Assembly (NCBI RefSeq): GCF_013409505.1
Contig: NZ_JACCBN010000001.1
Span: 1,426,001 to 1,490,000, forward strand
DNA: 64,000 nt
Direction: 5' to 3'
DNA from: Actinomycetospora corticicola
GTDB lineage: Bacteria > Actinomycetota > Actinomycetes > Mycobacteriales > Pseudonocardiaceae
In this document: positions 1 through 64,000 of the stretch, piece after piece
Numbering within the stretch: the stretch's first letter is position 1
How the letters are laid out: each line of letters starts with the position of its first letter
Translations under genes and position numbers: made by a program
Notes under the pieces: model-generated
The model's database searches: none
The model's input: only the letters and a program-made list of their open reading frames with translations
What the model was told of the DNA's origin: nothing

Positions 1-41
1 GCATCCCAGCAGGCCGCGAGACCTGCATGGCGTAAACCTCG
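1..41. repeat. Partial copy of a dispersed inverted repeat
   Basis: Positions 23-41 match the right arm (consensus CTGCCTGGCGTGACCCTCG) of an inverted repeat seen again at 79-134, 39484-39539 and 41334-41389. The left arm is cut off by the window edge; GCATCCC at position 1 matches the end of the left arm at 92-98. With the next copy it forms a tandem pair downstream of the acetyltransferase gene. Confidence 0.5.
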
Positions 42-78
42 CGGCGGGGCGGGCGCATCCGGTCAGCCGGCCGCTCGG

Positions 79-134
79 CGAGGTGTACGTGAGGCATCCC
101 GGCGGGCCCGGGGAGCTGCATGGTGTGGACCTCG
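79..134. repeat. Dispersed inverted repeat, 3' of GNAT gene
   Basis: The left arm is 79-97 and the right arm 116-134, with an 18-nt GC-rich loop. The arms pair imperfectly but line up with the better-preserved copies at 39.5 and 41.3 kb. It lies 16 bp past the stop of the leftward acetyltransferase gene, as expected for a rho-independent-like terminator lacking a U tract. Confidence 0.55.
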
Positions 135-149
135 CCACCGGGCGGCGCC

Positions 150-626
150 TCAGTCGACCCGGCAGGCCATGATCAACGACGAGCGCAACGTCCCGTCGGC
201 CCGGAGGTAGTGCCGGTCGCGGAGCCCCTCGACCACGAACCCGGTCGCCGCGTAGAGCGCGATCGCGCGGGCGTTGTCCGGCCACACCTCGAGGTCGACC
301 TTGTGCGCGTCGGACAACCGCGCCCACCCGAGGGCCGCCTCGACCAGCGCACGTCCACCCCCACGTCCGCGCCCGGCGGGCACGATCGCCATGCCGAGGC
401 CGAACACCCCACGGGTGCGCGGCGTCAGCGACACGTACCCGAGCACCGCGCCGGCCTCGACCAGGACCCACGCCGCGCCCGACCCGGCGATCAGCTCCCG
501 GAACCCCTGCGCCCGCCCCTCGACGTCGACCGGGGGCTGGGCGCCGAGGGTGTCCTCCGGGGCCACCGCGGCGATCACCCCGGCCATCGACCCCGTGTCC
601 TCCACCACCGCGCGCCGCACGTCCAC
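150..626 (-). CDS. GNAT family N-acetyltransferase
   Basis: A 158-residue single-domain protein of the Gcn5-related fold, predicted to move an acetyl group from acetyl-CoA to an unknown amine. The acetyl-CoA pyrophosphate loop is visible as GRGRGGGRALVEAAL near residues 85-99. The C-terminal half has the usual DNARAIALYAATGFVVEG stretch (about 117-134). Length is typical of the family. It starts at GTG 626 and is divergent from the GAF regulator, with about 93 bp between them. The substrate cannot be read from sequence; ribosomal-protein, antibiotic and small-amine acetylases all look like this. Confidence 0.8.
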   Translation of the reverse strand: MDVRRAVVEDTGSMAGVIAAVAPEDTLGAQPPVDVEGRAQGFRELIAGSGAAWVLVEAGAVLGYVSLTPRTRGVFGLGMAIVPAGRGRGGGRALVEAALGWARLSDAHKVDLEVWPDNARAIALYAATGFVVEGLRDRHYLRADGTLRSSLIMACRVD

Positions 627-693
627 GCCGCGAGCCTGCCCCAGCCCGGCCGGACCCGCCGTCGAGAACTGTCAGCGGGACCACGCGCCCGGT

Positions 694-714
694 TATGCTG
701 CAGACCACAGGAGG
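694..714 (+). promoter_or_regulatory. -10 box and ribosome binding site of the GAF regulator
   Basis: TATGCT at 694-699 is a good -10 element. A full AGGAGG at 709-714 precedes GTG 720 by 5 nt. The site fixes the start of the regulator well inside a longer open frame that begins at 120. Confidence 0.5.
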
Positions 715-719
715 TGCAC

Positions 720-1964
720 GTGGTGGACGACGGCGTCTGCGCGGTGACGCGGAGTACGGACCTCCGGCAGCACGCGCGCCTGCTCCACCAGGCCCACGAC
801 GCCCGGCTCTCCGGGTCCCGCGTGACGACGGGCCTGCGCCGCGTCGTGTCCCGCTCGTGGGACCGCATGCTCGCGCTCGGCGTCACCCCCGACGTCCGGT
901 CGCTGCCCGACCCGGCCGGGCCGGAGGTCGTCGAGCGGCGCCGCGCCGAGTCGCCCATCTCCGGGGTCCTGCCGCAGCTGCGGGCGAGCCTGACGGCGGT
1001 CGCCGAGGACGCCGAGCACATCATGGTGATCACCGCCGCGGACGGCTTCGTGCTGTGGCGGGAGGGCGCGAGCCGGGTCGCCCGGCTCGCGGAGGGCCTC
1101 GGGTTCTCGCCGGGCGCCGACTGGACCGAGGAGTCGGTCGGCACCAACGCCATCGGCACCGCCCTCGCCGAGCACGCCGCGGTGCAGCTGTTCTCCGCCG
1201 AGCACTTCGCCCGGGCGCAGCACCCCTGGACCTGCACGGCGAGCCCGATCCACGACCCGCGGACCGGCGAGATGCTCGGCGTCGTCGACCTCTCCGGTCC
1301 CGCGCCGACCGTGCACCCGACCACGGTCGCGCTCGTGCACACCGCCGTCCGGTTGGCCGAGTCCGGCCTCTGGGCCCAGCACGAGCAGCGCCTCGACTCG
1401 CTGCGATCGGTCGCGGCACCCCTGCTCGCCCGCAGTCGCGGCCCGGCCCTCGTGGTCGACGACCACGGGTGGGTCGCCGGAGCGACGGGGCTCCCGCCGC
1501 GCGACCGGGTCGCGGCGCCGCGGGCGGGGGAGGTGCTGCTGGTGCACGGCCTCGGTGCCTGTCTGCCGGAGCCCGTGCCCGGCGGGTGGCTGCTGCACCC
1601 GGTCGGCGGCGAGGGGTCGACGCGCCTGCGGCTCGACCTCACCGCCGAGCCGCCGGCGGCGGTCGTCGAGGGCCGGGAGACGTGGCGGCACACGCTGTCG
1701 CGGCGCCACCTGCAGATCCTCGCGCTGCTCATGCGGGCCGGGTCGACGGGACTGGACGCCGCGGCCCTGAGCCGGGCGCTCTACGACGACGCCGACCACC
1801 TGGTGACGGTGCGGGCCGAGCTCTCGCGGCTGCGCCGGGTGCTGGGGAACCTGGTGGTCGCCCGGCCCTACCGGATCGCCCCCGGCGTCGGGGTCGAGGT
1901 GCCCCCTCCCGACGTCATGAACGGGCTGCTCGGACCTGCAACACCGCTGCAACGGTCGCCGTGA
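720..1964 (+). CDS. GAF-domain transcriptional regulator (AcoR-like, no AAA domain)
   Basis: About 414 residues. The N-terminal half carries a GAF-type sensory region, including the WTEESVGTNAIGTAL motif (about residues 138-152) and HPWTCTASPIHDP, typical of acetoin/alcohol-responsive AcoR-family activators. The C-terminal about 80 residues (from TLSRRHLQILALL) form a winged-helix-like DNA-binding region. The central sigma54-activator AAA domain of AcoR is absent, as is common in actinobacteria. GTG 720 is chosen for its strong AGGAGG; the open frame extends upstream but is unsupported. It lies 48 bp before a butanediol/acetoin dehydrogenase pair on the same strand and probably controls them (inference from position and family). 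Confidence 0.75.
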   Translation: MVDDGVCAVTRSTDLRQHARLLHQAHDARLSGSRVTTGLRRVVSRSWDRMLALGVTPDVRSLPDPAGPEVVERRRAESPISGVLPQLRASLTAVAEDAEHIMVITAADGFVLWREGASRVARLAEGLGFSPGADWTEESVGTNAIGTALAEHAAVQLFSAEHFARAQHPWTCTASPIHDPRTGEMLGVVDLSGPAPTVHPTTVALVHTAVRLAESGLWAQHEQRLDSLRSVAAPLLARSRGPALVVDDHGWVAGATGLPPRDRVAAPRAGEVLLVHGLGACLPEPVPGGWLLHPVGGEGSTRLRLDLTAEPPAAVVEGRETWRHTLSRRHLQILALLMRAGSTGLDAAALSRALYDDADHLVTVRAELSRLRRVLGNLVVARPYRIAPGVGVEVPPPDVMNGLLGPATPLQRSP

Positions 1965-2012
1965 CCCCGGTCACTCCCGTGGGATGGGCCCATCCCGAAC
2001 GAGGAGGACCGC

Positions 2013-3068
2013 ATGAGAGCTGCCCGCTTCCACGGCCGCGGTGACGTCCGCATCGAGGACATCCCCGAGCCGCATCCCACTGCCGGCCAGATCCAGGTGG
2101 CCGTCGAGTGGTGCGGCATCTGCGGCACCGACCTGCACGAGTACCTCGACGGGCCGATCTTCGCGCCGACGAGCGCCGCACCGCACCCGCTGACCGGCGG
2201 CGCCGTGCCGATCACCCTCGGCCACGAGTTCTCGGGCGTGGTGGCCGAGGTGGGGGAGGGCGTCACCGGGCTGTCCGAGGGCGACCGGGTGGTGGTCGAG
2301 CCCTACGACGTCTGCGGCACGTGCGTCGCCTGCCGCGACGGTCGCTACAACACCTGCCGTCAGCTCGGCTTCATCGGCCTCGACGGCGACCAGGGCGGGT
2401 TCGCCGAGAAGATGGTCGTCGACGCGCGCTGGGCGCACCGCATCGACGGTCTCACCGCCGAGCAGGGGGCCCTGGTCGAGCCGCTGGCCGTCGGCTACCA
2501 CGCCGCGAAGCTCTCCGGGCTCGAGCGGGGCGGGACGGCGGCGGTCTTCGGCTCCGGCCCGATCGGGCTCGTGACGGCGGCCGCGCTGCGCGCCACGGGT
2601 GCGGGGCAGGTCATCGTCGTGGAGCCGGCGGACGCCCGGAAGGCGAAGGCCCCCGGGGCGGGCGCCGACCACGTGCTCGACCCGACCGAGGTCGACGTCC
2701 CCGACGCGATCCGCGAGCTCACCGGCGGCCGCGGCGCCGACGTGACCTTCGAGTGCGCGGGTGTAGACCAGGTGCTCGCCGCCGCCGTCGCGTCCACGCG
2801 GCCGGGCGGGACCTGCGTCAACGTGTCGATCTGGGGCCACCCGGCCACCTTCGACGTCAACTCGCTGGTGTTCTCCGAGATCAACCTCGTCGGTTCGCTC
2901 GCCTACGCGAACCGGCACGCCGAGGTCATCGAGCTGATCCGCAGCGGGACGGTGGACGTGGACCAGTTCATCACCGGGCGCATCGCGCTGGAGGACATCG
3001 TCGACCAGGGCTTCCGGGAGCTGATCGACCACAAGGAGTCCAACGTCAAGATCCTGGTGCACCCGTGA
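2013..3068 (+). CDS. bdhA: (R,R)-butanediol dehydrogenase, zinc MDR family
   Basis: A 351-residue zinc-dependent medium-chain dehydrogenase, predicted to interconvert 2,3-butanediol and acetoin with NAD(H). Catalytic zinc ligands appear in CGICGTDLHEYL (about 36-47) and GHEFSG (about 70). The structural-zinc lobe is CGTCVACRDGRYNTC. The nucleotide-binding loop is GSGPIGLVTAAAL. The internal spacing with GPIFAPTSAAPHPL matches butanediol dehydrogenases rather than ethanol or sorbitol enzymes. It starts at ATG 2013 after GAGGAGGACC. It overlaps the next gene by 4 bp and follows the AcoR-like regulator, so the three form an acetoin/butanediol unit. Confidence 0.82.
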   Translation: MRAARFHGRGDVRIEDIPEPHPTAGQIQVAVEWCGICGTDLHEYLDGPIFAPTSAAPHPLTGGAVPITLGHEFSGVVAEVGEGVTGLSEGDRVVVEPYDVCGTCVACRDGRYNTCRQLGFIGLDGDQGGFAEKMVVDARWAHRIDGLTAEQGALVEPLAVGYHAAKLSGLERGGTAAVFGSGPIGLVTAAALRATGAGQVIVVEPADARKAKAPGAGADHVLDPTEVDVPDAIRELTGGRGADVTFECAGVDQVLAAAVASTRPGGTCVNVSIWGHPATFDVNSLVFSEINLVGSLAYANRHAEVIELIRSGTVDVDQFITGRIALEDIVDQGFRELIDHKESNVKILVHP

Positions 3069-3847
3069 GCGCGCCGGGCACGAGGACGGCGGTCGTCACC
3101 GGCGCGGGCCGGGGCATCGGCGAGGCGATCGCCCGGCGGCTCGCCGCGGACGGGCTCGCCGTCATGGTCTCCGACATCGACGGGGCCACCGCGGAGCGCA
3201 CCGCCGCGGCCATCACCGAGGCCGGCGGACGGGCGGCCGCGCAGGCCGCCGACGTCTCCGACCGCGACGCGTGCTTTGCGCTGGTCGCCGCCACCCGGGA
3301 GGCGTTCGGCGGCCTCGACGTCATGGTGGCCAACGCCGGGATCGCCCAGGTCAAGACGCTGCTCGAGGTCACGCCGGAGGACCTGCAGCGCATGCTCGCC
3401 GTCAACGTCGGCGGCGTCCTGTGGTGTCTGCAGGCCGCCGCGGAGACGATGATCGAGCAGGGTCGCGGAGGCAAGATCATCTCCGCGTCGTCGATCGCCG
3501 GGCACCAGGGCTTCGACCACCTCGGGCACTACTCGGCGTCCAAGTTCGGGGTCCGGGCGCTCACCCAGGCCGCGGCGAAGGAACTGGCGGGTCACGGCAT
3601 CACCGTGAACGCCTACTGCCCGGGCATCGTCGACACGACGATGTGGGAGGAGATCGACGCCGGGCTCGGCGGCTACCTCGGGACCGGGAAGGGCGAGGCG
3701 TTCGCGCAGTACTCGCAGCTGATCGCCCTCGGACGCCCGCAGACCCCGCAGGACGTCGCGGGGTACGTCTCCTACCTGGCCGGTCCGGACGCGGACTACA
3801 TGACGGGGCAGGCCGGGATCATCGACGGCGGGATCGTCATGACCTGA
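3065..3847 (+). CDS. budC: Acetoin/diacetyl reductase, SDR family ((S,S)-butanediol dehydrogenase)
   Basis: A 260-residue classical short-chain dehydrogenase. Visible are the cofactor loop TGAGRGIGEAIA (about 12-23), NAGIAQ, the catalytic SASSIAG serine and YSASK Tyr/Lys, and the NAYCPGIVDTTMWEEID stretch and DYMTGQAGIIDGG C-terminus that mark acetoin reductases. GTG 3065 overlaps the bdhA stop as GTGA, which indicates translational coupling. The opposite stereospecificity of the two enzymes would let the cell use several butanediol isomers (family knowledge). No acetoin-cleaving E1 genes follow. Confidence 0.8.
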   Translation: MSAPGTRTAVVTGAGRGIGEAIARRLAADGLAVMVSDIDGATAERTAAAITEAGGRAAAQAADVSDRDACFALVAATREAFGGLDVMVANAGIAQVKTLLEVTPEDLQRMLAVNVGGVLWCLQAAAETMIEQGRGGKIISASSIAGHQGFDHLGHYSASKFGVRALTQAAAKELAGHGITVNAYCPGIVDTTMWEEIDAGLGGYLGTGKGEAFAQYSQLIALGRPQTPQDVAGYVSYLAGPDADYMTGQAGIIDGGIVMT

Positions 3848-3881
3848 TCGGCGGCTCCGGGGCGGACACGCCGCCCCGGAG

Positions 3882-3909
3882 TTGCACACCCACGTGGTCT
3901 GAGTAACAT
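3882..3909 (+). promoter_or_regulatory. Promoter for leaderless uORF and ACT-domain gene
   Basis: TTGCAC at 3882-3887 and TAACAT at 3904-3909 are separated by 16 bp. The -10 box ends 7 nt before ATG 3917, so the transcript probably begins at or next to that ATG. Confidence 0.55.
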
Positions 3910-3916
3910 CACCGTC

Positions 3917-3958
3917 ATGATCGCGCGGGCAGAGGTAGTACCCCAGCGCGTCGGGTGA
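3917..3958 (+). CDS. Putative 13-residue leader peptide (uORF)
   Basis: ATG 3917 to TGA 3956-3958 encodes MIARAEVVPQRVG. It sits directly at the predicted transcription start and lies 113 nt before the ACT-domain gene, with a hairpin between. It has the form of actinobacterial leaderless leader peptides that control amino-acid genes by attenuation. The sensed residue is not obvious; consecutive Val codons (GTA GTA), rare in this GC-rich genome, stand in the middle. That it is translated is inference. Confidence 0.45.
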   Translation: MIARAEVVPQRVG

Positions 3959-3968
3959 GCCAGGCTCC

Positions 3969-3992
3969 CGGCGCGCACACCACGGCGCGCCG
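3969..3992 (+). promoter_or_regulatory. Leader hairpin between uORF and ACT gene
   Basis: A perfect 8-bp stem (CGGCGCGC at 3969-3976 with GCGCGCCG at 3985-3992) and an 8-nt loop begin 10 nt after the uORF stop. The position suits an attenuator or a pause hairpin. Confidence 0.4.
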
Positions 3993-4071
3993 CCGTGAGC
4001 CCGAGAGTACGACTCCCGAGACCTGGCTCGGATTCCAGACAGCGGATCCCAGCACGTCCAGGAGAGTCGTC

Positions 4072-4383
4072 ATGACCACGCTCGAGCCCGCCCGCATCCC
4101 CGCCGCCGCCATCGAGCGGGCCGTCAACGGACCCGGCCGTCGCGCCTCGCGCCTGCCCCGCCCGTTCACGATGGTCACCACCGGTGGGATGTCCGGCGTC
4201 ATGACGCTCGCGTCCTCGCTCTGCGAGCTGGGCTACCGGATCCCGGACTTCGCGGTCGACGTCCACGAGGGCGTCTCCTGCACGAGCATCACCTGCACCG
4301 TCGCCCTCACCACCGACGAGTGCGACGCCTTCGCCGACACCGTCCGCGGACTGCCGGGCGTGGAGTCGGTCCAGCAGTACTGA
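4072..4383 (+). CDS. Small ACT-domain protein
   Basis: A 103-residue protein. After a basic N-terminal 30 residues, FTMVTTGG begins a beta-alpha-beta-beta-alpha-beta pattern (strand, helix to GYRI, two strands around VHEGVSC and ITCTVAL, helix DECDAFADTVRG, strand VESVQQY) typical of amino-acid-binding ACT domains. No catalytic domain is attached. ATG 4072 is chosen because GGAGAG at 4061-4066 precedes it; an in-frame ATG at 3955 lacks support. The upstream leader peptide and hairpin suggest amino-acid-responsive expression. The ligand and partner are unknown. Confidence 0.6.
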   Translation: MTTLEPARIPAAAIERAVNGPGRRASRLPRPFTMVTTGGMSGVMTLASSLCELGYRIPDFAVDVHEGVSCTSITCTVALTTDECDAFADTVRGLPGVESVQQY

Positions 4384-4387
4384 GTCT

Positions 4388-4406
4388 CGACGGCGATCGG
4401 CCGTCG
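4388..4406. terminator. Hairpin between convergent genes
   Basis: A perfect 7-bp stem (CGACGGC/GCCGTCG) with a 5-nt loop lies just after the ACT gene stop and before the end of the leftward DUF3291 gene. There is no U tract. Confidence 0.4.
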
Positions 4407-4460
4407 CTCGGCTGCTCGCGGCTCTCGACAACATGGCTGCCCGACGACGACCAGGCCGGG

Positions 4461-4940
4461 TCAGGCCCGTGCCCAGGGCGACCCGAAGGTGAAGTGCTCG
4501 GCCGACTCACCGTCGTGGGCGAGCGCCTCGAGCCGCGCGACGCCGTCGGCCCAGCAGGGGCGGGCACCGTCCTCGATGGTCCAGAGGACGTGGCCGGGCC
4601 ACGGGCCCCGGAAAAACCAGTCGTGGCGCAGGCGCAGGGCCTCGCGGTGCAGGCCGGCGTAGACGAACTGCCGGGCGGTGGCGACGTCCTGCCAGCGGCT
4701 CAACGTCGCGATGTGGACCTGCGGGTCGTGTCCCGCGAAGTCCGGGAGCCCCAGGGGGAGGGCGTACGCGCCCCAGCGGCCCTCGTCGTCGTCACGGTGG
4801 GCATCGCCCCGCCCGAGGAAGCCCCGCGCGCGTACGACGGCGCGGTAGATCTCGGCGCCCCGGCGGGCGAAGTCGGCCATGGCGGTCGGCTCGGCGGCCG
4901 GGTCGAGCAGGCCGAAGGTGTAGAGCGCGAGAGTGCCCAC
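4461..4940 (-). CDS. DUF3291 domain protein
   Basis: A 159-residue protein starting at GTG 4940 (VGTLALYTFG). It has the DUF3291 pattern: HDPQVHIATLSRW followed by the ARQFVYAGLHREALRLRHDWF helix and a PGHVLWTIEDG strand, consistent with a dimeric alpha/beta-barrel fold related to Dabb/ABM proteins. Function is unknown in the family. It is divergent from the Clp-like ATPase, with 82 bp between starts, so the two may share a control region. Confidence 0.65.
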   Translation of the reverse strand: MGTLALYTFGLLDPAAEPTAMADFARRGAEIYRAVVRARGFLGRGDAHRDDDEGRWGAYALPLGLPDFAGHDPQVHIATLSRWQDVATARQFVYAGLHREALRLRHDWFFRGPWPGHVLWTIEDGARPCWADGVARLEALAHDGESAEHFTFGSPWARA

Positions 4941-5010
4941 ACGCGACTTCCTACTCCCGCGCGGCCGGGCGCGACACCGGATTCGGGCCGGGGCACCGCC
5001 GACGGACGCG

Positions 5011-5016
5011 CACAAT
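5011..5016 (+). promoter_or_regulatory. Possible leaderless -10 box of the Clp-like gene
   Basis: CACAAT at 5011-5016 is followed by 6 nt and ATG 5023. The same spacing is seen before hisB, hisD, hisH and hisF. The first base departs from TANNNT. Confidence 0.3.
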
Positions 5017-5022
5017 GGGGTC

Positions 5023-6987
5023 ATGGCTGACCAGGACCGCACCCGATCGGGCGAGCGGAGCGACGGGGGAGGGCGCCGGGAGGACCCCGGCCCGGGTCCG
5101 CTGTTCGAGGACCTCCTCGGACGACTGGTCGACCTCGACCTGGGCACGCTCTTCGGCGGCTTCGACGGGCCGGACCGCGACGACCGGCGCGACGACCGAG
5201 GGGGCGACCGCCGCGACGACCGCTGGGACGCGCCCCGGCAGGACCCGCCGTCGGGAAGGCCCTCGCGGCGCACCCCCACGCTCGACCGGCACGGCCGGGA
5301 CCTGACCGCGGACGCCCGGGCGGGCCGGCTCGACCCGGTGTTCGGGCGGGACGACGAGCTCTCGCAGGTCGTCGAGATCCTCGCGCGGCGGAGCAAGAAC
5401 AACCCGGTACTGCTGGGGGAGCCCGGCGTCGGGAAGACCGCGATCGTCGAGGCGCTGGCCGCGCGGATCGCGGCGGGCGAGGTGCCCGCGGCCATCCGGG
5501 ACACCCGCGTGGTGTCGGTCGACCTTTCGGGCATGGTGGCGGGGACGAAGTACCGGGGCGAGTTCGAGCAGCGGCTGACGGCCCTGGTCGCCGAGGCCTC
5601 GCACCCGGACACGATCCTGTTCGTCGACGAGCTGCACGCGATCGTCGGGGCGGGCTCTGCGCAGGAGTCGCCGATGGACGCGGCCGGGATCCTCAAGCCG
5701 GCCCTGGCCCGCGGGGAGCTGCGGCTCGTCGGGGCGACCACCACCGCCGAGTACCGGCGGCACGTCGAGCCCGACGCCGCCCTCGCCCGGCGGTTCGCCG
5801 CCGTCGACGTGCCCGAGCCGAGCCCGGCGCAGACGATCACGATCCTCGACGGGCTCGCGCCGGGCTACGAGGCGCACCACGGGGTGGTGCTGCCCCCGGC
5901 CACCCGGCGCGCGGCGGTGGAGCTGACCGCCCGCCACGTCCGGGACCGCTTCCTCCCCGACAAGGCGATCGACGCGCTCGACCGCGCGTCGGCGCGGGTC
6001 CGGATGCAGGACCCCGAGGGGCACCCGACGGTGGGCGTCGACGACGTGGCGCGGGTGGTCGCCGACCTGACGGGGATCCCGGTCGCCGACCTCACCGAGG
6101 ACGACCGCACCCGCCTGCTCGAGCTCGACACGCGCCTGCGGGCCCGGGTCGTGGGGCAGGACGGGGCGGTGGACACCGTCGTCGACACGGTGCTCGCCGG
6201 CCGGGCGGGGCTCGCCGATCCGGAGCGCCCGCACGGGGCGATGCTGTTCGTGGGGCCGACTGGGGTCGGGAAGACCGAGCTGGCGCGGGCCTTGGCCGAC
6301 GCGCTCGGCTCCGAGCTGATCCGCTTCGACATGGCCGAGTTCGGCGAGGCGCACACCGTGTCGCGGCTGACCGGCGCGCCCCCCGGGTACGTCGGCCACG
6401 ACCGGCCCGGCGAGCTCGCCGAGGCCGTCCGGCGGCACCCGGCGTCGGTGGTGCTGTTCGACGAGATCGAGAAGGCGCACGCCGACGTCGTGGCGGTGCT
6501 GCTCGGGGTCCTCGACGCCGGGCGCCTCACCGACTCCCACGGCCGGACCGTGAGCTTCGCCGACACCGTCCTCATCATGACGTCGAACCTCGCCGCGGCC
6601 GAGCTGAAGATCGTCGACGATCCCGAGCTCGCGCGCGAGCCGGTGCTGCGGGTGCTGCGGCGCTCGCTGCGCCCCGAGCTGCTCGGTCGGATCGACGACA
6701 TCGTGCTCTTCCGCCGGCTGACCCCGGACCTGCTCGCCCGGGTGGTCGGGCTCGCGCTCGACACCACCCGGGAACGCCTCGCGGCGCAGGGCGTCACGCT
6801 CACGGTCGAGCCCGCGGCGCTCGCCGCGCTCGCCTCCCGCGCCGACCCGGCGTCGGGGGCCCGCGGGTTGCGGCAGGTCGTGGCGCGCGAGGTGGAGCGC
6901 CCGCTCTCGCGACGGATCGTGGCCGGCGCGGTGCGGGACGGCTCCGAGGTGGTCCTCGACGGGCAGCTGCGGCTCGAGGTGCGTTGA
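5023..6987 (+). CDS. Two-AAA Clp/Hsp100 ATPase lacking Clp-N and middle domains
   Basis: A 654-residue class 1 Hsp100 unfoldase. Residues 1-90 are low-complexity, rich in Asp/Arg/Gly and probably disordered. AAA-1 has Walker A GEPGVGKT (132-139) and Walker B ILFVDELHA. AAA-2 has GPTGVGKT (412-419), VVLFDEIEKAH and a ClpB-type C-terminal D2 domain. The double-Clp N domain is missing. AAA-1 runs into AAA-2 (about 326-345) without the coiled-coil M domain of ClpB or ClpC, so the protein is about 200 residues shorter than either. No ClpP-binding LGF/IGF loop was recognised. It is probably a specialised chaperone or unfoldase whose substrates are selected by the unusual N-terminus (inference). Confidence 0.8.
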   Translation: MADQDRTRSGERSDGGGRREDPGPGPLFEDLLGRLVDLDLGTLFGGFDGPDRDDRRDDRGGDRRDDRWDAPRQDPPSGRPSRRTPTLDRHGRDLTADARAGRLDPVFGRDDELSQVVEILARRSKNNPVLLGEPGVGKTAIVEALAARIAAGEVPAAIRDTRVVSVDLSGMVAGTKYRGEFEQRLTALVAEASHPDTILFVDELHAIVGAGSAQESPMDAAGILKPALARGELRLVGATTTAEYRRHVEPDAALARRFAAVDVPEPSPAQTITILDGLAPGYEAHHGVVLPPATRRAAVELTARHVRDRFLPDKAIDALDRASARVRMQDPEGHPTVGVDDVARVVADLTGIPVADLTEDDRTRLLELDTRLRARVVGQDGAVDTVVDTVLAGRAGLADPERPHGAMLFVGPTGVGKTELARALADALGSELIRFDMAEFGEAHTVSRLTGAPPGYVGHDRPGELAEAVRRHPASVVLFDEIEKAHADVVAVLLGVLDAGRLTDSHGRTVSFADTVLIMTSNLAAAELKIVDDPELAREPVLRVLRRSLRPELLGRIDDIVLFRRLTPDLLARVVGLALDTTRERLAAQGVTLTVEPAALAALASRADPASGARGLRQVVAREVERPLSRRIVAGAVRDGSEVVLDGQLRLEVR

Positions 6988-6994
6988 CGCGCCT

Positions 6995-7034
6995 GTGAGT
7001 ACTTGTCCGTGCCAGAACACGGATGAGTACTCAC
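6995..7034. terminator. Bidirectional stem-loop between Clp-like gene and glmS
   Basis: 17-nt arms at 6995-7011 and 7018-7034 pair with two mismatches around a 6-nt loop. They lie between the ends of two convergent genes (6987 and 7053). Confidence 0.65.
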
Positions 7035-7052
7035 GGGGCCGCAGGCCACCTC

Positions 7053-8861
7053 CTACTCCACGGTCACCGACTTCGCCAGGTTGCGCGGCTTGTCGATGTC
7101 ACGGCCGAGCACCGCGGCACAGTGGTACGCGAACAGCTGGAGCGGCACGCCGAGCAGGATCGGGTCGAGCTCCGGCTCCACCGAGGGCACGCGGATCACG
7201 GCGTCGGCGAGCCCCTCGGGGAGGTCGGCGTTGGTCACCGCGATGACGGGGCCGCCCCGGGCCTTGACCTGCTCGATCGTCGAGATGTTCTTCGACACGA
7301 GCTCGTCGTCGGGCACGACGATCACGCACGGCATCGTCGCGTCGACCAGCGCCAGCGGGCCGTGCTTGAGCTCCGAGGCCGCGTAGGCCTCGGCGTGTAC
7401 GTAGGAGATCTCCTTGAGCTTCTGTGCGCCCTCGCGGGCCACCGCGGACCCCCGCACCCGACCCAGGAAGAACATCGACCGCGCGTCGGCGTAGCGCCGG
7501 GCGACCGCCGCGATCTCGTCCTCCACCGTCAGGGCCTCGGCCACCGCGTCGGGGAGCCGCCGCAGCCCCTCCACCAGTCGCGTCCCGTGCGCGGCCGACA
7601 GGTCGCGGACCCGGCCGAGGAGCAGCGCGAGCAGGGCGAACGACGTCGTCATGGAGCTGAACGCCTTCGTCGAGGCGACGCTGACCTCCGGCCCGGCGTG
7701 GATGAACATGCCGGCCCCGCACTGCCGCGCGATCGCCGACCCGATGACGTTCACGCAGCCGACGACCCGCCCGCCCTTGCGCTGCAGCTCCTCGACCGCG
7801 GCCAGGGTGTCGATCGTCTCGCCGGACTGGCTGACCGCGACGTAGAGCGTGTCCGGGTCGACCAGCGGGTTGCGGTAGCGGAACTCGCTGGCCTGCTCCG
7901 CGTCGGCGGGGACGCGGGCGAGCTCCTCGACCAGCGCCGCCCCCATCTGCCCGGCGTAGTGCGCCGACCCGCAGCCCAGGAACGTCACGCGCCGGATCCC
8001 GCGCAGCTCGCGCGGGTCGAGGCGCAGGCCGTCGAGCCGGGAGGTCGCGAATCGGGTGTCCAGCCGGCCCGCCAGGACCCGCCGCAGCGCCGCGGGCTGC
8101 TCGTGGATCTCCTTGGACAGGAAGTCCGGGTGCCCGTCCAGGTCGTAGTCGTCGTCGCCGACCTCCACGGTGGTGGGCGGGCCCAGGCGCGAGCCCTCGT
8201 ACCCGGTCGCGGTGATCGTCGCGATCTCGCCGTCGGCGAGGAACACGACCTGCCGGGTGTGCCGGACCAGCGCCGCGACGTCGCTCGCCACGAACATCTC
8301 GCCGTCGCCGAGCCCCAGCACGATCGGGCTGCCGTTGCGCGCGACCACCAGCTCGTCCGGACGACGGGCGTCCAGCACCACGAGCCCGTACGTGCCCTCG
8401 ACCGTGCGCAGCGCCTCGCGGACCGCCGCCTCCAGCGTGTCCTGCTGCTCCACGGCCTGGGCGATGAGGTGGGGGAGGACCTCGGTGTCGGTGTCGCTGG
8501 CCAGGGTCACCCCGTCCGCGATCAGCTTCGCCCGCAGCTCCTCGGCGTTCTCGACGATGCCGTTGTGCACCACCGCGATCCGCCCCGCGGCGTCGGTGTG
8601 CGGGTGGGCGTTGCGCTCGCTCGGCTCGCCGTGCGTCGCCCACCGCGTGTGCGCGATGCCGGTCCGTCCCGACGACGGGTCGTTCCCGACCTTCGTCCGG
8701 AGGTCGTCCACCCGGCCGACCGCCTTCGTCGTCCGGAGCGCCTTGCGGTGCACGACGGCGATCCCGGCGCTGTCGTAGCCGCGGTACTCGAGCCGGGCGA
8801 GCCCGTCGACGAGGATCCGCGCCGCCGGTCGGTTGCCGACGTAGCCCACGATGCCGCACAT
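7053..8861 (-). CDS. glmS: Glutamine-fructose-6-phosphate aminotransferase (isomerizing)
   Basis: A 602-residue enzyme making glucosamine-6-phosphate from fructose-6-phosphate and glutamine, the first step to UDP-GlcNAc for peptidoglycan. The N-terminal class II glutaminase has the nucleophile Cys2 (MCGIVGYVG) and the RGYDSAG and HTRWATHG motifs. Two SIS domains follow (LGCGSAHYAG, SQSGETIDT; later FFLGRVRG), and the C-terminus KPRNLAKSVTVE is the canonical GlmS tail. ATG 8861 lies 19 bp after a small conserved gene on the same strand, suggesting co-transcription. No glmS ribozyme is seen upstream. Confidence 0.97.
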   Translation of the reverse strand: MCGIVGYVGNRPAARILVDGLARLEYRGYDSAGIAVVHRKALRTTKAVGRVDDLRTKVGNDPSSGRTGIAHTRWATHGEPSERNAHPHTDAAGRIAVVHNGIVENAEELRAKLIADGVTLASDTDTEVLPHLIAQAVEQQDTLEAAVREALRTVEGTYGLVVLDARRPDELVVARNGSPIVLGLGDGEMFVASDVAALVRHTRQVVFLADGEIATITATGYEGSRLGPPTTVEVGDDDYDLDGHPDFLSKEIHEQPAALRRVLAGRLDTRFATSRLDGLRLDPRELRGIRRVTFLGCGSAHYAGQMGAALVEELARVPADAEQASEFRYRNPLVDPDTLYVAVSQSGETIDTLAAVEELQRKGGRVVGCVNVIGSAIARQCGAGMFIHAGPEVSVASTKAFSSMTTSFALLALLLGRVRDLSAAHGTRLVEGLRRLPDAVAEALTVEDEIAAVARRYADARSMFFLGRVRGSAVAREGAQKLKEISYVHAEAYAASELKHGPLALVDATMPCVIVVPDDELVSKNISTIEQVKARGGPVIAVTNADLPEGLADAVIRVPSVEPELDPILLGVPLQLFAYHCAAVLGRDIDKPRNLAKSVTVE

Positions 8862-8880
8862 GTTCCTGCCCCCTGAAGCC

Positions 8881-9138
8881 TCAGCCGTAGACGATCCGCC
8901 GCAGCTGCCGCTCGCTGACCTCGCCGGCCCGGACGGGGCGCGCCACGAGCTCCGACGCGATCACCGCCCAGATCTCGGCGTTGCGCCGGTCGCGGGCCTG
9001 CAGCTCCCGGTGGCGTCGCCGCACGAACTCCTCGGTGGTCTCCGAGTAGTAGGCGACGACGTCGGCCACCACGCGCGCGGCGACCGGACCGGGCAGACCC
9101 GTCGAGGCGGCCACGTGGCGCACCAGCTCGGGGTCCAT
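8881..9138 (-). CDS. Small conserved hypothetical protein upstream of glmS
   Basis: An 85-residue, mostly helical, charged protein (MDPELVRHVAAS... ending ERQLRRIVYG). No enzyme motif is visible. ATG 9138 is preferred; an in-frame ATG at 9201 would place the start inside a hairpin-rich repeat. It directly precedes glmS and follows a citrate synthase on the same strand. Small proteins ending in a similar QLRR(L/I)VYG motif are, from memory, common in actinobacteria, but I know of no function. Confidence 0.6.
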   Translation of the reverse strand: MDPELVRHVAASTGLPGPVAARVVADVVAYYSETTEEFVRRRHRELQARDRRNAEIWAVIASELVARPVRAGEVSERQLRRIVYG

Positions 9139-9170
9139 GCCGACGAGACTGCCCGGCTTCGACGATTCAG

Positions 9171-9246
9171 GCCAGGTGTTTGCCCGTAAACGGGCAAGCA
9201 TGTGCGCAGAAAGTGGGGCTATAGCCCCACTTTCTGCTCACCTGGC
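9171..9246. repeat. Nested palindromic element at the 3' end of citrate synthase
   Basis: Outer 8-bp arms (9171-9178 and 9239-9246) enclose two hairpins: a 7-bp stem with TAAA loop (9180-9197) and a perfect 32-nt palindrome (9206-9237). The second palindrome contains the TAG stop of the citrate synthase (9219-9221) and encodes its last residues. The whole resembles a three-way junction, and is a terminator, RNA-processing element or mobile repeat. Confidence 0.65.
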
Positions 9247-10358
9247 GCAGCCACATAGCGCGCCGACGGCCGGATGATCGTCGAGCTGCGCGTCTGCTCG
9301 AGCACGTGCGCGCACCAGCCGACGACCCGGCTCACCGCGAACGTCGGCGTGAACATATCGCGGGGGATTCCGGCCTGCGCCATCACCACGCCGGCCCAGA
9401 ACTCGACGTTCACCCGCAGGTCGCGGCCCGGGCGGTGCTCGGCGAGCAGCGCCTCGGTGCGGTCCTGGGTCAGCGCTGCCAGCTCGGCCAGCGGCCCGCC
9501 GGTGCGCTCGGCCACCTCCCGCAGCAGCACGGCGCGCGGGTCGGCCGTCCGGTAGACGGCGTGCCCGAAGCCCATGATCCGGTCGCCGGCGGCGAGCTTC
9601 GCCCGCACGTAGGGCTCGATGCGGTCCGGGGACCTGATCTCGTCGAGGGCCTCCAGCGCCCGGTCCGGCGCGCCGCCGTGCAGCGGGCCGACGAAGGTGC
9701 CGATCGCGGCCACGACCGCGGACGCGACGTCGGTGCCGGCCGACGCCGCGACCCGCGCCGTGAACGTGGAGGCGTTGAACCCGTGGTCGATCGTCGCGAC
9801 GAGGTAGCGCTCCACCGCCGCGGCCGCCGCCGGGTCCGGCTCCGTCCCGTGCAGCGCCCACAGCCACGCCGCGCCGCCGTGCAGGTCGTCCCGCGGCGCG
9901 ACGGGCTCGAGACCCTGTCGGCGGCGCCACAGGGCGGCGAGGACCGTCGGGGTCACCGCCACCACCCGCAGGGCGTCGTCCCGACGACGGGCCGGGGTCG
10001 CGCCCCAGGTCGGCTGCTGTCCGTCGGCCTCCGCCAGGACGCAGAGCGCGGCGCGCAGGCCCGCCAGCGCGTCGAACCGGGCACCGGCGCCCGCCACCGT
10101 GGGCAGCACGGCCGCCACCGCGGCGGGGAGCGCGCGGTGGTCGGCGAGCTCGGCGCGGAAGCCCGCACCCCCGTCGTCGGGAAGGAGCCCGTCGAGGACG
10201 AGGGTGGCGGCCTCGTCGAAGGAGACCGTGCGGGCCAGGTCGACCGCCGGGTGGCCCCGGTAGTGGTAGGTGCCCTCGGCGCCGAGGACGTCGCCGATCG
10301 CGGTGTCGCTGACGACGACCCCGCGGAGCCCGGCAGGGAGGTCGAGTGTCGATGTCAT
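9219..10358 (-). CDS. Citrate/methylcitrate synthase-like protein (active-site Asp replaced by Glu)
   Basis: A 379-residue type II citrate synthase-fold protein. Recognisable are substrate-binding H191 (IDHGFNAST), H227 (GPLHGGAPD), catalytic H266 (GFGHAVYR) and the NVEFWAG segment at 317-323. In known citrate synthases this last motif is NVDFYSG with a catalytic Asp; here position 319 is Glu (GAG). The C-terminal six residues are encoded by a palindromic repeat. It is divergent from a second citrate-synthase-like gene with 54 bp between starts; the arrangement resembles the SCO5831/SCO5832 pair of Streptomyces (from memory). It could act on propionyl-CoA, or be regulatory or non-canonical. 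Confidence 0.8.
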   Translation of the reverse strand: MTSTLDLPAGLRGVVVSDTAIGDVLGAEGTYHYRGHPAVDLARTVSFDEAATLVLDGLLPDDGGAGFRAELADHRALPAAVAAVLPTVAGAGARFDALAGLRAALCVLAEADGQQPTWGATPARRRDDALRVVAVTPTVLAALWRRRQGLEPVAPRDDLHGGAAWLWALHGTEPDPAAAAAVERYLVATIDHGFNASTFTARVAASAGTDVASAVVAAIGTFVGPLHGGAPDRALEALDEIRSPDRIEPYVRAKLAAGDRIMGFGHAVYRTADPRAVLLREVAERTGGPLAELAALTQDRTEALLAEHRPGRDLRVNVEFWAGVVMAQAGIPRDMFTPTFAVSRVVGWCAHVLEQTRSSTIIRPSARYVAAPGEQKVGL

Positions 10359-10412
10359 GACGAGAACGCTGCGCCGATCGATCAATGTCGTCAATCTTGA
10401 TAGCGTCAACGG
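10359..10412. promoter_or_regulatory. Divergent control region of the two citrate synthases
   Basis: This 54-bp spacer is unusually AT-containing for the window. Read on the minus strand it holds two TTGACG hexamers in tandem, 16 bp apart (TTGACG at 10406-10401 and 10390-10385), each followed by an ATC/ATT-rich stretch. They could be -35 boxes or operator half-sites for the helix-turn-helix of the rightward gene product. Confidence 0.35.
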
Positions 10413-11531
10413 GTGCGGACGTTGACGACCCGCGAGGCCGCCGCGCGGCTCGGGGTCAAGCCCGAGACGCTGTACGCCTACGTCAGCCGCGGGCTGCTCA
10501 CCTCCACCCGGGGCGTCGGCGGGCGGCCGAGCACCTTCGACGCCGACGAGGTGGACGCGCTGGTGGCCGGCCGCGGGCGCCGGCCGGCCGGGGTCGCGGA
10601 GACGATCACGACGCGCCTGACGCTGGTCGAGGCGGACGACGTGGTCGTTCGGGGTCACCGGCTCGTCGACCTCGCGCGCACGGAGACGCCGGACCGGGTC
10701 GCGGCGCTGCTCTGGCTCGGCGACCTCGACGCACCGCTGCCCGAGGCCGATCCCGACGAGGCGGTGGTCGCCACGGTGCGCGGGCTGGTGGCGGGCATGC
10801 CCGGCGACCCGCGCCCGGTGGACCGCCTGCGCCTCGCCGTGGCCGCGCTCGCCCCCAGCGACCCGTGGCGCTTCGACCTCGCGGCCGCCGCGACGACGGG
10901 GCTGCGGTGCTGGCGCGGCATGACGGCGGTCCTCGGCGGCCTGTGGCCCGCGCTGTCGGACCGGCCCGAGCCACCGGACGTCCTGCGCACCGCCCTCGTG
11001 CTGCTCGCCGACCACGGTCTCGCGGCGTCGACCCTGGCCGCCCGGGTCGCCGCGAGCACCCGGGCCCACCCCTACGCGGTGGTGTCGGCCGGGCTCGGGG
11101 GGCTGGACGGTCCGGTGCACGGGACGGCGTCGACCGCCGCGTACCGGTTCCTCGGCGAGGCCCTCGACGACCCGGTCCGCGCGGTCGCCGACCGCCTGCG
11201 TGCGGGGGAGCGGCTGCCGGGGTTCGGGCACACGATCTACCGCGGGCGGGACCCGCGCACCGACGTGCTGCTGGGGACGATCGCCGGCACCCGCGAGGCA
11301 GCCCTGGTCGGCGAACTCGCCACCCAGGTCGCCGGTCGGGCGGGGATGTTCCCGAACGTCGATCTCGGCCTGGCGGCGGTGATGCACGCGCACGGGATGC
11401 GGCCCGACGCCGGGGAGGCGATCTTCGCGGTCGCCCGCACCGTCGGGTGGGTCGCCCACGCGATCGAGCAGTACGCCGAGCCGGGGCTCCGGTTCCGGGT
11501 CACGGGGACGTACGTGGGGGAGCGGCCCTAG
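10413..11531 (+). CDS. Citrate synthase-like protein with N-terminal helix-turn-helix
   Basis: A 372-residue protein. Residues 1-52 (LTTREAAARLGVKPETLYAYVSRGLL) form a MerR/excisionase-type DNA-binding helix-turn-helix. The rest is a citrate synthase fold with H201 (ADHGLAAST), H236 (GPVHGTAST), H273 (GFGHTIYRGRDPR) and D317 (NVDLGL). The combination suggests an enzyme that also binds DNA, or a regulator that senses acyl-CoA/oxaloacetate through a citrate-synthase domain. It starts at GTG 10413. It probably autoregulates the 54-bp divergent region shared with the other citrate synthase (inference). Confidence 0.8.
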   Translation: MRTLTTREAAARLGVKPETLYAYVSRGLLTSTRGVGGRPSTFDADEVDALVAGRGRRPAGVAETITTRLTLVEADDVVVRGHRLVDLARTETPDRVAALLWLGDLDAPLPEADPDEAVVATVRGLVAGMPGDPRPVDRLRLAVAALAPSDPWRFDLAAAATTGLRCWRGMTAVLGGLWPALSDRPEPPDVLRTALVLLADHGLAASTLAARVAASTRAHPYAVVSAGLGGLDGPVHGTASTAAYRFLGEALDDPVRAVADRLRAGERLPGFGHTIYRGRDPRTDVLLGTIAGTREAALVGELATQVAGRAGMFPNVDLGLAAVMHAHGMRPDAGEAIFAVARTVGWVAHAIEQYAEPGLRFRVTGTYVGERP

Positions 11532-11699
11532 TCCTCGCGCGTCCGCGGGGAGATGCGGGTCCACCTCGACCCGGTGGGACGAAATCGCCGCGGCGCCGTC
11601 CGCCCGCGCGGCCGGAACCGTCGCCGCGCCGTCTACGGGCCCTCCGCCGTGCCCACTCCTGGCCACGAACGATTCCTGCCCACCATCAGGAGGACCTTC

Positions 11700-12257
11700 A
11701 TGGCAGACGAGTTGCGCGGCCTCACGGTCGCGATCCTCGCCACCGACGGCGTCGAGCGCGTGGAGCTCGAGGCACCGCGAGGGGCGCTCTACGGAGCGGG
11801 CGCCCGGACCGAACTGCTGTCGATCCACGACGGCGAGATCGCCGCCCGGCAGTTCGACCTCGATCCCGCCGGATCCTTCCCGGTCGATCGCCAGGTCGGT
11901 CAGGCGTCGGTGGACGACTACGACGCCCTGCTCCTGCCCGGCGGCACGATGAACCCGGACCAGCTCCGGACGAACGCCGACGCGGTCGCGTTCGTGCGCT
12001 CCTTCGTCGAGTCGGGCAAGCCGATCGCGTCGATCTGCCACGGCCCGTGGACGCTCGCGGAGGCCGACTGCGTCCGCGGGCGGCGGCTCACGTCGTGGCC
12101 GAGCATCCGCACCGATCTGCGCAACGCCGGCGCCGAGGTCGTCGACGAGGAGGTCTGCGTCGACGGCCAGTTCACCACCAGCCGCGGTCCGCAGGACATG
12201 GCCGCCTTCTGTGCCGCGATCGTCGGGCAGTTCGCCCGGACCCCCGCCGGCGCCTGA
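11700..12257 (+). CDS. DJ-1/PfpI family protein (general-stress deglycase/peptidase-like)
   Basis: A 185-residue single DJ-1/PfpI domain. The nucleophile-elbow cysteine is in SICHGPW, with LLLPGGTMNPDQLR before it and the TSWPSIRTDLRNAGAEVVDEEVCVDG segment of the PfpI/GSP18 branch after it. Family members are described as protein deglycases, glyoxalases or peptidases, acting in carbonyl and heat stress. ATG 11700 is preceded by AGGAGG at 11688-11693. The gene is the first of a same-strand run with a formaldehyde-dehydrogenase-like gene 29 bp downstream, consistent with defence against reactive carbonyls. Confidence 0.82.
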   Translation: MADELRGLTVAILATDGVERVELEAPRGALYGAGARTELLSIHDGEIAARQFDLDPAGSFPVDRQVGQASVDDYDALLLPGGTMNPDQLRTNADAVAFVRSFVESGKPIASICHGPWTLAEADCVRGRRLTSWPSIRTDLRNAGAEVVDEEVCVDGQFTTSRGPQDMAAFCAAIVGQFARTPAGA

Positions 12258-12286
12258 CCCACCCCTCCCACGGAAAGGACACGACC

Positions 12287-13435
12287 ATGAAGGCAGTCGT
12301 CTACCACGGTCCCCGCCAGGTCAGCGTCGACGAGGTCCCCGACGCCCGGATCGAGCGGCCCACCGACGTCCTCGTCCGCATCACGGCGACGAACATCTGC
12401 GGCTCGGACCTGCACATGTACGAGGGGCGCACCGACTTCGAGCAGGGACGGATCTTCGGTCACGAGAACCTCGGGGAGGTCGTCGAGGTCGGCGACGCCG
12501 TGGACAAGGTCCAGGTCGGGGACATGGTCTCCGCCCCGTTCAACGTCAGCTGCGGGCACTGCGAGAACTGCGAGCACGGCCTCACCAACTACTGCCTGCG
12601 GGCCAACGAGCCGGGGATCGCCGGGGCGGCGTACGGGTTCGCCGACATGGGGCCGTGGCCCGGCGGGCAGGCCGAGTACCTGCGTGTCCCCTGGGGCGAC
12701 TTCCAGTGCCTGCGCCTGCCCGAGGACGCCCGGGACAAGCAGGACGACTACGTGATGCTGTCCGACATCTTCCCCACCGGGTGGCACGCGACGGAGATGT
12801 CCGGGCTGAAGCCGGGGGAGAGCATCGTCATCTACGGCGGCGGCCCGGTCGGGCAGATGGCCGCGCTCTCGGCGATCACGAAGGGCGCCGCGCTGGTGAT
12901 GGTGGTCGACCGGCATCCCGACCGGCTGCGGCTCGTCGAGCAGATCGGTGCGGTTCCCGTCGACGACTCGAAGGGTTCGCCCGTCGACCAGGTGATGGAA
13001 CTGACGACCGGTCGTGGGGCGGACCGCGGGTGCGAGTGCGTGGGCTACCAGGCGCACGACCCGCAGGGCCACGAGGACAACGCCGACACGCTGAACAAGC
13101 TGGTCGCCTCGGTGCGGTTCACCGGCGGTATCGGCACCGTGGGCGTCTTCGTCCCGCAGGATCCGGGCGGCCCGGACGAGCTGTCCCAGCGGGGCAAGGC
13201 CCGCTTCGACTTCGGGAACTTCTGGTTCCGGGGCCAGCAGATGGGCACCGGCCAGTGCCCGGTGAAGCGCTACAACCGCCACCTGCGCAACCTCATCGCG
13301 GCGGACAAGGTCACGCCGTCCTGGATCGTCTCGCACGACCTGTCGCTCGACCAGGCGGCGGAGGCCTACAAGCACTTCGACGCCCGCGAGGACGGCTGGA
13401 CCAAGGTTGTGCTGCACCCCGGACAGAGCTCCTGA
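12287..13435 (+). CDS. Formaldehyde dehydrogenase, glutathione-independent type (zinc MDR)
   Basis: A 382-residue zinc MDR dehydrogenase. Catalytic-zinc motifs are NICGSDLHMYEG and GHENLGE. The structural zinc is in CGHCENCEHGLTNYC. The cofactor loop GGGPVGQMAAL and the long insertions (SDIFPTGWHATEMSG; PQDPGGPDELSQRGKARFDFG; QCPVKRYNRHL) are those of glutathione-independent formaldehyde/aldehyde dismutase-type enzymes, which usually keep NAD bound. It starts at ATG 12287 after GGAAAGGA. It is the first of three such paralogs in the window and belongs with the DJ-1/PfpI gene upstream. Confidence 0.82.
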   Translation: MKAVVYHGPRQVSVDEVPDARIERPTDVLVRITATNICGSDLHMYEGRTDFEQGRIFGHENLGEVVEVGDAVDKVQVGDMVSAPFNVSCGHCENCEHGLTNYCLRANEPGIAGAAYGFADMGPWPGGQAEYLRVPWGDFQCLRLPEDARDKQDDYVMLSDIFPTGWHATEMSGLKPGESIVIYGGGPVGQMAALSAITKGAALVMVVDRHPDRLRLVEQIGAVPVDDSKGSPVDQVMELTTGRGADRGCECVGYQAHDPQGHEDNADTLNKLVASVRFTGGIGTVGVFVPQDPGGPDELSQRGKARFDFGNFWFRGQQMGTGQCPVKRYNRHLRNLIAADKVTPSWIVSHDLSLDQAAEAYKHFDAREDGWTKVVLHPGQSS

Positions 13436-13451
13436 GGCCGGGGTCGAGCAG

Positions 13452-13897
13452 ATGAGCAGAGCGGTGATCGACCCGGCGACGCTGGCCGGGCGCGCGATCG
13501 ACACGGTCCTCGGGTTGGTCGGGCGCACCGACCGGCCCGCGGGCGAGGACGACACGGGCTCCGGCCGGTGGTTGAAGGTGACCGTCTACCGGGCGCCGGA
13601 CGACGTCCGGACCGCGGTGGACGGGACGGGCCCGCTGAGCCGGATGCGGCACGAGATCGAGGTGACCGTCCGCCCGGCGCCGGGGGACAAGGGCACGGAG
13701 CTCGCGGCCCGCCCCACGGCTCCCGACGGCGGGTCGGTCGACCTGCGCCGGGCGATCCGCGGGGCGTTGCGCGAGCAGAAGTCCGTCCTCGAGTGCGGCG
13801 AGGTCGTCCAACCGTCCCGTCCGGGGTCGAGCCATCCCGGACCGGCCGGGCAGGTGCTGCGCGCGGTGACCTCGCGGGCGTGGGGAGAGGGGCGACT

Positions 13898-13901
<4 letters not shown>
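13452..13901 (+). CDS. SRPBCC-related small protein coupled to a zinc dehydrogenase
   Basis: A 149-residue protein without clear enzyme motifs. Its middle and end (RWLKVTVYRAP, GTELAARP, LREQKSVLECGEVVQPS) resemble the C-terminal SRPBCC portion of the 309-residue protein at 22847-23776 ([24 protein letters not shown]), so I treat it as a degenerate or partial SRPBCC module. ATG 13452 lies 16 bp after the previous gene. The stop overlaps the next dehydrogenase by 4 bp (GTGA), so it is translationally coupled to it. Confidence 0.55.
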
Positions 13902-15067
<1,166 letters not shown>

Positions 15068-15078
15068 GCACGTTCCAA

Positions 15079-15135
15079 CGAGAGGACCCCTGGCGGGGTC
15101 CCGGCCCTTGCGCCGGCCCGCCCGGAGTCCTCTCG
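15079..15135 (+). terminator. Terminator-like stem-loop after zinc dehydrogenase
   Basis: CGAGAGGAC at 15079-15087 pairs with GTCCTCTCG at 15127-15135. A nested GGCGGG/CCCGCC pair lies inside. It begins 12 bp after the stop and lacks a U tract. Confidence 0.55.
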
Positions 15136-15329
15136 CCGGCACCCTCCGAACCCGCATGCCAGGACGAGAGCGGACGCGGGTTCTCGACCCGGCGGGACCG
15201 CGACGGTCGGGGTGTGCGCGGCACATCGTGGACGTCCGGAGCGGACGCCGGACCGGGACCCACCTCCCGGCGCTCCGCCGACACTCCGCCGACACATCGG
15301 AATCGCGGCACGAGAGCAAGGGAGCAGTC

Positions 15330-15596
15330 ATGGGCATTCTGGGGTGGATCGTCCTGGGACTCGTGGTGGGTGCACTGGCCAAACTGGTCATGCCCGGCGA
15401 CGACCCCGGTGGCGTGATCGTGACGACCCTGATCGGGATCGTGGGCGCCCTGCTCGGCGGGTTTATCGGCCGGGCGTTGTTCGGCACCGGTCTGGGCGAT
15501 TTCTTCGATCTCCGGACATGGGTCCTGGCCTTGCTCGGGTCGCTGATCCTGCTCGGCATCTATCGGTTGGTGACACGACGGCGCGCCCGGACGTGA
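15330..15596 (+). CDS. GlsB/YeaQ/YmgE family membrane protein
   Basis: An 88-residue protein with three hydrophobic segments (about 4-20, 28-50, 62-81) and the family pattern MGILGWIVLGLVVGALAKLVMPGDDPGG. The family is induced in stationary phase and general stress in many bacteria; its molecular function is unknown. It starts at ATG 15330 after AAGGGAG. The stop overlaps the GTG of the next gene by 4 bp, tying it to glycogen debranching. Confidence 0.85.
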   Translation: MGILGWIVLGLVVGALAKLVMPGDDPGGVIVTTLIGIVGALLGGFIGRALFGTGLGDFFDLRTWVLALLGSLILLGIYRLVTRRRART

Positions 15597-17734
15597 CGGC
15601 CGACGGCGCCGCGGCCGGCGGCGGGGTCTCCAACGAGGCCCCGCCGCGGGTCGACGTCGACGGTGGCACGACGACGCTGGTCGCGGGGACGTCGTTCTCG
15701 CTGTCCGCCGTGGGCGGGGACATCACCGCGGGCGGGGTGCAGGGTCTCTTCGTCGACGACACCCGCGTCGTGTCCGGCTGGCGGCTGCGCATCGACGGTG
15801 CGCCCGTCGAGCCGCTCGGTCTCCTCGAGAGCGAGCGGTTCCGGACGACGTTCGTCGGGCGGACGCCACCCCGGACGGGGCGGGCGGACGCCACCCTCCT
15901 GGTCGCACGCACCCGTAGCGTCGGCGACGGGATGGTGGAGGAGGTGACCATCCGCAACCTGGCGGCGGAGGCGGCCGGGTTGACGGTCGAACTCGAGGTG
16001 GAGGCCGATTTCGCCGACCTCTTCGAGGTCAAGGAGAGCCGGGTCGACCACCGGCCCCGGATCGCGACGGAGGACGACGGGCTCGGGGTGACCTTCGTGC
16101 TCACGTCCTCCCCGCACCGCTCGCGGATGCGGGTGGTGGGCGACGGGGATCCGGTGGCGGCCGGCGGGACGTTCCGGCACACGATCGTCGTCCCGGGCCG
16201 GTCGACGTGGCGGACCCGCTGGACCGTCGCGGTCGCGCTCGGGCCGCACGACACGCTGCCCTCGCCGGACGACGCGAGCCCGGAGCACGAAGCCTCCCGG
16301 CGGATGGCCCGCTGGCGGCTGTCGGCGCCGGTGCCCGAGTCGCCCTTCCCGGGGCTCGAGACCACCCTGCACACGAGCACCGAGGACCTCGGCGCGCTCC
16401 AGATCGCCGATCCCGCCCACCCCGACCGTCGGGTCGTGGCGGCCGGTGCCCCGTGGTTCATGGCGCTCTTCGGCCGCGACTCGCTGCTCACCAGCCTCAT
16501 GGCGCTCCCGGTGGACCAGGAGCTCGCCCTGGGGACCCTGCGCATGCTCGCCGACCTGCAGGGCACCCGGGTCGACCCGATCACCGAGGAGGAACCCGGC
16601 CGGATCGTCCACGAGGTGCGCTGCGGGCGGGAGGGCAGCGTCGGGCGGGTGGGGTCCTCCGCCTACTACGGCACCGTGGACGCCACCCCGCTGTTCGTCG
16701 TGCTGCTGGGCGAGCTGCACCGCTGGGGGCTCCCCACGACGGAGCTCCGCGAGCTGCTGCCGGCGGCGGACCGGGCGCTGGCCTGGGCGCGCGACCACGG
16801 CGACCGCGACGGCGATGGGTTCGTGGAGTACCGACGGGCCTCCGACCGCGGGCTGGTCAACCAGGGCTGGAAGGACTCGTTCGACGGGATCACCGCGGCG
16901 AACGGGCGGATCGCCGAGCCGCCGATCGCCCTGGCCGAGGTGCAGGGCTACGTGTACGCAGCCCACTGCGCGCGCGCCGAGCTCGCGGAGGCGGTCGACG
17001 ACCCCGCCACCGCGACCGACCACCGCCGACGCGCGGCGGAGCTCCGCGAGCGCTTCGACGAATGCTTCTGGCTGCCCGACCGCGGGTGGTACGCGACGGC
17101 GCTCGACGGCGAGAAGAAACCCGTGGACGCGCTCACCAGCAACATCGGCCACTGCCTCTGGTCGGGCATCGTGCCCCCGGAACGGGCCGGGGAGGTCGCC
17201 CGGGCACTCGTCGGGAAGACGATGTGGACCGGGTTCGGTGTCCGGACGCTCGCTGCGGACATGGGGGCCTACAACCCCATGGGCTACCACTCCGGGTCGG
17301 TCTGGCCACACGACAACGCGCTGGTGGCCGCCGGACTCATGCGTTACGGGTTCGTCGCCGAGGCCCAGCAGGTGGCGCTCGGGATCCTCGATGCCGCCCG
17401 CGCGTTCGGCGGCCGTCTGCCGGAGCTGTTCTGCGGCTTCGACCGCGACGAGTTCCCGGCTCCCGTGCCCTACCCGACGTCGTGCTCCCCGCAGGCGTGG
17501 GCGGCGGCGACGCCGGTCTCGCTCCTGCGGACCCTCCTGCGGTTCCACCCCGACCTGCGGTGCGGGCGCCTCGGGCTCGCACCGGCCCTGCCCGAGGCGA
17601 TGCTGCCGTTCCGGGTCGGTGGTGTGCCGCTGGCCGGGTCGCGGCTGGAGCTCGAGGTCGACGCCGACGGGTGGCAGGTGTCCGGCCTGCCGCCCCACGT
17701 CACGGCGGTGCCGACGCCGCCCGGTCGTCCCTGA
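15593..17734 (+). CDS. Amylo-alpha-1,6-glucosidase (glycogen debranching enzyme)
   Basis: A 713-residue protein. Residues about 20-215 form the N-terminal beta-sandwich of bacterial debranching enzymes (GGVQGLFVDDTRVVSGWRL). The C-terminal (alpha/alpha)6 barrel of the GDE_C/GH133 type has APWFMALFGRDSLLTSL, NQGWKDSFDGI, VDALTSNIGHCLWSG and YHSGSVWPHDNAL. It is predicted to hydrolyse alpha-1,6 branches of glycogen-like glucans, or a compatible-solute glucan. GTG 15593 overlaps the upstream stop. HtrA follows at 23 bp. It lies in a stress-type cluster, suggesting storage-glucan mobilisation during stress. Confidence 0.85.
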   Translation: MTADGAAAGGGVSNEAPPRVDVDGGTTTLVAGTSFSLSAVGGDITAGGVQGLFVDDTRVVSGWRLRIDGAPVEPLGLLESERFRTTFVGRTPPRTGRADATLLVARTRSVGDGMVEEVTIRNLAAEAAGLTVELEVEADFADLFEVKESRVDHRPRIATEDDGLGVTFVLTSSPHRSRMRVVGDGDPVAAGGTFRHTIVVPGRSTWRTRWTVAVALGPHDTLPSPDDASPEHEASRRMARWRLSAPVPESPFPGLETTLHTSTEDLGALQIADPAHPDRRVVAAGAPWFMALFGRDSLLTSLMALPVDQELALGTLRMLADLQGTRVDPITEEEPGRIVHEVRCGREGSVGRVGSSAYYGTVDATPLFVVLLGELHRWGLPTTELRELLPAADRALAWARDHGDRDGDGFVEYRRASDRGLVNQGWKDSFDGITAANGRIAEPPIALAEVQGYVYAAHCARAELAEAVDDPATATDHRRRAAELRERFDECFWLPDRGWYATALDGEKKPVDALTSNIGHCLWSGIVPPERAGEVARALVGKTMWTGFGVRTLAADMGAYNPMGYHSGSVWPHDNALVAAGLMRYGFVAEAQQVALGILDAARAFGGRLPELFCGFDRDEFPAPVPYPTSCSPQAWAAATPVSLLRTLLRFHPDLRCGRLGLAPALPEAMLPFRVGGVPLAGSRLELEVDADGWQVSGLPPHVTAVPTPPGRP

Positions 17735-17757
17735 CCGTCCGGTCCGAAGGAGGACCC

Positions 17758-18975
17758 ATGACCGACCAGCACCCCGACGTCGAGGCCGGGAGGCCCTACG
17801 GACCCGCCTCCGACCCCGGGCGGCGTCGTCGCCCCCTCGTGCTCGTGCCTGCGGCGGTGGCCGCGTTGCTCGTCGCGGGTGGGGCCGTCGGCTGCGGGAC
17901 CACGAGCTCCGGCAGCGCCGGCGCGACCAGCTCGGTGGTCTCGGACACCGCGAGCCCCGCACCGTCCCCGGGCGTCGCGGCGGCGCCGACCGGATCGGTC
18001 GAGGCCGTGGCCCAGGAGGTGCTGCCGAGCGTCGTGCAGCTGCGCGGCGCATCCGGCGAGGGCTCCGGCGTCATCATGTCCGCGGACGGGCTCATCCTCA
18101 CCAACGCCCACGTGCTCGAGGCCGGCCGGGCCCGGACCCCGGCACCCGGTGAGGGAGGCGGCGGGCCGCCGGAGGCGCCGCCGCAGCTGCAGGTGGTCCT
18201 CCAGGACGGACGGCGCGCCCCGGTGCAGGTGGTCGGCACCGACGCGACCGCGGATCTCGCGATCGTGCGTGCAGCCGGACTGTCCGGCCTCGCGCCGATC
18301 GCTCTCGGCGACCCGAGCCGGCTCCGGGTCGGCCAGGGCGTCGTCGCCGTCGGGTCCCCGCTCGGTCTGTCCGGCACGGTGACCTCGGGCATCGTGTCCG
18401 CACTGCACCGGCCGGTCGCGACCGGTGGTGCGCAGAGCGGCCAGGCCACCGTCATCGACGCCGTCCAGACCGACGCCGCGATCAACCCCGGCAACTCCGG
18501 GGGCGCCCTCGTCGACATGGACGGCCGCCTCGTCGGGATCACCTCGGCGATCGCGTCGCTCGGTTCCTCGTCCGGCGGGGCGGGCGGTCAGCAGCAGTCC
18601 GGCTCGATCGGCCTCGGGTTCGCGATCCCGATCGACCAGGCGAAGCGGATCGGTGACCAGCTCGCGCGGCAGGGCTTCGCCACCCAGGCGGTCCTCGGGG
18701 TCGGCGTGGCGTCCGACCGGCAGCAGGGCGCCACGGGGAACGGGGCCACCATCGGCTCCGTCACCCCGGGCGGCCCGGCCGCGACCGCCGGCCTGCGGCC
18801 GGGCGACGTGGTCACGAAGCTGGACGACCGCCTGATCGACGACGGCGACTCGCTCGTCGCCGCCGTGCGGGCGGAGGACCCGGGCGCACGGGTGACGCTG
18901 ACCGTGCAGTCGCCGGGCGGCCCGCCCCGCGGGGTCCCGGTGACCCTCGGCTCGGAGCGGGCGCCGTCCAGCTAG
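17758..18975 (+). CDS. Membrane-anchored HtrA-type serine protease with PDZ domain
   Basis: A 405-residue protein. A basic cytoplasmic end is followed by a hydrophobic segment at 26-44 ending in AVGC46, which could be a lipobox or simply a TM anchor. The trypsin-like domain has the triad H118 (TNAHVL), D166 (ADLAIV) and S247 (GNSGGAL). A Gly/Gln-rich insertion precedes a single PDZ domain (from about 310, GVASD to TLTVQSPGG). It acts outside the membrane in quality control of misfolded proteins. ATG 17758 follows GAAGGAGG. The 3' end faces the glycosyltransferase with only 12 bp between. Confidence 0.88.
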   Translation: MTDQHPDVEAGRPYGPASDPGRRRRPLVLVPAAVAALLVAGGAVGCGTTSSGSAGATSSVVSDTASPAPSPGVAAAPTGSVEAVAQEVLPSVVQLRGASGEGSGVIMSADGLILTNAHVLEAGRARTPAPGEGGGGPPEAPPQLQVVLQDGRRAPVQVVGTDATADLAIVRAAGLSGLAPIALGDPSRLRVGQGVVAVGSPLGLSGTVTSGIVSALHRPVATGGAQSGQATVIDAVQTDAAINPGNSGGALVDMDGRLVGITSAIASLGSSSGGAGGQQQSGSIGLGFAIPIDQAKRIGDQLARQGFATQAVLGVGVASDRQQGATGNGATIGSVTPGGPAATAGLRPGDVVTKLDDRLIDDGDSLVAAVRAEDPGARVTLTVQSPGGPPRGVPVTLGSERAPSS

Positions 18976-18987
18976 GCCCCTGCCCGC

Positions 18988-20190
18988 TCAGGACGCGGGC
19001 CGCGCCGCCGCCGGGGGACCCCCGGAGGCGGCCACCTGGCGGTACACCCGTTCGTAGCCGGCGGCGAGCGCCGCGGCGGAGAACCGGTCCTCGACGGCGG
19101 CGCGGCAGGCACGCGGGTCGATCTCGGCCGCACGGAGGAGTGCTGCAGGCAGCTCCGCGGGCCGGTCGCACACCCAGCCCGTCCGACCGTGGTCGACGAC
19201 CTCGGGGACCGCGCCGCGCCGCAGGGCGACGACGGGGGTCCCGCACGCCATGGCCTCGATCATCACCATCCCGAAGGGCTCCTCCCAGTCGATCGGGAAC
19301 AGCAGGCAGCGGGCGCCGGCGAGGAGGTCGTGCTTCTGCTGACCACCGACCTCGCCGATCCACTCCACCGCCCCGCCGAGGAGCGGCTCCACGTTGTCCT
19401 CGAAGTACGCCTTCTCGGCGTCCTCACGGCACTTGGCCGCCAGCACCAGGGGGAGGCCCGCGGCGCGAGCGGCGTCGATGGCCCACACCGGGCCCTTGTC
19501 CGGGCTCATGCGGCCCAGGAAGAGGGCGTAGCCGTCCTTGGTCGCGCGGAACGGGAACCGCTCGGGGCGGACCCCGTTGGGCACCGTCGCCGCCCACCGC
19601 GCCGACGGCAGGTGCGCCCGCTGGGCGTCCGAGAGCGCGACCAGGGACGCGCGCCGCGACAGCGTCCGGTAGTACGAGCCCAGGTCGCCCTGCACCGGGC
19701 CGTGCGCGGTGACCACGGTGGGGAGTCCGTGCGACCCGGCGACCAGCGGGCCCGCGAGCGTGTTGTCGTGCACCACGTCGACGCAGAGGTCCATCAGCAG
19801 CTCGGGGAGCTGTGCCGCGTGCACCACCTCGGGAAGCGCCTGGCCCATGAGCCGGGGGTCGGCGGTCGGTCCGGTCGGACGGAACGCCGCGGCCGTCCCG
19901 TGTCGTCCGGGGGCCAGCAGGGTGACGGCGACGCCGCGGTCGACCAGGGCGTCCACGAGGTCACTGCACATCGACTCCACGCCGCCGTAGGCGTCGGGCG
20001 GCAGCTCCAGCCAGGGCGGCGCGACGACGGCGACGCGGAGGGCGGCGCCGTCGCCCTCGCGGTCGGTCCGCGGGAGTGCGCCCACTGTGGGGGACCGGCG
20101 TCCCGCCGCGGGGCCGGATCGTCGTGGCGCCGTGTCGATCACGTTCCCTGCGGCTGCCGTGTCCGCCCGACCGTCCGTCCGTGTGGTCAC
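18988..20190 (-). CDS. GT4-family glycosyltransferase
   Basis: A 400-residue GT-B glycosyltransferase. An N-terminal about 50-residue Arg/Gly-rich extension precedes LRVAVVAPPWLELPPDAYGGVE. The nucleotide-sugar half has FLGRMSPDKGP and the EPFGMVMIEAMACGTPVVA signature of family 4. It is related to actinobacterial glycosyltransferases found beside amylo-1,6-glucosidases. Donor and acceptor are unknown. It is the third gene of a leftward run behind the GAF-ANTAR and PucR regulators (145 bp after the latter), so it may be their target (inference). Confidence 0.82.
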   Translation of the reverse strand: MTTRTDGRADTAAAGNVIDTAPRRSGPAAGRRSPTVGALPRTDREGDGAALRVAVVAPPWLELPPDAYGGVESMCSDLVDALVDRGVAVTLLAPGRHGTAAAFRPTGPTADPRLMGQALPEVVHAAQLPELLMDLCVDVVHDNTLAGPLVAGSHGLPTVVTAHGPVQGDLGSYYRTLSRRASLVALSDAQRAHLPSARWAATVPNGVRPERFPFRATKDGYALFLGRMSPDKGPVWAIDAARAAGLPLVLAAKCREDAEKAYFEDNVEPLLGGAVEWIGEVGGQQKHDLLAGARCLLFPIDWEEPFGMVMIEAMACGTPVVALRRGAVPEVVDHGRTGWVCDRPAELPAALLRAAEIDPRACRAAVEDRFSAAALAAGYERVYRQVAASGGPPAAARPAS

Positions 20191-20335
20191 CCGTACCTCC
20201 TCCGCTCCGGACCGCTCCGGCCCGGGTCACCACGGTGCCGGGGCGTGGCGGCCGGGACATCGACTCGGCAGAGCACATCCGTGCGGTGGACCCCCGCCCG
20301 GCGGGTCGAGCGGGGTGTGGCGGCCGACCCGGCAC

Positions 20336-21802
20336 TCACGGGACGAGAGGGCCCCGCCCAGGGAGGACGGCGGGCTCGGCGACGACCGCGGCGCGGACGG
20401 CGACGTGCAGGTTGAGCCGGGTGTCGGTGTCCGCGAGGTCGTGGCCGGAGAGCTCGCGGATGCGCTGCAGGCGGTAGCGCAGGGTGGAGCGGTGGATGTG
20501 CAGCGCCGCGGCGGCGGCGTCGTAGTTGCCGCCCTGGTCGAGGTAGATGCCCAGGGTGTGGACCAGGTCGGCCTGGCGTTCGGCGTCGTAGGCGAGCAGG
20601 CTGCCCAGCCAGTCCTCGACGAACGCGCCCGCCCCCCGGCGTCCCTCGGGCGTGGCCAGGAGGCGGTAGAGGCCGAGGTCCTCGAAGGTGATCAGCCCTC
20701 GGGTGTCCGTCTGGCGGGAGCGGACGGTGAGCGCCTGCATCGCCTCGCGGTAGGAGCGGGGGAGGTGTTCCGGCCGGTCCACGAAGCTGCCGACGCCGAT
20801 GGCGGGAGCGTCCTGCAGCACCTCGGTGAAGGCGTCGTGCAGGACCTGCCAGGCCGGGCCGGACCGTGGCTCGTCCGACCCGGTCCGCCCGGCACCCGGG
20901 CTCCCGGTCGTCGGTCGGTGGGCCCAGGGGGCGATCGCCGTGCCGCTGTCGTCGAGCCATGCGGCGGGGGGCCGGCACACGAGGATGGCGGTCTGTCCCC
21001 GCAGGGTGCCGAGGAACGCCATGTCCAGGATGCGTGCGGCGTGTTCCATGAGGTCGCCGACGGCGGAGCCGTCCGGCCAGCGACCGTGGCGGGGTCGGAG
21101 CGCGAGCACGCGGTGCGGACCGGTCAGGTCGTGGTCGAGCGCGGACGCCCGGCCGACCCGACGCTCGACCTCGGCCTCCAGGTCGTCCTGCTCGCACTCG
21201 AGCAGCACCGTCTCCACGAGGTCGTGCCGGAGCCGGAGCTCCGTCCGCGCCAGGTTGCGACGGTGCAGCAGGTGCAGGGTCAGGGCTCCCGTCGCCAGGC
21301 CGATCGCGTGCAGTGCTCCGGCCCGGGGGCTCCCGGGCTGGGCATCGAGCTCGGGGGCCTTCTTGTGCGCGGGCTCGAGCGTGCGGTCCGGGTCGTGGAC
21401 GACGAGCAGGCCGAGGAGGGTGCCGTGGGAGGCCGCCACACTGACGAGCAGGTCCTTCACCCGGAGCGGACCCGCGACCCGTCGCGCCGCGTCCACGAGG
21501 TGGTCGCGCTGGCTGCGCGTCAGGCGCGGGTGGGTGGCGTCGCCGTCGGCCCGGGCGAGGAGGCGGCCGAAGGGGTCCTCCACGGCGACGTCGAGGTCGA
21601 GGTGGTCGTGGAGGACCTCGGCGATGCCCTGCTCGGGGACATCCGCCGTCAGGGCGCGACTGAGCTGCTCCTGGAAGCGGTACTCGCGGGCCAGGGCGGC
21701 CTCGACCTCCCGTCGGACGTCCTCCTCGCTCTGGTCCTCTCCGTCGTCCTCCACCCGATTGTCGCCGATGGGATTGGCGTCGCTACGCTGCGTGTCCGTC
21801 AT
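20336..21802 (-). CDS. PucR/CdaR-type transcriptional regulator
   Basis: 488 residues. An acidic N-terminus precedes a GAF-like region (about 55-165) and a GGDEF-like central region. A C-terminal PucR helix-turn-helix (YLDQGGNYDAAAAALHIHRSTLRYRLQRI, about 425-455) binds DNA. The family regulates catabolic genes in response to unknown ligands. ATG 21802 lies 31 bp after the GAF-ANTAR gene, so the two regulators are probably one transcript. Confidence 0.82.
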   Translation of the reverse strand: MTDTQRSDANPIGDNRVEDDGEDQSEEDVRREVEAALAREYRFQEQLSRALTADVPEQGIAEVLHDHLDLDVAVEDPFGRLLARADGDATHPRLTRSQRDHLVDAARRVAGPLRVKDLLVSVAASHGTLLGLLVVHDPDRTLEPAHKKAPELDAQPGSPRAGALHAIGLATGALTLHLLHRRNLARTELRLRHDLVETVLLECEQDDLEAEVERRVGRASALDHDLTGPHRVLALRPRHGRWPDGSAVGDLMEHAARILDMAFLGTLRGQTAILVCRPPAAWLDDSGTAIAPWAHRPTTGSPGAGRTGSDEPRSGPAWQVLHDAFTEVLQDAPAIGVGSFVDRPEHLPRSYREAMQALTVRSRQTDTRGLITFEDLGLYRLLATPEGRRGAGAFVEDWLGSLLAYDAERQADLVHTLGIYLDQGGNYDAAAAALHIHRSTLRYRLQRIRELSGHDLADTDTRLNLHVAVRAAVVAEPAVLPGRGPLVP

Positions 21803-21833
21803 TACGACACGAAACCCGAACGGGGTCTCGGGG

Positions 21834-22595
21834 TCAAGCGTCGGGCCGCTCCGCAGGAGTGCCCCGGGTGCAGAGCCAGGCGGCGACGTCGTAGAGCTTG
21901 ACGTTGGTGTGCTGGGACGCGCGTCGCAGTCGCGTGAACGCCTCGTCCGCGTCGATGCCGTGCTGCATCATCAGGATGCCCTTCGCCTGCCCGATCACGT
22001 CGCGTCGTTCCAGCGCACGCTCCAGGTGCTCCACACGGTGGGCGCCGGCGAGGGCGATCGAGGCGTGGACGGCGAAGATGCGGGCCTCGCGGCGGATCCG
22101 GCGCCGGAGCGCGTCGTCGCGGAGGGCGTGGCGCGTCACGTGGAGGTTCAGGGCGCCCACGGGCCACGTGCTGCAGAACGGCACCGACAGGCTCGCCCGG
22201 ACGCCGTGGCGGACCGCCTCCCGGACGAACCGGGGCCACCGCGTCTCCGCGGCGGCGTCGGGGAGGACCACGGTGTCGGCGCCCGCGACGGCGTCGATGC
22301 ACGGACCCTCCGCCAGCCGGATCGCGGCCCGGTCGACCGCCGCCGCCGTCTCGGTCGTGTGCACCGCACAGGTGAGCCCGCCGGAACCCCGGACGGTGAC
22401 ACCCGCGTCGAGGACACCGGGGATGACGGCCGCCGCTCCCTCCGCGATCCGCGTCAGCGCGTCCGCGGTCCGATCGCTCCCGGCGACGCCGTACGCGGAC
22501 CTCCGGAGGGCGGCGAGCAGCAGGTCCGCCGCCTCCTCGTCCTCGTCCGCCGCCGGCCACGTCGCTCGCATCACGTCCGTCATCGGTGTTGTCAC
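21834..22595 (-). CDS. GAF-ANTAR antitermination regulator
   Basis: 253 residues: a GAF sensor (about 40-170, with LAEGPCIDAVAGADTVVLPD and ASLSVPFCS) followed by a C-terminal ANTAR RNA-binding three-helix domain (LERALERRDVIGQAKGILMMQHGIDADEAFTRLRRAS). ANTAR proteins bind dual-hexaloop hairpins in nascent RNA and prevent termination. No kinase is attached, so the GAF domain is the probable sensor. It is divergent from the SRPBCC gene across 251 bp and precedes PucR and the glycosyltransferase. Confidence 0.87.
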   Translation of the reverse strand: MTTPMTDVMRATWPAADEDEEAADLLLAALRRSAYGVAGSDRTADALTRIAEGAAAVIPGVLDAGVTVRGSGGLTCAVHTTETAAAVDRAAIRLAEGPCIDAVAGADTVVLPDAAAETRWPRFVREAVRHGVRASLSVPFCSTWPVGALNLHVTRHALRDDALRRRIRREARIFAVHASIALAGAHRVEHLERALERRDVIGQAKGILMMQHGIDADEAFTRLRRASQHTNVKLYDVAAWLCTRGTPAERPDA

Positions 22596-22846
22596 TCCTC
22601 GTCCGCGGTGATTGACCCTGCCCCGTCACGGTGTCCCGGACCGGACCCACCGGGCATCGGTCTGTGCGGTCGAAAGTCCCGACCCGTCGTTCCCCCGGAC
22701 GGACGACCGGGGGTCCCGCCTCGACCCGCCGGACCGCATCCGTCCCGGCCCCGTCGGCCCCGTCGGACGAGATTCGCGCCCGGCGGCCGGAGACGCGTCG
22801 TGACGGGATACCACCACCTCGCAGTGCTGGAGCAGAGGAGGACGGC
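22596..22846. other. Divergent intergenic region, 251 bp
   Basis: This lies between the starts of the GAF-ANTAR gene and the SRPBCC gene. AGAGGAGG at 22834-22841 is the ribosome binding site of the rightward gene. I see no convincing ANTAR dual-hexaloop target or palindromic operator. Confidence 0.4.
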
Positions 22847-23776
22847 ATGACGACGACGGGACGAATCGGCCGGCCCGCCCGCCGGGACGGGGCGGCGGGT
22901 CTGGTGCAGGGTCTGGGCGTGTTCAGCCTGGCGCTCGGCACCGCGGAGATCACCGCCCCGGGGGTGATCGCCCGGCTGGCGGGGGTCCGGGACGCCGGCC
23001 CCACGAGCCGCGCGACGACCGTGCTCTACGGCGTCCGGGAGCTGGTGCACGGGGCCGGCATCCTCGGCGGGCGGAGGAAGGCCACCTGGGTACGGACCCG
23101 GATCGCCGGCGACGTGCTCGACATCGCCACGGTGCTGACCGGCGCGGCCCGGTCCGGGGCCTCGCCGACCCGGCTCGGACTGACCCTCGCCGCGCTCGCG
23201 GGGGTGACCGCCACGGACGTCGTGGCGGCCCGCCGACTGTCGCAGGAGGGGGACGACGGCGAGTGCGGTGCGACCGCCGCGATCACCGTGAACCGGTCGA
23301 GGGGCGAGGCGTACCGCCACTGGCGGGACCTCGAGCACCTGCCGGAGTTCATGGCGCACCTCCGCACGGTGCGGGAGGACACGTCGGGACGATCGCACTG
23401 GGAGGCCTCGGGCCCGGCCGGCACGACGGTCCGCTGGGACGCCGAGATGACGACGGACCGCGAGGACGAGGAGATCTCCTGGCGCTCCGTCGCCGGCGCC
23501 GACGTGGAGAACGCGGGCACGGTGCGGTTCCGCGACGCCGCCGGCGGTCGGGGCACCGAGATCGTCGTCGACCTGCGGTACCGCCCGCCCGGCGGGAGCA
23601 CGGGAGCCGCCGTGGCGAAGCTGCTGGGGGAGGAGCCGAACCAGCAGCTGCGCGACGACCTCCGGCGCTTCAAGCAGGTCCTGGAGATCGGCGAGGTCGT
23701 CCGCTCCGAGGGCAGCCCGTCCGGTCAGTCCACCCGTCAGCAACTCGCCCAGCGACCGGCCCAGCCGGTCGCCTGA
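22847..23776 (+). CDS. Membrane-linked SRPBCC (cyclase/dehydrase-like) protein
   Basis: 309 residues. The N-terminal about 135 residues have hydrophobic helices ([36 protein letters not shown]) like DUF4267-type membrane regions. The C-terminal part is a START/SRPBCC hydrophobic-ligand domain ([40 protein letters not shown]). The end ([14 protein letters not shown]) matches the shorter protein at 13452-13901. ATG 22847 follows AGAGGAGG. It is 17 bp upstream of a zinc dehydrogenase, repeating the SRPBCC-dehydrogenase pairing seen at 13.5 kb. Confidence 0.75.
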
Positions 23777-23793
23777 GGCGGAAGGAGACGAGC

Positions 23794-24963
23794 ATGCGAG
23801 CCAACTGCTGGACCGGCAAACAGTCGGTGGAGGTCCGGGACGTCCCGGACCCGACGATCCTCAACCGGCGCGACGCCATCGTGAAGATCACCTCGACGGC
23901 CATCTGCGGGTCCGACCTGCACCTCTACAACGGCTTCATCCCGACGATGCGCGAGGGCGACGTCCTCGGGCACGAGTTCATGGGCGAGATCGTCGAGACC
24001 GGCCCCGGGGTGGACAACCTCTCCGTCGGCGACCGGGTGGTCGTGCCCTTCCCCATCGCCTGCGGCGTCTGTGGGGCCTGTGAACGCGGCCTGACGTCGC
24101 TGTGCGAGAACTCCAATCCCAACGCCGGGATCGCGGAGAAGCTGATGGGGCACTCGCCGGCCGCGCTCTTCGGCTACTCCCACATGCTCGGCGGCTACCC
24201 CGGTGGCCAGGCGGAGTACGCCCGGGTGCCGTTCGCCGACTTCGGGGCGCTCAAGGTGGAGTCCGATCTCCCCGACGAGAAGGTCCTGTTCCTCTCGGAC
24301 ATCTTCCCGACGGGGTACATGGGCGCCGACATGGCCGAGGTCGGCCCCGGTGACGTCGTCGCGGTGTGGGGCTGCGGTCCCGTGGGTCAGTTCGCGATCG
24401 CGAGCTGCTTCCTCCGCGGCGCCGACCGGGTGATCGCGGTCGACCGCGTCGACCACCGGCTGCAGCTGGCGCGGGAGACCGGGGCCGAGACGCTGGACTA
24501 CGAGCAGGTGTCCGTGCCGGAGGCCCTCGCGGAGATGACCGGGGGGCGCGGGCCGGACAAGTGCATCGACGCCGTGGGCATGGAGGCCCACCACGCCAAC
24601 GGGGCCCTGCACGCCTACGACCGCACGAAGCAGGCGGTGGGGCTGGAGACCGAACGCCCGCACGTGCTCCGCGAGGCGATCATGAGCTGCGCGAACGGCG
24701 GCATCGTGTCCGTCATCGGTGTCTACGGCGGCGTGGTCGACAAGTTCCCGATGGGGTCGTTCATGAACCGCTACCTGACGATGCGCGCCGGTCAGTGTCA
24801 CGTGCACCGCTACATGCCGAAGCTGCTCGAGCACATCCGCAACGGCGACATCGACCCCTCGTTCGTGATCAGCCACCGGTTGCCGCTGGATCGGGCACCG
24901 GAGGGCTACCGCACCTTCGTCGAGAAGGCGGACGGCTGCGAGAAGGTCGTGCTCACCCCCTGA
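23794..24963 (+). CDS. Zinc-dependent dehydrogenase, formaldehyde-dehydrogenase-like (paralog 3)
   Basis: A 389-residue MDR enzyme with [19 protein letters not shown], the [15 protein letters not shown] zinc lobe, [12 protein letters not shown] cofactor loop and [14 protein letters not shown]. It is the same length as, and shares many motifs with, the protein at 13898-15067. It starts at ATG 23794 after GGAAGGAG. It is flanked by the SRPBCC protein (17 bp upstream) and a small membrane protein (10 bp downstream). The role is probably oxidation of small aldehydes, perhaps with the ligand-binding SRPBCC partner (inference). Confidence 0.8.
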
Positions 24964-24973
24964 GGAGGTGCCC

Positions 24974-25306
24974 GTGTCGGACGATTCAGCGATCCTCGAG
25001 ATCCGGGTGGGTCCGGTCCTCGTCGACGTCCCGCGCTCGCTCGGCTACTTCGGCGGTGTCGGCGGCGCCCTGGCGCTGGGACTGGTCGATCCACCCCTGG
25101 CCGCGTTCATCGCCGCGGCCCCGTTCCTCGTGATGCTCACGCACCGACGGCTCCCGGTCCCGATCCGGTTCGTGGGTGAGGCGCTCGAGGGCGCCGCGAA
25201 GCCCGTCGGGGGCGACGACGACGGGTACGTGAAGCTGCAGGACGAGCAGCGCGACCGGGAGCGGGCCCGGGCGCTCGCCGCCGCGACGCGTCGCGGCGGC
25301 GGGTAG
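24974..25306 (+). CDS. Small membrane protein of unknown function
   Basis: 110 residues. There are one or two hydrophobic segments (about 20-55, LGYFGGVGGALALG and PPLAAFIAAAPFLVML) and a charged C-terminal tail rich in Asp, Arg and Ala. GTG 24974 is chosen because GAGGAGG ends just upstream; GTG 24968 lies inside that ribosome binding site. It is 10 bp behind the dehydrogenase and in the same unit. No family recognised. Confidence 0.55.
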   Translation: MSDDSAILEIRVGPVLVDVPRSLGYFGGVGGALALGLVDPPLAAFIAAAPFLVMLTHRRLPVPIRFVGEALEGAAKPVGGDDDGYVKLQDEQRDRERARALAAATRRGGG

Positions 25307-25318
25307 GCCCGGCGGTGC

Positions 25319-26524
25319 TCAGGACGACGACGAGGACCGGTCCCCCCGGTCCCCGTCGTCGTTCCCGGTGCCCTGCCCGCTCTCCTGCTCCTCGCCGACC
25401 TCGTCGCGACGCTGGCGCTCGCGGTACCCGTAGGCGGCGCGGCGCACGGCCTCCTCGCTGTCGAGGCCGGAGCCGAGGGCGCCGGCCACCGTCGCCAGGC
25501 CGGTGGCCAGCCAGGACAGCAGGAGGTGGTCACCCCACGTCGGAGGTCGTCCCAGGGACTGGGCGAAGACGGACGGCTCGAGGAAGAACAGTGATCCGAG
25601 CAGGGTGAGCACGTACACCGCCGCCGTCATCACCAGCACACCGATGGACAGGGTCAGCACCGTCGACACGTTGAAGAGCCAGACCTCCTCGCGTTCCTCC
25701 GCGTCCTGGGCACGCTCCCACAGGCTGTGGGCGCCGATGATCCACACCACCATCAGCGCCACCGCGACCACCATGGTCAGGGCCAGCTTGGGGGCACCGA
25801 GACGGGTCGAGAGCAACCAGATGGTCGAGTTGATGGTCAGATAGGCGCTCGTGCCGACGACGGCGGCCAGGGCCGTGCGCATCCCCAGCACGAGTTTCCA
25901 CGGCTCGTTGGTGCGCACCATCCCGAGCAGCAGACGGACCCGGCCGTACCCGGGGCTCGTCACGTAACGCCGGGTGTGTCGACCCTCGTCGCCCTCGACG
26001 GCGCGAATCCGACCCAGACGTCGGCCGAGTGCCCGCCCGAGACGGCCCGGGTGGTGCTCCTCCTGGTCGAGCCCCGCGTCGGCGACCCCGGCCAGGTCGG
26101 CGACCAGGCGGACGACGGCGTTGCGGACCTTCTCGTGCTGCCGGACGGCCCCGAACCCGGGCAGGGACAGTCCGGCCACGTTCCGGTCGTGGTCGATGTC
26201 GGCCAGGATCGGGCGGCTCCCGTGCTGGATCGGCAGGTCGGTCAGGTAGACCCCCATGTCCCAGCCGGCCTCCGCGGCGTGGTCGGCCACCGCGTCGAGG
26301 ACCTGCTCGGGGTCCTGGACCGAGGCGGTGACCGGATGGGTCATGGTGCGCACGTCCCAGACCACCTCACCGTCGACGTAGTCGCTGAGCAGGGGCGAGA
26401 GCTGACCGGCCACCTTCTCGGCGACCTCGGTCGGGGTGTCGGGGTCGGCCAGCAGACCGATGACCGTGGTGTCGCGGTCCGACTCCCCGGTCAGGGTGGC
26501 GCCGTGGCGTCCGTGCTCGGACAT
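25319..26524 (-). CDS. Four-TM membrane protein with soluble N-terminal region
   Basis: 401 residues. About 215 cytoplasmic residues (VIGLLADPDTPTEVAEKVA; DLPIQHGSRPILADID) precede four hydrophobic segments (about 222-240, 250-272, 290-325, 345-365). The C-terminal tail is highly charged and ends in five serines. I do not recognise an enzyme; the N-terminal half resembles no transporter component. It starts at ATG 26524 and is divergent from the Pro/Ala-rich protein across about 290 bp. Confidence 0.55.
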   Translation of the reverse strand: MSEHGRHGATLTGESDRDTTVIGLLADPDTPTEVAEKVAGQLSPLLSDYVDGEVVWDVRTMTHPVTASVQDPEQVLDAVADHAAEAGWDMGVYLTDLPIQHGSRPILADIDHDRNVAGLSLPGFGAVRQHEKVRNAVVRLVADLAGVADAGLDQEEHHPGRLGRALGRRLGRIRAVEGDEGRHTRRYVTSPGYGRVRLLLGMVRTNEPWKLVLGMRTALAAVVGTSAYLTINSTIWLLSTRLGAPKLALTMVVAVALMVVWIIGAHSLWERAQDAEEREEVWLFNVSTVLTLSIGVLVMTAAVYVLTLLGSLFFLEPSVFAQSLGRPPTWGDHLLLSWLATGLATVAGALGSGLDSEEAVRRAAYGYRERQRRDEVGEEQESGQGTGNDDGDRGDRSSSSS

Positions 26525-26815
26525 CGTTCCCTCCTCGTCGACCGGTCCCGGCCCCGAGCCCGGGACCGGGCAGGAGGCATCGCCCCCGGGTCGGTCCACC
26601 CTCGCGGGCCGGCCGCACCACCCGCGTCGACCCCACGGGCCCAAGGTGACGCACCGGCCCCGGCCCGTCGGTACGACGACGAGGGCGGCCCGGATCACTC
26701 CCCGTGAGCTGTCACACCGCGCCCTCGGGACGCGATGTCCATTCGGCGGTGTCGCCCTCTCGGGGGCGTCCCTACCGTCTCGGGGCCGGGATCTTCGACA
26801 GCGACGGGGTATGGC
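26525..26815. other. Divergent intergenic region, about 290 bp
   Basis: GC-rich spacer with CCCGG/CCGGG-type short palindromes around 26550-26570. No RNA family, tRNA or clear promoter pair recognised. Its right edge depends on the uncertain start of the next gene (GTG 26816, or GTG/ATG codons from 26735). Confidence 0.35.
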
Positions 26816-27916
26816 GTGGTTGCACAGGCGACACCGACCGTGGACGACGCGCGGGGCGAGGACGAGCCCGGGCCGACCCACCCGTACGTCGAGGCGCTCA
26901 CCGGTCTGCCCGGGGTGGAGCACATCGCGGTGGTCGACGTCTCCGGCCGGCACGTCCTGGGGGAGTGGGGCGGCCCGCCCGGGTCGGCGGGCGCCCTGCT
27001 CGACCGCGCCCGCGAGGCGGCGGATCCGTCGCGCACGGGGCGCCGCGAGCTCGAGGACGTCGTGACGACCACCCCGTCCGCGATCCACCTGTCCCGCCTG
27101 GTGCTGGCGGGACCCGGGCACCCGCAGTCGGTGTGGGTGGCCCTGCGGATCAGCCGCGCCCAGGGGAGTCTGCCCTGGTCGCGGGGGGCCCTCGCGGGGT
27201 TGGACGGTCCGATGGGTGCGTCGCACGCCCCGCGTATCCCGGCGCCACGGGAGGCGCCGGTCGCCTCGGGGGAGCCCGCTCCGACGTTCGTGCCCCCGCC
27301 GCCGGTCCCGGCTCCGGTGGTGGCCGCGCCCCCGGTCGCCCCGGTCGCCCCGGCCGCCCCGGCCGCCCCGAAGGGTCGGGTCGCGCTCACGGCGCGGATC
27401 GCCACGGCCCCGCTCCCCGCGGTGGACCCGGGCGCCGACACCGCCGAGACCACCGAGACCGCGATCGCCCTGCCCGATGCGCCCGCGACCGACGGCCCCG
27501 AGACGGCCGGCCCCGCCGCGGCGGTCACGCACGAGCTCGCACGGCCGGTCCTGGCACCCGCCCCGCCGGCCGACACCGTCGTGCCGGCCGCCGACCCGGG
27601 TCGGCGCAGCTCCTTCGCCCCGGTCATGGTCGTGCTCCCGCCGCCCTCCCCGGTCCCGGAGGACGGCAGGACCGAGGAGCCGGCCCCGATGCCCTACCCG
27701 GTCATCTTCGCGCCCGACCCCACGGCCGAGGAGGCCGACGGCGACGGCAGCGGCAACGACGGGCCCGAGCCGGTCGACGCCCCGGTGTCGGAGGACGCCG
27801 ACCCGCCGGACGCTGCACCCACGCCGACCACGCCGGAGGAGGACGCCGCACCGGCGGCCGACGACGAGCCGCGGGTGGCCCGGCGGCTGATCCACGGCTT
27901 CCGTCGCCGCGCCTGA
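26816..27916 (+). CDS. Roadblock-like N-terminal domain with long Pro/Ala-rich tail
   Basis: About 366 residues from GTG 26816. Residues 20-125 ([25 protein letters not shown] through LVLAGPG and VWVALRISRAQG) look like a Roadblock/LC7-type alpha-beta sandwich. From about 150 on the protein is low-complexity Pro/Ala/Glu, probably disordered, with a basic end (RRLIHGFRRR). Roadblock proteins in actinobacteria often partner small GTPases, but no GTPase gene is nearby. The start is uncertain and the function unknown. Confidence 0.5.
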   Translation: MVAQATPTVDDARGEDEPGPTHPYVEALTGLPGVEHIAVVDVSGRHVLGEWGGPPGSAGALLDRAREAADPSRTGRRELEDVVTTTPSAIHLSRLVLAGPGHPQSVWVALRISRAQGSLPWSRGALAGLDGPMGASHAPRIPAPREAPVASGEPAPTFVPPPPVPAPVVAAPPVAPVAPAAPAAPKGRVALTARIATAPLPAVDPGADTAETTETAIALPDAPATDGPETAGPAAAVTHELARPVLAPAPPADTVVPAADPGRRSSFAPVMVVLPPPSPVPEDGRTEEPAPMPYPVIFAPDPTAEEADGDGSGNDGPEPVDAPVSEDADPPDAAPTPTTPEEDAAPAADDEPRVARRLIHGFRRRA

Positions 27917-27938
27917 GCCCGGCGGCCGTGTGCCGGCG

Positions 27939-27962
27939 CCCGGCCCGCGTCCGCGGGCCGGG
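27939..27962. terminator. Terminator hairpin between convergent genes
   Basis: A perfect 10-bp GC stem (27939-27948 with 27953-27962) and a 4-nt loop, between the stop at 27916 and the end of the leftward permease gene at 27969. Confidence 0.6.
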
Positions 27963-27968
27963 GCGGGC

Positions 27969-28865
27969 TCAGCTCGTGATGTCCTTGCTCCGGAACCACC
28001 AGACCGCGGTCGCCCCGAAGGCCGTGGCCCACACCAGCGCGGTGAGCACGCCCCGCGCCATCTCCGTGCCGTCGACGTCGGCGGTGAGCAGGTCGGTCCA
28101 CGCGAAGGCGTAGTGCGTGGGCAGCACGTTCCGGATCGACCCGAGCGCGTCCACGGTGTCGAGGATCTGCGACAGGATCGACACGAGCACGGCCCCGCCG
28201 ACCGCTCCGAGAGGTGCGTCCGTCGCCACCGACAGCAGCGTCGCGACGCCCGCCACCCACGTCAGCTGCAGCGCGATGTAGACCACCGCGATCGCGAGCC
28301 GCAGCACCCCGGTGCCGTAGGCGAGCGTCTCGCCGGTCGGGGAGGCCAGCGGGCCGTCGCCGTAGACCAGCGTGCCGAGGGCGAGGGCCACCAGCGGCAA
28401 CACCGCGATCACCGTGATCGACAGCAGGCCGGCGACGATCACCTTCTGGCGCAGCAGCCGCACCCGGGGGACCGGGATGGCGAGCAGGTAGCGCAGCGAC
28501 GACCACGACGCCTCGCTCGCCACCGTGTCCCCGAAGAAGAGGGCCACGACCACCACGAACAGGAAGCTCGCCGAGGAGAACAGCGCGAAGATCACGAAGT
28601 TCGGCCCGGAGGTCTGGGCGAGGTCGGTCAGCGAGAGCCCGGCCTGCCCCGACGAGTCGTTCCCGACCGAGAACGCGATCCACAGGATCACCGGCAGGAG
28701 CGCGAACAGGCCGAGGGTGATCTGGGTCCGCCGCCGTCGGAGCTGTCGGAGCAGCTCGATCCGGACGGGCAGGGTGCTTCCCGACGATGCCTCGCGCGGC
28801 CCCAGCCGCACGTCGCCGTCGGTCAGGGCGCCGGCTCCGCCGCGCTGCGCGTCGCGGTCGGTCAT
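27969..28865 (-). CDS. ABC-2 type transporter permease
   Basis: A 298-residue ABC-2 permease with six predicted membrane segments (TLGLFALLPVILWIAFSV; FVIFALFSSASFLFVVVVALFFGD; and later ones) and the motif FFGDTVASEASWSSLRYLL shared with the permease at 35371-36417 (AGDTVAGESGAGTLRYLL). Its ATG 28865 abuts the stop of the upstream hydrolase-ATPase fusion, so both subunits are made together. The substrate is unknown. Confidence 0.85.
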   Translation of the reverse strand: MTDRDAQRGGAGALTDGDVRLGPREASSGSTLPVRIELLRQLRRRRTQITLGLFALLPVILWIAFSVGNDSSGQAGLSLTDLAQTSGPNFVIFALFSSASFLFVVVVALFFGDTVASEASWSSLRYLLAIPVPRVRLLRQKVIVAGLLSITVIAVLPLVALALGTLVYGDGPLASPTGETLAYGTGVLRLAIAVVYIALQLTWVAGVATLLSVATDAPLGAVGGAVLVSILSQILDTVDALGSIRNVLPTHYAFAWTDLLTADVDGTEMARGVLTALVWATAFGATAVWWFRSKDITS

Positions 28866-31753
28866 CAGCGGCTCTCCTCTCCGATGAGGGCCAGGAACGC
28901 GTCCTCGAGCCGCCGCCGGGGACCGACCCCGACGACGGCGACCCCCGCCCCGACCAGCAGCCGTACGACGGCGGAGCGCTCGGCCTCGGTCGCGGCCTCC
29001 GCGATCACCACGTCCTCGCGGTCGGGGTCGGACTCGGCGGCGTACCCGGCGTCGCGCAGCAGGATCACCGCGCGGTCCCGGTCGCCGGTGACCGCCACGG
29101 CCACCTGTCCGCCCGCCACGAGCTCGGCGACCTCACCGGCCGCCACCACCTCGCCGCGGTGCATCACCACGACGTGGTCGCAGGTCTGCTCCACCTCGGC
29201 CAGCAGGTGGCTGGAGACGAGCACGGTGCGGTGCCGCTCGCCTGCGTACTGCTTGAGCACCTCGCGCATGGCGTGGATCTGGGGCGGGTCGAGGCCGTTG
29301 GTCGGTTCGTCGAGCACGAGCAGGTCGGGCAGCCCGAGCATCGCCTGCGCGATCGCGAGCCGCTGCCGCATGCCCTGCGAGTAGGTGCGCACCACCCGGT
29401 CGACCGCGGTGCCCAGCCCGGCGATCTCCAGCGCCTCGTCCATCCGCGCCTCGCCGATGGGTCGCCCGGTCGCCGCCCAGTACAGCTCCAGGTTCGCGCG
29501 CCCCGACAGGTGCGGCAGGAAGCCCGGGCCCTCGACGAACGAGCCGATCCGCCCCAGGACCGGCGCTCCGGGCGTCACCCGCACGCCGAAGACCCGCAGC
29601 TCACCCGCGCTCGGCCGGAGCAGCCCCATGAGCATGCGCAGCGTCGTCGTCTTGCCGGCCCCGTTCGGTCCGAGCAGCCCGAGCACCTGCCCGCGCTCCA
29701 CCCGGAACGACACCTCGCGCACGGCGGTGAACCCGTTGCGGTACCGCTTCGCGAGGCCGCGGACCACCAGCGGCACGTCGACCAGGTCCGGGTCGACCGC
29801 CAGGTCGCCGCCGGGCTCGAGGTCCCGACGACGGCGCCGCGCGGCCACGACGCGCCCGATCACCACCGCGGCGACCACCCCGAGCAGGAGCACCCCGATG
29901 GCCACCAAGGGCCCGGCCGGCACGCTCGACCCGCCGGTCTGCTCACCCGGGACCTCGGGCACGGACAGGGTCCGGTCGGCCAGCGCGATCCGGTACACGG
30001 CGGGATCGGCGGGCGAGGCGAAGCCCTGGTCGGTGGTGGCGATCGCGACCTCGAGGCGGTGCCCGGCCTGCACGGTCGCCGCGACGGCGGGGAGGGTCAC
30101 CGTCACGGTCTGCGTCCCGGCCGGCGCGAGGGCCAGGCGCATGGGCGCCACGGCGTTGCCGAGCAGCGTCCGGGTGTCCGGGGCGCCGTTCTGACCGGGC
30201 GCGACGTCGTAGACCTTGCCGAAGAGCACGGGTCCCGACGTCGGGGCCGGGGCGCCCGGGGCGGTCGTCCCCGTCGTCGTGACGGCGATCCGGACCTGCG
30301 GGGATCCGGAGACGATCGTGCGGTCGGCCAGCGGTTCCGTGCGGAAGGTCGCCGCCTGTCCAGGGAGATCGGCGGCCAGCCGCCCGAGCAGGGCACCGGC
30401 CCCGCCACCTCCGCCGCCGGAGCCGCCACCACCGGAGCCGCCGCCCGACCCGCCGTCGTCACCCTCGTCGTCACCGGAGCCGCCGGACCCACCCGTGGCC
30501 CCGCCGGCGATCGCCGCGAGACCCGGGATCGACGAGATCGAACCGGGGACCCCGCCCGCGGGCGAGACGACGGACTGCTCGTCTCCCGTGAGCGCGAGCC
30601 CGGTCCGGGGTGCCGTCGCCGGGTAGGCGGGCGCGGTGACGACCCGCTGCGTGGGCGCCGATCGGCTGCGCACGCCGGAGGGAAGGGCGTAGGTGAACTC
30701 CGTGGGCGGCGCTGTACCGGCGCCGTCCGCGAGCAGGTAGTGGTCGAGCCACGCCGAGATCCGGGCGTTCGTGCGCGCATCGGGGGACCCGCCGTCGTGG
30801 CCACCGTTGAACCAGGCCACGGCCACCGTCCCGCCGCCCGAGGCGATGGCCCGCGCGTTGGCGTCGGCCTGGTCGAGGCCGAAGAGCGTGTCGTTCTCGC
30901 CCTGCACCAGCAGCGTCGGGGCCTGGATGCGGTTCGCGACGGACGCGGGGGAGGAGCGCTCGAGGTAGCTCGCGAGCGCCGCCGGCTCCCGCCCGGTGCG
31001 CACCGCCTCGACGTACCCGGCACACACCTCGGGGAGGAAGCGCCCGCAGACGTCGGGGGCCTGCCCGGAGCCGCTGCGCGTGCCGATCCCGAAGAACAGC
31101 GACGCCCACGAGCGCTTGAACACCCCGTCCGGCGCGTCCGCGCCCACGGCGGGGGTGGCGGCCGGCAGGGCTCCGGTGGCTGCGTCGTTCGGGAACAGGG
31201 CCTGGCCGAGGTCGTTCCAGGTGATCATCGGGACGGTGACGTCGATCCGCCGGTCGTAGGCGGCGAGCAGGAGGGCGAGCGCCCCGCCGTAGGAGCCGCC
31301 CATGACCCCGACCCGCGGGTCGCCCGGCCCGTCCTGCGTGACCTCGGGGCGCTGCGCGAGCCAGTCCACGAGCTGGGACGCGTCGGCGACCTCGTAGTCG
31401 GGGTTGTTCAGCGCGATCTGCCCGGTGCTCTGCCCGAACCCGCGGGCCGACCACGCCAGCACCACGTAGCCGCGGGCCGCGAGGCTCCGGGCCTCCCCGG
31501 CGACCGAGCGCTTGTCCGCCCCGAACCCGTGCGCGAGGAGCATCGCGGGCGCCGGGGTCCGTGCGGGCAGGTAGAGGGTGGCGTCGAGGGACTGCGGCTG
31601 GTCGCGGGCGGGACCGTCACGCACCTCGATGCGGAGGTCCTGCGTGCGCACCTCGCCGGTCGGCGTCTGCTCCTGGGCGGGCACCGCCTGGGCCGGCGCC
31701 GCGAGGAGCACCCCCAGCAGCACGACCAGGGGCAGCACGAACAGGCGGATCAC
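28865..31753 (-). CDS. Secreted S15-type hydrolase fused through a TM segment to an ABC ATPase
   Basis: 962 residues, three parts. Residues 1-23 are a signal peptide (AQA/V). Residues 35-345 form an alpha/beta hydrolase of the X-Pro dipeptidyl-peptidase/CocE type with S154 (GGSYGG), D288 (GENDTLF) and H319 (NGGHDGG); 455-600 resemble its C-terminal jelly roll, after a Gly/Ser-rich linker (418-451). A TM helix (613-633) and basic RRRRR stop-transfer lead to an ABC ATPase (660-962) with GPNGAGKT (695-702), SQGMRQR signature and LDEPTNGLDP. The hydrolase would be outside and the ATPase inside. The permease follows directly. A frameshift artefact is unlikely, as the frame is continuous. Confidence 0.85.
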   Translation of the reverse strand: MIRLFVLPLVVLLGVLLAAPAQAVPAQEQTPTGEVRTQDLRIEVRDGPARDQPQSLDATLYLPARTPAPAMLLAHGFGADKRSVAGEARSLAARGYVVLAWSARGFGQSTGQIALNNPDYEVADASQLVDWLAQRPEVTQDGPGDPRVGVMGGSYGGALALLLAAYDRRIDVTVPMITWNDLGQALFPNDAATGALPAATPAVGADAPDGVFKRSWASLFFGIGTRSGSGQAPDVCGRFLPEVCAGYVEAVRTGREPAALASYLERSSPASVANRIQAPTLLVQGENDTLFGLDQADANARAIASGGGTVAVAWFNGGHDGGSPDARTNARISAWLDHYLLADGAGTAPPTEFTYALPSGVRSRSAPTQRVVTAPAYPATAPRTGLALTGDEQSVVSPAGGVPGSISSIPGLAAIAGGATGGSGGSGDDEGDDGGSGGGSGGGGSGGGGGGAGALLGRLAADLPGQAATFRTEPLADRTIVSGSPQVRIAVTTTGTTAPGAPAPTSGPVLFGKVYDVAPGQNGAPDTRTLLGNAVAPMRLALAPAGTQTVTVTLPAVAATVQAGHRLEVAIATTDQGFASPADPAVYRIALADRTLSVPEVPGEQTGGSSVPAGPLVAIGVLLLGVVAAVVIGRVVAARRRRRDLEPGGDLAVDPDLVDVPLVVRGLAKRYRNGFTAVREVSFRVERGQVLGLLGPNGAGKTTTLRMLMGLLRPSAGELRVFGVRVTPGAPVLGRIGSFVEGPGFLPHLSGRANLELYWAATGRPIGEARMDEALEIAGLGTAVDRVVRTYSQGMRQRLAIAQAMLGLPDLLVLDEPTNGLDPPQIHAMREVLKQYAGERHRTVLVSSHLLAEVEQTCDHVVVMHRGEVVAAGEVAELVAGGQVAVAVTGDRDRAVILLRDAGYAAESDPDREDVVIAEAATEAERSAVVRLLVGAGVAVVGVGPRRRLEDAFLALIGEESR

Positions 31754-31870
31754 CTCCGGAACCCTAGGTGGCGGCGGTGATGTGGGCGTGCGGAGCGGGG
31801 TTGGCCACCGGAGAGTGAAGTGAAGGACACCCCACGTGGTCGTCGGGCGAGGGCAATGGAATAGTCCGTC

Positions 31871-31990
31871 GTGGAGGGGAGTATCCCCGGAACCACTGCG
31901 AGCGCCTCGTCAGCACGACAGCCGGAAGATGTCCGGGGCGCACGGCGCGCCGACCCGTGACGGGCCGGTCGTGGGAGAGACCTCCGGTGT
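31871..31990 (+). promoter_or_regulatory. Probable yybP-ykoY (manganese) riboswitch
   Basis: Upstream of a TerC-family gene are, in order: GGGGAGTA (31876-31883), CGTCAGCA (31908-31915) and GAGAGACCT (31975-31983), bounded by GGAGG/CCTCC (31873-31877 and 31981-31985), which can close the P1 stem. These are the conserved pieces of the Mn2+-sensing yybP-ykoY aptamer, which commonly controls TerC/MntP-type genes. The ribosome binding site starts about 24 nt after the P1 strand. Confidence 0.72.
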
Positions 31991-32018
31991 GGTGCCGACC
32001 TTCCCACCGGAGGAATCC

Positions 32019-33047
32019 GTGTTGCTGTCTGCTGTGCCGGGGCCCGTCGCGGCCACCGGGGGTGAGCCCTTCTGGGTGTGGGCCCTGACCATCGCCGGTC
32101 TCGCCGTGATCTTCGCGGTCGACCTGTGGGCGGGCCGTCAGCCCGCCGAGGTGACGATGCGCCAGGCCGGGCGGGGCGTGGCGATCTACGTCGGGCTCGC
32201 CGTCCTCTTCGCGGCCGGGCTCCTGGTGTTCGGCGGGCAGCCGCAGGCGACCGCGTTCATCGCGGGGTACGTCACGGAGTACTCGCTGTCGGTGGACAAC
32301 CTGTTCGTGTTCCTGCTGATCATGACCGCGTTCCAGGTCCCGAAGGCGTTCCAGCACCGGGTGCTGCTGGTCGGGATCCTCATCGCCCTGGTGATGCGCG
32401 GCGGGTTCATCCTCGCCGGCGCCGCGGTGATCGAACGGTTCTCCTGGGTGTTCTACCTCTTCGGCGCCTTCCTGGTGATCACCGCGGTGAAGGTGTGCTT
32501 CGAGGGTTCCGACGACGGCGAGGAGGAGTTCCGGGAGAACGTCCTGCTGCGCGGGCTGCGCCGGGTCGTGCCGGTGACCGAGGACTTCCGCGACGCGAAG
32601 CTGACCGTGCGGGAGGCGGGGCGGCGGATGATCACCCCGATGCTGATGGTGATGATCGCCATCGGGCTGACCGACCTGCTGTTCGCCCTGGACTCCATCC
32701 CGGCGATCTTCGGGCTCACCAAGGACCCCTACATCGTCTTCACCGCCAACGCCTTCGCCCTGCTCGGGCTGCGCCAGCTGTACTTCCTGCTCGGCGGGCT
32801 GCTCTCCCGGCTGGTGTACCTGCAGTACGGGCTCGGGGTGATCCTGGCGTTCATCGGGGTCAAACTGGTCCTCGAAGCCCTGCACACCAACACCGTGCCG
32901 TTCATCCACGCCGGCCGGCCGGTGGACGTGCCGCTGATCGGGATCGAGCTCTCCCTCGCCGTGATCATCGGCGTCCTCGCCGTCACCACCGTCGCCAGCC
33001 TCATCCGCACCCGGGCGAGCAAGGACCGCGATCTCGAATCGGTGTGA
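32019..33047 (+). CDS. TerC/Alx family membrane protein, probable Mn2+ exporter
   Basis: A 342-residue polytopic protein with about nine hydrophobic segments and the family's acidic membrane motifs SVDNLFVF (D93), ALDSIPAIFG and VDLWAGR. TerC-family proteins under Mn2+ riboswitches export manganese or load secreted metalloenzymes (family knowledge). It starts at GTG 32019 after GGAGGA (32009-32014); the frame extends upstream through the riboswitch, but that part is noncoding. It is likely induced by Mn2+. Confidence 0.85.
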   Translation: MLLSAVPGPVAATGGEPFWVWALTIAGLAVIFAVDLWAGRQPAEVTMRQAGRGVAIYVGLAVLFAAGLLVFGGQPQATAFIAGYVTEYSLSVDNLFVFLLIMTAFQVPKAFQHRVLLVGILIALVMRGGFILAGAAVIERFSWVFYLFGAFLVITAVKVCFEGSDDGEEEFRENVLLRGLRRVVPVTEDFRDAKLTVREAGRRMITPMLMVMIAIGLTDLLFALDSIPAIFGLTKDPYIVFTANAFALLGLRQLYFLLGGLLSRLVYLQYGLGVILAFIGVKLVLEALHTNTVPFIHAGRPVDVPLIGIELSLAVIIGVLAVTTVASLIRTRASKDRDLESV

Positions 33048-33125
33048 GGCCTCACGGCGCCCGCGCCTCACGGATGGCACTCTCGATGACGTGAGCGCGG
33101 ACGCCGGCACGGATCTCGAGACTCG

Positions 33126-34346
33126 GTGACGGCTGTCCTCGACCGCCTGCGCCCGGGGGGCGACGGCGGGACGCCCCCGCCCATCCGGTCGATCCGGGTC
33201 CGGCGCTGGACCGTCGTCGCGGTGGTGGCGGCGCTCCTCGTGGCGATCCCCGCCGTCGTGGCCGCCTGGCCCGTGTCGCCCGCCGTCCAGGTGTCCCCGA
33301 CGGAGCTGCGCGATCGGGTCGCCGCCTCCGGGAACCTCCCGTGGTCCGGGTACGCCGAGGCATCCGGCGGCCTGAACCTGCCCGACGTCGCACAGTTCTC
33401 CGACGTCACCACGCTGCTGTCCGGGACCTCGCGGCTGCGCGGCTGGTACGCGGCGCCCGACCGGGTGCGGGTCGACCAGCTCTACGCGGGCGGCGAGCGC
33501 AGCCGCTACACCACGGCGACCGGCCAGGTGGTGTGGGACTACGGCGCGCAGCTGCTCACCTACGTCCGGCGGGACCCGCTCGTGCGGCTGCCCCGCCCGG
33601 ACGACCTGCTCCCGCCCCAGCTCGCACGGCGGCTGCTCTCCGGGACCCTGCCCGACGATCCCGTGTCCGGTCTGCCGGCCCGACGCGTCGCCGGGGTGGA
33701 CGCGGCGGGGTTCCGCGTCACGATCGCCGACCCGCGCACCACGGTGGGCGCGCTCGACGTCTGGGCCGACCCGGTCGACGGCCTCCCGGTCGCGGTCGAG
33801 GTGCGCACGAAGAGCGCCGCGGGGGCGCTCGCGGGAGGACCCGTCGTCGGGACCAGCTTCCTCGAGCTCGACCGCGAGGTGCCGGACCCGGCGGTGTTCG
33901 TGGCCCAGCCGACGCCCGGCGTCGGGGTGACCCGCAGCCCCACCTCGGACCTGTTCGGCGTGCTCGGCCGCGGCAGCCCGGACGCCGTGCCGCCCGCGGT
34001 GGACGGCGTCGACCGGGTGACGCCGCAGCGCGGGTTCGCGGCGATCGGGAAGTACGGGACGACGTTGTCGCAGCTGATCGTGGTCCCGCTGCCCGCCGAC
34101 ATCGCCTCCTCGCTGCTCGACAACATCGACGACGCCGGGTCCGCCGGCCGGACCATCACGGTCACCGCCCCGGAGAACGCGACCGGGCGCACCGCCAACG
34201 CGACCGCCGGCGCCCTCGAGTCCTCGCTGCTGCGCCTGGCCGTGCTCCGCGTGGGCAACCGGGCGTGGGCGGTCGGTGGGCTCGTGACCGACGACGTCCT
34301 CGACCGCGCCGTGACCGACATCGCCGCCGACTCTGGAGCACCGTGA
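33126..34346 (+). CDS. LolA/RseB-like exported protein linked to an ABC-2 transporter
   Basis: 406 residues. An N-terminal anchor helix (about 27-47) precedes an extracytoplasmic domain with an unclosed beta-barrel pattern as in LolA/MucB-RseB proteins (LLSGTSRLRGWYAAPDRVRVDQL, TGQVVWDYG, VDAAGFRVTIADPRTTVGALDVWADPVDGLPVAVEV). Such proteins bind lipid or lipoprotein. It starts at GTG 33126. It overlaps the ATPase gene by 4 bp (GTGA), so it is probably the substrate-handling partner of that exporter. Confidence 0.7.
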   Translation: MTAVLDRLRPGGDGGTPPPIRSIRVRRWTVVAVVAALLVAIPAVVAAWPVSPAVQVSPTELRDRVAASGNLPWSGYAEASGGLNLPDVAQFSDVTTLLSGTSRLRGWYAAPDRVRVDQLYAGGERSRYTTATGQVVWDYGAQLLTYVRRDPLVRLPRPDDLLPPQLARRLLSGTLPDDPVSGLPARRVAGVDAAGFRVTIADPRTTVGALDVWADPVDGLPVAVEVRTKSAAGALAGGPVVGTSFLELDREVPDPAVFVAQPTPGVGVTRSPTSDLFGVLGRGSPDAVPPAVDGVDRVTPQRGFAAIGKYGTTLSQLIVVPLPADIASSLLDNIDDAGSAGRTITVTAPENATGRTANATAGALESSLLRLAVLRVGNRAWAVGGLVTDDVLDRAVTDIAADSGAP

Positions 34347-35374
34347 CCAACCTGGGTGAACGCAGCGACGGGGCCCGTCGCTCGACGGGCGTGCGCACCC
34401 CGAGCCAGCCGGTGCCCGTCCAGCGGGCGCGACCGCTCCCGGGGCCCCCGGTCGACACCCCGCTGGTCATCGAGACCCGGGGGCTGACCAAGCGGTACGG
34501 CTCGCGCGCCGCGGTCGACGAGGTCGACCTGCACGTGGCCGAGGGCGACCGCTACGGCTTCCTGGGTCCGAACGGCTCGGGCAAGACGACCATGGTCCGG
34601 ATGCTGCTCGGGCTCGTCTTCGCGACCCGCGGGGAGATCCGGGTCCTGGGCCACGAGGTGCCGCGTGAGGTCCACCGGGTGCTCCCGCGGATCGGCGCGA
34701 TGGTCGAGGGCCCGGCGGCCTACGGGCACCTCTCGGGCCGCGCCAACCTCGACCTGCTGGACGCCTCGGGCCCCGGTCCCCGCGCGGGTCGCCGACGGCG
34801 GGTGGGCGAGGCCATGGAGCGCGTCGGACTCGGCGGGGTCGACCGCCGACCGGTGCGCACCTACTCGCTCGGCATGCGCCAGCGGCTGGGGCTCGCGGGC
34901 GCGCTGCTGTCCAAGCCCGACCTGCTCATCCTCGACGAGCCGACCAACGGGCTCGACCCGCACGGCATCCGGGAGATCCGCGAACTGCTGATCGAGCTGA
35001 ACCACGAGGGGACCACCGTCTTCCTCTCCAGCCACCTGCTGGCCGAGATCGAGGCCCTCTGCACCCAGGTCGGGGTGGTGGACCGCGGACGGCTCGTGCT
35101 CGAGGAACCGCTGGACGCGGTGCGGCGCCACACCGGGCGGGTCGTGGTGACCACACCCGACGTCGAGCGCGCAGCAGCGGCGCTCGGGTCCGCGCTGGTG
35201 GACCGCACGCCGGACGGCGGGCTCGTGGTCAGCCCCGCCGACGACGCGGGAGCGGCGGGCCTCGCCCGCCACCTCGTCGGAGCCGGTGTGCGCCTCGACG
35301 CGCTGGAGCCGGAGACGGTGAGCCTCGAGGACGTCGTCGTGCGCATCACGGGCCCCGGGAGCGACCGCGCATGA
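34343..35374 (+). CDS. ABC transporter ATP-binding protein (ABC-2 exporter)
   Basis: 343 residues. About 40 disordered residues precede the CcmA/NatA-type ATPase: Walker A GPNGSGKT, YSLGMRQRL signature and ILDEPTNGLDPHG. It is paralogous to the ATPase half of the fusion at 28865-31753 (both share HLSGRANL(E/D) and SSHLLAE(V/I)E). It starts at GTG 34343, coupled to the LolA-like gene, and overlaps the permease by 4 bp. Confidence 0.88.
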   Translation: MTNLGERSDGARRSTGVRTPSQPVPVQRARPLPGPPVDTPLVIETRGLTKRYGSRAAVDEVDLHVAEGDRYGFLGPNGSGKTTMVRMLLGLVFATRGEIRVLGHEVPREVHRVLPRIGAMVEGPAAYGHLSGRANLDLLDASGPGPRAGRRRRVGEAMERVGLGGVDRRPVRTYSLGMRQRLGLAGALLSKPDLLILDEPTNGLDPHGIREIRELLIELNHEGTTVFLSSHLLAEIEALCTQVGVVDRGRLVLEEPLDAVRRHTGRVVVTTPDVERAAAALGSALVDRTPDGGLVVSPADDAGAAGLARHLVGAGVRLDALEPETVSLEDVVVRITGPGSDRA

Positions 35375-36417
35375 TGGTGGTCGAGCTGCGCAAGCTGTTC
35401 CGACGGCCGCGCACGTGGGTGACGATCGGGCTGCTCTGCCTGCTGCCGGCGATCGTCGCGGTGTTCCTGGCGTCGACCCGGATCGCCCCGCCGCCGGGGC
35501 AGGGGGCGGCGTTCCTGTCCGCGGTGCTGGAGTCGGGGTCGCTGTACCCCGCGGCCGCGCTGGCCCTGGTGCTGCCGATCTTCCTGCCCGTCGCGGTGGC
35601 CGTGATCGCGGGCGACACGGTGGCCGGGGAGTCCGGCGCCGGGACGCTGCGGTACCTGCTCGTGCGGCCGGTCGGCCGGACGAAGCTGCTGGTGGCCAAG
35701 CTCGTGTCGGTCGTCGCCTTCGTGGTCGCGACGGTCGCCGCCGTGGCGGGCACGTCGTACGTGGTGGGCGTGACGCTGTTCGGCGCCGGCGATCCGGTCG
35801 CGGTGGTGAACGCGATCCCGCAGATCTCGGGCCCGGGCGGGGGAGGCTCGTCGAGTTCCGCCTCCGGGGGCGGCGGTGGCACCGGGGCGACCGCGCCGTC
35901 CGCGGGTGGCTCCGCCAGCGCCGCCGACCCGGCCGGACCGGCCCCGGCCGCGCCCGGAGCCCCGGCCGCGGGGCCCGACACCGGCTCGTCGAGCCAACTC
36001 GATCCCACCGAGGCCCGGGAGCGGGCCGCCGACTCCGTCGCGTCGCTCTCCGGCGACCCGCTCTCGCCCGCCGACCTGGCGCTGCGGCTGCTCGGGGCGA
36101 TGGCCTACATCACGATCTCCATGCTCGGCGTCGGGGCGATCGCGCTGTTCCTCTCCACCGTGACCGCCTCCTCCCTCGGGGCGACCCTGGGGGCGCTCGC
36201 CGCGCTGATCTCCTCGCAGGTGCTCGTGACGCTGGACGCGGCCGCCTCGGTCACCCCGTACCTGCCCACGCGGTACTGGCTGGCCTGGATCGACTTCTTC
36301 CGCGACCCGATCTTCCTGCGCGACATCCGGGCCGGCCTGATCGTGCAGGCCGCCTACGTCGTGATCCTCATGCTCGCGGCCTGGGCGAACTTCACGACCA
36401 AGGACGTCGCGCAGTAG
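35371..36417 (+). CDS. ABC-2 type permease with low-complexity extracellular loop
   Basis: 348 residues with six predicted TM segments. Between TM3 and TM4 (about 150-215) lies a Gly/Ser/Ala/Pro-rich stretch (GPGGGGSSSSASGGGGG onward), unusual for this family and probably extracellular. AGDTVAGESGAGTLRYLL matches the other permease in the window. ATG 35371 overlaps the ATPase stop (ATGA). The unit LolA-like/ATPase/permease is complete. Confidence 0.85.
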   Translation: MMVVELRKLFRRPRTWVTIGLLCLLPAIVAVFLASTRIAPPPGQGAAFLSAVLESGSLYPAAALALVLPIFLPVAVAVIAGDTVAGESGAGTLRYLLVRPVGRTKLLVAKLVSVVAFVVATVAAVAGTSYVVGVTLFGAGDPVAVVNAIPQISGPGGGGSSSSASGGGGGTGATAPSAGGSASAADPAGPAPAAPGAPAAGPDTGSSSQLDPTEARERAADSVASLSGDPLSPADLALRLLGAMAYITISMLGVGAIALFLSTVTASSLGATLGALAALISSQVLVTLDAAASVTPYLPTRYWLAWIDFFRDPIFLRDIRAGLIVQAAYVVILMLAAWANFTTKDVAQ

Positions 36418-36441
36418 GCCGATCCCGCCCGGTGACGCCGG

Positions 36442-36447
36442 TACCGT
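36442..36447 (+). promoter_or_regulatory. Possible leaderless -10 box of the Dyp peroxidase
   Basis: TACCGT is followed by 7 nt and ATG 36455. There is no ribosome binding site in between. Confidence 0.35.
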
Positions 36448-36454
36448 CCCGACC

Positions 36455-37351
36455 ATGGCCGTCCCGCAGAACGGGGTGCTCGCCCTCGGCACCTCCTCGC
36501 ACGTCTACCTCGAGTTCGACCGCCGACCCCACGTGGACGCCGCCGCCCTCGCGCACGCGCTCGCGGAGCTCGCCGTCTCGGTCCGGACGACGGGTGCGGT
36601 CAGCCTCGTCGTCGGGATGCGCCCGGAGCTGTGGGCCGAGGCCGCGCCGCAGGACGCCCCGGCGGACGTGCACGGGTACGACGAGCCGGTCACCGGCCCG
36701 GACGGCTTCTCGATGCCCGCGACGCAGCACGACGCGGTGATCTGGGTGTCCGGCGGCAGTCGCTCGGTGGTGTTCGACGGCGGCACCACCGCGGTGGCCG
36801 CCCTCCACGGGGTCGCCGACCTCGCCGACGAGACCGCCGCCTGGTCCCACCACCACGACCGGGACCTCACCGGCTTCGAGGACGGCACCGAGAACCCGCC
36901 CGCGGCCGAGGCCCCCGGGGTCGTGCTCGTGCCGGACGGGCAGCCCGGCGCGGGCGGGTCGGTGCTCCTGCTGCAGAAGTGGCGCCACGACGCCGACCGC
37001 TGGACCGCGCTCGACCGCAGCACCCAGGAGGACGTCATCGGCCGGACGAAGCCCGACTCGGTCGAGCTCGACCCGAAGCCGGCGGACGCCCACGCCGCGC
37101 GGACCGACCAGGACACCTACGGCCACATCGTCCGTCGCAACTCCGCCTACGGGGACACCACCGACCACGGCACGATGTTCGTCGGCTTCTGCGCCTCGCA
37201 GGGGCCGCTCGCGGCGATGCTCGACGCCATGGCCGGGCAGGACGGTCCGCGGGACGCCCTGACCCGCTACACGACCGCCCTCACCGGCGCCTACTACGTC
37301 ATCCCCGCCGCGGACAGCCTCGTCCGGCTCGCCCCCGCTCCGGCGGGCTGA
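36455..37351 (+). CDS. Dyp-type heme peroxidase (B-class like)
   Basis: A 298-residue dye-decolorizing peroxidase with the distal GFEDGTENP motif (D143), HIVRRNSAYGD and TMFVGFCASQ. There is no Tat signal, so it is cytoplasmic or an encapsulin cargo; no encapsulin gene or obvious cargo-loading C-terminus is visible. It uses H2O2 to oxidise dyes or porphyrins. It starts at ATG 36455. Its 3' end overlaps the convergent ClC gene by 58 bp. Confidence 0.87.
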   Translation: MAVPQNGVLALGTSSHVYLEFDRRPHVDAAALAHALAELAVSVRTTGAVSLVVGMRPELWAEAAPQDAPADVHGYDEPVTGPDGFSMPATQHDAVIWVSGGSRSVVFDGGTTAVAALHGVADLADETAAWSHHHDRDLTGFEDGTENPPAAEAPGVVLVPDGQPGAGGSVLLLQKWRHDADRWTALDRSTQEDVIGRTKPDSVELDPKPADAHAARTDQDTYGHIVRRNSAYGDTTDHGTMFVGFCASQGPLAAMLDAMAGQDGPRDALTRYTTALTGAYYVIPAADSLVRLAPAPAG

Positions 37352-38952
37352 CCGAGCAGCGCCGCGAGGGTCGTCGTCCCCAGCACCTCCCCGTCCTTCC
37401 CGACGACGGGTGCTGCCGAGACCCCGGCGGCCAGGAGCCGCTCCCGGGCGTCGGCGAGCGTGTCGTCCGGACCGACCGTCACCGGGTCCGCCACGAGCTC
37501 CCCGGAGCGCCGTTCCACCCCGAGTAGCCGGCCGTCGTCGGCGACGCGCAGGCGGAGGCGCCCCGACCCGTCGTCCGGAACGGGGGACATGACCTCGTCG
37601 ACGAACCGCACCGAGAAGGGGTCGACGGCGTACTCGCGGGAGAGATGCCCGCCGCGGCGGGCGATCTTCTCGGTCAGCACCGACCGGCGCAGGAGCAGGA
37701 TCGACACGCCGTAGGCCGTGGCCGAGGCGATGAGCAGCGGGAGCAGCGCCGACCAGGCGTGGGTGAGCTCGAGCGAGAAGACCACGCCCGTCAGCGGCGA
37801 GCGCATCACACCACCGACCGTCGCCGCGAGCCCGACCAGCGCCCAGAACCCCGGCCCGACCGGCGGCAGGACCAGTCCGGCGAGCGCGCCGAGGGCCGCG
37901 CCGATCATGAACGTCGGCGCGAGCACCCCGCCCGACGTCCCCGAGCCGAGCGACAGCCCCCAGATCAGCGACTTCACCACGAGGATGCCGACGATCAGCG
38001 AGAGCGCGGCGTGGCCGGAGAGCAGGTCACCGATGACGTCGTAGCCGACCCCGAGCGCCCGGGGCACGATCAGCCCGCCGATCCCGATGATCAGTCCGCC
38101 GATCGCCGGCCACCACATCCAGTGCAGGCGGCCGCGGAGCAGTTCGAAGGTGTCCTCGGAGCGGTAGACCAGCGCGGTCACGGCGACGGCGAGCAGCCCG
38201 CCCAGCACCCCGATCCCGATCGCGAGGAGCTCCGCGGGCACGTCGATGCGCCAGCCCGCCGTGTCGAGCCCGAAGAGCGGCCCGGACCCGAGCAGCGGCG
38301 CCCGGAGCAACGTCGCCGTCACCACGGCCGCCGTCACGGGCAGGAAGCTGCGCGGCCGCCACTCGAAGAGCAGCAGCTCGACGGCGAGGAGCACGGACGC
38401 GAGCGGGGCGTTGAACGTCGCCGCCATACCCGCGGCCGCCCCCGAGACCATGAGCGCCTTCCGCTCGTCGTCGGTGAGGCGCAGCCGCTGCGCGACGAGG
38501 GAGCCGAGGGCCCCGCCGGTCATGATGATCGGGCCCTCGGCGCCGAACGGCCCGCCGGTGCCGATGCTGATCGCGGCCGAGGTCGGCTTCAGCAGCGCGA
38601 CCTTCCCCTCCACGACGCTGCGCTTGAACAGGATCGCCTCGAGCGCCTCCGGCATGCCGTGGCCGCGGATCTTCTCCGAGCCGTAGCGCGCCATCACGCC
38701 CACGACCAGCCCGCCGACCACGGGCGCGCCGAGCACCACCCACCACGGGGCGTGCAGCTGCCCGGGGCTCACCGTGTCGGTCGCCAACCGGCCGCCGAAC
38801 ACGGCGTTGGTGATCAGTCCGATCAGCCGGAGCAGCAGCCACGCGGCCACGGCGCCGAGGGCACCGATCGGGATCGCCCAGGCGACGATCGCCCCGACGC
38901 GCGGGGTCAGCGTGAAGTCGGCGAGGGGTCCGGGACGTCGGGTCACGGTCAC
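37294..38952 (-). CDS. ClC-family chloride channel/transporter with CBS domains
   Basis: 552 residues. The ClC core has the selectivity motifs GTGGPFGAEGPI and GSGTSGGVLAPTFMIGAALG and about ten membrane helices. The C-terminal about 130 residues form a CBS pair (VDEVMSPVPDD; DPVTVGPDDTLADARERL). The first motif is GPFGAEGPI, with Glu as in H+/Cl- exchangers. GTG 38952 overlaps the MarR stop (GTGA), so both are one unit. The stop lies 58 bp inside the opposite Dyp gene. Confidence 0.87.
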   Translation of the reverse strand: MTVTRRPGPLADFTLTPRVGAIVAWAIPIGALGAVAAWLLLRLIGLITNAVFGGRLATDTVSPGQLHAPWWVVLGAPVVGGLVVGVMARYGSEKIRGHGMPEALEAILFKRSVVEGKVALLKPTSAAISIGTGGPFGAEGPIIMTGGALGSLVAQRLRLTDDERKALMVSGAAAGMAATFNAPLASVLLAVELLLFEWRPRSFLPVTAAVVTATLLRAPLLGSGPLFGLDTAGWRIDVPAELLAIGIGVLGGLLAVAVTALVYRSEDTFELLRGRLHWMWWPAIGGLIIGIGGLIVPRALGVGYDVIGDLLSGHAALSLIVGILVVKSLIWGLSLGSGTSGGVLAPTFMIGAALGALAGLVLPPVGPGFWALVGLAATVGGVMRSPLTGVVFSLELTHAWSALLPLLIASATAYGVSILLLRRSVLTEKIARRGGHLSREYAVDPFSVRFVDEVMSPVPDDGSGRLRLRVADDGRLLGVERRSGELVADPVTVGPDDTLADARERLLAAGVSAAPVVGKDGEVLGTTTLAALLGQPAGAGASRTRLSAAGMT

Positions 38953-39407
38953 GGGTTCATCAGCTCCAGAGGGCCGGTGCCGTCGGGATCCGCGGCGTCC
39001 CGGAGGGCGGAGAGGGCGGTGGTGAGGGCGTCGCGGTGCTCCTCCGGCAGGCGGCCGACGAGGTCCGCGAGGGCCTCCCGACGACGGGCCAGGACGGTGG
39101 CGACCACGGCCCGCCCGGCCTCGGTGGGCTCGAGCACCACGACGCTGCGGTTCGCCGGGTCCCGACGACGGGTCAGGTGGCCCGAGGCCTCCAGCTGGTC
39201 GCCGAGGCGGGTCACCGACGAGGCGGCGGAGCCGAGCCGGTGCGCGGCGACGGTGCCCGCGCTCGGGCCGAGGTCGTCGAGGACGAGCAGGAGCCGGAAC
39301 TGGGGGAGGGTCACGTCGAGGTCCTCGAGCGCCCGGGTCGCGATCCCGACGAGCAGCCTCGTCGTGCCCATGAGGGCGTCCACCGCTTCGTTCACGCACG
39401 CAACCAT
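38949..39407 (-). CDS. MarR-family transcriptional regulator
   Basis: About 152 residues from ATG 39407. It is a winged-helix MarR fold: dimer helix, ITLPQFRLLLVLDD-like segment (VTLPQFRLLLVLDD), recognition helix GSAASSVTRLGDQLEASGHL and wing RRRDPANRSVVVLEPTEAG. It is coupled by 4 bp to the ClC gene and probably controls it and itself. An earlier start at 39482 is possible but would run into the repeat zone. Confidence 0.8.
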   Translation of the reverse strand: MVACVNEAVDALMGTTRLLVGIATRALEDLDVTLPQFRLLLVLDDLGPSAGTVAAHRLGSAASSVTRLGDQLEASGHLTRRRDPANRSVVVLEPTEAGRAVVATVLARRREALADLVGRLPEEHRDALTTALSALRDAADPDGTGPLELMNP

Positions 39408-39419
39408 TGCGCACTGCAA
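39407..39419. promoter_or_regulatory. Candidate MarR operator at its own start
   Basis: TTGC-N5-GCAA (39407-39419) is an inverted repeat touching the MarR start codon. The position fits autoregulation; the assignment is by proximity only. Confidence 0.35.
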
Positions 39420-39483
39420 CGCCTGCGTCAGCTCAGTGTGGCCCCGATCATCCGGCCGGCGGCGGATGAACCCGGAACGCACG

Positions 39484-39539
39484 CGAGGGCCACATCAGGC
39501 AGCTCTCCGCGCCGTCTGCCCTGCCTGATGTCACCCTCG
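39484..39539. repeat. Dispersed inverted repeat (copy 3)
   Basis: 19-nt arms at 39484-39502 and 39521-39539 pair at 17 of 19 positions around an 18-nt loop. Same family as 79-134 and 41334-41389. It lies 13 bp past the end of the leftward SCO6745-family gene, a terminator position. Confidence 0.7.
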
Positions 39540-39552
39540 CGGCGGGGAGCGG

Positions 39553-40422
39553 CTACGTCGCCGACCGGTCCGCGGCCGGCGCGAAGACGCCCTCGGGGAA
39601 GGCGCCGGCCGCGAGGAGCCGCTTCGTCAGGCCGCCGCCGACCTCCGCGAGCTCGGCGGTCGCGTCGGGGCCGAGGTGCTCCCACGGCGCCGCGGAAGTC
39701 CGGGACGTCTGCGTCTCGATCTCCTCACGGAAGGCCGCCCCCTCCGCGGTGAGGGACAGCTCGCCGTCCACCAGCCCGCGGTCCCGCAGCCCCGCGACCG
39801 CCTCGCCCCACTGGTCGGGCGACCACCCGCGGGTCTTCTGCGCCACCTCCGGGAGGAACCCCTTCCCGGTCGCGGTGTGCAGGACGAGCGCCTCGACCCC
39901 GGACACGCCCGCCGCGAGCAGGGCCGCGAGGTGCCCGTCGCCGCGGTACTCGCGGAGCAGCGTGATCGCGTGCCACAGCGCCAGGTGCGGCTCGTCGGGC
40001 CAGGGCAGGTCGGCGTGCGCGGCGTAGAGCACGCGGTCCTCGGAGGTGCAGGCCTCCGACGCCCGACGGGCCAGCACGCCCGCCCGCTCGCACTCCCGCG
40101 ACGACACGGCGTCCCCGAGCAGGCGGCGCAGCGCCCGGTCGGCGGCGCGGAGGCGGGCGTTGAGCACGACCTCGGGCGGGGCCGACAGCCAGATCATCGG
40201 TACGAACCGGGCGACCAGCGCCGGGTTGAAGTTGTAGTACGTCGCCGCCACGACCCCCGGCCCGATTGCGCCCATCGCGGCCGAGCGCTGCGCGAAGTAC
40301 TGGGCCCGTGGGTGCTCGATCCCCAGCTCGCCGAGCTCCTCACCGACCTCGGGCGCGAAGTAGATCATCGAGTGCAGGGGTTCGAGGCGGCGGTACACGC
40401 GGGCGACGTCACGGGGCTCCAC
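39553..40422 (-). CDS. SCO6745-family (SalK-like) protein
   Basis: 289 residues from GTG 40422 (VEPRDVARVYRRLEPLHSMIYFAPE), mostly helical. RSAAMGAIGPGVVAATYYNFNP and the C-terminal helix-turn-helix-like part (GWSPDQWGEAVAGLRDRGLVD, LTAEGAAFREEIE) are characteristic of the SCO6745 family. Function is unknown, and DNA binding is only suggested by the winged-helix pattern. It is divergent from the lipase-like gene with 32 bp between starts. Confidence 0.72.
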   Translation of the reverse strand: MEPRDVARVYRRLEPLHSMIYFAPEVGEELGELGIEHPRAQYFAQRSAAMGAIGPGVVAATYYNFNPALVARFVPMIWLSAPPEVVLNARLRAADRALRRLLGDAVSSRECERAGVLARRASEACTSEDRVLYAAHADLPWPDEPHLALWHAITLLREYRGDGHLAALLAAGVSGVEALVLHTATGKGFLPEVAQKTRGWSPDQWGEAVAGLRDRGLVDGELSLTAEGAAFREEIETQTSRTSAAPWEHLGPDATAELAEVGGGLTKRLLAAGAFPEGVFAPAADRSAT

Positions 40423-40454
40423 GAGGACGCACGCTAACGCGAGCACACACGATC

Positions 40455-41327
40455 ATGGGCACACTGGAGGTCGTGACCCGGTGGCCCCAGCGTGCGCCCC
40501 TCGGCGGCCTCGCCCCGCGACGCCGCCTGTTCGTGCTGGTCATGGCGGGGATCGTGCTGGCCGTGGCGGTGCTCGTCGGGGTGTCGGTGGCCCGCGAGTA
40601 CGCCGTGCCGCCGCAGGCCGACCCGGCGGTCATGGGCCCGGTCGTGCTCGTCCCCGGATACGGCGGCAACACCGACGCGCTGCAGGCGCTCGCGCTGCGC
40701 CTGCGGGTGGTCGGGCGGCCGGCCGTCGTCGTCGATCTCCCCGACGGCGGGACGGGCGACTTCGCCGCGCAGGCGGCGGCCATCGACGACACGGTCCGCG
40801 ACCTCATCCGCCACGACGACGCCACGAGCGTCGACCTCATCGGCTACTCCGCCGGCGGCGTCGCCTCGTGGCTGTACCTGCAGACCGGGACGACGGCGCC
40901 CGCGATCCGCCGTGTGGTCACCCTCGGGTCACCGTTGCAGGGCGCGGAGCTGGCCGCGGCCGGCGGTGCCCTGGTGCCCGGCGCCTGCCCCCGGGCCTGC
41001 CAGCAGCTCGCCCCCGGCAGCGCTCTGCTCGCCCGGCTCGCGGCGGCGCCCCGGCCGGACATCCCCTGGCTCTCGCTGTGGACCGACCAGGACGACACCG
41101 TCACCCCACCCGCCTCGTCCGCGCTGCCGGGCATCCGCTCGATCCGGCTCCAGGCGGTCTGCGACGGCATCCTCATCGGTCACGGCCAGCTCCCGACGGC
41201 GGGTCTGGCCATCGGGCTGACCCTCCGCGCGCTCGGCACGAGGTCCCTCCCGGTCGCGGTGCCGGGCGACTGCTCCCGTCTGCAGGCCGAGGGGGTCGGG
41301 CGGCCGGTCCTCGTCGGCACGCGCTGA
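40455..41327 (+). CDS. Exported lipase/esterase (alpha/beta hydrolase)
   Basis: 290 residues. An N-terminal signal anchor (about 25-46, FVLVMAGIVLAVAVLVGVSVA) precedes a triacylglycerol-lipase/EstA-type fold: VVLVPGYGGNTDAL (oxyanion region), LIGYSAGGVAS (nucleophile Ser), WTDQDDTVTPP (Asp) and IGHGQLPT (His). Two Cys in ACPRACQQL may form an extracellular disulfide. It starts at ATG 40455, although GTG codons shortly downstream are possible. Substrate unknown. Confidence 0.8.
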   Translation: MGTLEVVTRWPQRAPLGGLAPRRRLFVLVMAGIVLAVAVLVGVSVAREYAVPPQADPAVMGPVVLVPGYGGNTDALQALALRLRVVGRPAVVVDLPDGGTGDFAAQAAAIDDTVRDLIRHDDATSVDLIGYSAGGVASWLYLQTGTTAPAIRRVVTLGSPLQGAELAAAGGALVPGACPRACQQLAPGSALLARLAAAPRPDIPWLSLWTDQDDTVTPPASSALPGIRSIRLQAVCDGILIGHGQLPTAGLAIGLTLRALGTRSLPVAVPGDCSRLQAEGVGRPVLVGTR

Positions 41328-41333
41328 CCGCCG

Positions 41334-41389
41334 CGAGGGTGACGTCAGGCAGGGCCGACGGCTCGGGGAGCTGCCTGGCGTGACCCTCG
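41334..41389. repeat. Dispersed inverted repeat (copy 4)
   Basis: Arms 41334-41352 and 41371-41389 pair at 17 of 19 positions. It lies exactly between two convergent genes (stop 41327 and stop 41403), so it probably works as a bidirectional terminator. Confidence 0.72.
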
Positions 41390-41402
41390 TGAGCTGCCGG
41401 TG

Positions 41403-41606
41403 TCACCTCAGGCGCTGCGGGTCGCCCGCGTCCACCTCCCCGTGCGCACCGGCCCGCTTCGCGAGCCAGATGCCGCCGCTGATCACGAGCGCGCCCGCGA
41501 TCAGCCAGCCGAGGGCGCCGAGCAGGAAGTGCACGAGCGGCAGGACGACCCCGCCGAGGAGCACGAGCGCGCCGATACCGACCAGGACCCACACCACGAT
41601 CTTCAT
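41403..41606 (-). CDS. Small two-TM membrane protein
   Basis: 67 residues from ATG 41606: two hydrophobic helices (3-28 and 30-48, Gly/Val/Leu-rich) and a charged tail. It is divergent from the FAD oxidoreductase (57 bp apart). No family recognised. The same frame stays open upstream for over 3 kb antisense to typA, which is a GC artefact. Confidence 0.6.
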   Translation of the reverse strand: MKIVVWVLVGIGALVLLGGVVLPLVHFLLGALGWLIAGALVISGGIWLAKRAGAHGEVDAGDPQRLR

Positions 41607-41663
41607 GACGTCGAGCCTGCGCCGGACTGCGCCGCGCGGGATCGGGGTGCGACCCTGAGTTTC

Positions 41664-42686
41664 ATGCGGGTCACCGTGGTGGGTGCCGGGATCGTGGGGC
41701 TGGCGACGGCGGACGCGCTGGTCCGGCGCGGGCACGACGTGACCGTCCTCGAGGCGCGCCGGCCGATGGGCGCACGCAGCGTCGGGGCGTCCCGGATCTT
41801 CCGGCTCGCCCACGGCGACCCCGCCCTGGTGGCCGCGGCGGCGGAGGCCCGGGGGCTCTGGGACGCCTGGTCGGAGCGCGCCGGGCGCCCGCTGCTCGGC
41901 GCCGAGGGCGCGATCGTCTCCGGCCCACGGGTCGACGACTGGGCGGCGGCCATGGGAGCCGCCGGTGCGGCGCACGAGGTGGGCGACCAGCCGTCGGGAA
42001 CGCTCGGACGCACCGAGGGACCGACGCTCCGCGATCCGGCCGGGGGAGCGCTCGACCTCGCCGGCGCGGGCCGCCTGCTGCAGGAGGCCCTGCGCCCGGT
42101 CCTGCGACCGGGCCGGGTGGTCGACCTGGACGAGCTGATCGCCGACGCGATCGTCCTGACGGCGGGGGCGGGCACCGCCGAGCTCGCCGCGCAGGTCGGC
42201 ATCGAGGTGCCCGCCGAGTTCTGCCACCACGTCCGCCTCGCGTTCCGGCTCCGCGCGCCGCGGGCGACCGTCCCGCCCGCCCACCTCGACGGCACCCCCG
42301 GACCGGATCTCGCCTCGACCTACCAGCACCGCACGCCGGAGGGCGCCTGGGCGATCGGCGGCCACCTGCCCGACGCCCTCACGACGACGGGTGAGAACTC
42401 CCTCGACGAGGTCCGCCGCCGGTCCCGCGACGCGGTCACGGCGCACGTCGCGGAGCGGATCCCCGAGCTCGACCCGGCCCCGGTCGACGAGGTCACCTGC
42501 ACCCCGACGGCGGGGGAGGGTGACGGGGTACGGACGGCCCGGGCCGGGAACGTGCACGTCCTGTGGGGCGGGAACCTCGCGAAGTTCGCCCCGTTGCTGG
42601 GAGAACGCCTGGCCGGAGCGGTCGACGGGGACCACGTGGCGCACGCCATCGGTCCACCCGACGACCCGGCGGATCACGGTCGGTAA
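41664..42686 (+). CDS. FAD-dependent oxidoreductase (DAO/sarcosine-oxidase type)
   Basis: 340 residues with the dinucleotide loop VVGAGIVGLATADAL at the N-terminus, GASRIFRLAHGD as in monomeric sarcosine/N-methyltryptophan oxidases, and VLTAGAGTAELAAQ. It is slightly shorter than typical (370-390). The typical C-terminal motif with the covalent-flavin Cys is not seen; NVHVLWGGNLAKFAPLLGE occupies that region. It probably oxidises an amine or amino acid. It starts at ATG 41664. Confidence 0.72.
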   Translation: MRVTVVGAGIVGLATADALVRRGHDVTVLEARRPMGARSVGASRIFRLAHGDPALVAAAAEARGLWDAWSERAGRPLLGAEGAIVSGPRVDDWAAAMGAAGAAHEVGDQPSGTLGRTEGPTLRDPAGGALDLAGAGRLLQEALRPVLRPGRVVDLDELIADAIVLTAGAGTAELAAQVGIEVPAEFCHHVRLAFRLRAPRATVPPAHLDGTPGPDLASTYQHRTPEGAWAIGGHLPDALTTTGENSLDEVRRRSRDAVTAHVAERIPELDPAPVDEVTCTPTAGEGDGVRTARAGNVHVLWGGNLAKFAPLLGERLAGAVDGDHVAHAIGPPDDPADHGR

Positions 42687-42728
42687 CCTGGAAGGGTCCG
42701 GCACCCTGTTTGAAGGAAGTCTCTCCTC

Positions 42729-44657
<1,929 letters not shown>

Positions 44658-44671
44658 GTCTCGCCCCGGGG

Positions 44672-44708
44672 CTCCTCGGTCCGTCACGATGCGCGTGACG
44701 CCGAGGAG
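44672..44708 (+). promoter_or_regulatory. Nested hairpin covering the ribosome binding site of the next gene
   Basis: CTCCTCGG (44672-44679) pairs with CCGAGGAG (44701-44708), and inside CGTCAC pairs with GTGACG (44682-44687 and 44695-44700). The 3' arm contains the GAGGAGG ribosome binding site of the membrane-protein gene at 44715. It may terminate typA transcription and/or block translation of the next gene. Confidence 0.5.
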
Positions 44709-44714
44709 GCCCCG

Positions 44715-45428
44715 ATGAGCGTGACCTTCGACCTGCGGCTCGACGACGGGCGGATCACGGCCGTCTGGATGCTCGGGTCGTTCCTCGTGGTGTTCCTCGT
44801 GACCCGCGGGATCACCCGGCTGATCCGCGCCGGCCGCGGCCCGTTCCGCGACACCTCGGTCGGTGGCGTCCACGTGCACCACCTCGTCTACGGCATCGCG
44901 CTGATGCTGCTCGCCGGGGCGGGGGAGTTCATCTACCGTCCCGACGGCGGGTGGCGCACGGTCCTCGCCGTCGCGTTCGGCGCGGGGGCGGCGCTCGCGC
45001 TGGACGAGTTCGCCCTGTGGCTGCGCCTCGCCGACGTCTACTGGTCCGACGAGGGTCGGCTCTCCGTCGACGCGGTGCTCATGGTGACCGTGGTCGGCAC
45101 GCTGCTCGTGCTCGGCGCCAACCCCTTCGGCACGAACGGCGAGGACGGCGCGCTCGGCGTCGCGCTGTCGGTCATCCTGACGACGGGGGCGGCCATCACG
45201 GCCGCGTTCAAGGGCAAGATCGTCACCGCGATCATCGGGGTGTTCGTGCCACCCGTGGCACTGCTGGGCGCCCTGCGCCTGGCCCGCCCGACCTCGCCCT
45301 GGGCCCGCCGTCGGTACAGCCCCGGATCCCGGCGGGACCTCCGCTCCCGGCGGCGCTACCCCGACGGGGCCCGCAATCCCTGGGACCGCGTCGTGGATCT
45401 GGTCGGCGGCATCTCGCGGAAGCCCTGA
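44715..45428 (+). CDS. Polytopic membrane protein
   Basis: 237 residues with about five TM segments (AVWMLGSFLVVFLVT; HHLVYGIALMLLAGAGEF; VLAVAFGAGAALALDEFALWL; VLMVTVVGTLLVLGA; ALSVILTTGAAITAAF). It has a VHVHHLVYG motif and a strongly basic tail (ARRRYSPGSRRDLRSRRRY). Conserved-looking but of unknown function. Its ribosome binding site lies in a hairpin shared with the typA 3' region. Confidence 0.7.
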   Translation: MSVTFDLRLDDGRITAVWMLGSFLVVFLVTRGITRLIRAGRGPFRDTSVGGVHVHHLVYGIALMLLAGAGEFIYRPDGGWRTVLAVAFGAGAALALDEFALWLRLADVYWSDEGRLSVDAVLMVTVVGTLLVLGANPFGTNGEDGALGVALSVILTTGAAITAAFKGKIVTAIIGVFVPPVALLGALRLARPTSPWARRRYSPGSRRDLRSRRRYPDGARNPWDRVVDLVGGISRKP

Positions 45429-45438
45429 GGACCGGCCG

Positions 45439-46125
45439 TCAGGCCTCGTCGTCGGGAACGCGGAGGACCTGCGTCGGCGCCTCCATCTTCTTCACCGCCC
45501 GGTGCCTGCGGTAGCGCTTGACCAGCATGAACACCACGAGGGCCACCAGCAGGACGAGCACGACCGTCTGGAAGACCCCCGCGTACTGCTCGACGAGCTG
45601 CCACTGCGAGCCGAGCGCGTACCCGCCGCCCACGAAGACCGAGTTCCAGATCAGGCTGCCGAGCGCCGTGAACGCCGTGAACTCCCACCAGGGCATGCGG
45701 CGCTGGCCGGCCGGGATGGACACGAACGACCGGACGCCGGGGATCATGCGGCCCCAGAACACCGAGGCGCGACCGTGCCGGTCGAACCAGGCCTCCGCCT
45801 TCGCCACGTCGTCCTCGGAGACCAGCGGCATCCGGGCGATCGTGCGCCGGACCCAGCCGTCGGAGCAGAGCATCCCGACCAGGTAGAGCGCGACCGCGCC
45901 GACCACCGACCCCGCCGTCGTCCAGATGATCGCCGCCCAGACCGAGAACTCCCCCCGACCCGCCGCGAAGCCCGCCAGCGGCAGGATGATCTCCGAGGGG
46001 ATCGGGGGGAACACGTTCTCGATGGCGACGATGAGGCCGGCGCCGGGGGCCCCGAACGAGGCCATGAGGTCGGTCGCCCAGCCGGCGAGACCGCCGTCGC
46101 TCGCAGGTGCCTGCACGGGGAGCAT
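45439..46125 (-). CDS. DedA-family membrane protein
   Basis: 228 residues of the DedA/SNARE-associated family, which act as lipid (undecaprenyl-phosphate or phospholipid) flippase-like transporters. Visible are the ENVFPPIPSEIILPLAGFAA re-entrant motif with its acidic residues and WGRMIPGVRSFVSIPAGQRRM with the conserved arginines. It starts at ATG 46125 and is convergent with the preceding membrane-protein gene (10 bp). Confidence 0.88.
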   Translation of the reverse strand: MLPVQAPASDGGLAGWATDLMASFGAPGAGLIVAIENVFPPIPSEIILPLAGFAAGRGEFSVWAAIIWTTAGSVVGAVALYLVGMLCSDGWVRRTIARMPLVSEDDVAKAEAWFDRHGRASVFWGRMIPGVRSFVSIPAGQRRMPWWEFTAFTALGSLIWNSVFVGGGYALGSQWQLVEQYAGVFQTVVLVLLVALVVFMLVKRYRRHRAVKKMEAPTQVLRVPDDEA

Positions 46126-46134
46126 GACCTCTCA

Positions 46135-46166
46135 ACGTCCGGGTCGTCCGGTTTTCTCCCGGACGT
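46135..46166 (-). terminator. Terminator hairpin downstream of gnd
   Basis: A perfect 9-bp stem (46135-46143 with 46158-46166) and a 14-nt loop, 7 bp past the gnd stop and upstream of dedA. Confidence 0.55.
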
Positions 46167-46173
46167 CCGAGAT

Positions 46174-47613
46174 CTACGCCTCCGACTCGGCCCGGTCGTC
46201 GGTCGCCCAGGCGGTGTGGAAGGTCCCCTCGCGGTCGGTGCGCCGGTAGGTGTGCGCCCCGAAGAAGTCGCGCTGGCCCTGCACCAGGGCGGCCGGGAGC
46301 CGGTCGGCCCGGATGCCGTCGTAGTAGGCGAGGGCCGAGGAGAAGCCCGGCGTCGGGATCCCGAGCTGCGCGGCGGACGCGACCACGCGACGCCAGGAGT
46401 CCTGGGCCCCGCCGATGGCCTCGGCGAACGCCTGGTCGGTCAGCAGGGTGGTCAGGCCCGGCTCCCGCTCGTAGGCCGCGGTGATCTCCTCGAGGAACTT
46501 CGCGCGGATGATGCAGCCGCCGCGCCAGATGCTCGCGACCTTGCCGAGGTCGATGTCCCAGCCGTACTCCTCGGCCCCGGCCTGGATCTCGTTGAAGCCC
46601 TGTGCGTAGGCGACGATCTTGGACGCGTAGAGCGCCTGCTCGATGTCGTCGGCGAAGCCCTCGGCGGCCGCGCCCTCGAGGCGGGCGCCGGACACGCCGG
46701 GCAGGTCCTTCGCCGCGTCGCGCAGCGTGCGGTTGCCCGAGAGCGAGCGCGCGAACGTCGCCTCGGCGATGCCGGTGACGGGCACCCCGAGGTCGAGCGC
46801 CGCCTGCACGGTCCAGCGGCCGGTGCCCTTCTGCTCGGCCTCGTCGGCGACGACGTCGACGAACGGCTTGCCGGTCTCGGCGTCGGCGTGCGCGAGGACC
46901 TCGGAGGTGATCTCGATGAGGTACGAGTCGAGACGGCCCCGGTTCCACGCCGTGAACGTCTCGGCGATCGCGGCCGGGTCCATGCCCAGGCCCTTGCGCA
47001 GGAGGTCGTAGGCCTCGGCGATGAGCTGCATGTCGGCGTACTCGATGCCGTTGTGCACCATCTTGACGAAGTGACCCGCGCCGTCGGCCCCGATGTGGGT
47101 GCAGCACGGTTCCCCGTCGACCTTGGCCGAGATGTCCTCGAGCAGCGGGCCGAGGCTGTCGTAGGCCTCCTTCGGCCCGCCGGGCATGATCGAGGGGCCG
47201 TTGAGGGCGCCCTCCTCGCCCCCGGACACGCCCATCCCGACGAAGTTGAGGCCCTTCTCCGAGAGCGCCTTCTCCCGACGGCGGGTGTCGGCGTAGTGCG
47301 CGTTGCCCGCGTCGATGATCACGTCGCCCTGCTCGAGGAGGGGGACGAACTCGTCGATCACCGCGTCGGTGGCCTTGCCTGCCGGGACCATGAGGATGAT
47401 CCGGCGCGGCTTCTCGAGGGCCTGCACGAACTCCTCGGCCGAGTACGTCGGGACGAACGTGCCCTCGTCGGAGAAGTTCTCCGCGAGGTCCTTCGTCCGC
47501 TTGTCGGTCCGGTTGTGCAGCGCGACGGCGTGCCCGTGCCGCGCGAGGTTCCGTGCGAGGTTGCGCCCCATCGTGGCGAGGCCGCTGACGCCGATCTCCG
47601 CTGTCTGACTCAC
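46174..47613 (-). CDS. gnd: 6-phosphogluconate dehydrogenase, decarboxylating (NADP type)
   Basis: A 479-residue oxidative pentose phosphate enzyme. The NADP-binding N-terminus is IGVSGLATMGRNLARN, with VSGGEEGALNGPSIMPGG and the GADGAGHFVKMVHNGIEY catalytic Lys/Asn motif. The C-terminal helical domain ends with FHTAWATDD. Length matches the long dimeric GndA type rather than the 300-residue form. GTG 47613 gives the canonical N-terminus; the open frame runs to 47646. Confidence 0.95.
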   Translation of the reverse strand: MSQTAEIGVSGLATMGRNLARNLARHGHAVALHNRTDKRTKDLAENFSDEGTFVPTYSAEEFVQALEKPRRIILMVPAGKATDAVIDEFVPLLEQGDVIIDAGNAHYADTRRREKALSEKGLNFVGMGVSGGEEGALNGPSIMPGGPKEAYDSLGPLLEDISAKVDGEPCCTHIGADGAGHFVKMVHNGIEYADMQLIAEAYDLLRKGLGMDPAAIAETFTAWNRGRLDSYLIEITSEVLAHADAETGKPFVDVVADEAEQKGTGRWTVQAALDLGVPVTGIAEATFARSLSGNRTLRDAAKDLPGVSGARLEGAAAEGFADDIEQALYASKIVAYAQGFNEIQAGAEEYGWDIDLGKVASIWRGGCIIRAKFLEEITAAYEREPGLTTLLTDQAFAEAIGGAQDSWRRVVASAAQLGIPTPGFSSALAYYDGIRADRLPAALVQGQRDFFGAHTYRRTDREGTFHTAWATDDRAESEA

Positions 47614-47694
47614 GAGGAGCAGTGTGCCCGCGAACGGGGGGCGCACACGCTCGACGGGGTGACGTTTCGAAGGAACCGCTAACGACGGTCCCCG

Positions 47695-47714
47695 CGACCG
47701 CGAGGTAGCGGTCG
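47695..47714. promoter_or_regulatory. Palindrome in the gnd/GH12 divergent region
   Basis: CGACCGC-N6-GCGGTCG (47695-47714), 7-bp perfect arms, lies 52 bp before the glucanase start. It is a candidate operator. It does not match the CebR box of Streptomyces cellulase genes. Confidence 0.35.
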
Positions 47715-47766
47715 TACCGCAATGGCAGCAGACCGTTGCGGACGGTCACGGGGAGTACGACAGACG

Positions 47767-48627
47767 ATGATGGATCGGACGCCGGACACAACGGTCACCC
47801 ACCACGGCGGTCGCGCAGCGGTACGCCGGGCCGCCACCCGCGCCACCCACAGGACGCGGTTCCTCGTCGCTGCGCTGCTCACCCTCGTGGTGGCGGCCGG
47901 CTCGCTCCTCGTCGGCAACGCGGTCGCGTCGGCCGCGACGTACCCCCAGGTGTGCGACCAGTTCGGCTCGAAGCTCGTCGGCGGCAAGTACGTCGCGCAG
48001 AACAACCGGTGGGGCACGAGCAGGAACCAGTGCATCACCCCGTTCGACACCGGCTTCTCGCTCGACGTCGCCGAGGGCACCAACAACGGCGGCCCGTCCT
48101 CGTACCCGTCGCTCTACCGTGGCTGCGTGTACGGCTACTGCACCCCGGGCTCGACGAACGTCCTCCCGGCCCCGGTGAAGTCTCTCGGCACCGTACGCTC
48201 GAACTTCGCGACGACGGGTCCGGACAAGTCGCAGCCGGTCAACCAGTACAACACCGCCTACGACATCTGGTTCGACCCGAGCGCCACGCAGTCCGGCCGC
48301 AACACGGGCGCCGAGATGATGATCTGGCTGAACCGCACCTCGTGGGTCCAGCCGATCGGCAAGCCGTACTACGACGTGAACATCGGCGGGCAGGTCTACA
48401 CCGTCTGGTACGGCAAGATCGACCTGCCGGTCATCTCCTACGTCAAGAAGGTCCCGACGACGTCGGTGTCGAACCTGCCGATCGACTCGTTCGTCAAGGA
48501 CGCCACGGCCCGCGGCGTGATCAAGTCCACCTGGTACATGACCAGCGTCCAGGCCGGGTTCGAGCCGTGGACCGGAGGCAAGGGCCTCAAGGTCACCAAC
48601 TTCTCGGTGACGCGGAACGGGCTGTAG
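47767..48627 (+). CDS. Secreted GH12 endo-beta-glucanase
   Basis: 286 residues. The signal peptide ends at ASA/A (about 56), and the mature protein is a single GH12 beta-jelly-roll of about 230 residues. Catalytic residues are E183 (GAEMMIWL, nucleophile) and E266 (GFEPWTGG, acid/base). Four Cys probably form disulfides. It is predicted to cut beta-1,4-glucans or xyloglucan outside the cell. No carbohydrate-binding module is present. ATG 47767 is preceded by GGGGAG; an upstream in-frame ATG at 47722 is less likely. Confidence 0.88.
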   Translation: MMDRTPDTTVTHHGGRAAVRRAATRATHRTRFLVAALLTLVVAAGSLLVGNAVASAATYPQVCDQFGSKLVGGKYVAQNNRWGTSRNQCITPFDTGFSLDVAEGTNNGGPSSYPSLYRGCVYGYCTPGSTNVLPAPVKSLGTVRSNFATTGPDKSQPVNQYNTAYDIWFDPSATQSGRNTGAEMMIWLNRTSWVQPIGKPYYDVNIGGQVYTVWYGKIDLPVISYVKKVPTTSVSNLPIDSFVKDATARGVIKSTWYMTSVQAGFEPWTGGKGLKVTNFSVTRNGL

Positions 48628-48638
48628 CGCACCCCCCT

Positions 48639-48691
48639 GACAGGAAAGCGTCGTTGCCTGCACCCGGTGCAGGCAACGACGCTTTCCTGTC
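48639..48691. terminator. Perfect 26-bp palindromic terminator
   Basis: Arms 48639-48664 and 48666-48691 are perfectly complementary around one base, between the convergent glucanase (stop 48627) and FMN reductase (stop 48707) genes. It is the longest perfect inverted repeat I found in the window. Confidence 0.75.
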
Positions 48692-48706
48692 GTTCCGGGA
48701 CGGCGC

Positions 48707-49303
48707 TCAGGCGCGCGTGCCCTGCAGACCGAGCTTCCCGACCCAGGCCGCGAGCCCGTCCAGGGCGGCCTTCGCGCCCGCCTCGGTCTCGGGCGCGGGG
48801 GAGAAGACCCGCTCGTCGCCCTCGCCGGACACGTTCTTCATGGCGAAGGGGATCGGCACCGCAGCCGACACCGGCACCATGTTCAGCCCGACGAGCACCG
48901 GCCAGAGCGCCTCGGCGGCGCGGGTCCCCGCCGCGACCCCGCCGTAGCTGACGATCGTGGCGGGCTTGCCGGCCCACTCGCGGTTGAGGTGGTCCAGCGC
49001 GTTCTTGAGGACCGCGTTGAAGCTGTGGTTGTACTCCGGGGTGACGAACACGAAGGCGTCCGCCCGGGCGATCGTCGCGCTGAACGCCTTGGTGGTGTCG
49101 AGGGTGTAGCGGCCGAACCGGGGGTGCTCGGGCTCGGCGAACATCGGCAGGTCCACCTCGGCGAGGTCGACGATCTCGACCTCGAAGCCCTCGTACGCCC
49201 GGGCGTACTCCGCGAACCACCGCGCGATCGGCTCGCCGATGCGTCCCGGCCGGGTGCTCGCGACGATGATCTGCAGCAGCGGACGCCGGGCGTCGTCGCT
49301 CAT
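48707..49303 (-). CDS. NADPH-dependent FMN reductase
   Basis: A 198-residue flavodoxin-like reductase with the FMN phosphate loop [34 protein letters not shown] and the [11 protein letters not shown] motif. It reduces free or bound FMN, quinones or azo dyes with NAD(P)H. It is divergent from hisD (83 bp). It could supply reduced flavin to the flavin-dependent halogenase about 4 kb away (inference; halogenase partners normally release FADH2). Confidence 0.85.
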
Positions 49304-49327
49304 GGGTGCTCCTTCGGACGGCTAACA

Positions 49328-49341
49328 GTTGTTTCCACAAC
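49328..49341. promoter_or_regulatory. Palindromic operator upstream of the FMN reductase
   Basis: GTTGT-TTCC-ACAAC (49328-49341) lies 25 bp upstream of the reductase start and 45 bp before hisD. The AT-rich symmetric form suits a MarR/HxlR-type repressor. No such regulator gene is adjacent. Confidence 0.45.
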
Positions 49342-49358
49342 CATCCTGCACCTGATGA

Positions 49359-53103
<3,745 letters not shown>

Positions 53104-53131
<28 letters not shown>

Positions 53132-54696
53132 ACCCGGCGCACGTCCTCCACGGTGGGCGGCAGGTCCCGCAGCATCCGGTCGCGCTCGGCGGCCACCGCC
53201 GCGAACGCGTCGGCCGAGGACCGCACGGCCTCCGGCCGGTGGGCGAGCACCGGCATCGGTCCGTCCGGCTCGATCCCGAGGCCCGCGAAGACGCAGTAGA
53301 AGCTCCCGTTGGTCCAGAAGTTGCGCAGCTCGGCCTCGAAGTTGCCGTAGTAGGTGCCGACGTCGACCGTCGGCTGGTTGACCGGCAGCCCCGCCCGGTA
53401 GGTGGCGATCTTCTCCCGTACGTCGTCGCTCAGCGTCAGGTCCTGCTGCGACCGCCAGAACGCGGTGTCGGTGCGGGGCGAGAGGCAGTAGTGGGTCTGC
53501 AGGAAGTCCCGGCTGTCGTCGAACATCCGCACCACCTCGGCGTTGAACCGGTCGACGAGGCCCGGGGCGAAGCGCCGGTCGGTCAGGTGCCGGACGAGCA
53601 GGTAGAGGGCGCCGTAGACGAAGTAGAGGCCGGTGGACTCCAGGGGCTCGAGGAAGCAGGACGACAGTCCGATGCCGACGCAGTTGCGCACCCACGCCCG
53701 CTCGTTGCGCCCCACCCGGAACCGCAGGTGGCGCAGGTCGGCCTCGGCCGGGTCGAGACCCCAGAGGTCGCAGAACTCCCGCGCGGCGTCGTCGGGGTCC
53801 TGGAAGTCCGCCGAGTACACGTAGCCGGTGCCGAACCGCCCCAGCAGCGGCACCTTCCAGGTCCACCCGGCGCTCATGGCGATCGAGGAGGTGTAGGGCT
53901 CGAGGTCGGCGTCGTCGTACGGGACGGGGGTGGCGACGGCGCGGTCGCACCGCAGGCGGTCGCCCATGTCGAGGAACGGTTCACCCATCGTCCGGTTGAT
54001 CAGCAGGGACGCGAAGCCCGAGCAGTCGACGAACAGGTCCCCCTCGAGGTCCCGCCCGCCGGCGGTGCGCAGGGCGGTGATGTACCCGCGCTCGTCGAGC
54101 AGGGCCTCGGTCATGCGGTCCTCGACGTGTTCGACCCCGAGGACGGTCGTCGCGTGCCGGGCGAGGAAGTCCGCGAGCAGGTTCGCGTCGAAGTGCCAGG
54201 CGTGGGCCGTGGCCGAGGTGCCGTCGGCGAACCGCGGACCCCGGCGCGCCTCCATGAGCGCGGGCTCCCAGTAGCAGTCCTCGTCGAAGGTGCCGGTGGG
54301 CTCGCCGTCGGCGCGCCGCTGGGTCCAGTACTGCGACAGGGGCAGTCCCTCGTGCTCCCGGAGGAGCCCGAACACGTGGTAGTAGGCGTCGCGGACCCGG
54401 GCCTCGCCCCGGCCCGGCGTCGCCCAGTTCACGAACTTGATCCCCATCTTGAAGCTGGCGTTGCAGTGCGGCATCCAGTCGTCCTCGGACAACCCCAGGA
54501 GGTCGAAGAAGACGCTCTGCAGGTTGGGGATGGTCGCCTCGCCGACCCCGATGCGCGGGATCTCGGGCGCCGCGAGGACGACCACCCGCACGTCGGGGAG
54601 GGACTTCGCGAGGTAGCAGGCGGACATCCAGCCCGCCGAGCCGCCGCCGAGGATCACGATGCGCCGCAGGGGTCCCGTCGGGTCCAGTTCCGCCAC
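53104..54696 (-). CDS. FAD-dependent tryptophan halogenase (PrnA/RebH type)
   Basis: 530 residues, same length as RebH/PrnA. The FAD loop is GGGSAGW (17-23). The second family motif is GWTWKVP (277-283, W-x-W-x-I-P class). The lysine that forms the chloramine is K83 in [11 protein letters not shown] (PrnA K79). The catalytic glutamate is E350 in [12 protein letters not shown] (PrnA E346). Tryptophan-pocket positions also match PrnA as I recall it: YHVFG (H107, F109), TYYGNF, the downstream Glu and the NFW tryptophan. It should chlorinate or brominate tryptophan, probably at C7, with FADH2, O2 and halide. GTG 54696 gives the canonical N-terminus. It is divergent from a cupin gene and convergent with the amine oxidase. 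Confidence 0.92.
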
Positions 54697-54733
54697 GTCA
54701 CGAGTCCAGCACGCGCGGACGCGGCAGTGGGGT

Positions 54734-54771
54734 GAGTGGATCTCGGCTGTTCGTGTGGAGCTGTTCCACTC
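54734..54771. promoter_or_regulatory. Inverted repeats in the halogenase/cupin divergent region
   Basis: GAGTGGA (54734-54740) pairs with TCCACTC (54765-54771), and a tighter GTGGA-N5-TCCAC lies at 54755-54769. The 121-bp spacer controls both the halogenase and the cupin gene, so this is the likely operator. Confidence 0.45.
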
Positions 54772-54817
54772 CCGCAGCGGATTCTCGTCGGGCGCCGCAC
54801 GTGTCACCGTCGGGGGC

Positions 54818-55243
54818 GTGGCGGACGCGGAGTGCCGGGTGGTGCGGGGTGGGGGTTACCTGGGCAAGCAGGGGGTCGAGTACTCCAGTGCCGGGATCTC
54901 GGCGGAGTCCGCCGGGGCGCAGGGTCTGTGCCTGCACACCCAGGTGATCCCGCCCGGTGGCCGCGCCCGGGCCCACCGCCACGACCACCACGAGTCCGCC
55001 GTGCTCGTCGTCTCGGGCGAGGGCGAGATGTGGTGGGGCGAGGAGTTCGAGCACTACGAGCGGCTGCAGGCGGGCGATCTCGTCTACATCCCGGCCGGGG
55101 TGCCGCACCTGCCGGGCAACCCGAGCGCGACCGAGCCGGCGTTCGCGGTGGTCGCCCGGACCGACCCGAACGAGCAGGAGAGCGTCGTGCTCCTGCCCGA
55201 GCTCGACCCCCGCGCGGTCCGCCCGGAGCACGATCAGGCCTGA
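54818..55243 (+). CDS. Single-domain cupin protein
   Basis: 141 residues from GTG 54818. Cupin motif 1 is AHRHDHHESAVLVVSGEGEMWWGE with metal-ligand His/Glu. Motif 2 is GDLVYIPAGVPHLPGNP. The role is a metal-dependent small-molecule enzyme or binding protein; the reaction is unknown. It is divergent from the halogenase and overlaps the end of the convergent XRE-cupin regulator by 10 bp. It may act on the halogenation product (inference). Confidence 0.72.
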   Translation: MADAECRVVRGGGYLGKQGVEYSSAGISAESAGAQGLCLHTQVIPPGGRARAHRHDHHESAVLVVSGEGEMWWGEEFEHYERLQAGDLVYIPAGVPHLPGNPSATEPAFAVVARTDPNEQESVVLLPELDPRAVRPEHDQA

Positions 55244-55809
55244 CGGGTGCGGATGTGCGCGCGCTCGCCCTGCGGACCGAACAGGGCGAGGAGCTCGGCC
55301 GGCTCGTCGCCCGGGTTCGCGAAGGCGTGCGGGGTGTGGGTGTCGAACTCGACCACCTCGCCCGGGCGCAGCACCACGTCGTCGTTCCCGAGCAGCAGCC
55401 GCACCCGGCCGGAGAGCACGTAGGCCCACTCGTAGCCCTCGTGCGACTGCTGGGTGAGCTCCCGGTGCGGGTAGCCCACCGGCATGATCAGCTTGTAGGC
55501 CTGCAGGCCGCCCGGGCGCCGGGACAGCGGCAGGAACGTCATGCCGTGCCGCTGCACCGCCTGCAGCCGCACCCGCGGGTCGCCGGTGGCCGGGGCGTCG
55601 ACGAGCTCGTCGAGCGCCACCCCGAACGCCCGCGCCAGGGGCAGCAGGAGCTCCAGGGTCGGCTTCCGGCCGCCCGACTCGAGCCGCGACAGGGTGGACA
55701 GTGAGATCCCCGTGGCCGCCGCCAGGTCGGTCAGCGTGATGCTCCGGGCCGTGCGCAGGTCGCGCAGCCGGGGGCCGACGCCGTCGAGCACCGGGGTGAA
55801 GTCCTCCAT
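55234..55809 (-). CDS. XRE-family regulator with C-terminal cupin sensor
   Basis: 191 residues. The N-terminal helix-turn-helix (LRDLRTARSITLTDLAAATGISLSTLSRLESGGRKPTLELL, about 12-53) is joined to a cupin sensor (YEWAYVLSGRVRLLLGNDDVVLRPGEVVEFDTHTPHAFAN). The layout is that of PuuR/ClgR-like small-molecule-sensing repressors. It starts at ATG 55809. It is divergent from the flavoprotein-methyltransferase fusion across 59 bp that contain a palindrome. Confidence 0.82.
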   Translation of the reverse strand: MEDFTPVLDGVGPRLRDLRTARSITLTDLAAATGISLSTLSRLESGGRKPTLELLLPLARAFGVALDELVDAPATGDPRVRLQAVQRHGMTFLPLSRRPGGLQAYKLIMPVGYPHRELTQQSHEGYEWAYVLSGRVRLLLGNDDVVLRPGEVVEFDTHTPHAFANPGDEPAELLALFGPQGERAHIRTRQA

Positions 55810-55810
55810 A

Positions 55811-55825
55811 TTGCTGTTGTAGCAA
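55811..55825. promoter_or_regulatory. Operator-like palindrome of the XRE-cupin regulator
   Basis: TTGCT-N5-AGCAA begins 1 bp upstream of the regulator start, in the 59-bp spacer shared with the fusion gene. GGATAT at 55826-55831 may be the -10 box of the rightward gene. Confidence 0.5.
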
Positions 55826-55868
55826 GGATATTTGCCGAGAGCGAGGCCGGCGGCGCAGGCTCGGTCCC

Positions 55869-57416
55869 ATGAACGACGAGACGTGGGACGTGGTGGTGGT
55901 CGGAGGCGGCGCGGGTGGCCTGTCGGCGGCCCTGACCCTGGCGCGGTCCCGGCGCCGGGTGCTGGTGGTCGACGCGGGCGACCCCCGCAACACCCCGGCC
56001 GACGGGGTGCACAACTACCTGGGCCGGGAGGGCACCCCGCCCGGCGAGCTGACCGCGATCGGCCGGGCCGAGGTGGAGGGCTACGGCGGGGTGGTCCGCT
56101 CCGGTCGCGTGGTCTCCGCCGCCGTGTCCGAGGGCGGCGGGTTCGACCTCGGGCTGGAGGCCGGGGAGACGCTGCACGCACGGCGGCTGGTGGTGGCGAC
56201 CGGCGTCACCGACGAGCTGCCCGACCTGCCCGGCGTCCGCGAACGGTGGGGCCGCGACGTCCTGCACTGCCCCTACTGCCACGGGTGGGAGGTCCGCGAC
56301 CGCCGCATCGGCGTGCTCGCGACGAGCCCGCTCGCCCTGCACCAGGTGCAGCTGCTGCGCCAGTGGAGCGACGACGTCGTCCTGCTGGACAACGACGCCA
56401 TCGAGCTGAACCACGTCGCGGAGGGGGAACTCTCGGCGCGGGGGATCGAGGTGGTCCCGGGCAAGGTGACCGGCCTCGTCGTCGGGACGGCGTTGGAGGG
56501 CGCGGAGCTCGCCGACGGGACCACGGTCCGGCTCGACGCGCTGGCCGTCGCGCCGGTCTCCCGGGCCCGGGCTGAGGTCCCGACGATGCTCGGGGTGCCC
56601 GTCGTGGAGCAGTGGATGGGCGACGTGCTCGTGGGCGACGTCGTCGAGACGCAGCCGGGCGGTGCCACCGCGGTCGACGGGCTGTGGGTGGTGGGCAACG
56701 CCGCCGACCTGCGCACCGTCGTCATCGGGGCGGCCGCGGCGGGGACGGCGGTGGCGGGGGCGGTGAACGCCGACCTGGTCGCCGAGGACGTCCGCCTGGC
56801 CGTGAACGCGAGCCGCGACGGGAGCCCGGAGTTCTGGGAGCGCCTCTACGCCGCGCGCGAGCAGATCTGGAGCGGCCGGGTCAACGCGACGGTGGGCGAC
56901 GTCGCCGATCCCCTCGAGCCGGGCACCGCGCTCGACCTCGGCGCGGGGGAGGGCGGCGACGCGCTCTGGCTCGCCGAGCGGGGCTGGAGGGTGACCGCGG
57001 TCGACGTCTCGCAGACCGCCTGCGACCGGATCGGCGATCTGGCGGGCGACCTGCCGGTGACCACGGAGCGCCACGACCTCACCGAGACGTTCCCGGAGGG
57101 GTCGTTCGACCTGGTCAGCGCCTCCTTCCTGCACTCGCCGAACGCCGACTTCCCCCGCACGACGATCCTGCGCCGCGCGGCGGAGGCGGTGGCCCCGGGC
57201 GGGACCCTGCTGGTCGTCGGGCACGGCCGGCTGGCGCCGTGGTCGTGGGACCCGTCCCTGCGGATGTCGACGGCCGCGGAGGTGCTCGAGGGGCTGGCCC
57301 TCGACGACACCTGGGAGGTCCGACGCTGCGAGTCCGCGGAGCGCGTCGCCACCGGCCCGGGCGGGCAGGAGGCGACGATCACCGACGAGATCGTGGAGGT
57401 GCGCCGGCGCCGGTGA
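55869..57416 (+). CDS. Thioredoxin-reductase-like flavoprotein fused to a SAM methyltransferase
   Basis: 515 residues. Residues 5-305 form a TrxR-like FAD/NAD(P) domain with [14 protein letters not shown], a redox-active CPYC (C134/C137) and [20 protein letters not shown]. Residues 318-515 form a class I methyltransferase ([39 protein letters not shown]), similar to TehB-type. Bifunctional proteins of this arrangement are known in actinobacteria, with unproven roles in thiol/thioether or metalloid methylation. It starts at ATG 55869 and ends 22 bp before hisB. Confidence 0.85.
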
Positions 57417-57426
57417 GCCGGTGCGT

Positions 57427-57432
57427 CACACT
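57427..57432 (+). promoter_or_regulatory. Possible leaderless -10 box of hisB
   Basis: CACACT at 57427-57432 is followed by 6 nt and ATG 57439. The first base is off consensus, but the spacing equals that of hisD, hisH and hisF. Confidence 0.3.
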
Positions 57433-57438
57433 GGGGTC

Positions 57439-58047
57439 ATGAGCCGCACCGGGCGCGTGGAGCGCGTGACCAAGGAGTCGTCCGTCCTCGTCGAGATCGA
57501 CCTCGACGGGACGGGACGCACCGAGGTCGCGACCGGGGTGCCGTTCTTCGACCACATGCTCGACGCGCTCGGCAAGCACGGCAGCTTCGACCTGGTGGTG
57601 CGCGCGACCGGGGACGTGGAGATCGACGCCCACCACACCGTGGAGGACGTCGCCATCGTCCTCGGCCAGGCGCTGCGTCAGGCCCTCGGCGACAAGTCCG
57701 GCATCCGCCGCTTCGGCGACGCCTGGATCCCGATGGACGAGGCCCTCGCCCAGGCCGTCGTCGACGTCTCCGGTCGTCCGTACTGCGTGCACACCGGCGA
57801 GCCCGAGGTGATGACCGGGTTCGTGGTCGGCAACAACTACCCGACGGTGCTCAACCGGCACGTGTTCGAGTCGATCGCCTTCCACGCCGGGATCGCGCTG
57901 CACGTCCGCGTCACCGGCGGGCGGGACCCGCACCACATCACCGAGGCCGAGTACAAGGCGATCGCCCGGGCGCTGCGGGCGGCCACCGAGCCGGACGCCC
58001 GACTCGACGGCGGAACGGCGTCCACCAAGGGCGTGCTGGAGACGTGA
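57439..58047 (+). CDS. hisB: Imidazoleglycerol-phosphate dehydratase
   Basis: A 202-residue monofunctional IGPD (sixth step of histidine synthesis). It has the two metal-binding repeats [18 protein letters not shown] and [17 protein letters not shown], plus GVPFFDHML and RFG.A..PMDEAL. There is no phosphatase domain, as usual in actinobacteria. The stop overlaps a 53-residue membrane-protein frame by 4 bp. Confidence 0.96.
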
Positions 58048-58205
58048 GCGGTGCGCAGCTGGTGGCCGTCGGGCTGCTGGTCCTCGCCGGGTTCCTCATC
58101 GGCGGTGTGATCAGCTTCGGCCGCGAGCGCCGCTGGATCCCGGCGGGGATCCTCGCCCTGCTGTCCGTCCTGGCGGCGGTCGCGGCGGTCCTGCGCCTCG
58201 TGTGA
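58044..58205 (+). CDS. 53-residue membrane protein in the his cluster
   Basis: GTG 58044 overlaps the hisB stop (GTGA), and the frame ends at TGA 58203-58205. It has two hydrophobic helices (about 4-22 and 33-52) separated by [12 protein letters not shown], typical of a small integral membrane protein often seen between hisB and hisH in actinobacteria (from memory). Function unknown; the translational coupling supports it being real. Confidence 0.6.
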
Positions 58206-58287
58206 TCCGGCTCCCGCGCCGGCCTCCGGTCGTGCACGGTTGAACTCCCGTCCCCGGGGAACCAGAAACCGGGATCGCGACGCGGGG

Positions 58288-58968
58288 GTGGTGAGGGTGG
58301 AGACGCAGCACGGTGGCAGGGCGGCGTTCGCGGTCCGGGCCCGCGCGGCCACCAACCCGGCCGAGGTGCGCGAGGTCTACGACGAGTGGGCCCCCACCTA
58401 CGACGAGGACCTCTGCGGCCCGGCCGGGGACGACTACCCGCTGCCGGGCATCGTCGCCGACCTCGTGGCCCGGCTCGACGAGCCCGAGACCGACGTGCTC
58501 GACGCGGCCTGCGGCACCGGCCTGGTGGGCGCGGCGCTCGCCCGTCACGGGTTCACCTCCGTCGACGGCCTCGACATCTCACCCCGCATGATCGCCCGCG
58601 CCCGCTCCCGGACCCGCCGGGTCTACCACGACCTCGGGCCCGCCGACCTCACCCAACGTCTGCCCGGCGCCCCGGACAAGTTCGGCGTGGTGACCTGCGT
58701 GAACGCGCTCGAGGTGGGACACCTCGCGCCGACCGCCCTCGTGGAGTTCGCGCGGGTGGTGCACCGCGGCGGGCACATCGTCCTCACCGTGAGCACCGAC
58801 GGCTGGCCGGACGTCGAGCACCACCTGCGCCGCCTCGCCTCCCGCCGGATCGCCCGCGTGCTCGAGACCGGCGAGCACCCGCTGCACCCCTCCGCGGGCA
58901 GCCGCCACGTCGTCGCCGTGCTGGAGGTCGTCGCGGCGTCGGCCCCGACGGGCGGGCCCGGGTGGTGA
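58288..58968 (+). CDS. Class I SAM-dependent methyltransferase
   Basis: About 226 residues. The SAM-binding motif is VLDAACGTGLVGAALARHGF, with VDGLDISPRM and the NALEVGHLAP post-motif. YDEWAPTYDEDLCG near the start matches the Williams-Beuren-related methyltransferase group. GTG codons at 58288, 58291 and 58297 are all possible starts, and a longer frame from 58240 is less likely. It lies between hisB and hisH; the substrate is unknown. Confidence 0.75.
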   Translation: MVRVETQHGGRAAFAVRARAATNPAEVREVYDEWAPTYDEDLCGPAGDDYPLPGIVADLVARLDEPETDVLDAACGTGLVGAALARHGFTSVDGLDISPRMIARARSRTRRVYHDLGPADLTQRLPGAPDKFGVVTCVNALEVGHLAPTALVEFARVVHRGGHIVLTVSTDGWPDVEHHLRRLASRRIARVLETGEHPLHPSAGSRHVVAVLEVVAASAPTGGPGW

Positions 58969-59032
58969 GCGGCCCCGGGTGGTGACGGTGGGAGACGCAG
59001 CGCAGCGGAGCTCGACCGTCGGGCGTCGCGGA

Positions 59033-59038
59033 TAGGCT
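59033..59038 (+). promoter_or_regulatory. Leaderless -10 box of hisH
   Basis: TAGGCT is followed by 6 nt and ATG 59045. The same hexamer and spacing precede hisF. Confidence 0.5.
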
Positions 59039-59044
59039 GGGGGC

Positions 59045-59683
59045 ATGTCGACACCTCCCCACGTCGTCGTCCTGGACTACGGGTCGGGCAACCTGCGCTC
59101 CGCGGAGCGGGCGCTGGAGCGGGCGGGCGCGAAGGTCGAGGTGACCTCCGACTCGCGGGCCGCGATCGACGCCGACGGGCTGGTCGTCCCCGGCGTCGGC
59201 GCCTTCGCCGCGTGTGCGGCGGGCCTGCGGGCCGTCGGCGGCGAGCGGATCCTCGAGCAGCGGCTCGCCGGCGGGCGGCCGGTGCTCGGCATCTGCGTCG
59301 GGATGCAGGTGCTCTTCGAGCGCGGGGTGGAGTTCGGCGAGGAGGCCGACGGGGCCGGGCAGTGGCCGGGCACCGTCGAGAAGCTGCACGCCGACGTCCT
59401 GCCCCACATGGGTTGGAACACCGTCTCCGCCCCGGCCGACTCGCAGCTGTTCGCCGGCATGCCCGCCGACGAGCGCTTCTACTTCGTGCACTCCTTCGCC
59501 GCGAGGCGCTGGGAGATGGAGCCGGTGGAGCCGTTCACGCCCCCGAGGGTCACGTGGGCGCACCACGGGGAGGACTTCGTGGCGGCGGTGGAGAACGGGC
59601 CGCTCTGGGCCACACAGTTCCACCCCGAGAAGTCCGGCGACGCGGGGCGGCGCCTGCTGGAGAACTGGCTCGCGGTGCTCTAG
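59045..59683 (+). CDS. hisH: Imidazole glycerol phosphate synthase, glutamine amidotransferase subunit
   Basis: A 212-residue class I glutaminase that supplies ammonia to HisF. Catalytic C84 is in GICVGMQ, with His/Glu in [10 protein letters not shown] and the N-terminus [13 protein letters not shown]. It starts at ATG 59045 behind a leaderless -10 box. Its partner hisF lies 3.1 kb downstream beyond an inserted DGPF/sigma-factor module. Confidence 0.96.
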
Positions 59684-59782
59684 AAGTTTTCTCGACGCCG
59701 GGTGTCGAAGACCCGTCGGCCCGTTCGACGCGTCGGTGCGGGCCGGGACGGACCCGGCCGCCGAGCACCGAGGAGCACTCCG

Positions 59783-60220
59783 ATGCGCTACCTGATGATG
59801 ATCCAGGCCCCCGAGTCCGCGATGGTCACCGAGCCGGACGACATGAACGCCGCCTTCGAGGCGATGGGCCGCTACAACACCGAGCTGGTCGAGGCCGGGG
59901 TGCTGCTGGCCGCCGAGGGCCTCGCGTCGAGCGCCGAGGGCTTCACGGTGACGAAGGAGGACCCGGCGTCGGAGGCGGCCACCGTCACGGACGGGCCCTT
60001 CACCGAGGCCAAGGAGCTGATCGCCGGCTTCTGGCTGCTCGACGTCGCGTCGCGGGTGGAGGCCGAGCAGTGGGCCCGGCGCTGCCCGGTCGGTTCCGGC
60101 GTGACCCTGGCCGTGCGCCGGGTGCACGAGTTCGACGAGTTCTCCGACGTCGCGTCGGCCGAGGTGATCGACGCCGAGGCCACCCTGCGGTCCCGGATCG
60201 CCGAGCGCAACGCCCGTTGA
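59783..60220 (+). CDS. DGPF-domain (YCII-related) protein 1
   Basis: A 145-residue YCII-type alpha/beta barrel with the signature DGPFTEAKELIAGFWLLDV. DGPF proteins are typical partners of ECF42-type sigma factors, with unknown enzymatic role. ATG 59783 follows GAGGAG. It is 22 bp from the next DGPF gene. Confidence 0.85.
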   Translation: MRYLMMIQAPESAMVTEPDDMNAAFEAMGRYNTELVEAGVLLAAEGLASSAEGFTVTKEDPASEAATVTDGPFTEAKELIAGFWLLDVASRVEAEQWARRCPVGSGVTLAVRRVHEFDEFSDVASAEVIDAEATLRSRIAERNAR

Positions 60221-60242
60221 CCGACCGGGGAGGATGCCCGAC

Positions 60243-60674
60243 ATGCGTTTCATGCTCGTCCTGACCTACGACGAGGCCGAGGCGGCCGGACGACCGCCGG
60301 AGCCGCAGATGTTCGAGGAGATGGGGCGGTTCAACCAGGCGATGGTGGACGCCGGTGTCCTGCTCGCGGGCGAGGGGCTCGCCCCCAGCGCGCAGGGCGC
60401 GATCGTCGCGTTCGGCGACGGCGAGGGGGAGGACCCCACCGTCACCGACGGGCCCTTCACCGAGATCAAGGAGCTCATCGGCGGGTTCTGGATCCTCCGG
60501 GTCGACTCGTTGGCCGACGCCGTCGGCTGGGCCCGTCGGGCGCCGTTCCGCCACGGCGAGCGTGTCCAGATCCGGCGGGTCTTCGACCCCGAGGACTTCG
60601 CGGGGGTGGCGCCCGACGAGGTGATCGAGGCCGAGGCACGGATGCGCTCCCAGGTGGACCAGCAGCAGACATGA
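60243..60674 (+). CDS. DGPF-domain (YCII-related) protein 2
   Basis: A 143-residue paralog of the preceding gene with DGPFTEIKELIGGFWILRV. ATG 60243 is preferred, since GGGGAGG lies 9 nt upstream; ATG 60234 would sit on that ribosome binding site. The stop overlaps the sigma-factor start by 4 bp (ATGA). Confidence 0.85.
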   Translation: MRFMLVLTYDEAEAAGRPPEPQMFEEMGRFNQAMVDAGVLLAGEGLAPSAQGAIVAFGDGEGEDPTVTDGPFTEIKELIGGFWILRVDSLADAVGWARRAPFRHGERVQIRRVFDPEDFAGVAPDEVIEAEARMRSQVDQQQT

Positions 60675-61951
60675 GTCCGTCCCGCGATCCCTTCGCGGTG
60701 CTCGACGCCGTGTGGCGGGCGGAGTCGGCGCGGATCGTGGCCGGCGTCGCGCGGGTGGTGCGCGACGTCGGCCTCGCCGAGGAGCTGGCCCACGACGCCC
60801 TCGTCGCGGCGCTCGAGCAGTGGCCGGCCGAGGGTGTGCCGGACAACCCCGGGGCATGGCTGGCCGCCACGGCCCGGCGGCGGGCGATCGACACGATCCG
60901 GCGGGAGCAGACCTTCGCGCGCAAGGCCGAGGAGGTGGGTCGCGCGGAGTCCCACCGGGTGGCGCCGGACGCCGCCGACGTGGTGGCCGACCCGACGCGC
61001 ACGGTCGGCGACGACGTACTCGCGCTGCTGTTCGCCACCTGCCACCCGGTCCTCGCCCGCGAGTCCCGGGTGGCGTTGACGCTGCGGCTCTTCGGCGGCC
61101 TGACCACCGACGAGATCGCCCGCGGCCTGCTGGTCGCCTCCACCACGGTGGGGCAGCGCATCTCGCGGGCCAAGAAGCGGCTCTCGGCGCAGGGTGTCGA
61201 GCTGGAGATCCCGTCGGGGGAGGAGCTGCCCGCCCGGCTGGGCGCGGTCCTCGAGGTCGTCTACCTGGTGTTCAACGAGGGCTACACCGCGACGGCCGGT
61301 GCGGACTGGATGCGTCACGACCTGTGCGACGAGGCGATGCGGCTCGGCCGACGGCTGGCGGCGCTGCTCCCCGCCCGGCCCGAGGTGCACGGCCTGCTCG
61401 CGCTGCTCGAACTGCAGGCCTCCCGGTTGCGGGCGCGGACCGGCCCGGACGGGCGCCCGGTGCTGCTCGCCGACCAGGACCGCGGCCGCTGGGACCGGGT
61501 GCTCGTCCACCGCGGGCTCGCCGGGCTGGACCGCGCCCGCTCCCTCGGGGGCGCCGACGCCTACACCCTCCAGGCGGCCATCGCGGCCGAGCACGCACGC
61601 GCCGGCAGCGTGGCCGCCACCGACTGGGCCCGGCTCGCCGAGCTCTACGGCGAGCTGGCCGCGGTCGCCCCGTCCCCGGTGGTGGAGCTGAACCGGGCCG
61701 TCGTCGTGGGCCGCGCGTCCGGACCGGCGGCGGCGCTCGCGATCGTCGACGGGCTGCGCGACGACCCGGCCCTGGCCCGCTACCACCTGCTCCCGGCCGT
61801 CCGGGCGGACCTGCTCGTCCAGCTCGACCGCCCGGCCGACGCCGCGATGGAGCTGGAACGGGCGGCGGAGCTCGCGTCGAACCAGGCGGAGCGCGAGCTC
61901 CTGGCCCGGCGTCTGGAGGATCTGCGGGAGTCGTCGCTCGGGTCCCGATGA
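60671..61951 (+). CDS. ECF42-type RNA polymerase sigma factor with TPR-like C-terminus
   Basis: 426 residues. Sigma region 2 (about 15-80, [30 protein letters not shown]) and region 4 (about 115-165, [32 protein letters not shown]) are followed by about 250 residues of helical repeats ending [19 protein letters not shown]. This large C-terminal extension replaces an anti-sigma factor in ECF42 proteins (family knowledge). It is coupled to two DGPF genes upstream. No promoter motif for it was recognised. Confidence 0.88.
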
Positions 61952-61983
61952 CGCCGGGCGCGGGGCCCGTGGAGGCGGGCGAT

Positions 61984-61989
61984 TACGAT
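61984..61989 (+). promoter_or_regulatory. Possible -10 box of hisA/priA
   Basis: TACGAT is followed by 8 nt and GTG 61998, with no ribosome binding site. Confidence 0.35.
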
Positions 61990-61997
61990 CACGGGCC

Positions 61998-62741
61998 GTG
62001 AGCTTCGACCTGCTGCCCGCCGTCGACGTCGTCGCCGGCCAGGCCGTCCGCCTCGTCCAGGGCGAGGCCGGCACCGAGACCGGGTACGGCGACCCCCTGG
62101 AGGCGGCGCGCGGCTGGGTCGACGACGGGGCCCGCTGGATCCACCTCGTCGACCTCGACGCCGCGTTCCGGCGCGGGTCGAACGCCGACCTGCTGGCGTC
62201 GCTGGTGGCCGCCACCCCGGTGAACGTCGAGCTCTCGGGCGGCATCCGGGACGACGAGTCGCTGCGCCGCGCGCTCGCCACCGGGTGCGCCCGGGTCAAC
62301 ATCGGCACCGCGGCCCTCGAGGACCCGGAGTGGTGCGCGAAGGCCATCGCGGAGTTCGGGGACCGGGTGGCGGTCGGGCTCGACGTGAAGATTCGCGACG
62401 GGGAGCACCGGCTCGCCGCCCGCGGGTGGGTGTCCGACGGCGGGGACCTGTGGGACGTCCTCGCCCGGCTCGACGCCGAGGGGTGCTCCCGCTACGTCGT
62501 CACCGACGTGGGCCGCGACGGCACGCTGACCGGCCCGAACACCGAGCTGCTGACCGCCGTCTGCGAGCGCACCTCCGCGCCCGTGGTCGCCAGCGGCGGG
62601 GTCGCGACCCTCGACGACGTCCGCGCGCTCGCGGCGCTCGCCCCGCAGGGGGTGGAGGGCGCCATCGTCGGTAAGGCGCTCTACGCGGGGGCGTTCACCC
62701 TGCCCGAAGCGCTCGACGCCGCGGCGCGTCCGGCTCAGTAG
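61998..62741 (+). CDS. priA: Phosphoribosyl isomerase A (HisA/TrpF, PriA)
   Basis: A 247-residue (beta/alpha)8 barrel with [29 protein letters not shown], catalytic Asp in LPAVD, and [15 protein letters not shown]. In actinobacteria this enzyme isomerises both ProFAR (histidine) and PRA (tryptophan), so it links the his locus to tryptophan supply. It starts at GTG 61998. The stop TAG is the first half of the hisF -10 box. Confidence 0.93.
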
Positions 62742-62744
62742 GCT
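62739..62744 (+). promoter_or_regulatory. Leaderless -10 box of hisF overlapping the priA stop
   Basis: TAGGCT (62739-62744) begins with the priA TAG stop and is followed by 6 nt and ATG 62751. Confidence 0.5.
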
Positions 62745-62750
62745 GATCGC

Positions 62751-63524
62751 ATGGGTGTGGCCGTCCGTGTGATCCCCTGCCTGGACGTCGACGCCGGGCG
62801 CGTGGTCAAGGGCGTCAACTTCGTCGACCTCCGCGACGCCGGGGACCCGGTGGAGATGGCGCGGCTCTACGACGCCGAGGGCGCCGACGAGCTCACGTTC
62901 CTCGACGTCAGCGCCTCGTCCGGCGAGCGCGAGACCACCTACGACGTCGTCCGGCGCACCGCCGAGCAGGTCTTCATCCCGCTGACCGTGGGCGGGGGCG
63001 TGCGGACCAACGAGGACATCGACAAGCTCCTGCGCGCCGGGGCCGACAAGGTCGGCATCAACACCGCCGCGATCGCGCGCCCCGAGTTCCTCGGGGAGTC
63101 GAGCCGCCGCTACGGCTCGCAGTGCATCGTGCTCTCCGTGGACGCCCGCCGGGTGCCGGCCGACGGGAAGCCGACACCCTCGGGCTTCGAGGTGACCACC
63201 CACGGCGGCCGACGGGGCACCGGCATCGACGCGTTGGAGTGGGCGCAGCGCGGTGCCGAGCTCGGCGTCGGGGAGATCCTGCTGAACTCGATGGACGCCG
63301 ACGGCACGAAGAACGGGTTCGACCTGGAGATGCTCCGCCGGGTCCGGGCGCTGGTGGACGTGCCGGTGATCGCGTCGGGCGGGGCCGGTGCGGTCGAGCA
63401 CTTCGCCCCGGCCGTGGAGGCGGGCGCCGACGCGGTGCTGGCGGCCAGCGTGTTCCACTTCGGCATGATGCGGATCGGCGAGGTCAAGGACGCCCTGCGG
63501 GAGTCCGGGGTGGAGGTCCGATGA
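62751..63524 (+). CDS. hisF: Imidazole glycerol phosphate synthase cyclase subunit
   Basis: A 257-residue (beta/alpha)8 barrel with [19 protein letters not shown] (catalytic Asp), [28 protein letters not shown] (second catalytic Asp) and [13 protein letters not shown]. It cyclises PRFAR with ammonia from HisH to IGP and AICAR. It starts at ATG 62751 and overlaps hisI by 4 bp. Confidence 0.97.
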
Positions 63525-63871
63525 CCACGATGTCGCCCGAGCTCGCGGCGCGGGTGCGCTGGAACGCCGACGGCCTGGTGTGCGCGGTGGTCCAGCAGTA
63601 CGACACCCGCGAGGTCCTCATGGTCGCGTGGATGTCCGACCAGGCCCTCACCCGCACCCTCGAGACCCGCGAGGCCACCTACTGGTCCCGCTCCCGCCAG
63701 GAGCTCTGGATCAAGGGCGCCACCAGCGGCCACACCCAGGCGGTGCACGAGGTGCGGCTCGACTGCGACGGCGACACCCTGCTGGTGCTCGTCGACCAGC
63801 AGGGCGCGGCCTGTCACACCGGCGACCGCACCTGCTTCGACGCCGACGTGCTGCTCGCCGACGGGGCCTGA
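63521..63871 (+). CDS. hisI: Phosphoribosyl-AMP cyclohydrolase
   Basis: A 116-residue zinc enzyme (third step of the pathway) with [42 protein letters not shown] and the zinc ligands [29 protein letters not shown] 63521 overlaps the hisF stop (ATGA). There is no HisE fusion. hisG and hisE are not in the window. Confidence 0.96.
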
Positions 63872-64000
63872 GCGGGCGGAGCCTGACCCGGCGCCCGGGC
63901 GGCCGCCGTCGCCCGCAGCGCGGTGACGGCCGCGCGGACCGCCGGGGTCTCCCGGTCGGTCCGCCACACGGCGTCCACGGTGCGGGCGAGCACGGGCGTC
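63814..64000 (-). CDS. Partial gene, probable LysR-type regulator C-terminus
   Basis: A leftward frame enters from the right edge and reads [22 protein letters not shown] and [10 protein letters not shown], a common C-terminal pattern of LysR substrate-binding domains, before a low-complexity tail ending at a stop at 63814-63816. The tail overlaps hisI, so the true C-terminus may be read differently. The start lies outside the window. Confidence 0.4.

Follow-up and report, generated by a model that had tools for sequence, protein, structure and literature searches.

Fusion of a predicted outer esterase-type hydrolase to the ATPase of an ABC-2 exporter in Actinomycetospora corticicola and its relatives

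The window, by which the whole 64,000-nucleotide stretch of Actinomycetospora corticicola DNA analyzed here is meant, carries on its minus strand a two-gene cassette, in which a gene for a long hydrolase–ABC ATPase fusion is followed by one for an ABC-2 permease. From its N-terminus, the fusion comprises a signal or anchor helix, an alpha/beta hydrolase, a PepX_C beta-sandwich, one transmembrane (TM) helix, and a complete ABC ATPase. The features, with the evidence for each in brackets, are as follows:

28865..31753, minus: fusion gene, 962 aa (ORF and translation, Pfam, 80/80 listed orthologues single-ORF)
31685..31753, minus: signal peptide or signal anchor, residues 1-23, h-region 1-19 with an AxA motif after it (hydropathy)
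30524..31660, minus: alpha/beta hydrolase core, residues about 32-410 (PF02129, invariant residues, AlphaFold2 model with Foldseek matches to PaL/CocE)
30392..30514, minus: Gly/Ser/Asp-rich low-confidence linker in the extracellular part, residues about 414-454 (sequence, pLDDT)
29939..30373, minus: PepX_C jelly-roll-like domain, residues 461-605 (PF08530, AlphaFold2 strands)
29843..29917, minus: TM helix, residues about 613-637, then an Arg-rich cytoplasmic turn (hydropathy, positive-inside count, AlphaFold2 helix)
28868..29779, minus: ABC ATPase, residues 659-962 (PF00005, invariant motifs, E-loop)
27969..28865, minus: ABC-2 permease, 298 aa, six TM helices (PF12730/PF12679, i.e., ABC2_membrane_4 and _2)
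31836..33047, plus: TerC/Alx-family membrane protein, divergent neighbor (PF03741, TIGR03718)

The initial annotation had described the fusion as a single chain of 962 residues, and this description stands. The reading frame is open throughout 28865-31753 on the minus strand, and a domain search returned all three families above their Pfam cut-offs, namely Peptidase_S15 (PF02129; residues 55-291, 75.6 bits vs. 23), PepX_C (PF08530; residues 464-582, 36.7 bits vs. 22.5), and ABC_tran (PF00005; residues 679-819, 100.1 bits vs. 25). Every domain is present in the AlphaFold2 model (pLDDT 80, pTM 0.62). At the upstream end, a GGAGG Shine-Dalgarno-like sequence directly abuts the GTG start at window position 31753 (GGAGGTGATC), which leaves the translation start uncertain by some codons. 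At the downstream end, the fusion stop and the permease start read CGCTGATGACC and have base 28865 in common, in agreement with the earlier statement that the two genes touch. The Gly/Ser linker had been placed before the TM helix, but the tract (about 414-454) sits between the hydrolase core and PepX_C, where residues 414-454 are modeled with pLDDT below 50. This region measures 47-61 aa in the inspected Actinomycetospora members against a family median of 10 aa; the long Gly/Ser linker is a lineage-specific trait of close relatives only.

A protein-level scan of a collection with one genome per species retrieved at least 80 orthologous loci, spanning, among others, Actinomycetospora, Pseudonocardia, Actinokineospora, Actinophytocola, Micromonospora, Salinispora, Dactylosporangium, Catellatospora, Streptomyces, and Sphaerisporangium, and the fusion is a single ORF in 80/80 of the loci among the matches listed. 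Genome searches, which covered the phylum Actinomycetota, gave a count of such fusions. In the window's family, the fusion is found in 147 of 151 genomes (45 of 47 genera), usually as one copy; it is present in 45 of the 61 genomes representing the order and, in a separate sample of one further family of that order, in 30/101. Among 297 genomes sampled across the phylum, 30 yielded a strong hydrolase match, of which 20 carry the fusion and 10 a solo hydrolase only; in these 10, no matching exporter adjoins the hydrolase. Within the family, the fusion lies in long single frames, bar a few short ones, and the phylum, order, and family searches returned no split version among true members despite their wide divergence. 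A frameshift or misassembly joining two genes, a concern raised with the initial annotation, is ruled out by the genome searches, with all 20 fusion genomes of the phylum sample carrying the fused form, and by the listed orthologues. Given that the fused hydrolases form one clade (support 0.985) and the fused ATPase domains another (support 0.696), the data suggest that the fusion arose once and was then passed on mainly vertically, with losses. The fusion is a core gene of the window's family, not an oddity. A plasmid search returned two records only, in one of which an 'alpha/beta fold hydrolase' is followed by an 'ABC transporter permease'; under this hydrolase name, given to the one annotated example seen, single-protein annotation hides the system.

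Related hydrolases without an ABC ATPase were also encountered in long open frames of 987 (L111, 4810-7770), 1028 (L109, 3328-6411), and 1472 codons (L110, 2790-7205; one in-frame stop is reported for its genome), and thus other fusions or long extensions may exist.

The hydrolase had been described as complete, with Ser154, Asp288, and His319 as its triad, and the three residues are indeed intact and invariant in 81 sequences among the matches listed. A GxSYxG motif is present, as is an HGFG oxyanion-type motif at residues 75-78. In the extracellular part, Cys236 and Cys244 are invariant in 40 diverse members, as expected of an extracytoplasmic disulfide. The best Foldseek match is the lipase PaL (E 6.7e-28, 20% identity), followed by cocaine esterases (CocE) and alpha-amino acid ester hydrolases (AEH), with E values to about 1e-18, and it is the overall fold, including the C-terminal domain, that matches PaL, CocE, and AEH. 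PaL is ranked first by the sequence profile search as well, whereas X-Pro peptidases (PepX structures) appear behind these three groups, at rank 26 and below. Of the earlier wording 'X-Pro-peptidase-like', the PepX_C domain is retained, but the nearest structures are PaL/CocE, and the X-Pro dipeptidyl peptidase PepX proper is ruled out as the closest kin by its rank. The hydrolase therefore appears better read as a CocE/PaL-type esterase or lipase. PaL hydrolyses menthyl propionate and is used for that reaction (PMC9902596). Together with the ranking of folds, this leads us to predict, with modest confidence, that the bond cut is an ester rather than a peptide bond.

The initial annotation had the hydrolase outside and the ATPase inside, an orientation that the topology signals corroborate. 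Two segments of the fusion are hydrophobic, residues 1-19 (hydropathy 2.74) and 615-633. A hydrophobic N-terminus is found in 81/81 homologues among the matches listed; the AxA motif occurs in only 39/81 of them, and the N-terminal helix may therefore stay as an anchor in many relatives. Across the family, Arg and Lys residues flanking the second segment average about five just after it and under one before it, a distribution placing the hydrolase outside and the ATPase inside, and AlphaFold2 models a helix at residues 613-645. The join between ectodomain and TM helix, around 607-614, contains low-confidence stretches. Such a join would be consistent with simple tethering, in which the fusion does no more than hold a secreted esterase at the membrane, in fixed proportion to the exporter, while the two work independently, and PepX_C-type hydrolases do exist alone too. 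However, given the lack of split versions noted above, and since a single origin and long retention suggest more than convenience, this explanation is regarded as quite improbable.

The ATPase half has its motifs in order, with Walker A at 695-702, the E-loop Glu741, Walker B and its Glu at 815-816, and the H-loop His849. In the 81 sequences among the matches listed, Walker A, the Walker B Asp-Glu, and the H-loop His are invariant, and the signature-motif residues are invariant or conservatively substituted. The invariant catalytic motifs rule out a pseudo-enzyme in either half, and the invariance of the catalytic residues of both enzymes, together with that of the two extracellular cysteines, indicates that both halves are under selection. 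In one member (L125, 3167-6103), the fused ATPase gives a split profile match, 571-836 and 921-978, which suggests an insertion near its C-terminal end. The best-scoring NCBIfam models for the fused ATPase are the exporter types drrA and lantibiotic-protection ATPase, both below their curated cut-offs; LanF or DrrA proper is accordingly rejected (TIGR03740, 168.0 vs. 309.75 bits; TIGR01188, 183.7 vs. 312.45 bits). In 58 of 59 fused ATPases, the Q-loop position has Glu in place of Gln, a trait in common with the nearest solo ATPases of the same genomes. LanF-type immunity ATPases have an E-loop, with Glu at the Q-loop position.

The permease is a constant partner. It adjoins the fusion in 79 of 80 loci among the matches listed, the contig ending there in the remaining one, and lies beside it in all 20 fusion genomes of the phylum-wide sample and in 20/20 loci fetched for context. 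Sequence hallmarks of an ABC-2 exporter are present in the same operon, namely Walker A/B, signature, H-loop, and a six-TM ABC-2 permease. The hydrolase, ATPase, and permease show correlated pairwise distances (0.84-0.88), a pattern equally expected from vertical inheritance alone. The drrA/lantibiotic-type score, the Q-loop Glu, and the six-TM permease fit a predicted ABC-2 exporter of amphiphiles.

The same features invite the proposal of a detoxification pump that would lift membrane-inserted antimicrobial peptides or lipopeptides out, as LanFEG/CprABC do, for the outer hydrolase to destroy. A precedent comes from NSR and NsrFP, in which a membrane-associated extracellular serine protease and an ABC transporter make up one resistance system (PMC5786555). 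Nevertheless, the scores with drrA and lantibiotic-protection models, although the best obtained, are far under the curated cut-offs, the hydrolase fold is esterase-like, and the cassette is present, usually in single copy, at a fixed locus in nearly every genome of the window's family, where the conserved neighbors examined include neither biosynthetic nor two-component genes. We consider this proposal rather unlikely. A further alternative is power transmission without transport, in which the ATPase cycle would shift the TM helix and change how the outer hydrolase acts or is positioned on an envelope ester, by analogy with FtsEX and cell-wall hydrolases or NosFY and NosD. In its favor, a single TM helix links the ATPase directly and covalently to the ectodomain, and NosF is the best match to the fused ATPase among solved stand-alone bacterial ABC ATPases. 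On the other hand, the permease has the usual six-TM ABC-2 form instead of the FtsX/MacB type, and the low modeling confidence around 607-614 suggests flexibility between ectodomain and TM helix, making this alternative unlikely.

The surroundings of the cassette suggest no pathway. In all 13 genera sampled within the window's family, the TerC gene lies next to the fusion and is divergent from it, while in the other families with recognized neighbors a Cdc48-like ATPase and/or threonine synthase is found beside it. TerC proteins are linked to the metal supply of secreted enzymes; nonetheless, TerC is probably not part of the machine, as synteny alone explains the pairing. Biosynthetic and two-component genes were absent from the conserved neighbors examined, and the conserved position beside TerC, or beside the Cdc48-like ATPase/threonine synthase, leaves the idea of a horizontally acquired or biosynthetic-cluster gene unsupported. 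With such neighbors, the cassette behaves as a two-gene chromosomal core unit, and its core status, single origin, and fixed chromosomal position speak for a broad role in the envelope and not for a specialized export cluster.

Beyond TerC, a second ABC-2 cassette occupies window positions 33126-36417 on the plus strand. Its ATPase is about 48% identical to the fused ATPase, its permease has a roughly 70-residue Gly/Ser/Ala/Pro-rich loop, and its 406-aa protein, with a hydrophobic N-terminal segment, gave no match in Pfam or solved-structure (PDB) searches. The two systems may be paralogous, with another kind of ectodomain here that is encoded by a gene of its own.

Taken together, the cassette is best explained as an exporter of the ABC-2 (type V-like) kind, encoded by two genes, with a tethered outer esterase on each ATPase chain that would process the amphiphile being exported, a reading to which we assign a probability of about one half. 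With two permeases and two fusion chains, the full transporter would have a pair of motors on the inner side and a pair of esterase domains on the outer side. Driven by ATP hydrolysis, an amphiphilic substrate, probably acylated or similar to a lipid, would cross or leave the membrane, and as it emerges, one of its ester (less likely amide) bonds would be cut by the tethered CocE/PaL-type domain. Within this exporter–esterase reading, export and hydrolysis may plausibly be mechanically linked, although a mere tether without functional coupling would yield the same sequences. The permease of NosFY is reportedly proposed to act without net export, and the same is conceivable for the permease here. 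Doubtful, though worth stating, is the bolder version that this is an undescribed class of transporter, core across much of Actinomycetota, in which ATP hydrolysis inside would gate the outer esterase via the single TM helix, with export and ester cleavage of an acylated product or envelope lipid as one coupled cycle. Since each active site can be mutated without the other in a single gene, the fusion would allow a direct test of whether the ATP cycle drives the extracellular enzyme.

The initial annotation knew of no characterized example; to our knowledge, no member of the fusion family has been characterized, and a literature search of open-licence papers found no publication on a hydrolase–ABC ATPase fusion. 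Several known systems resemble it in part. Peptidase-containing transporters with a C39 domain (PCATs) unite a hydrolase with an exporter ATPase in a single chain, which suggests that export is linked to cleavage. The fusion likewise joins the two in one chain, but the PCAT peptidase is a cytoplasmic cysteine protease that precedes the permease, whereas the fusion has an outer serine hydrolase and a permease encoded by a separate gene. A C39 transporter is thus ruled out, the serine hydrolase having a secretion signal and no C39 match. NosDFY combines an ABC-2 ATPase/permease pair with an extracytoplasmic partner, NosD. NosF matches the fused ATPase, and in both cases an extracytoplasmic partner accompanies the ABC-2 pair; however, NosD is a separate protein and no hydrolase, while the ectodomain of the fusion is a hydrolase in the same chain. 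LanFEG/CprABC and DrrAB-type exporters share with the fusion the ATPase subfamily, the six-TM permease type, and the Glu at the Q-loop position, but their ATPases are soluble subunits without an ectodomain, and LanFEG has two permease genes in contrast to the one beside the fusion. PaL of Pseudomonas alcaligenes (8yzn) and CocE resemble the hydrolase half in the alpha/beta hydrolase with C-terminal PepX_C, the GxSYGG nucleophile motif, and the complete triad. They are free enzymes, in contrast to the membrane-tethered domain joined to an ABC ATPase, and identity to PaL is only about 20%. In NSR/NsrFP of Streptococcus agalactiae, a membrane-associated extracellular serine hydrolase likewise accompanies an ABC transporter (PMC5786555), but the chains are separate, the permease is of the BceAB type with ten TM helices, and the protease belongs to another family. 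Known hydrolase–exporter pairings include ones with the hydrolase inside (PCAT) or as a separate protein (NSR/NsrFP); the domain families are known, but the arrangement is new among hydrolase-linked ABC exporters, and an inner ATPase and an outer esterase in one chain, in nearly all genomes of a family, suggest an unrecognized envelope or export function.
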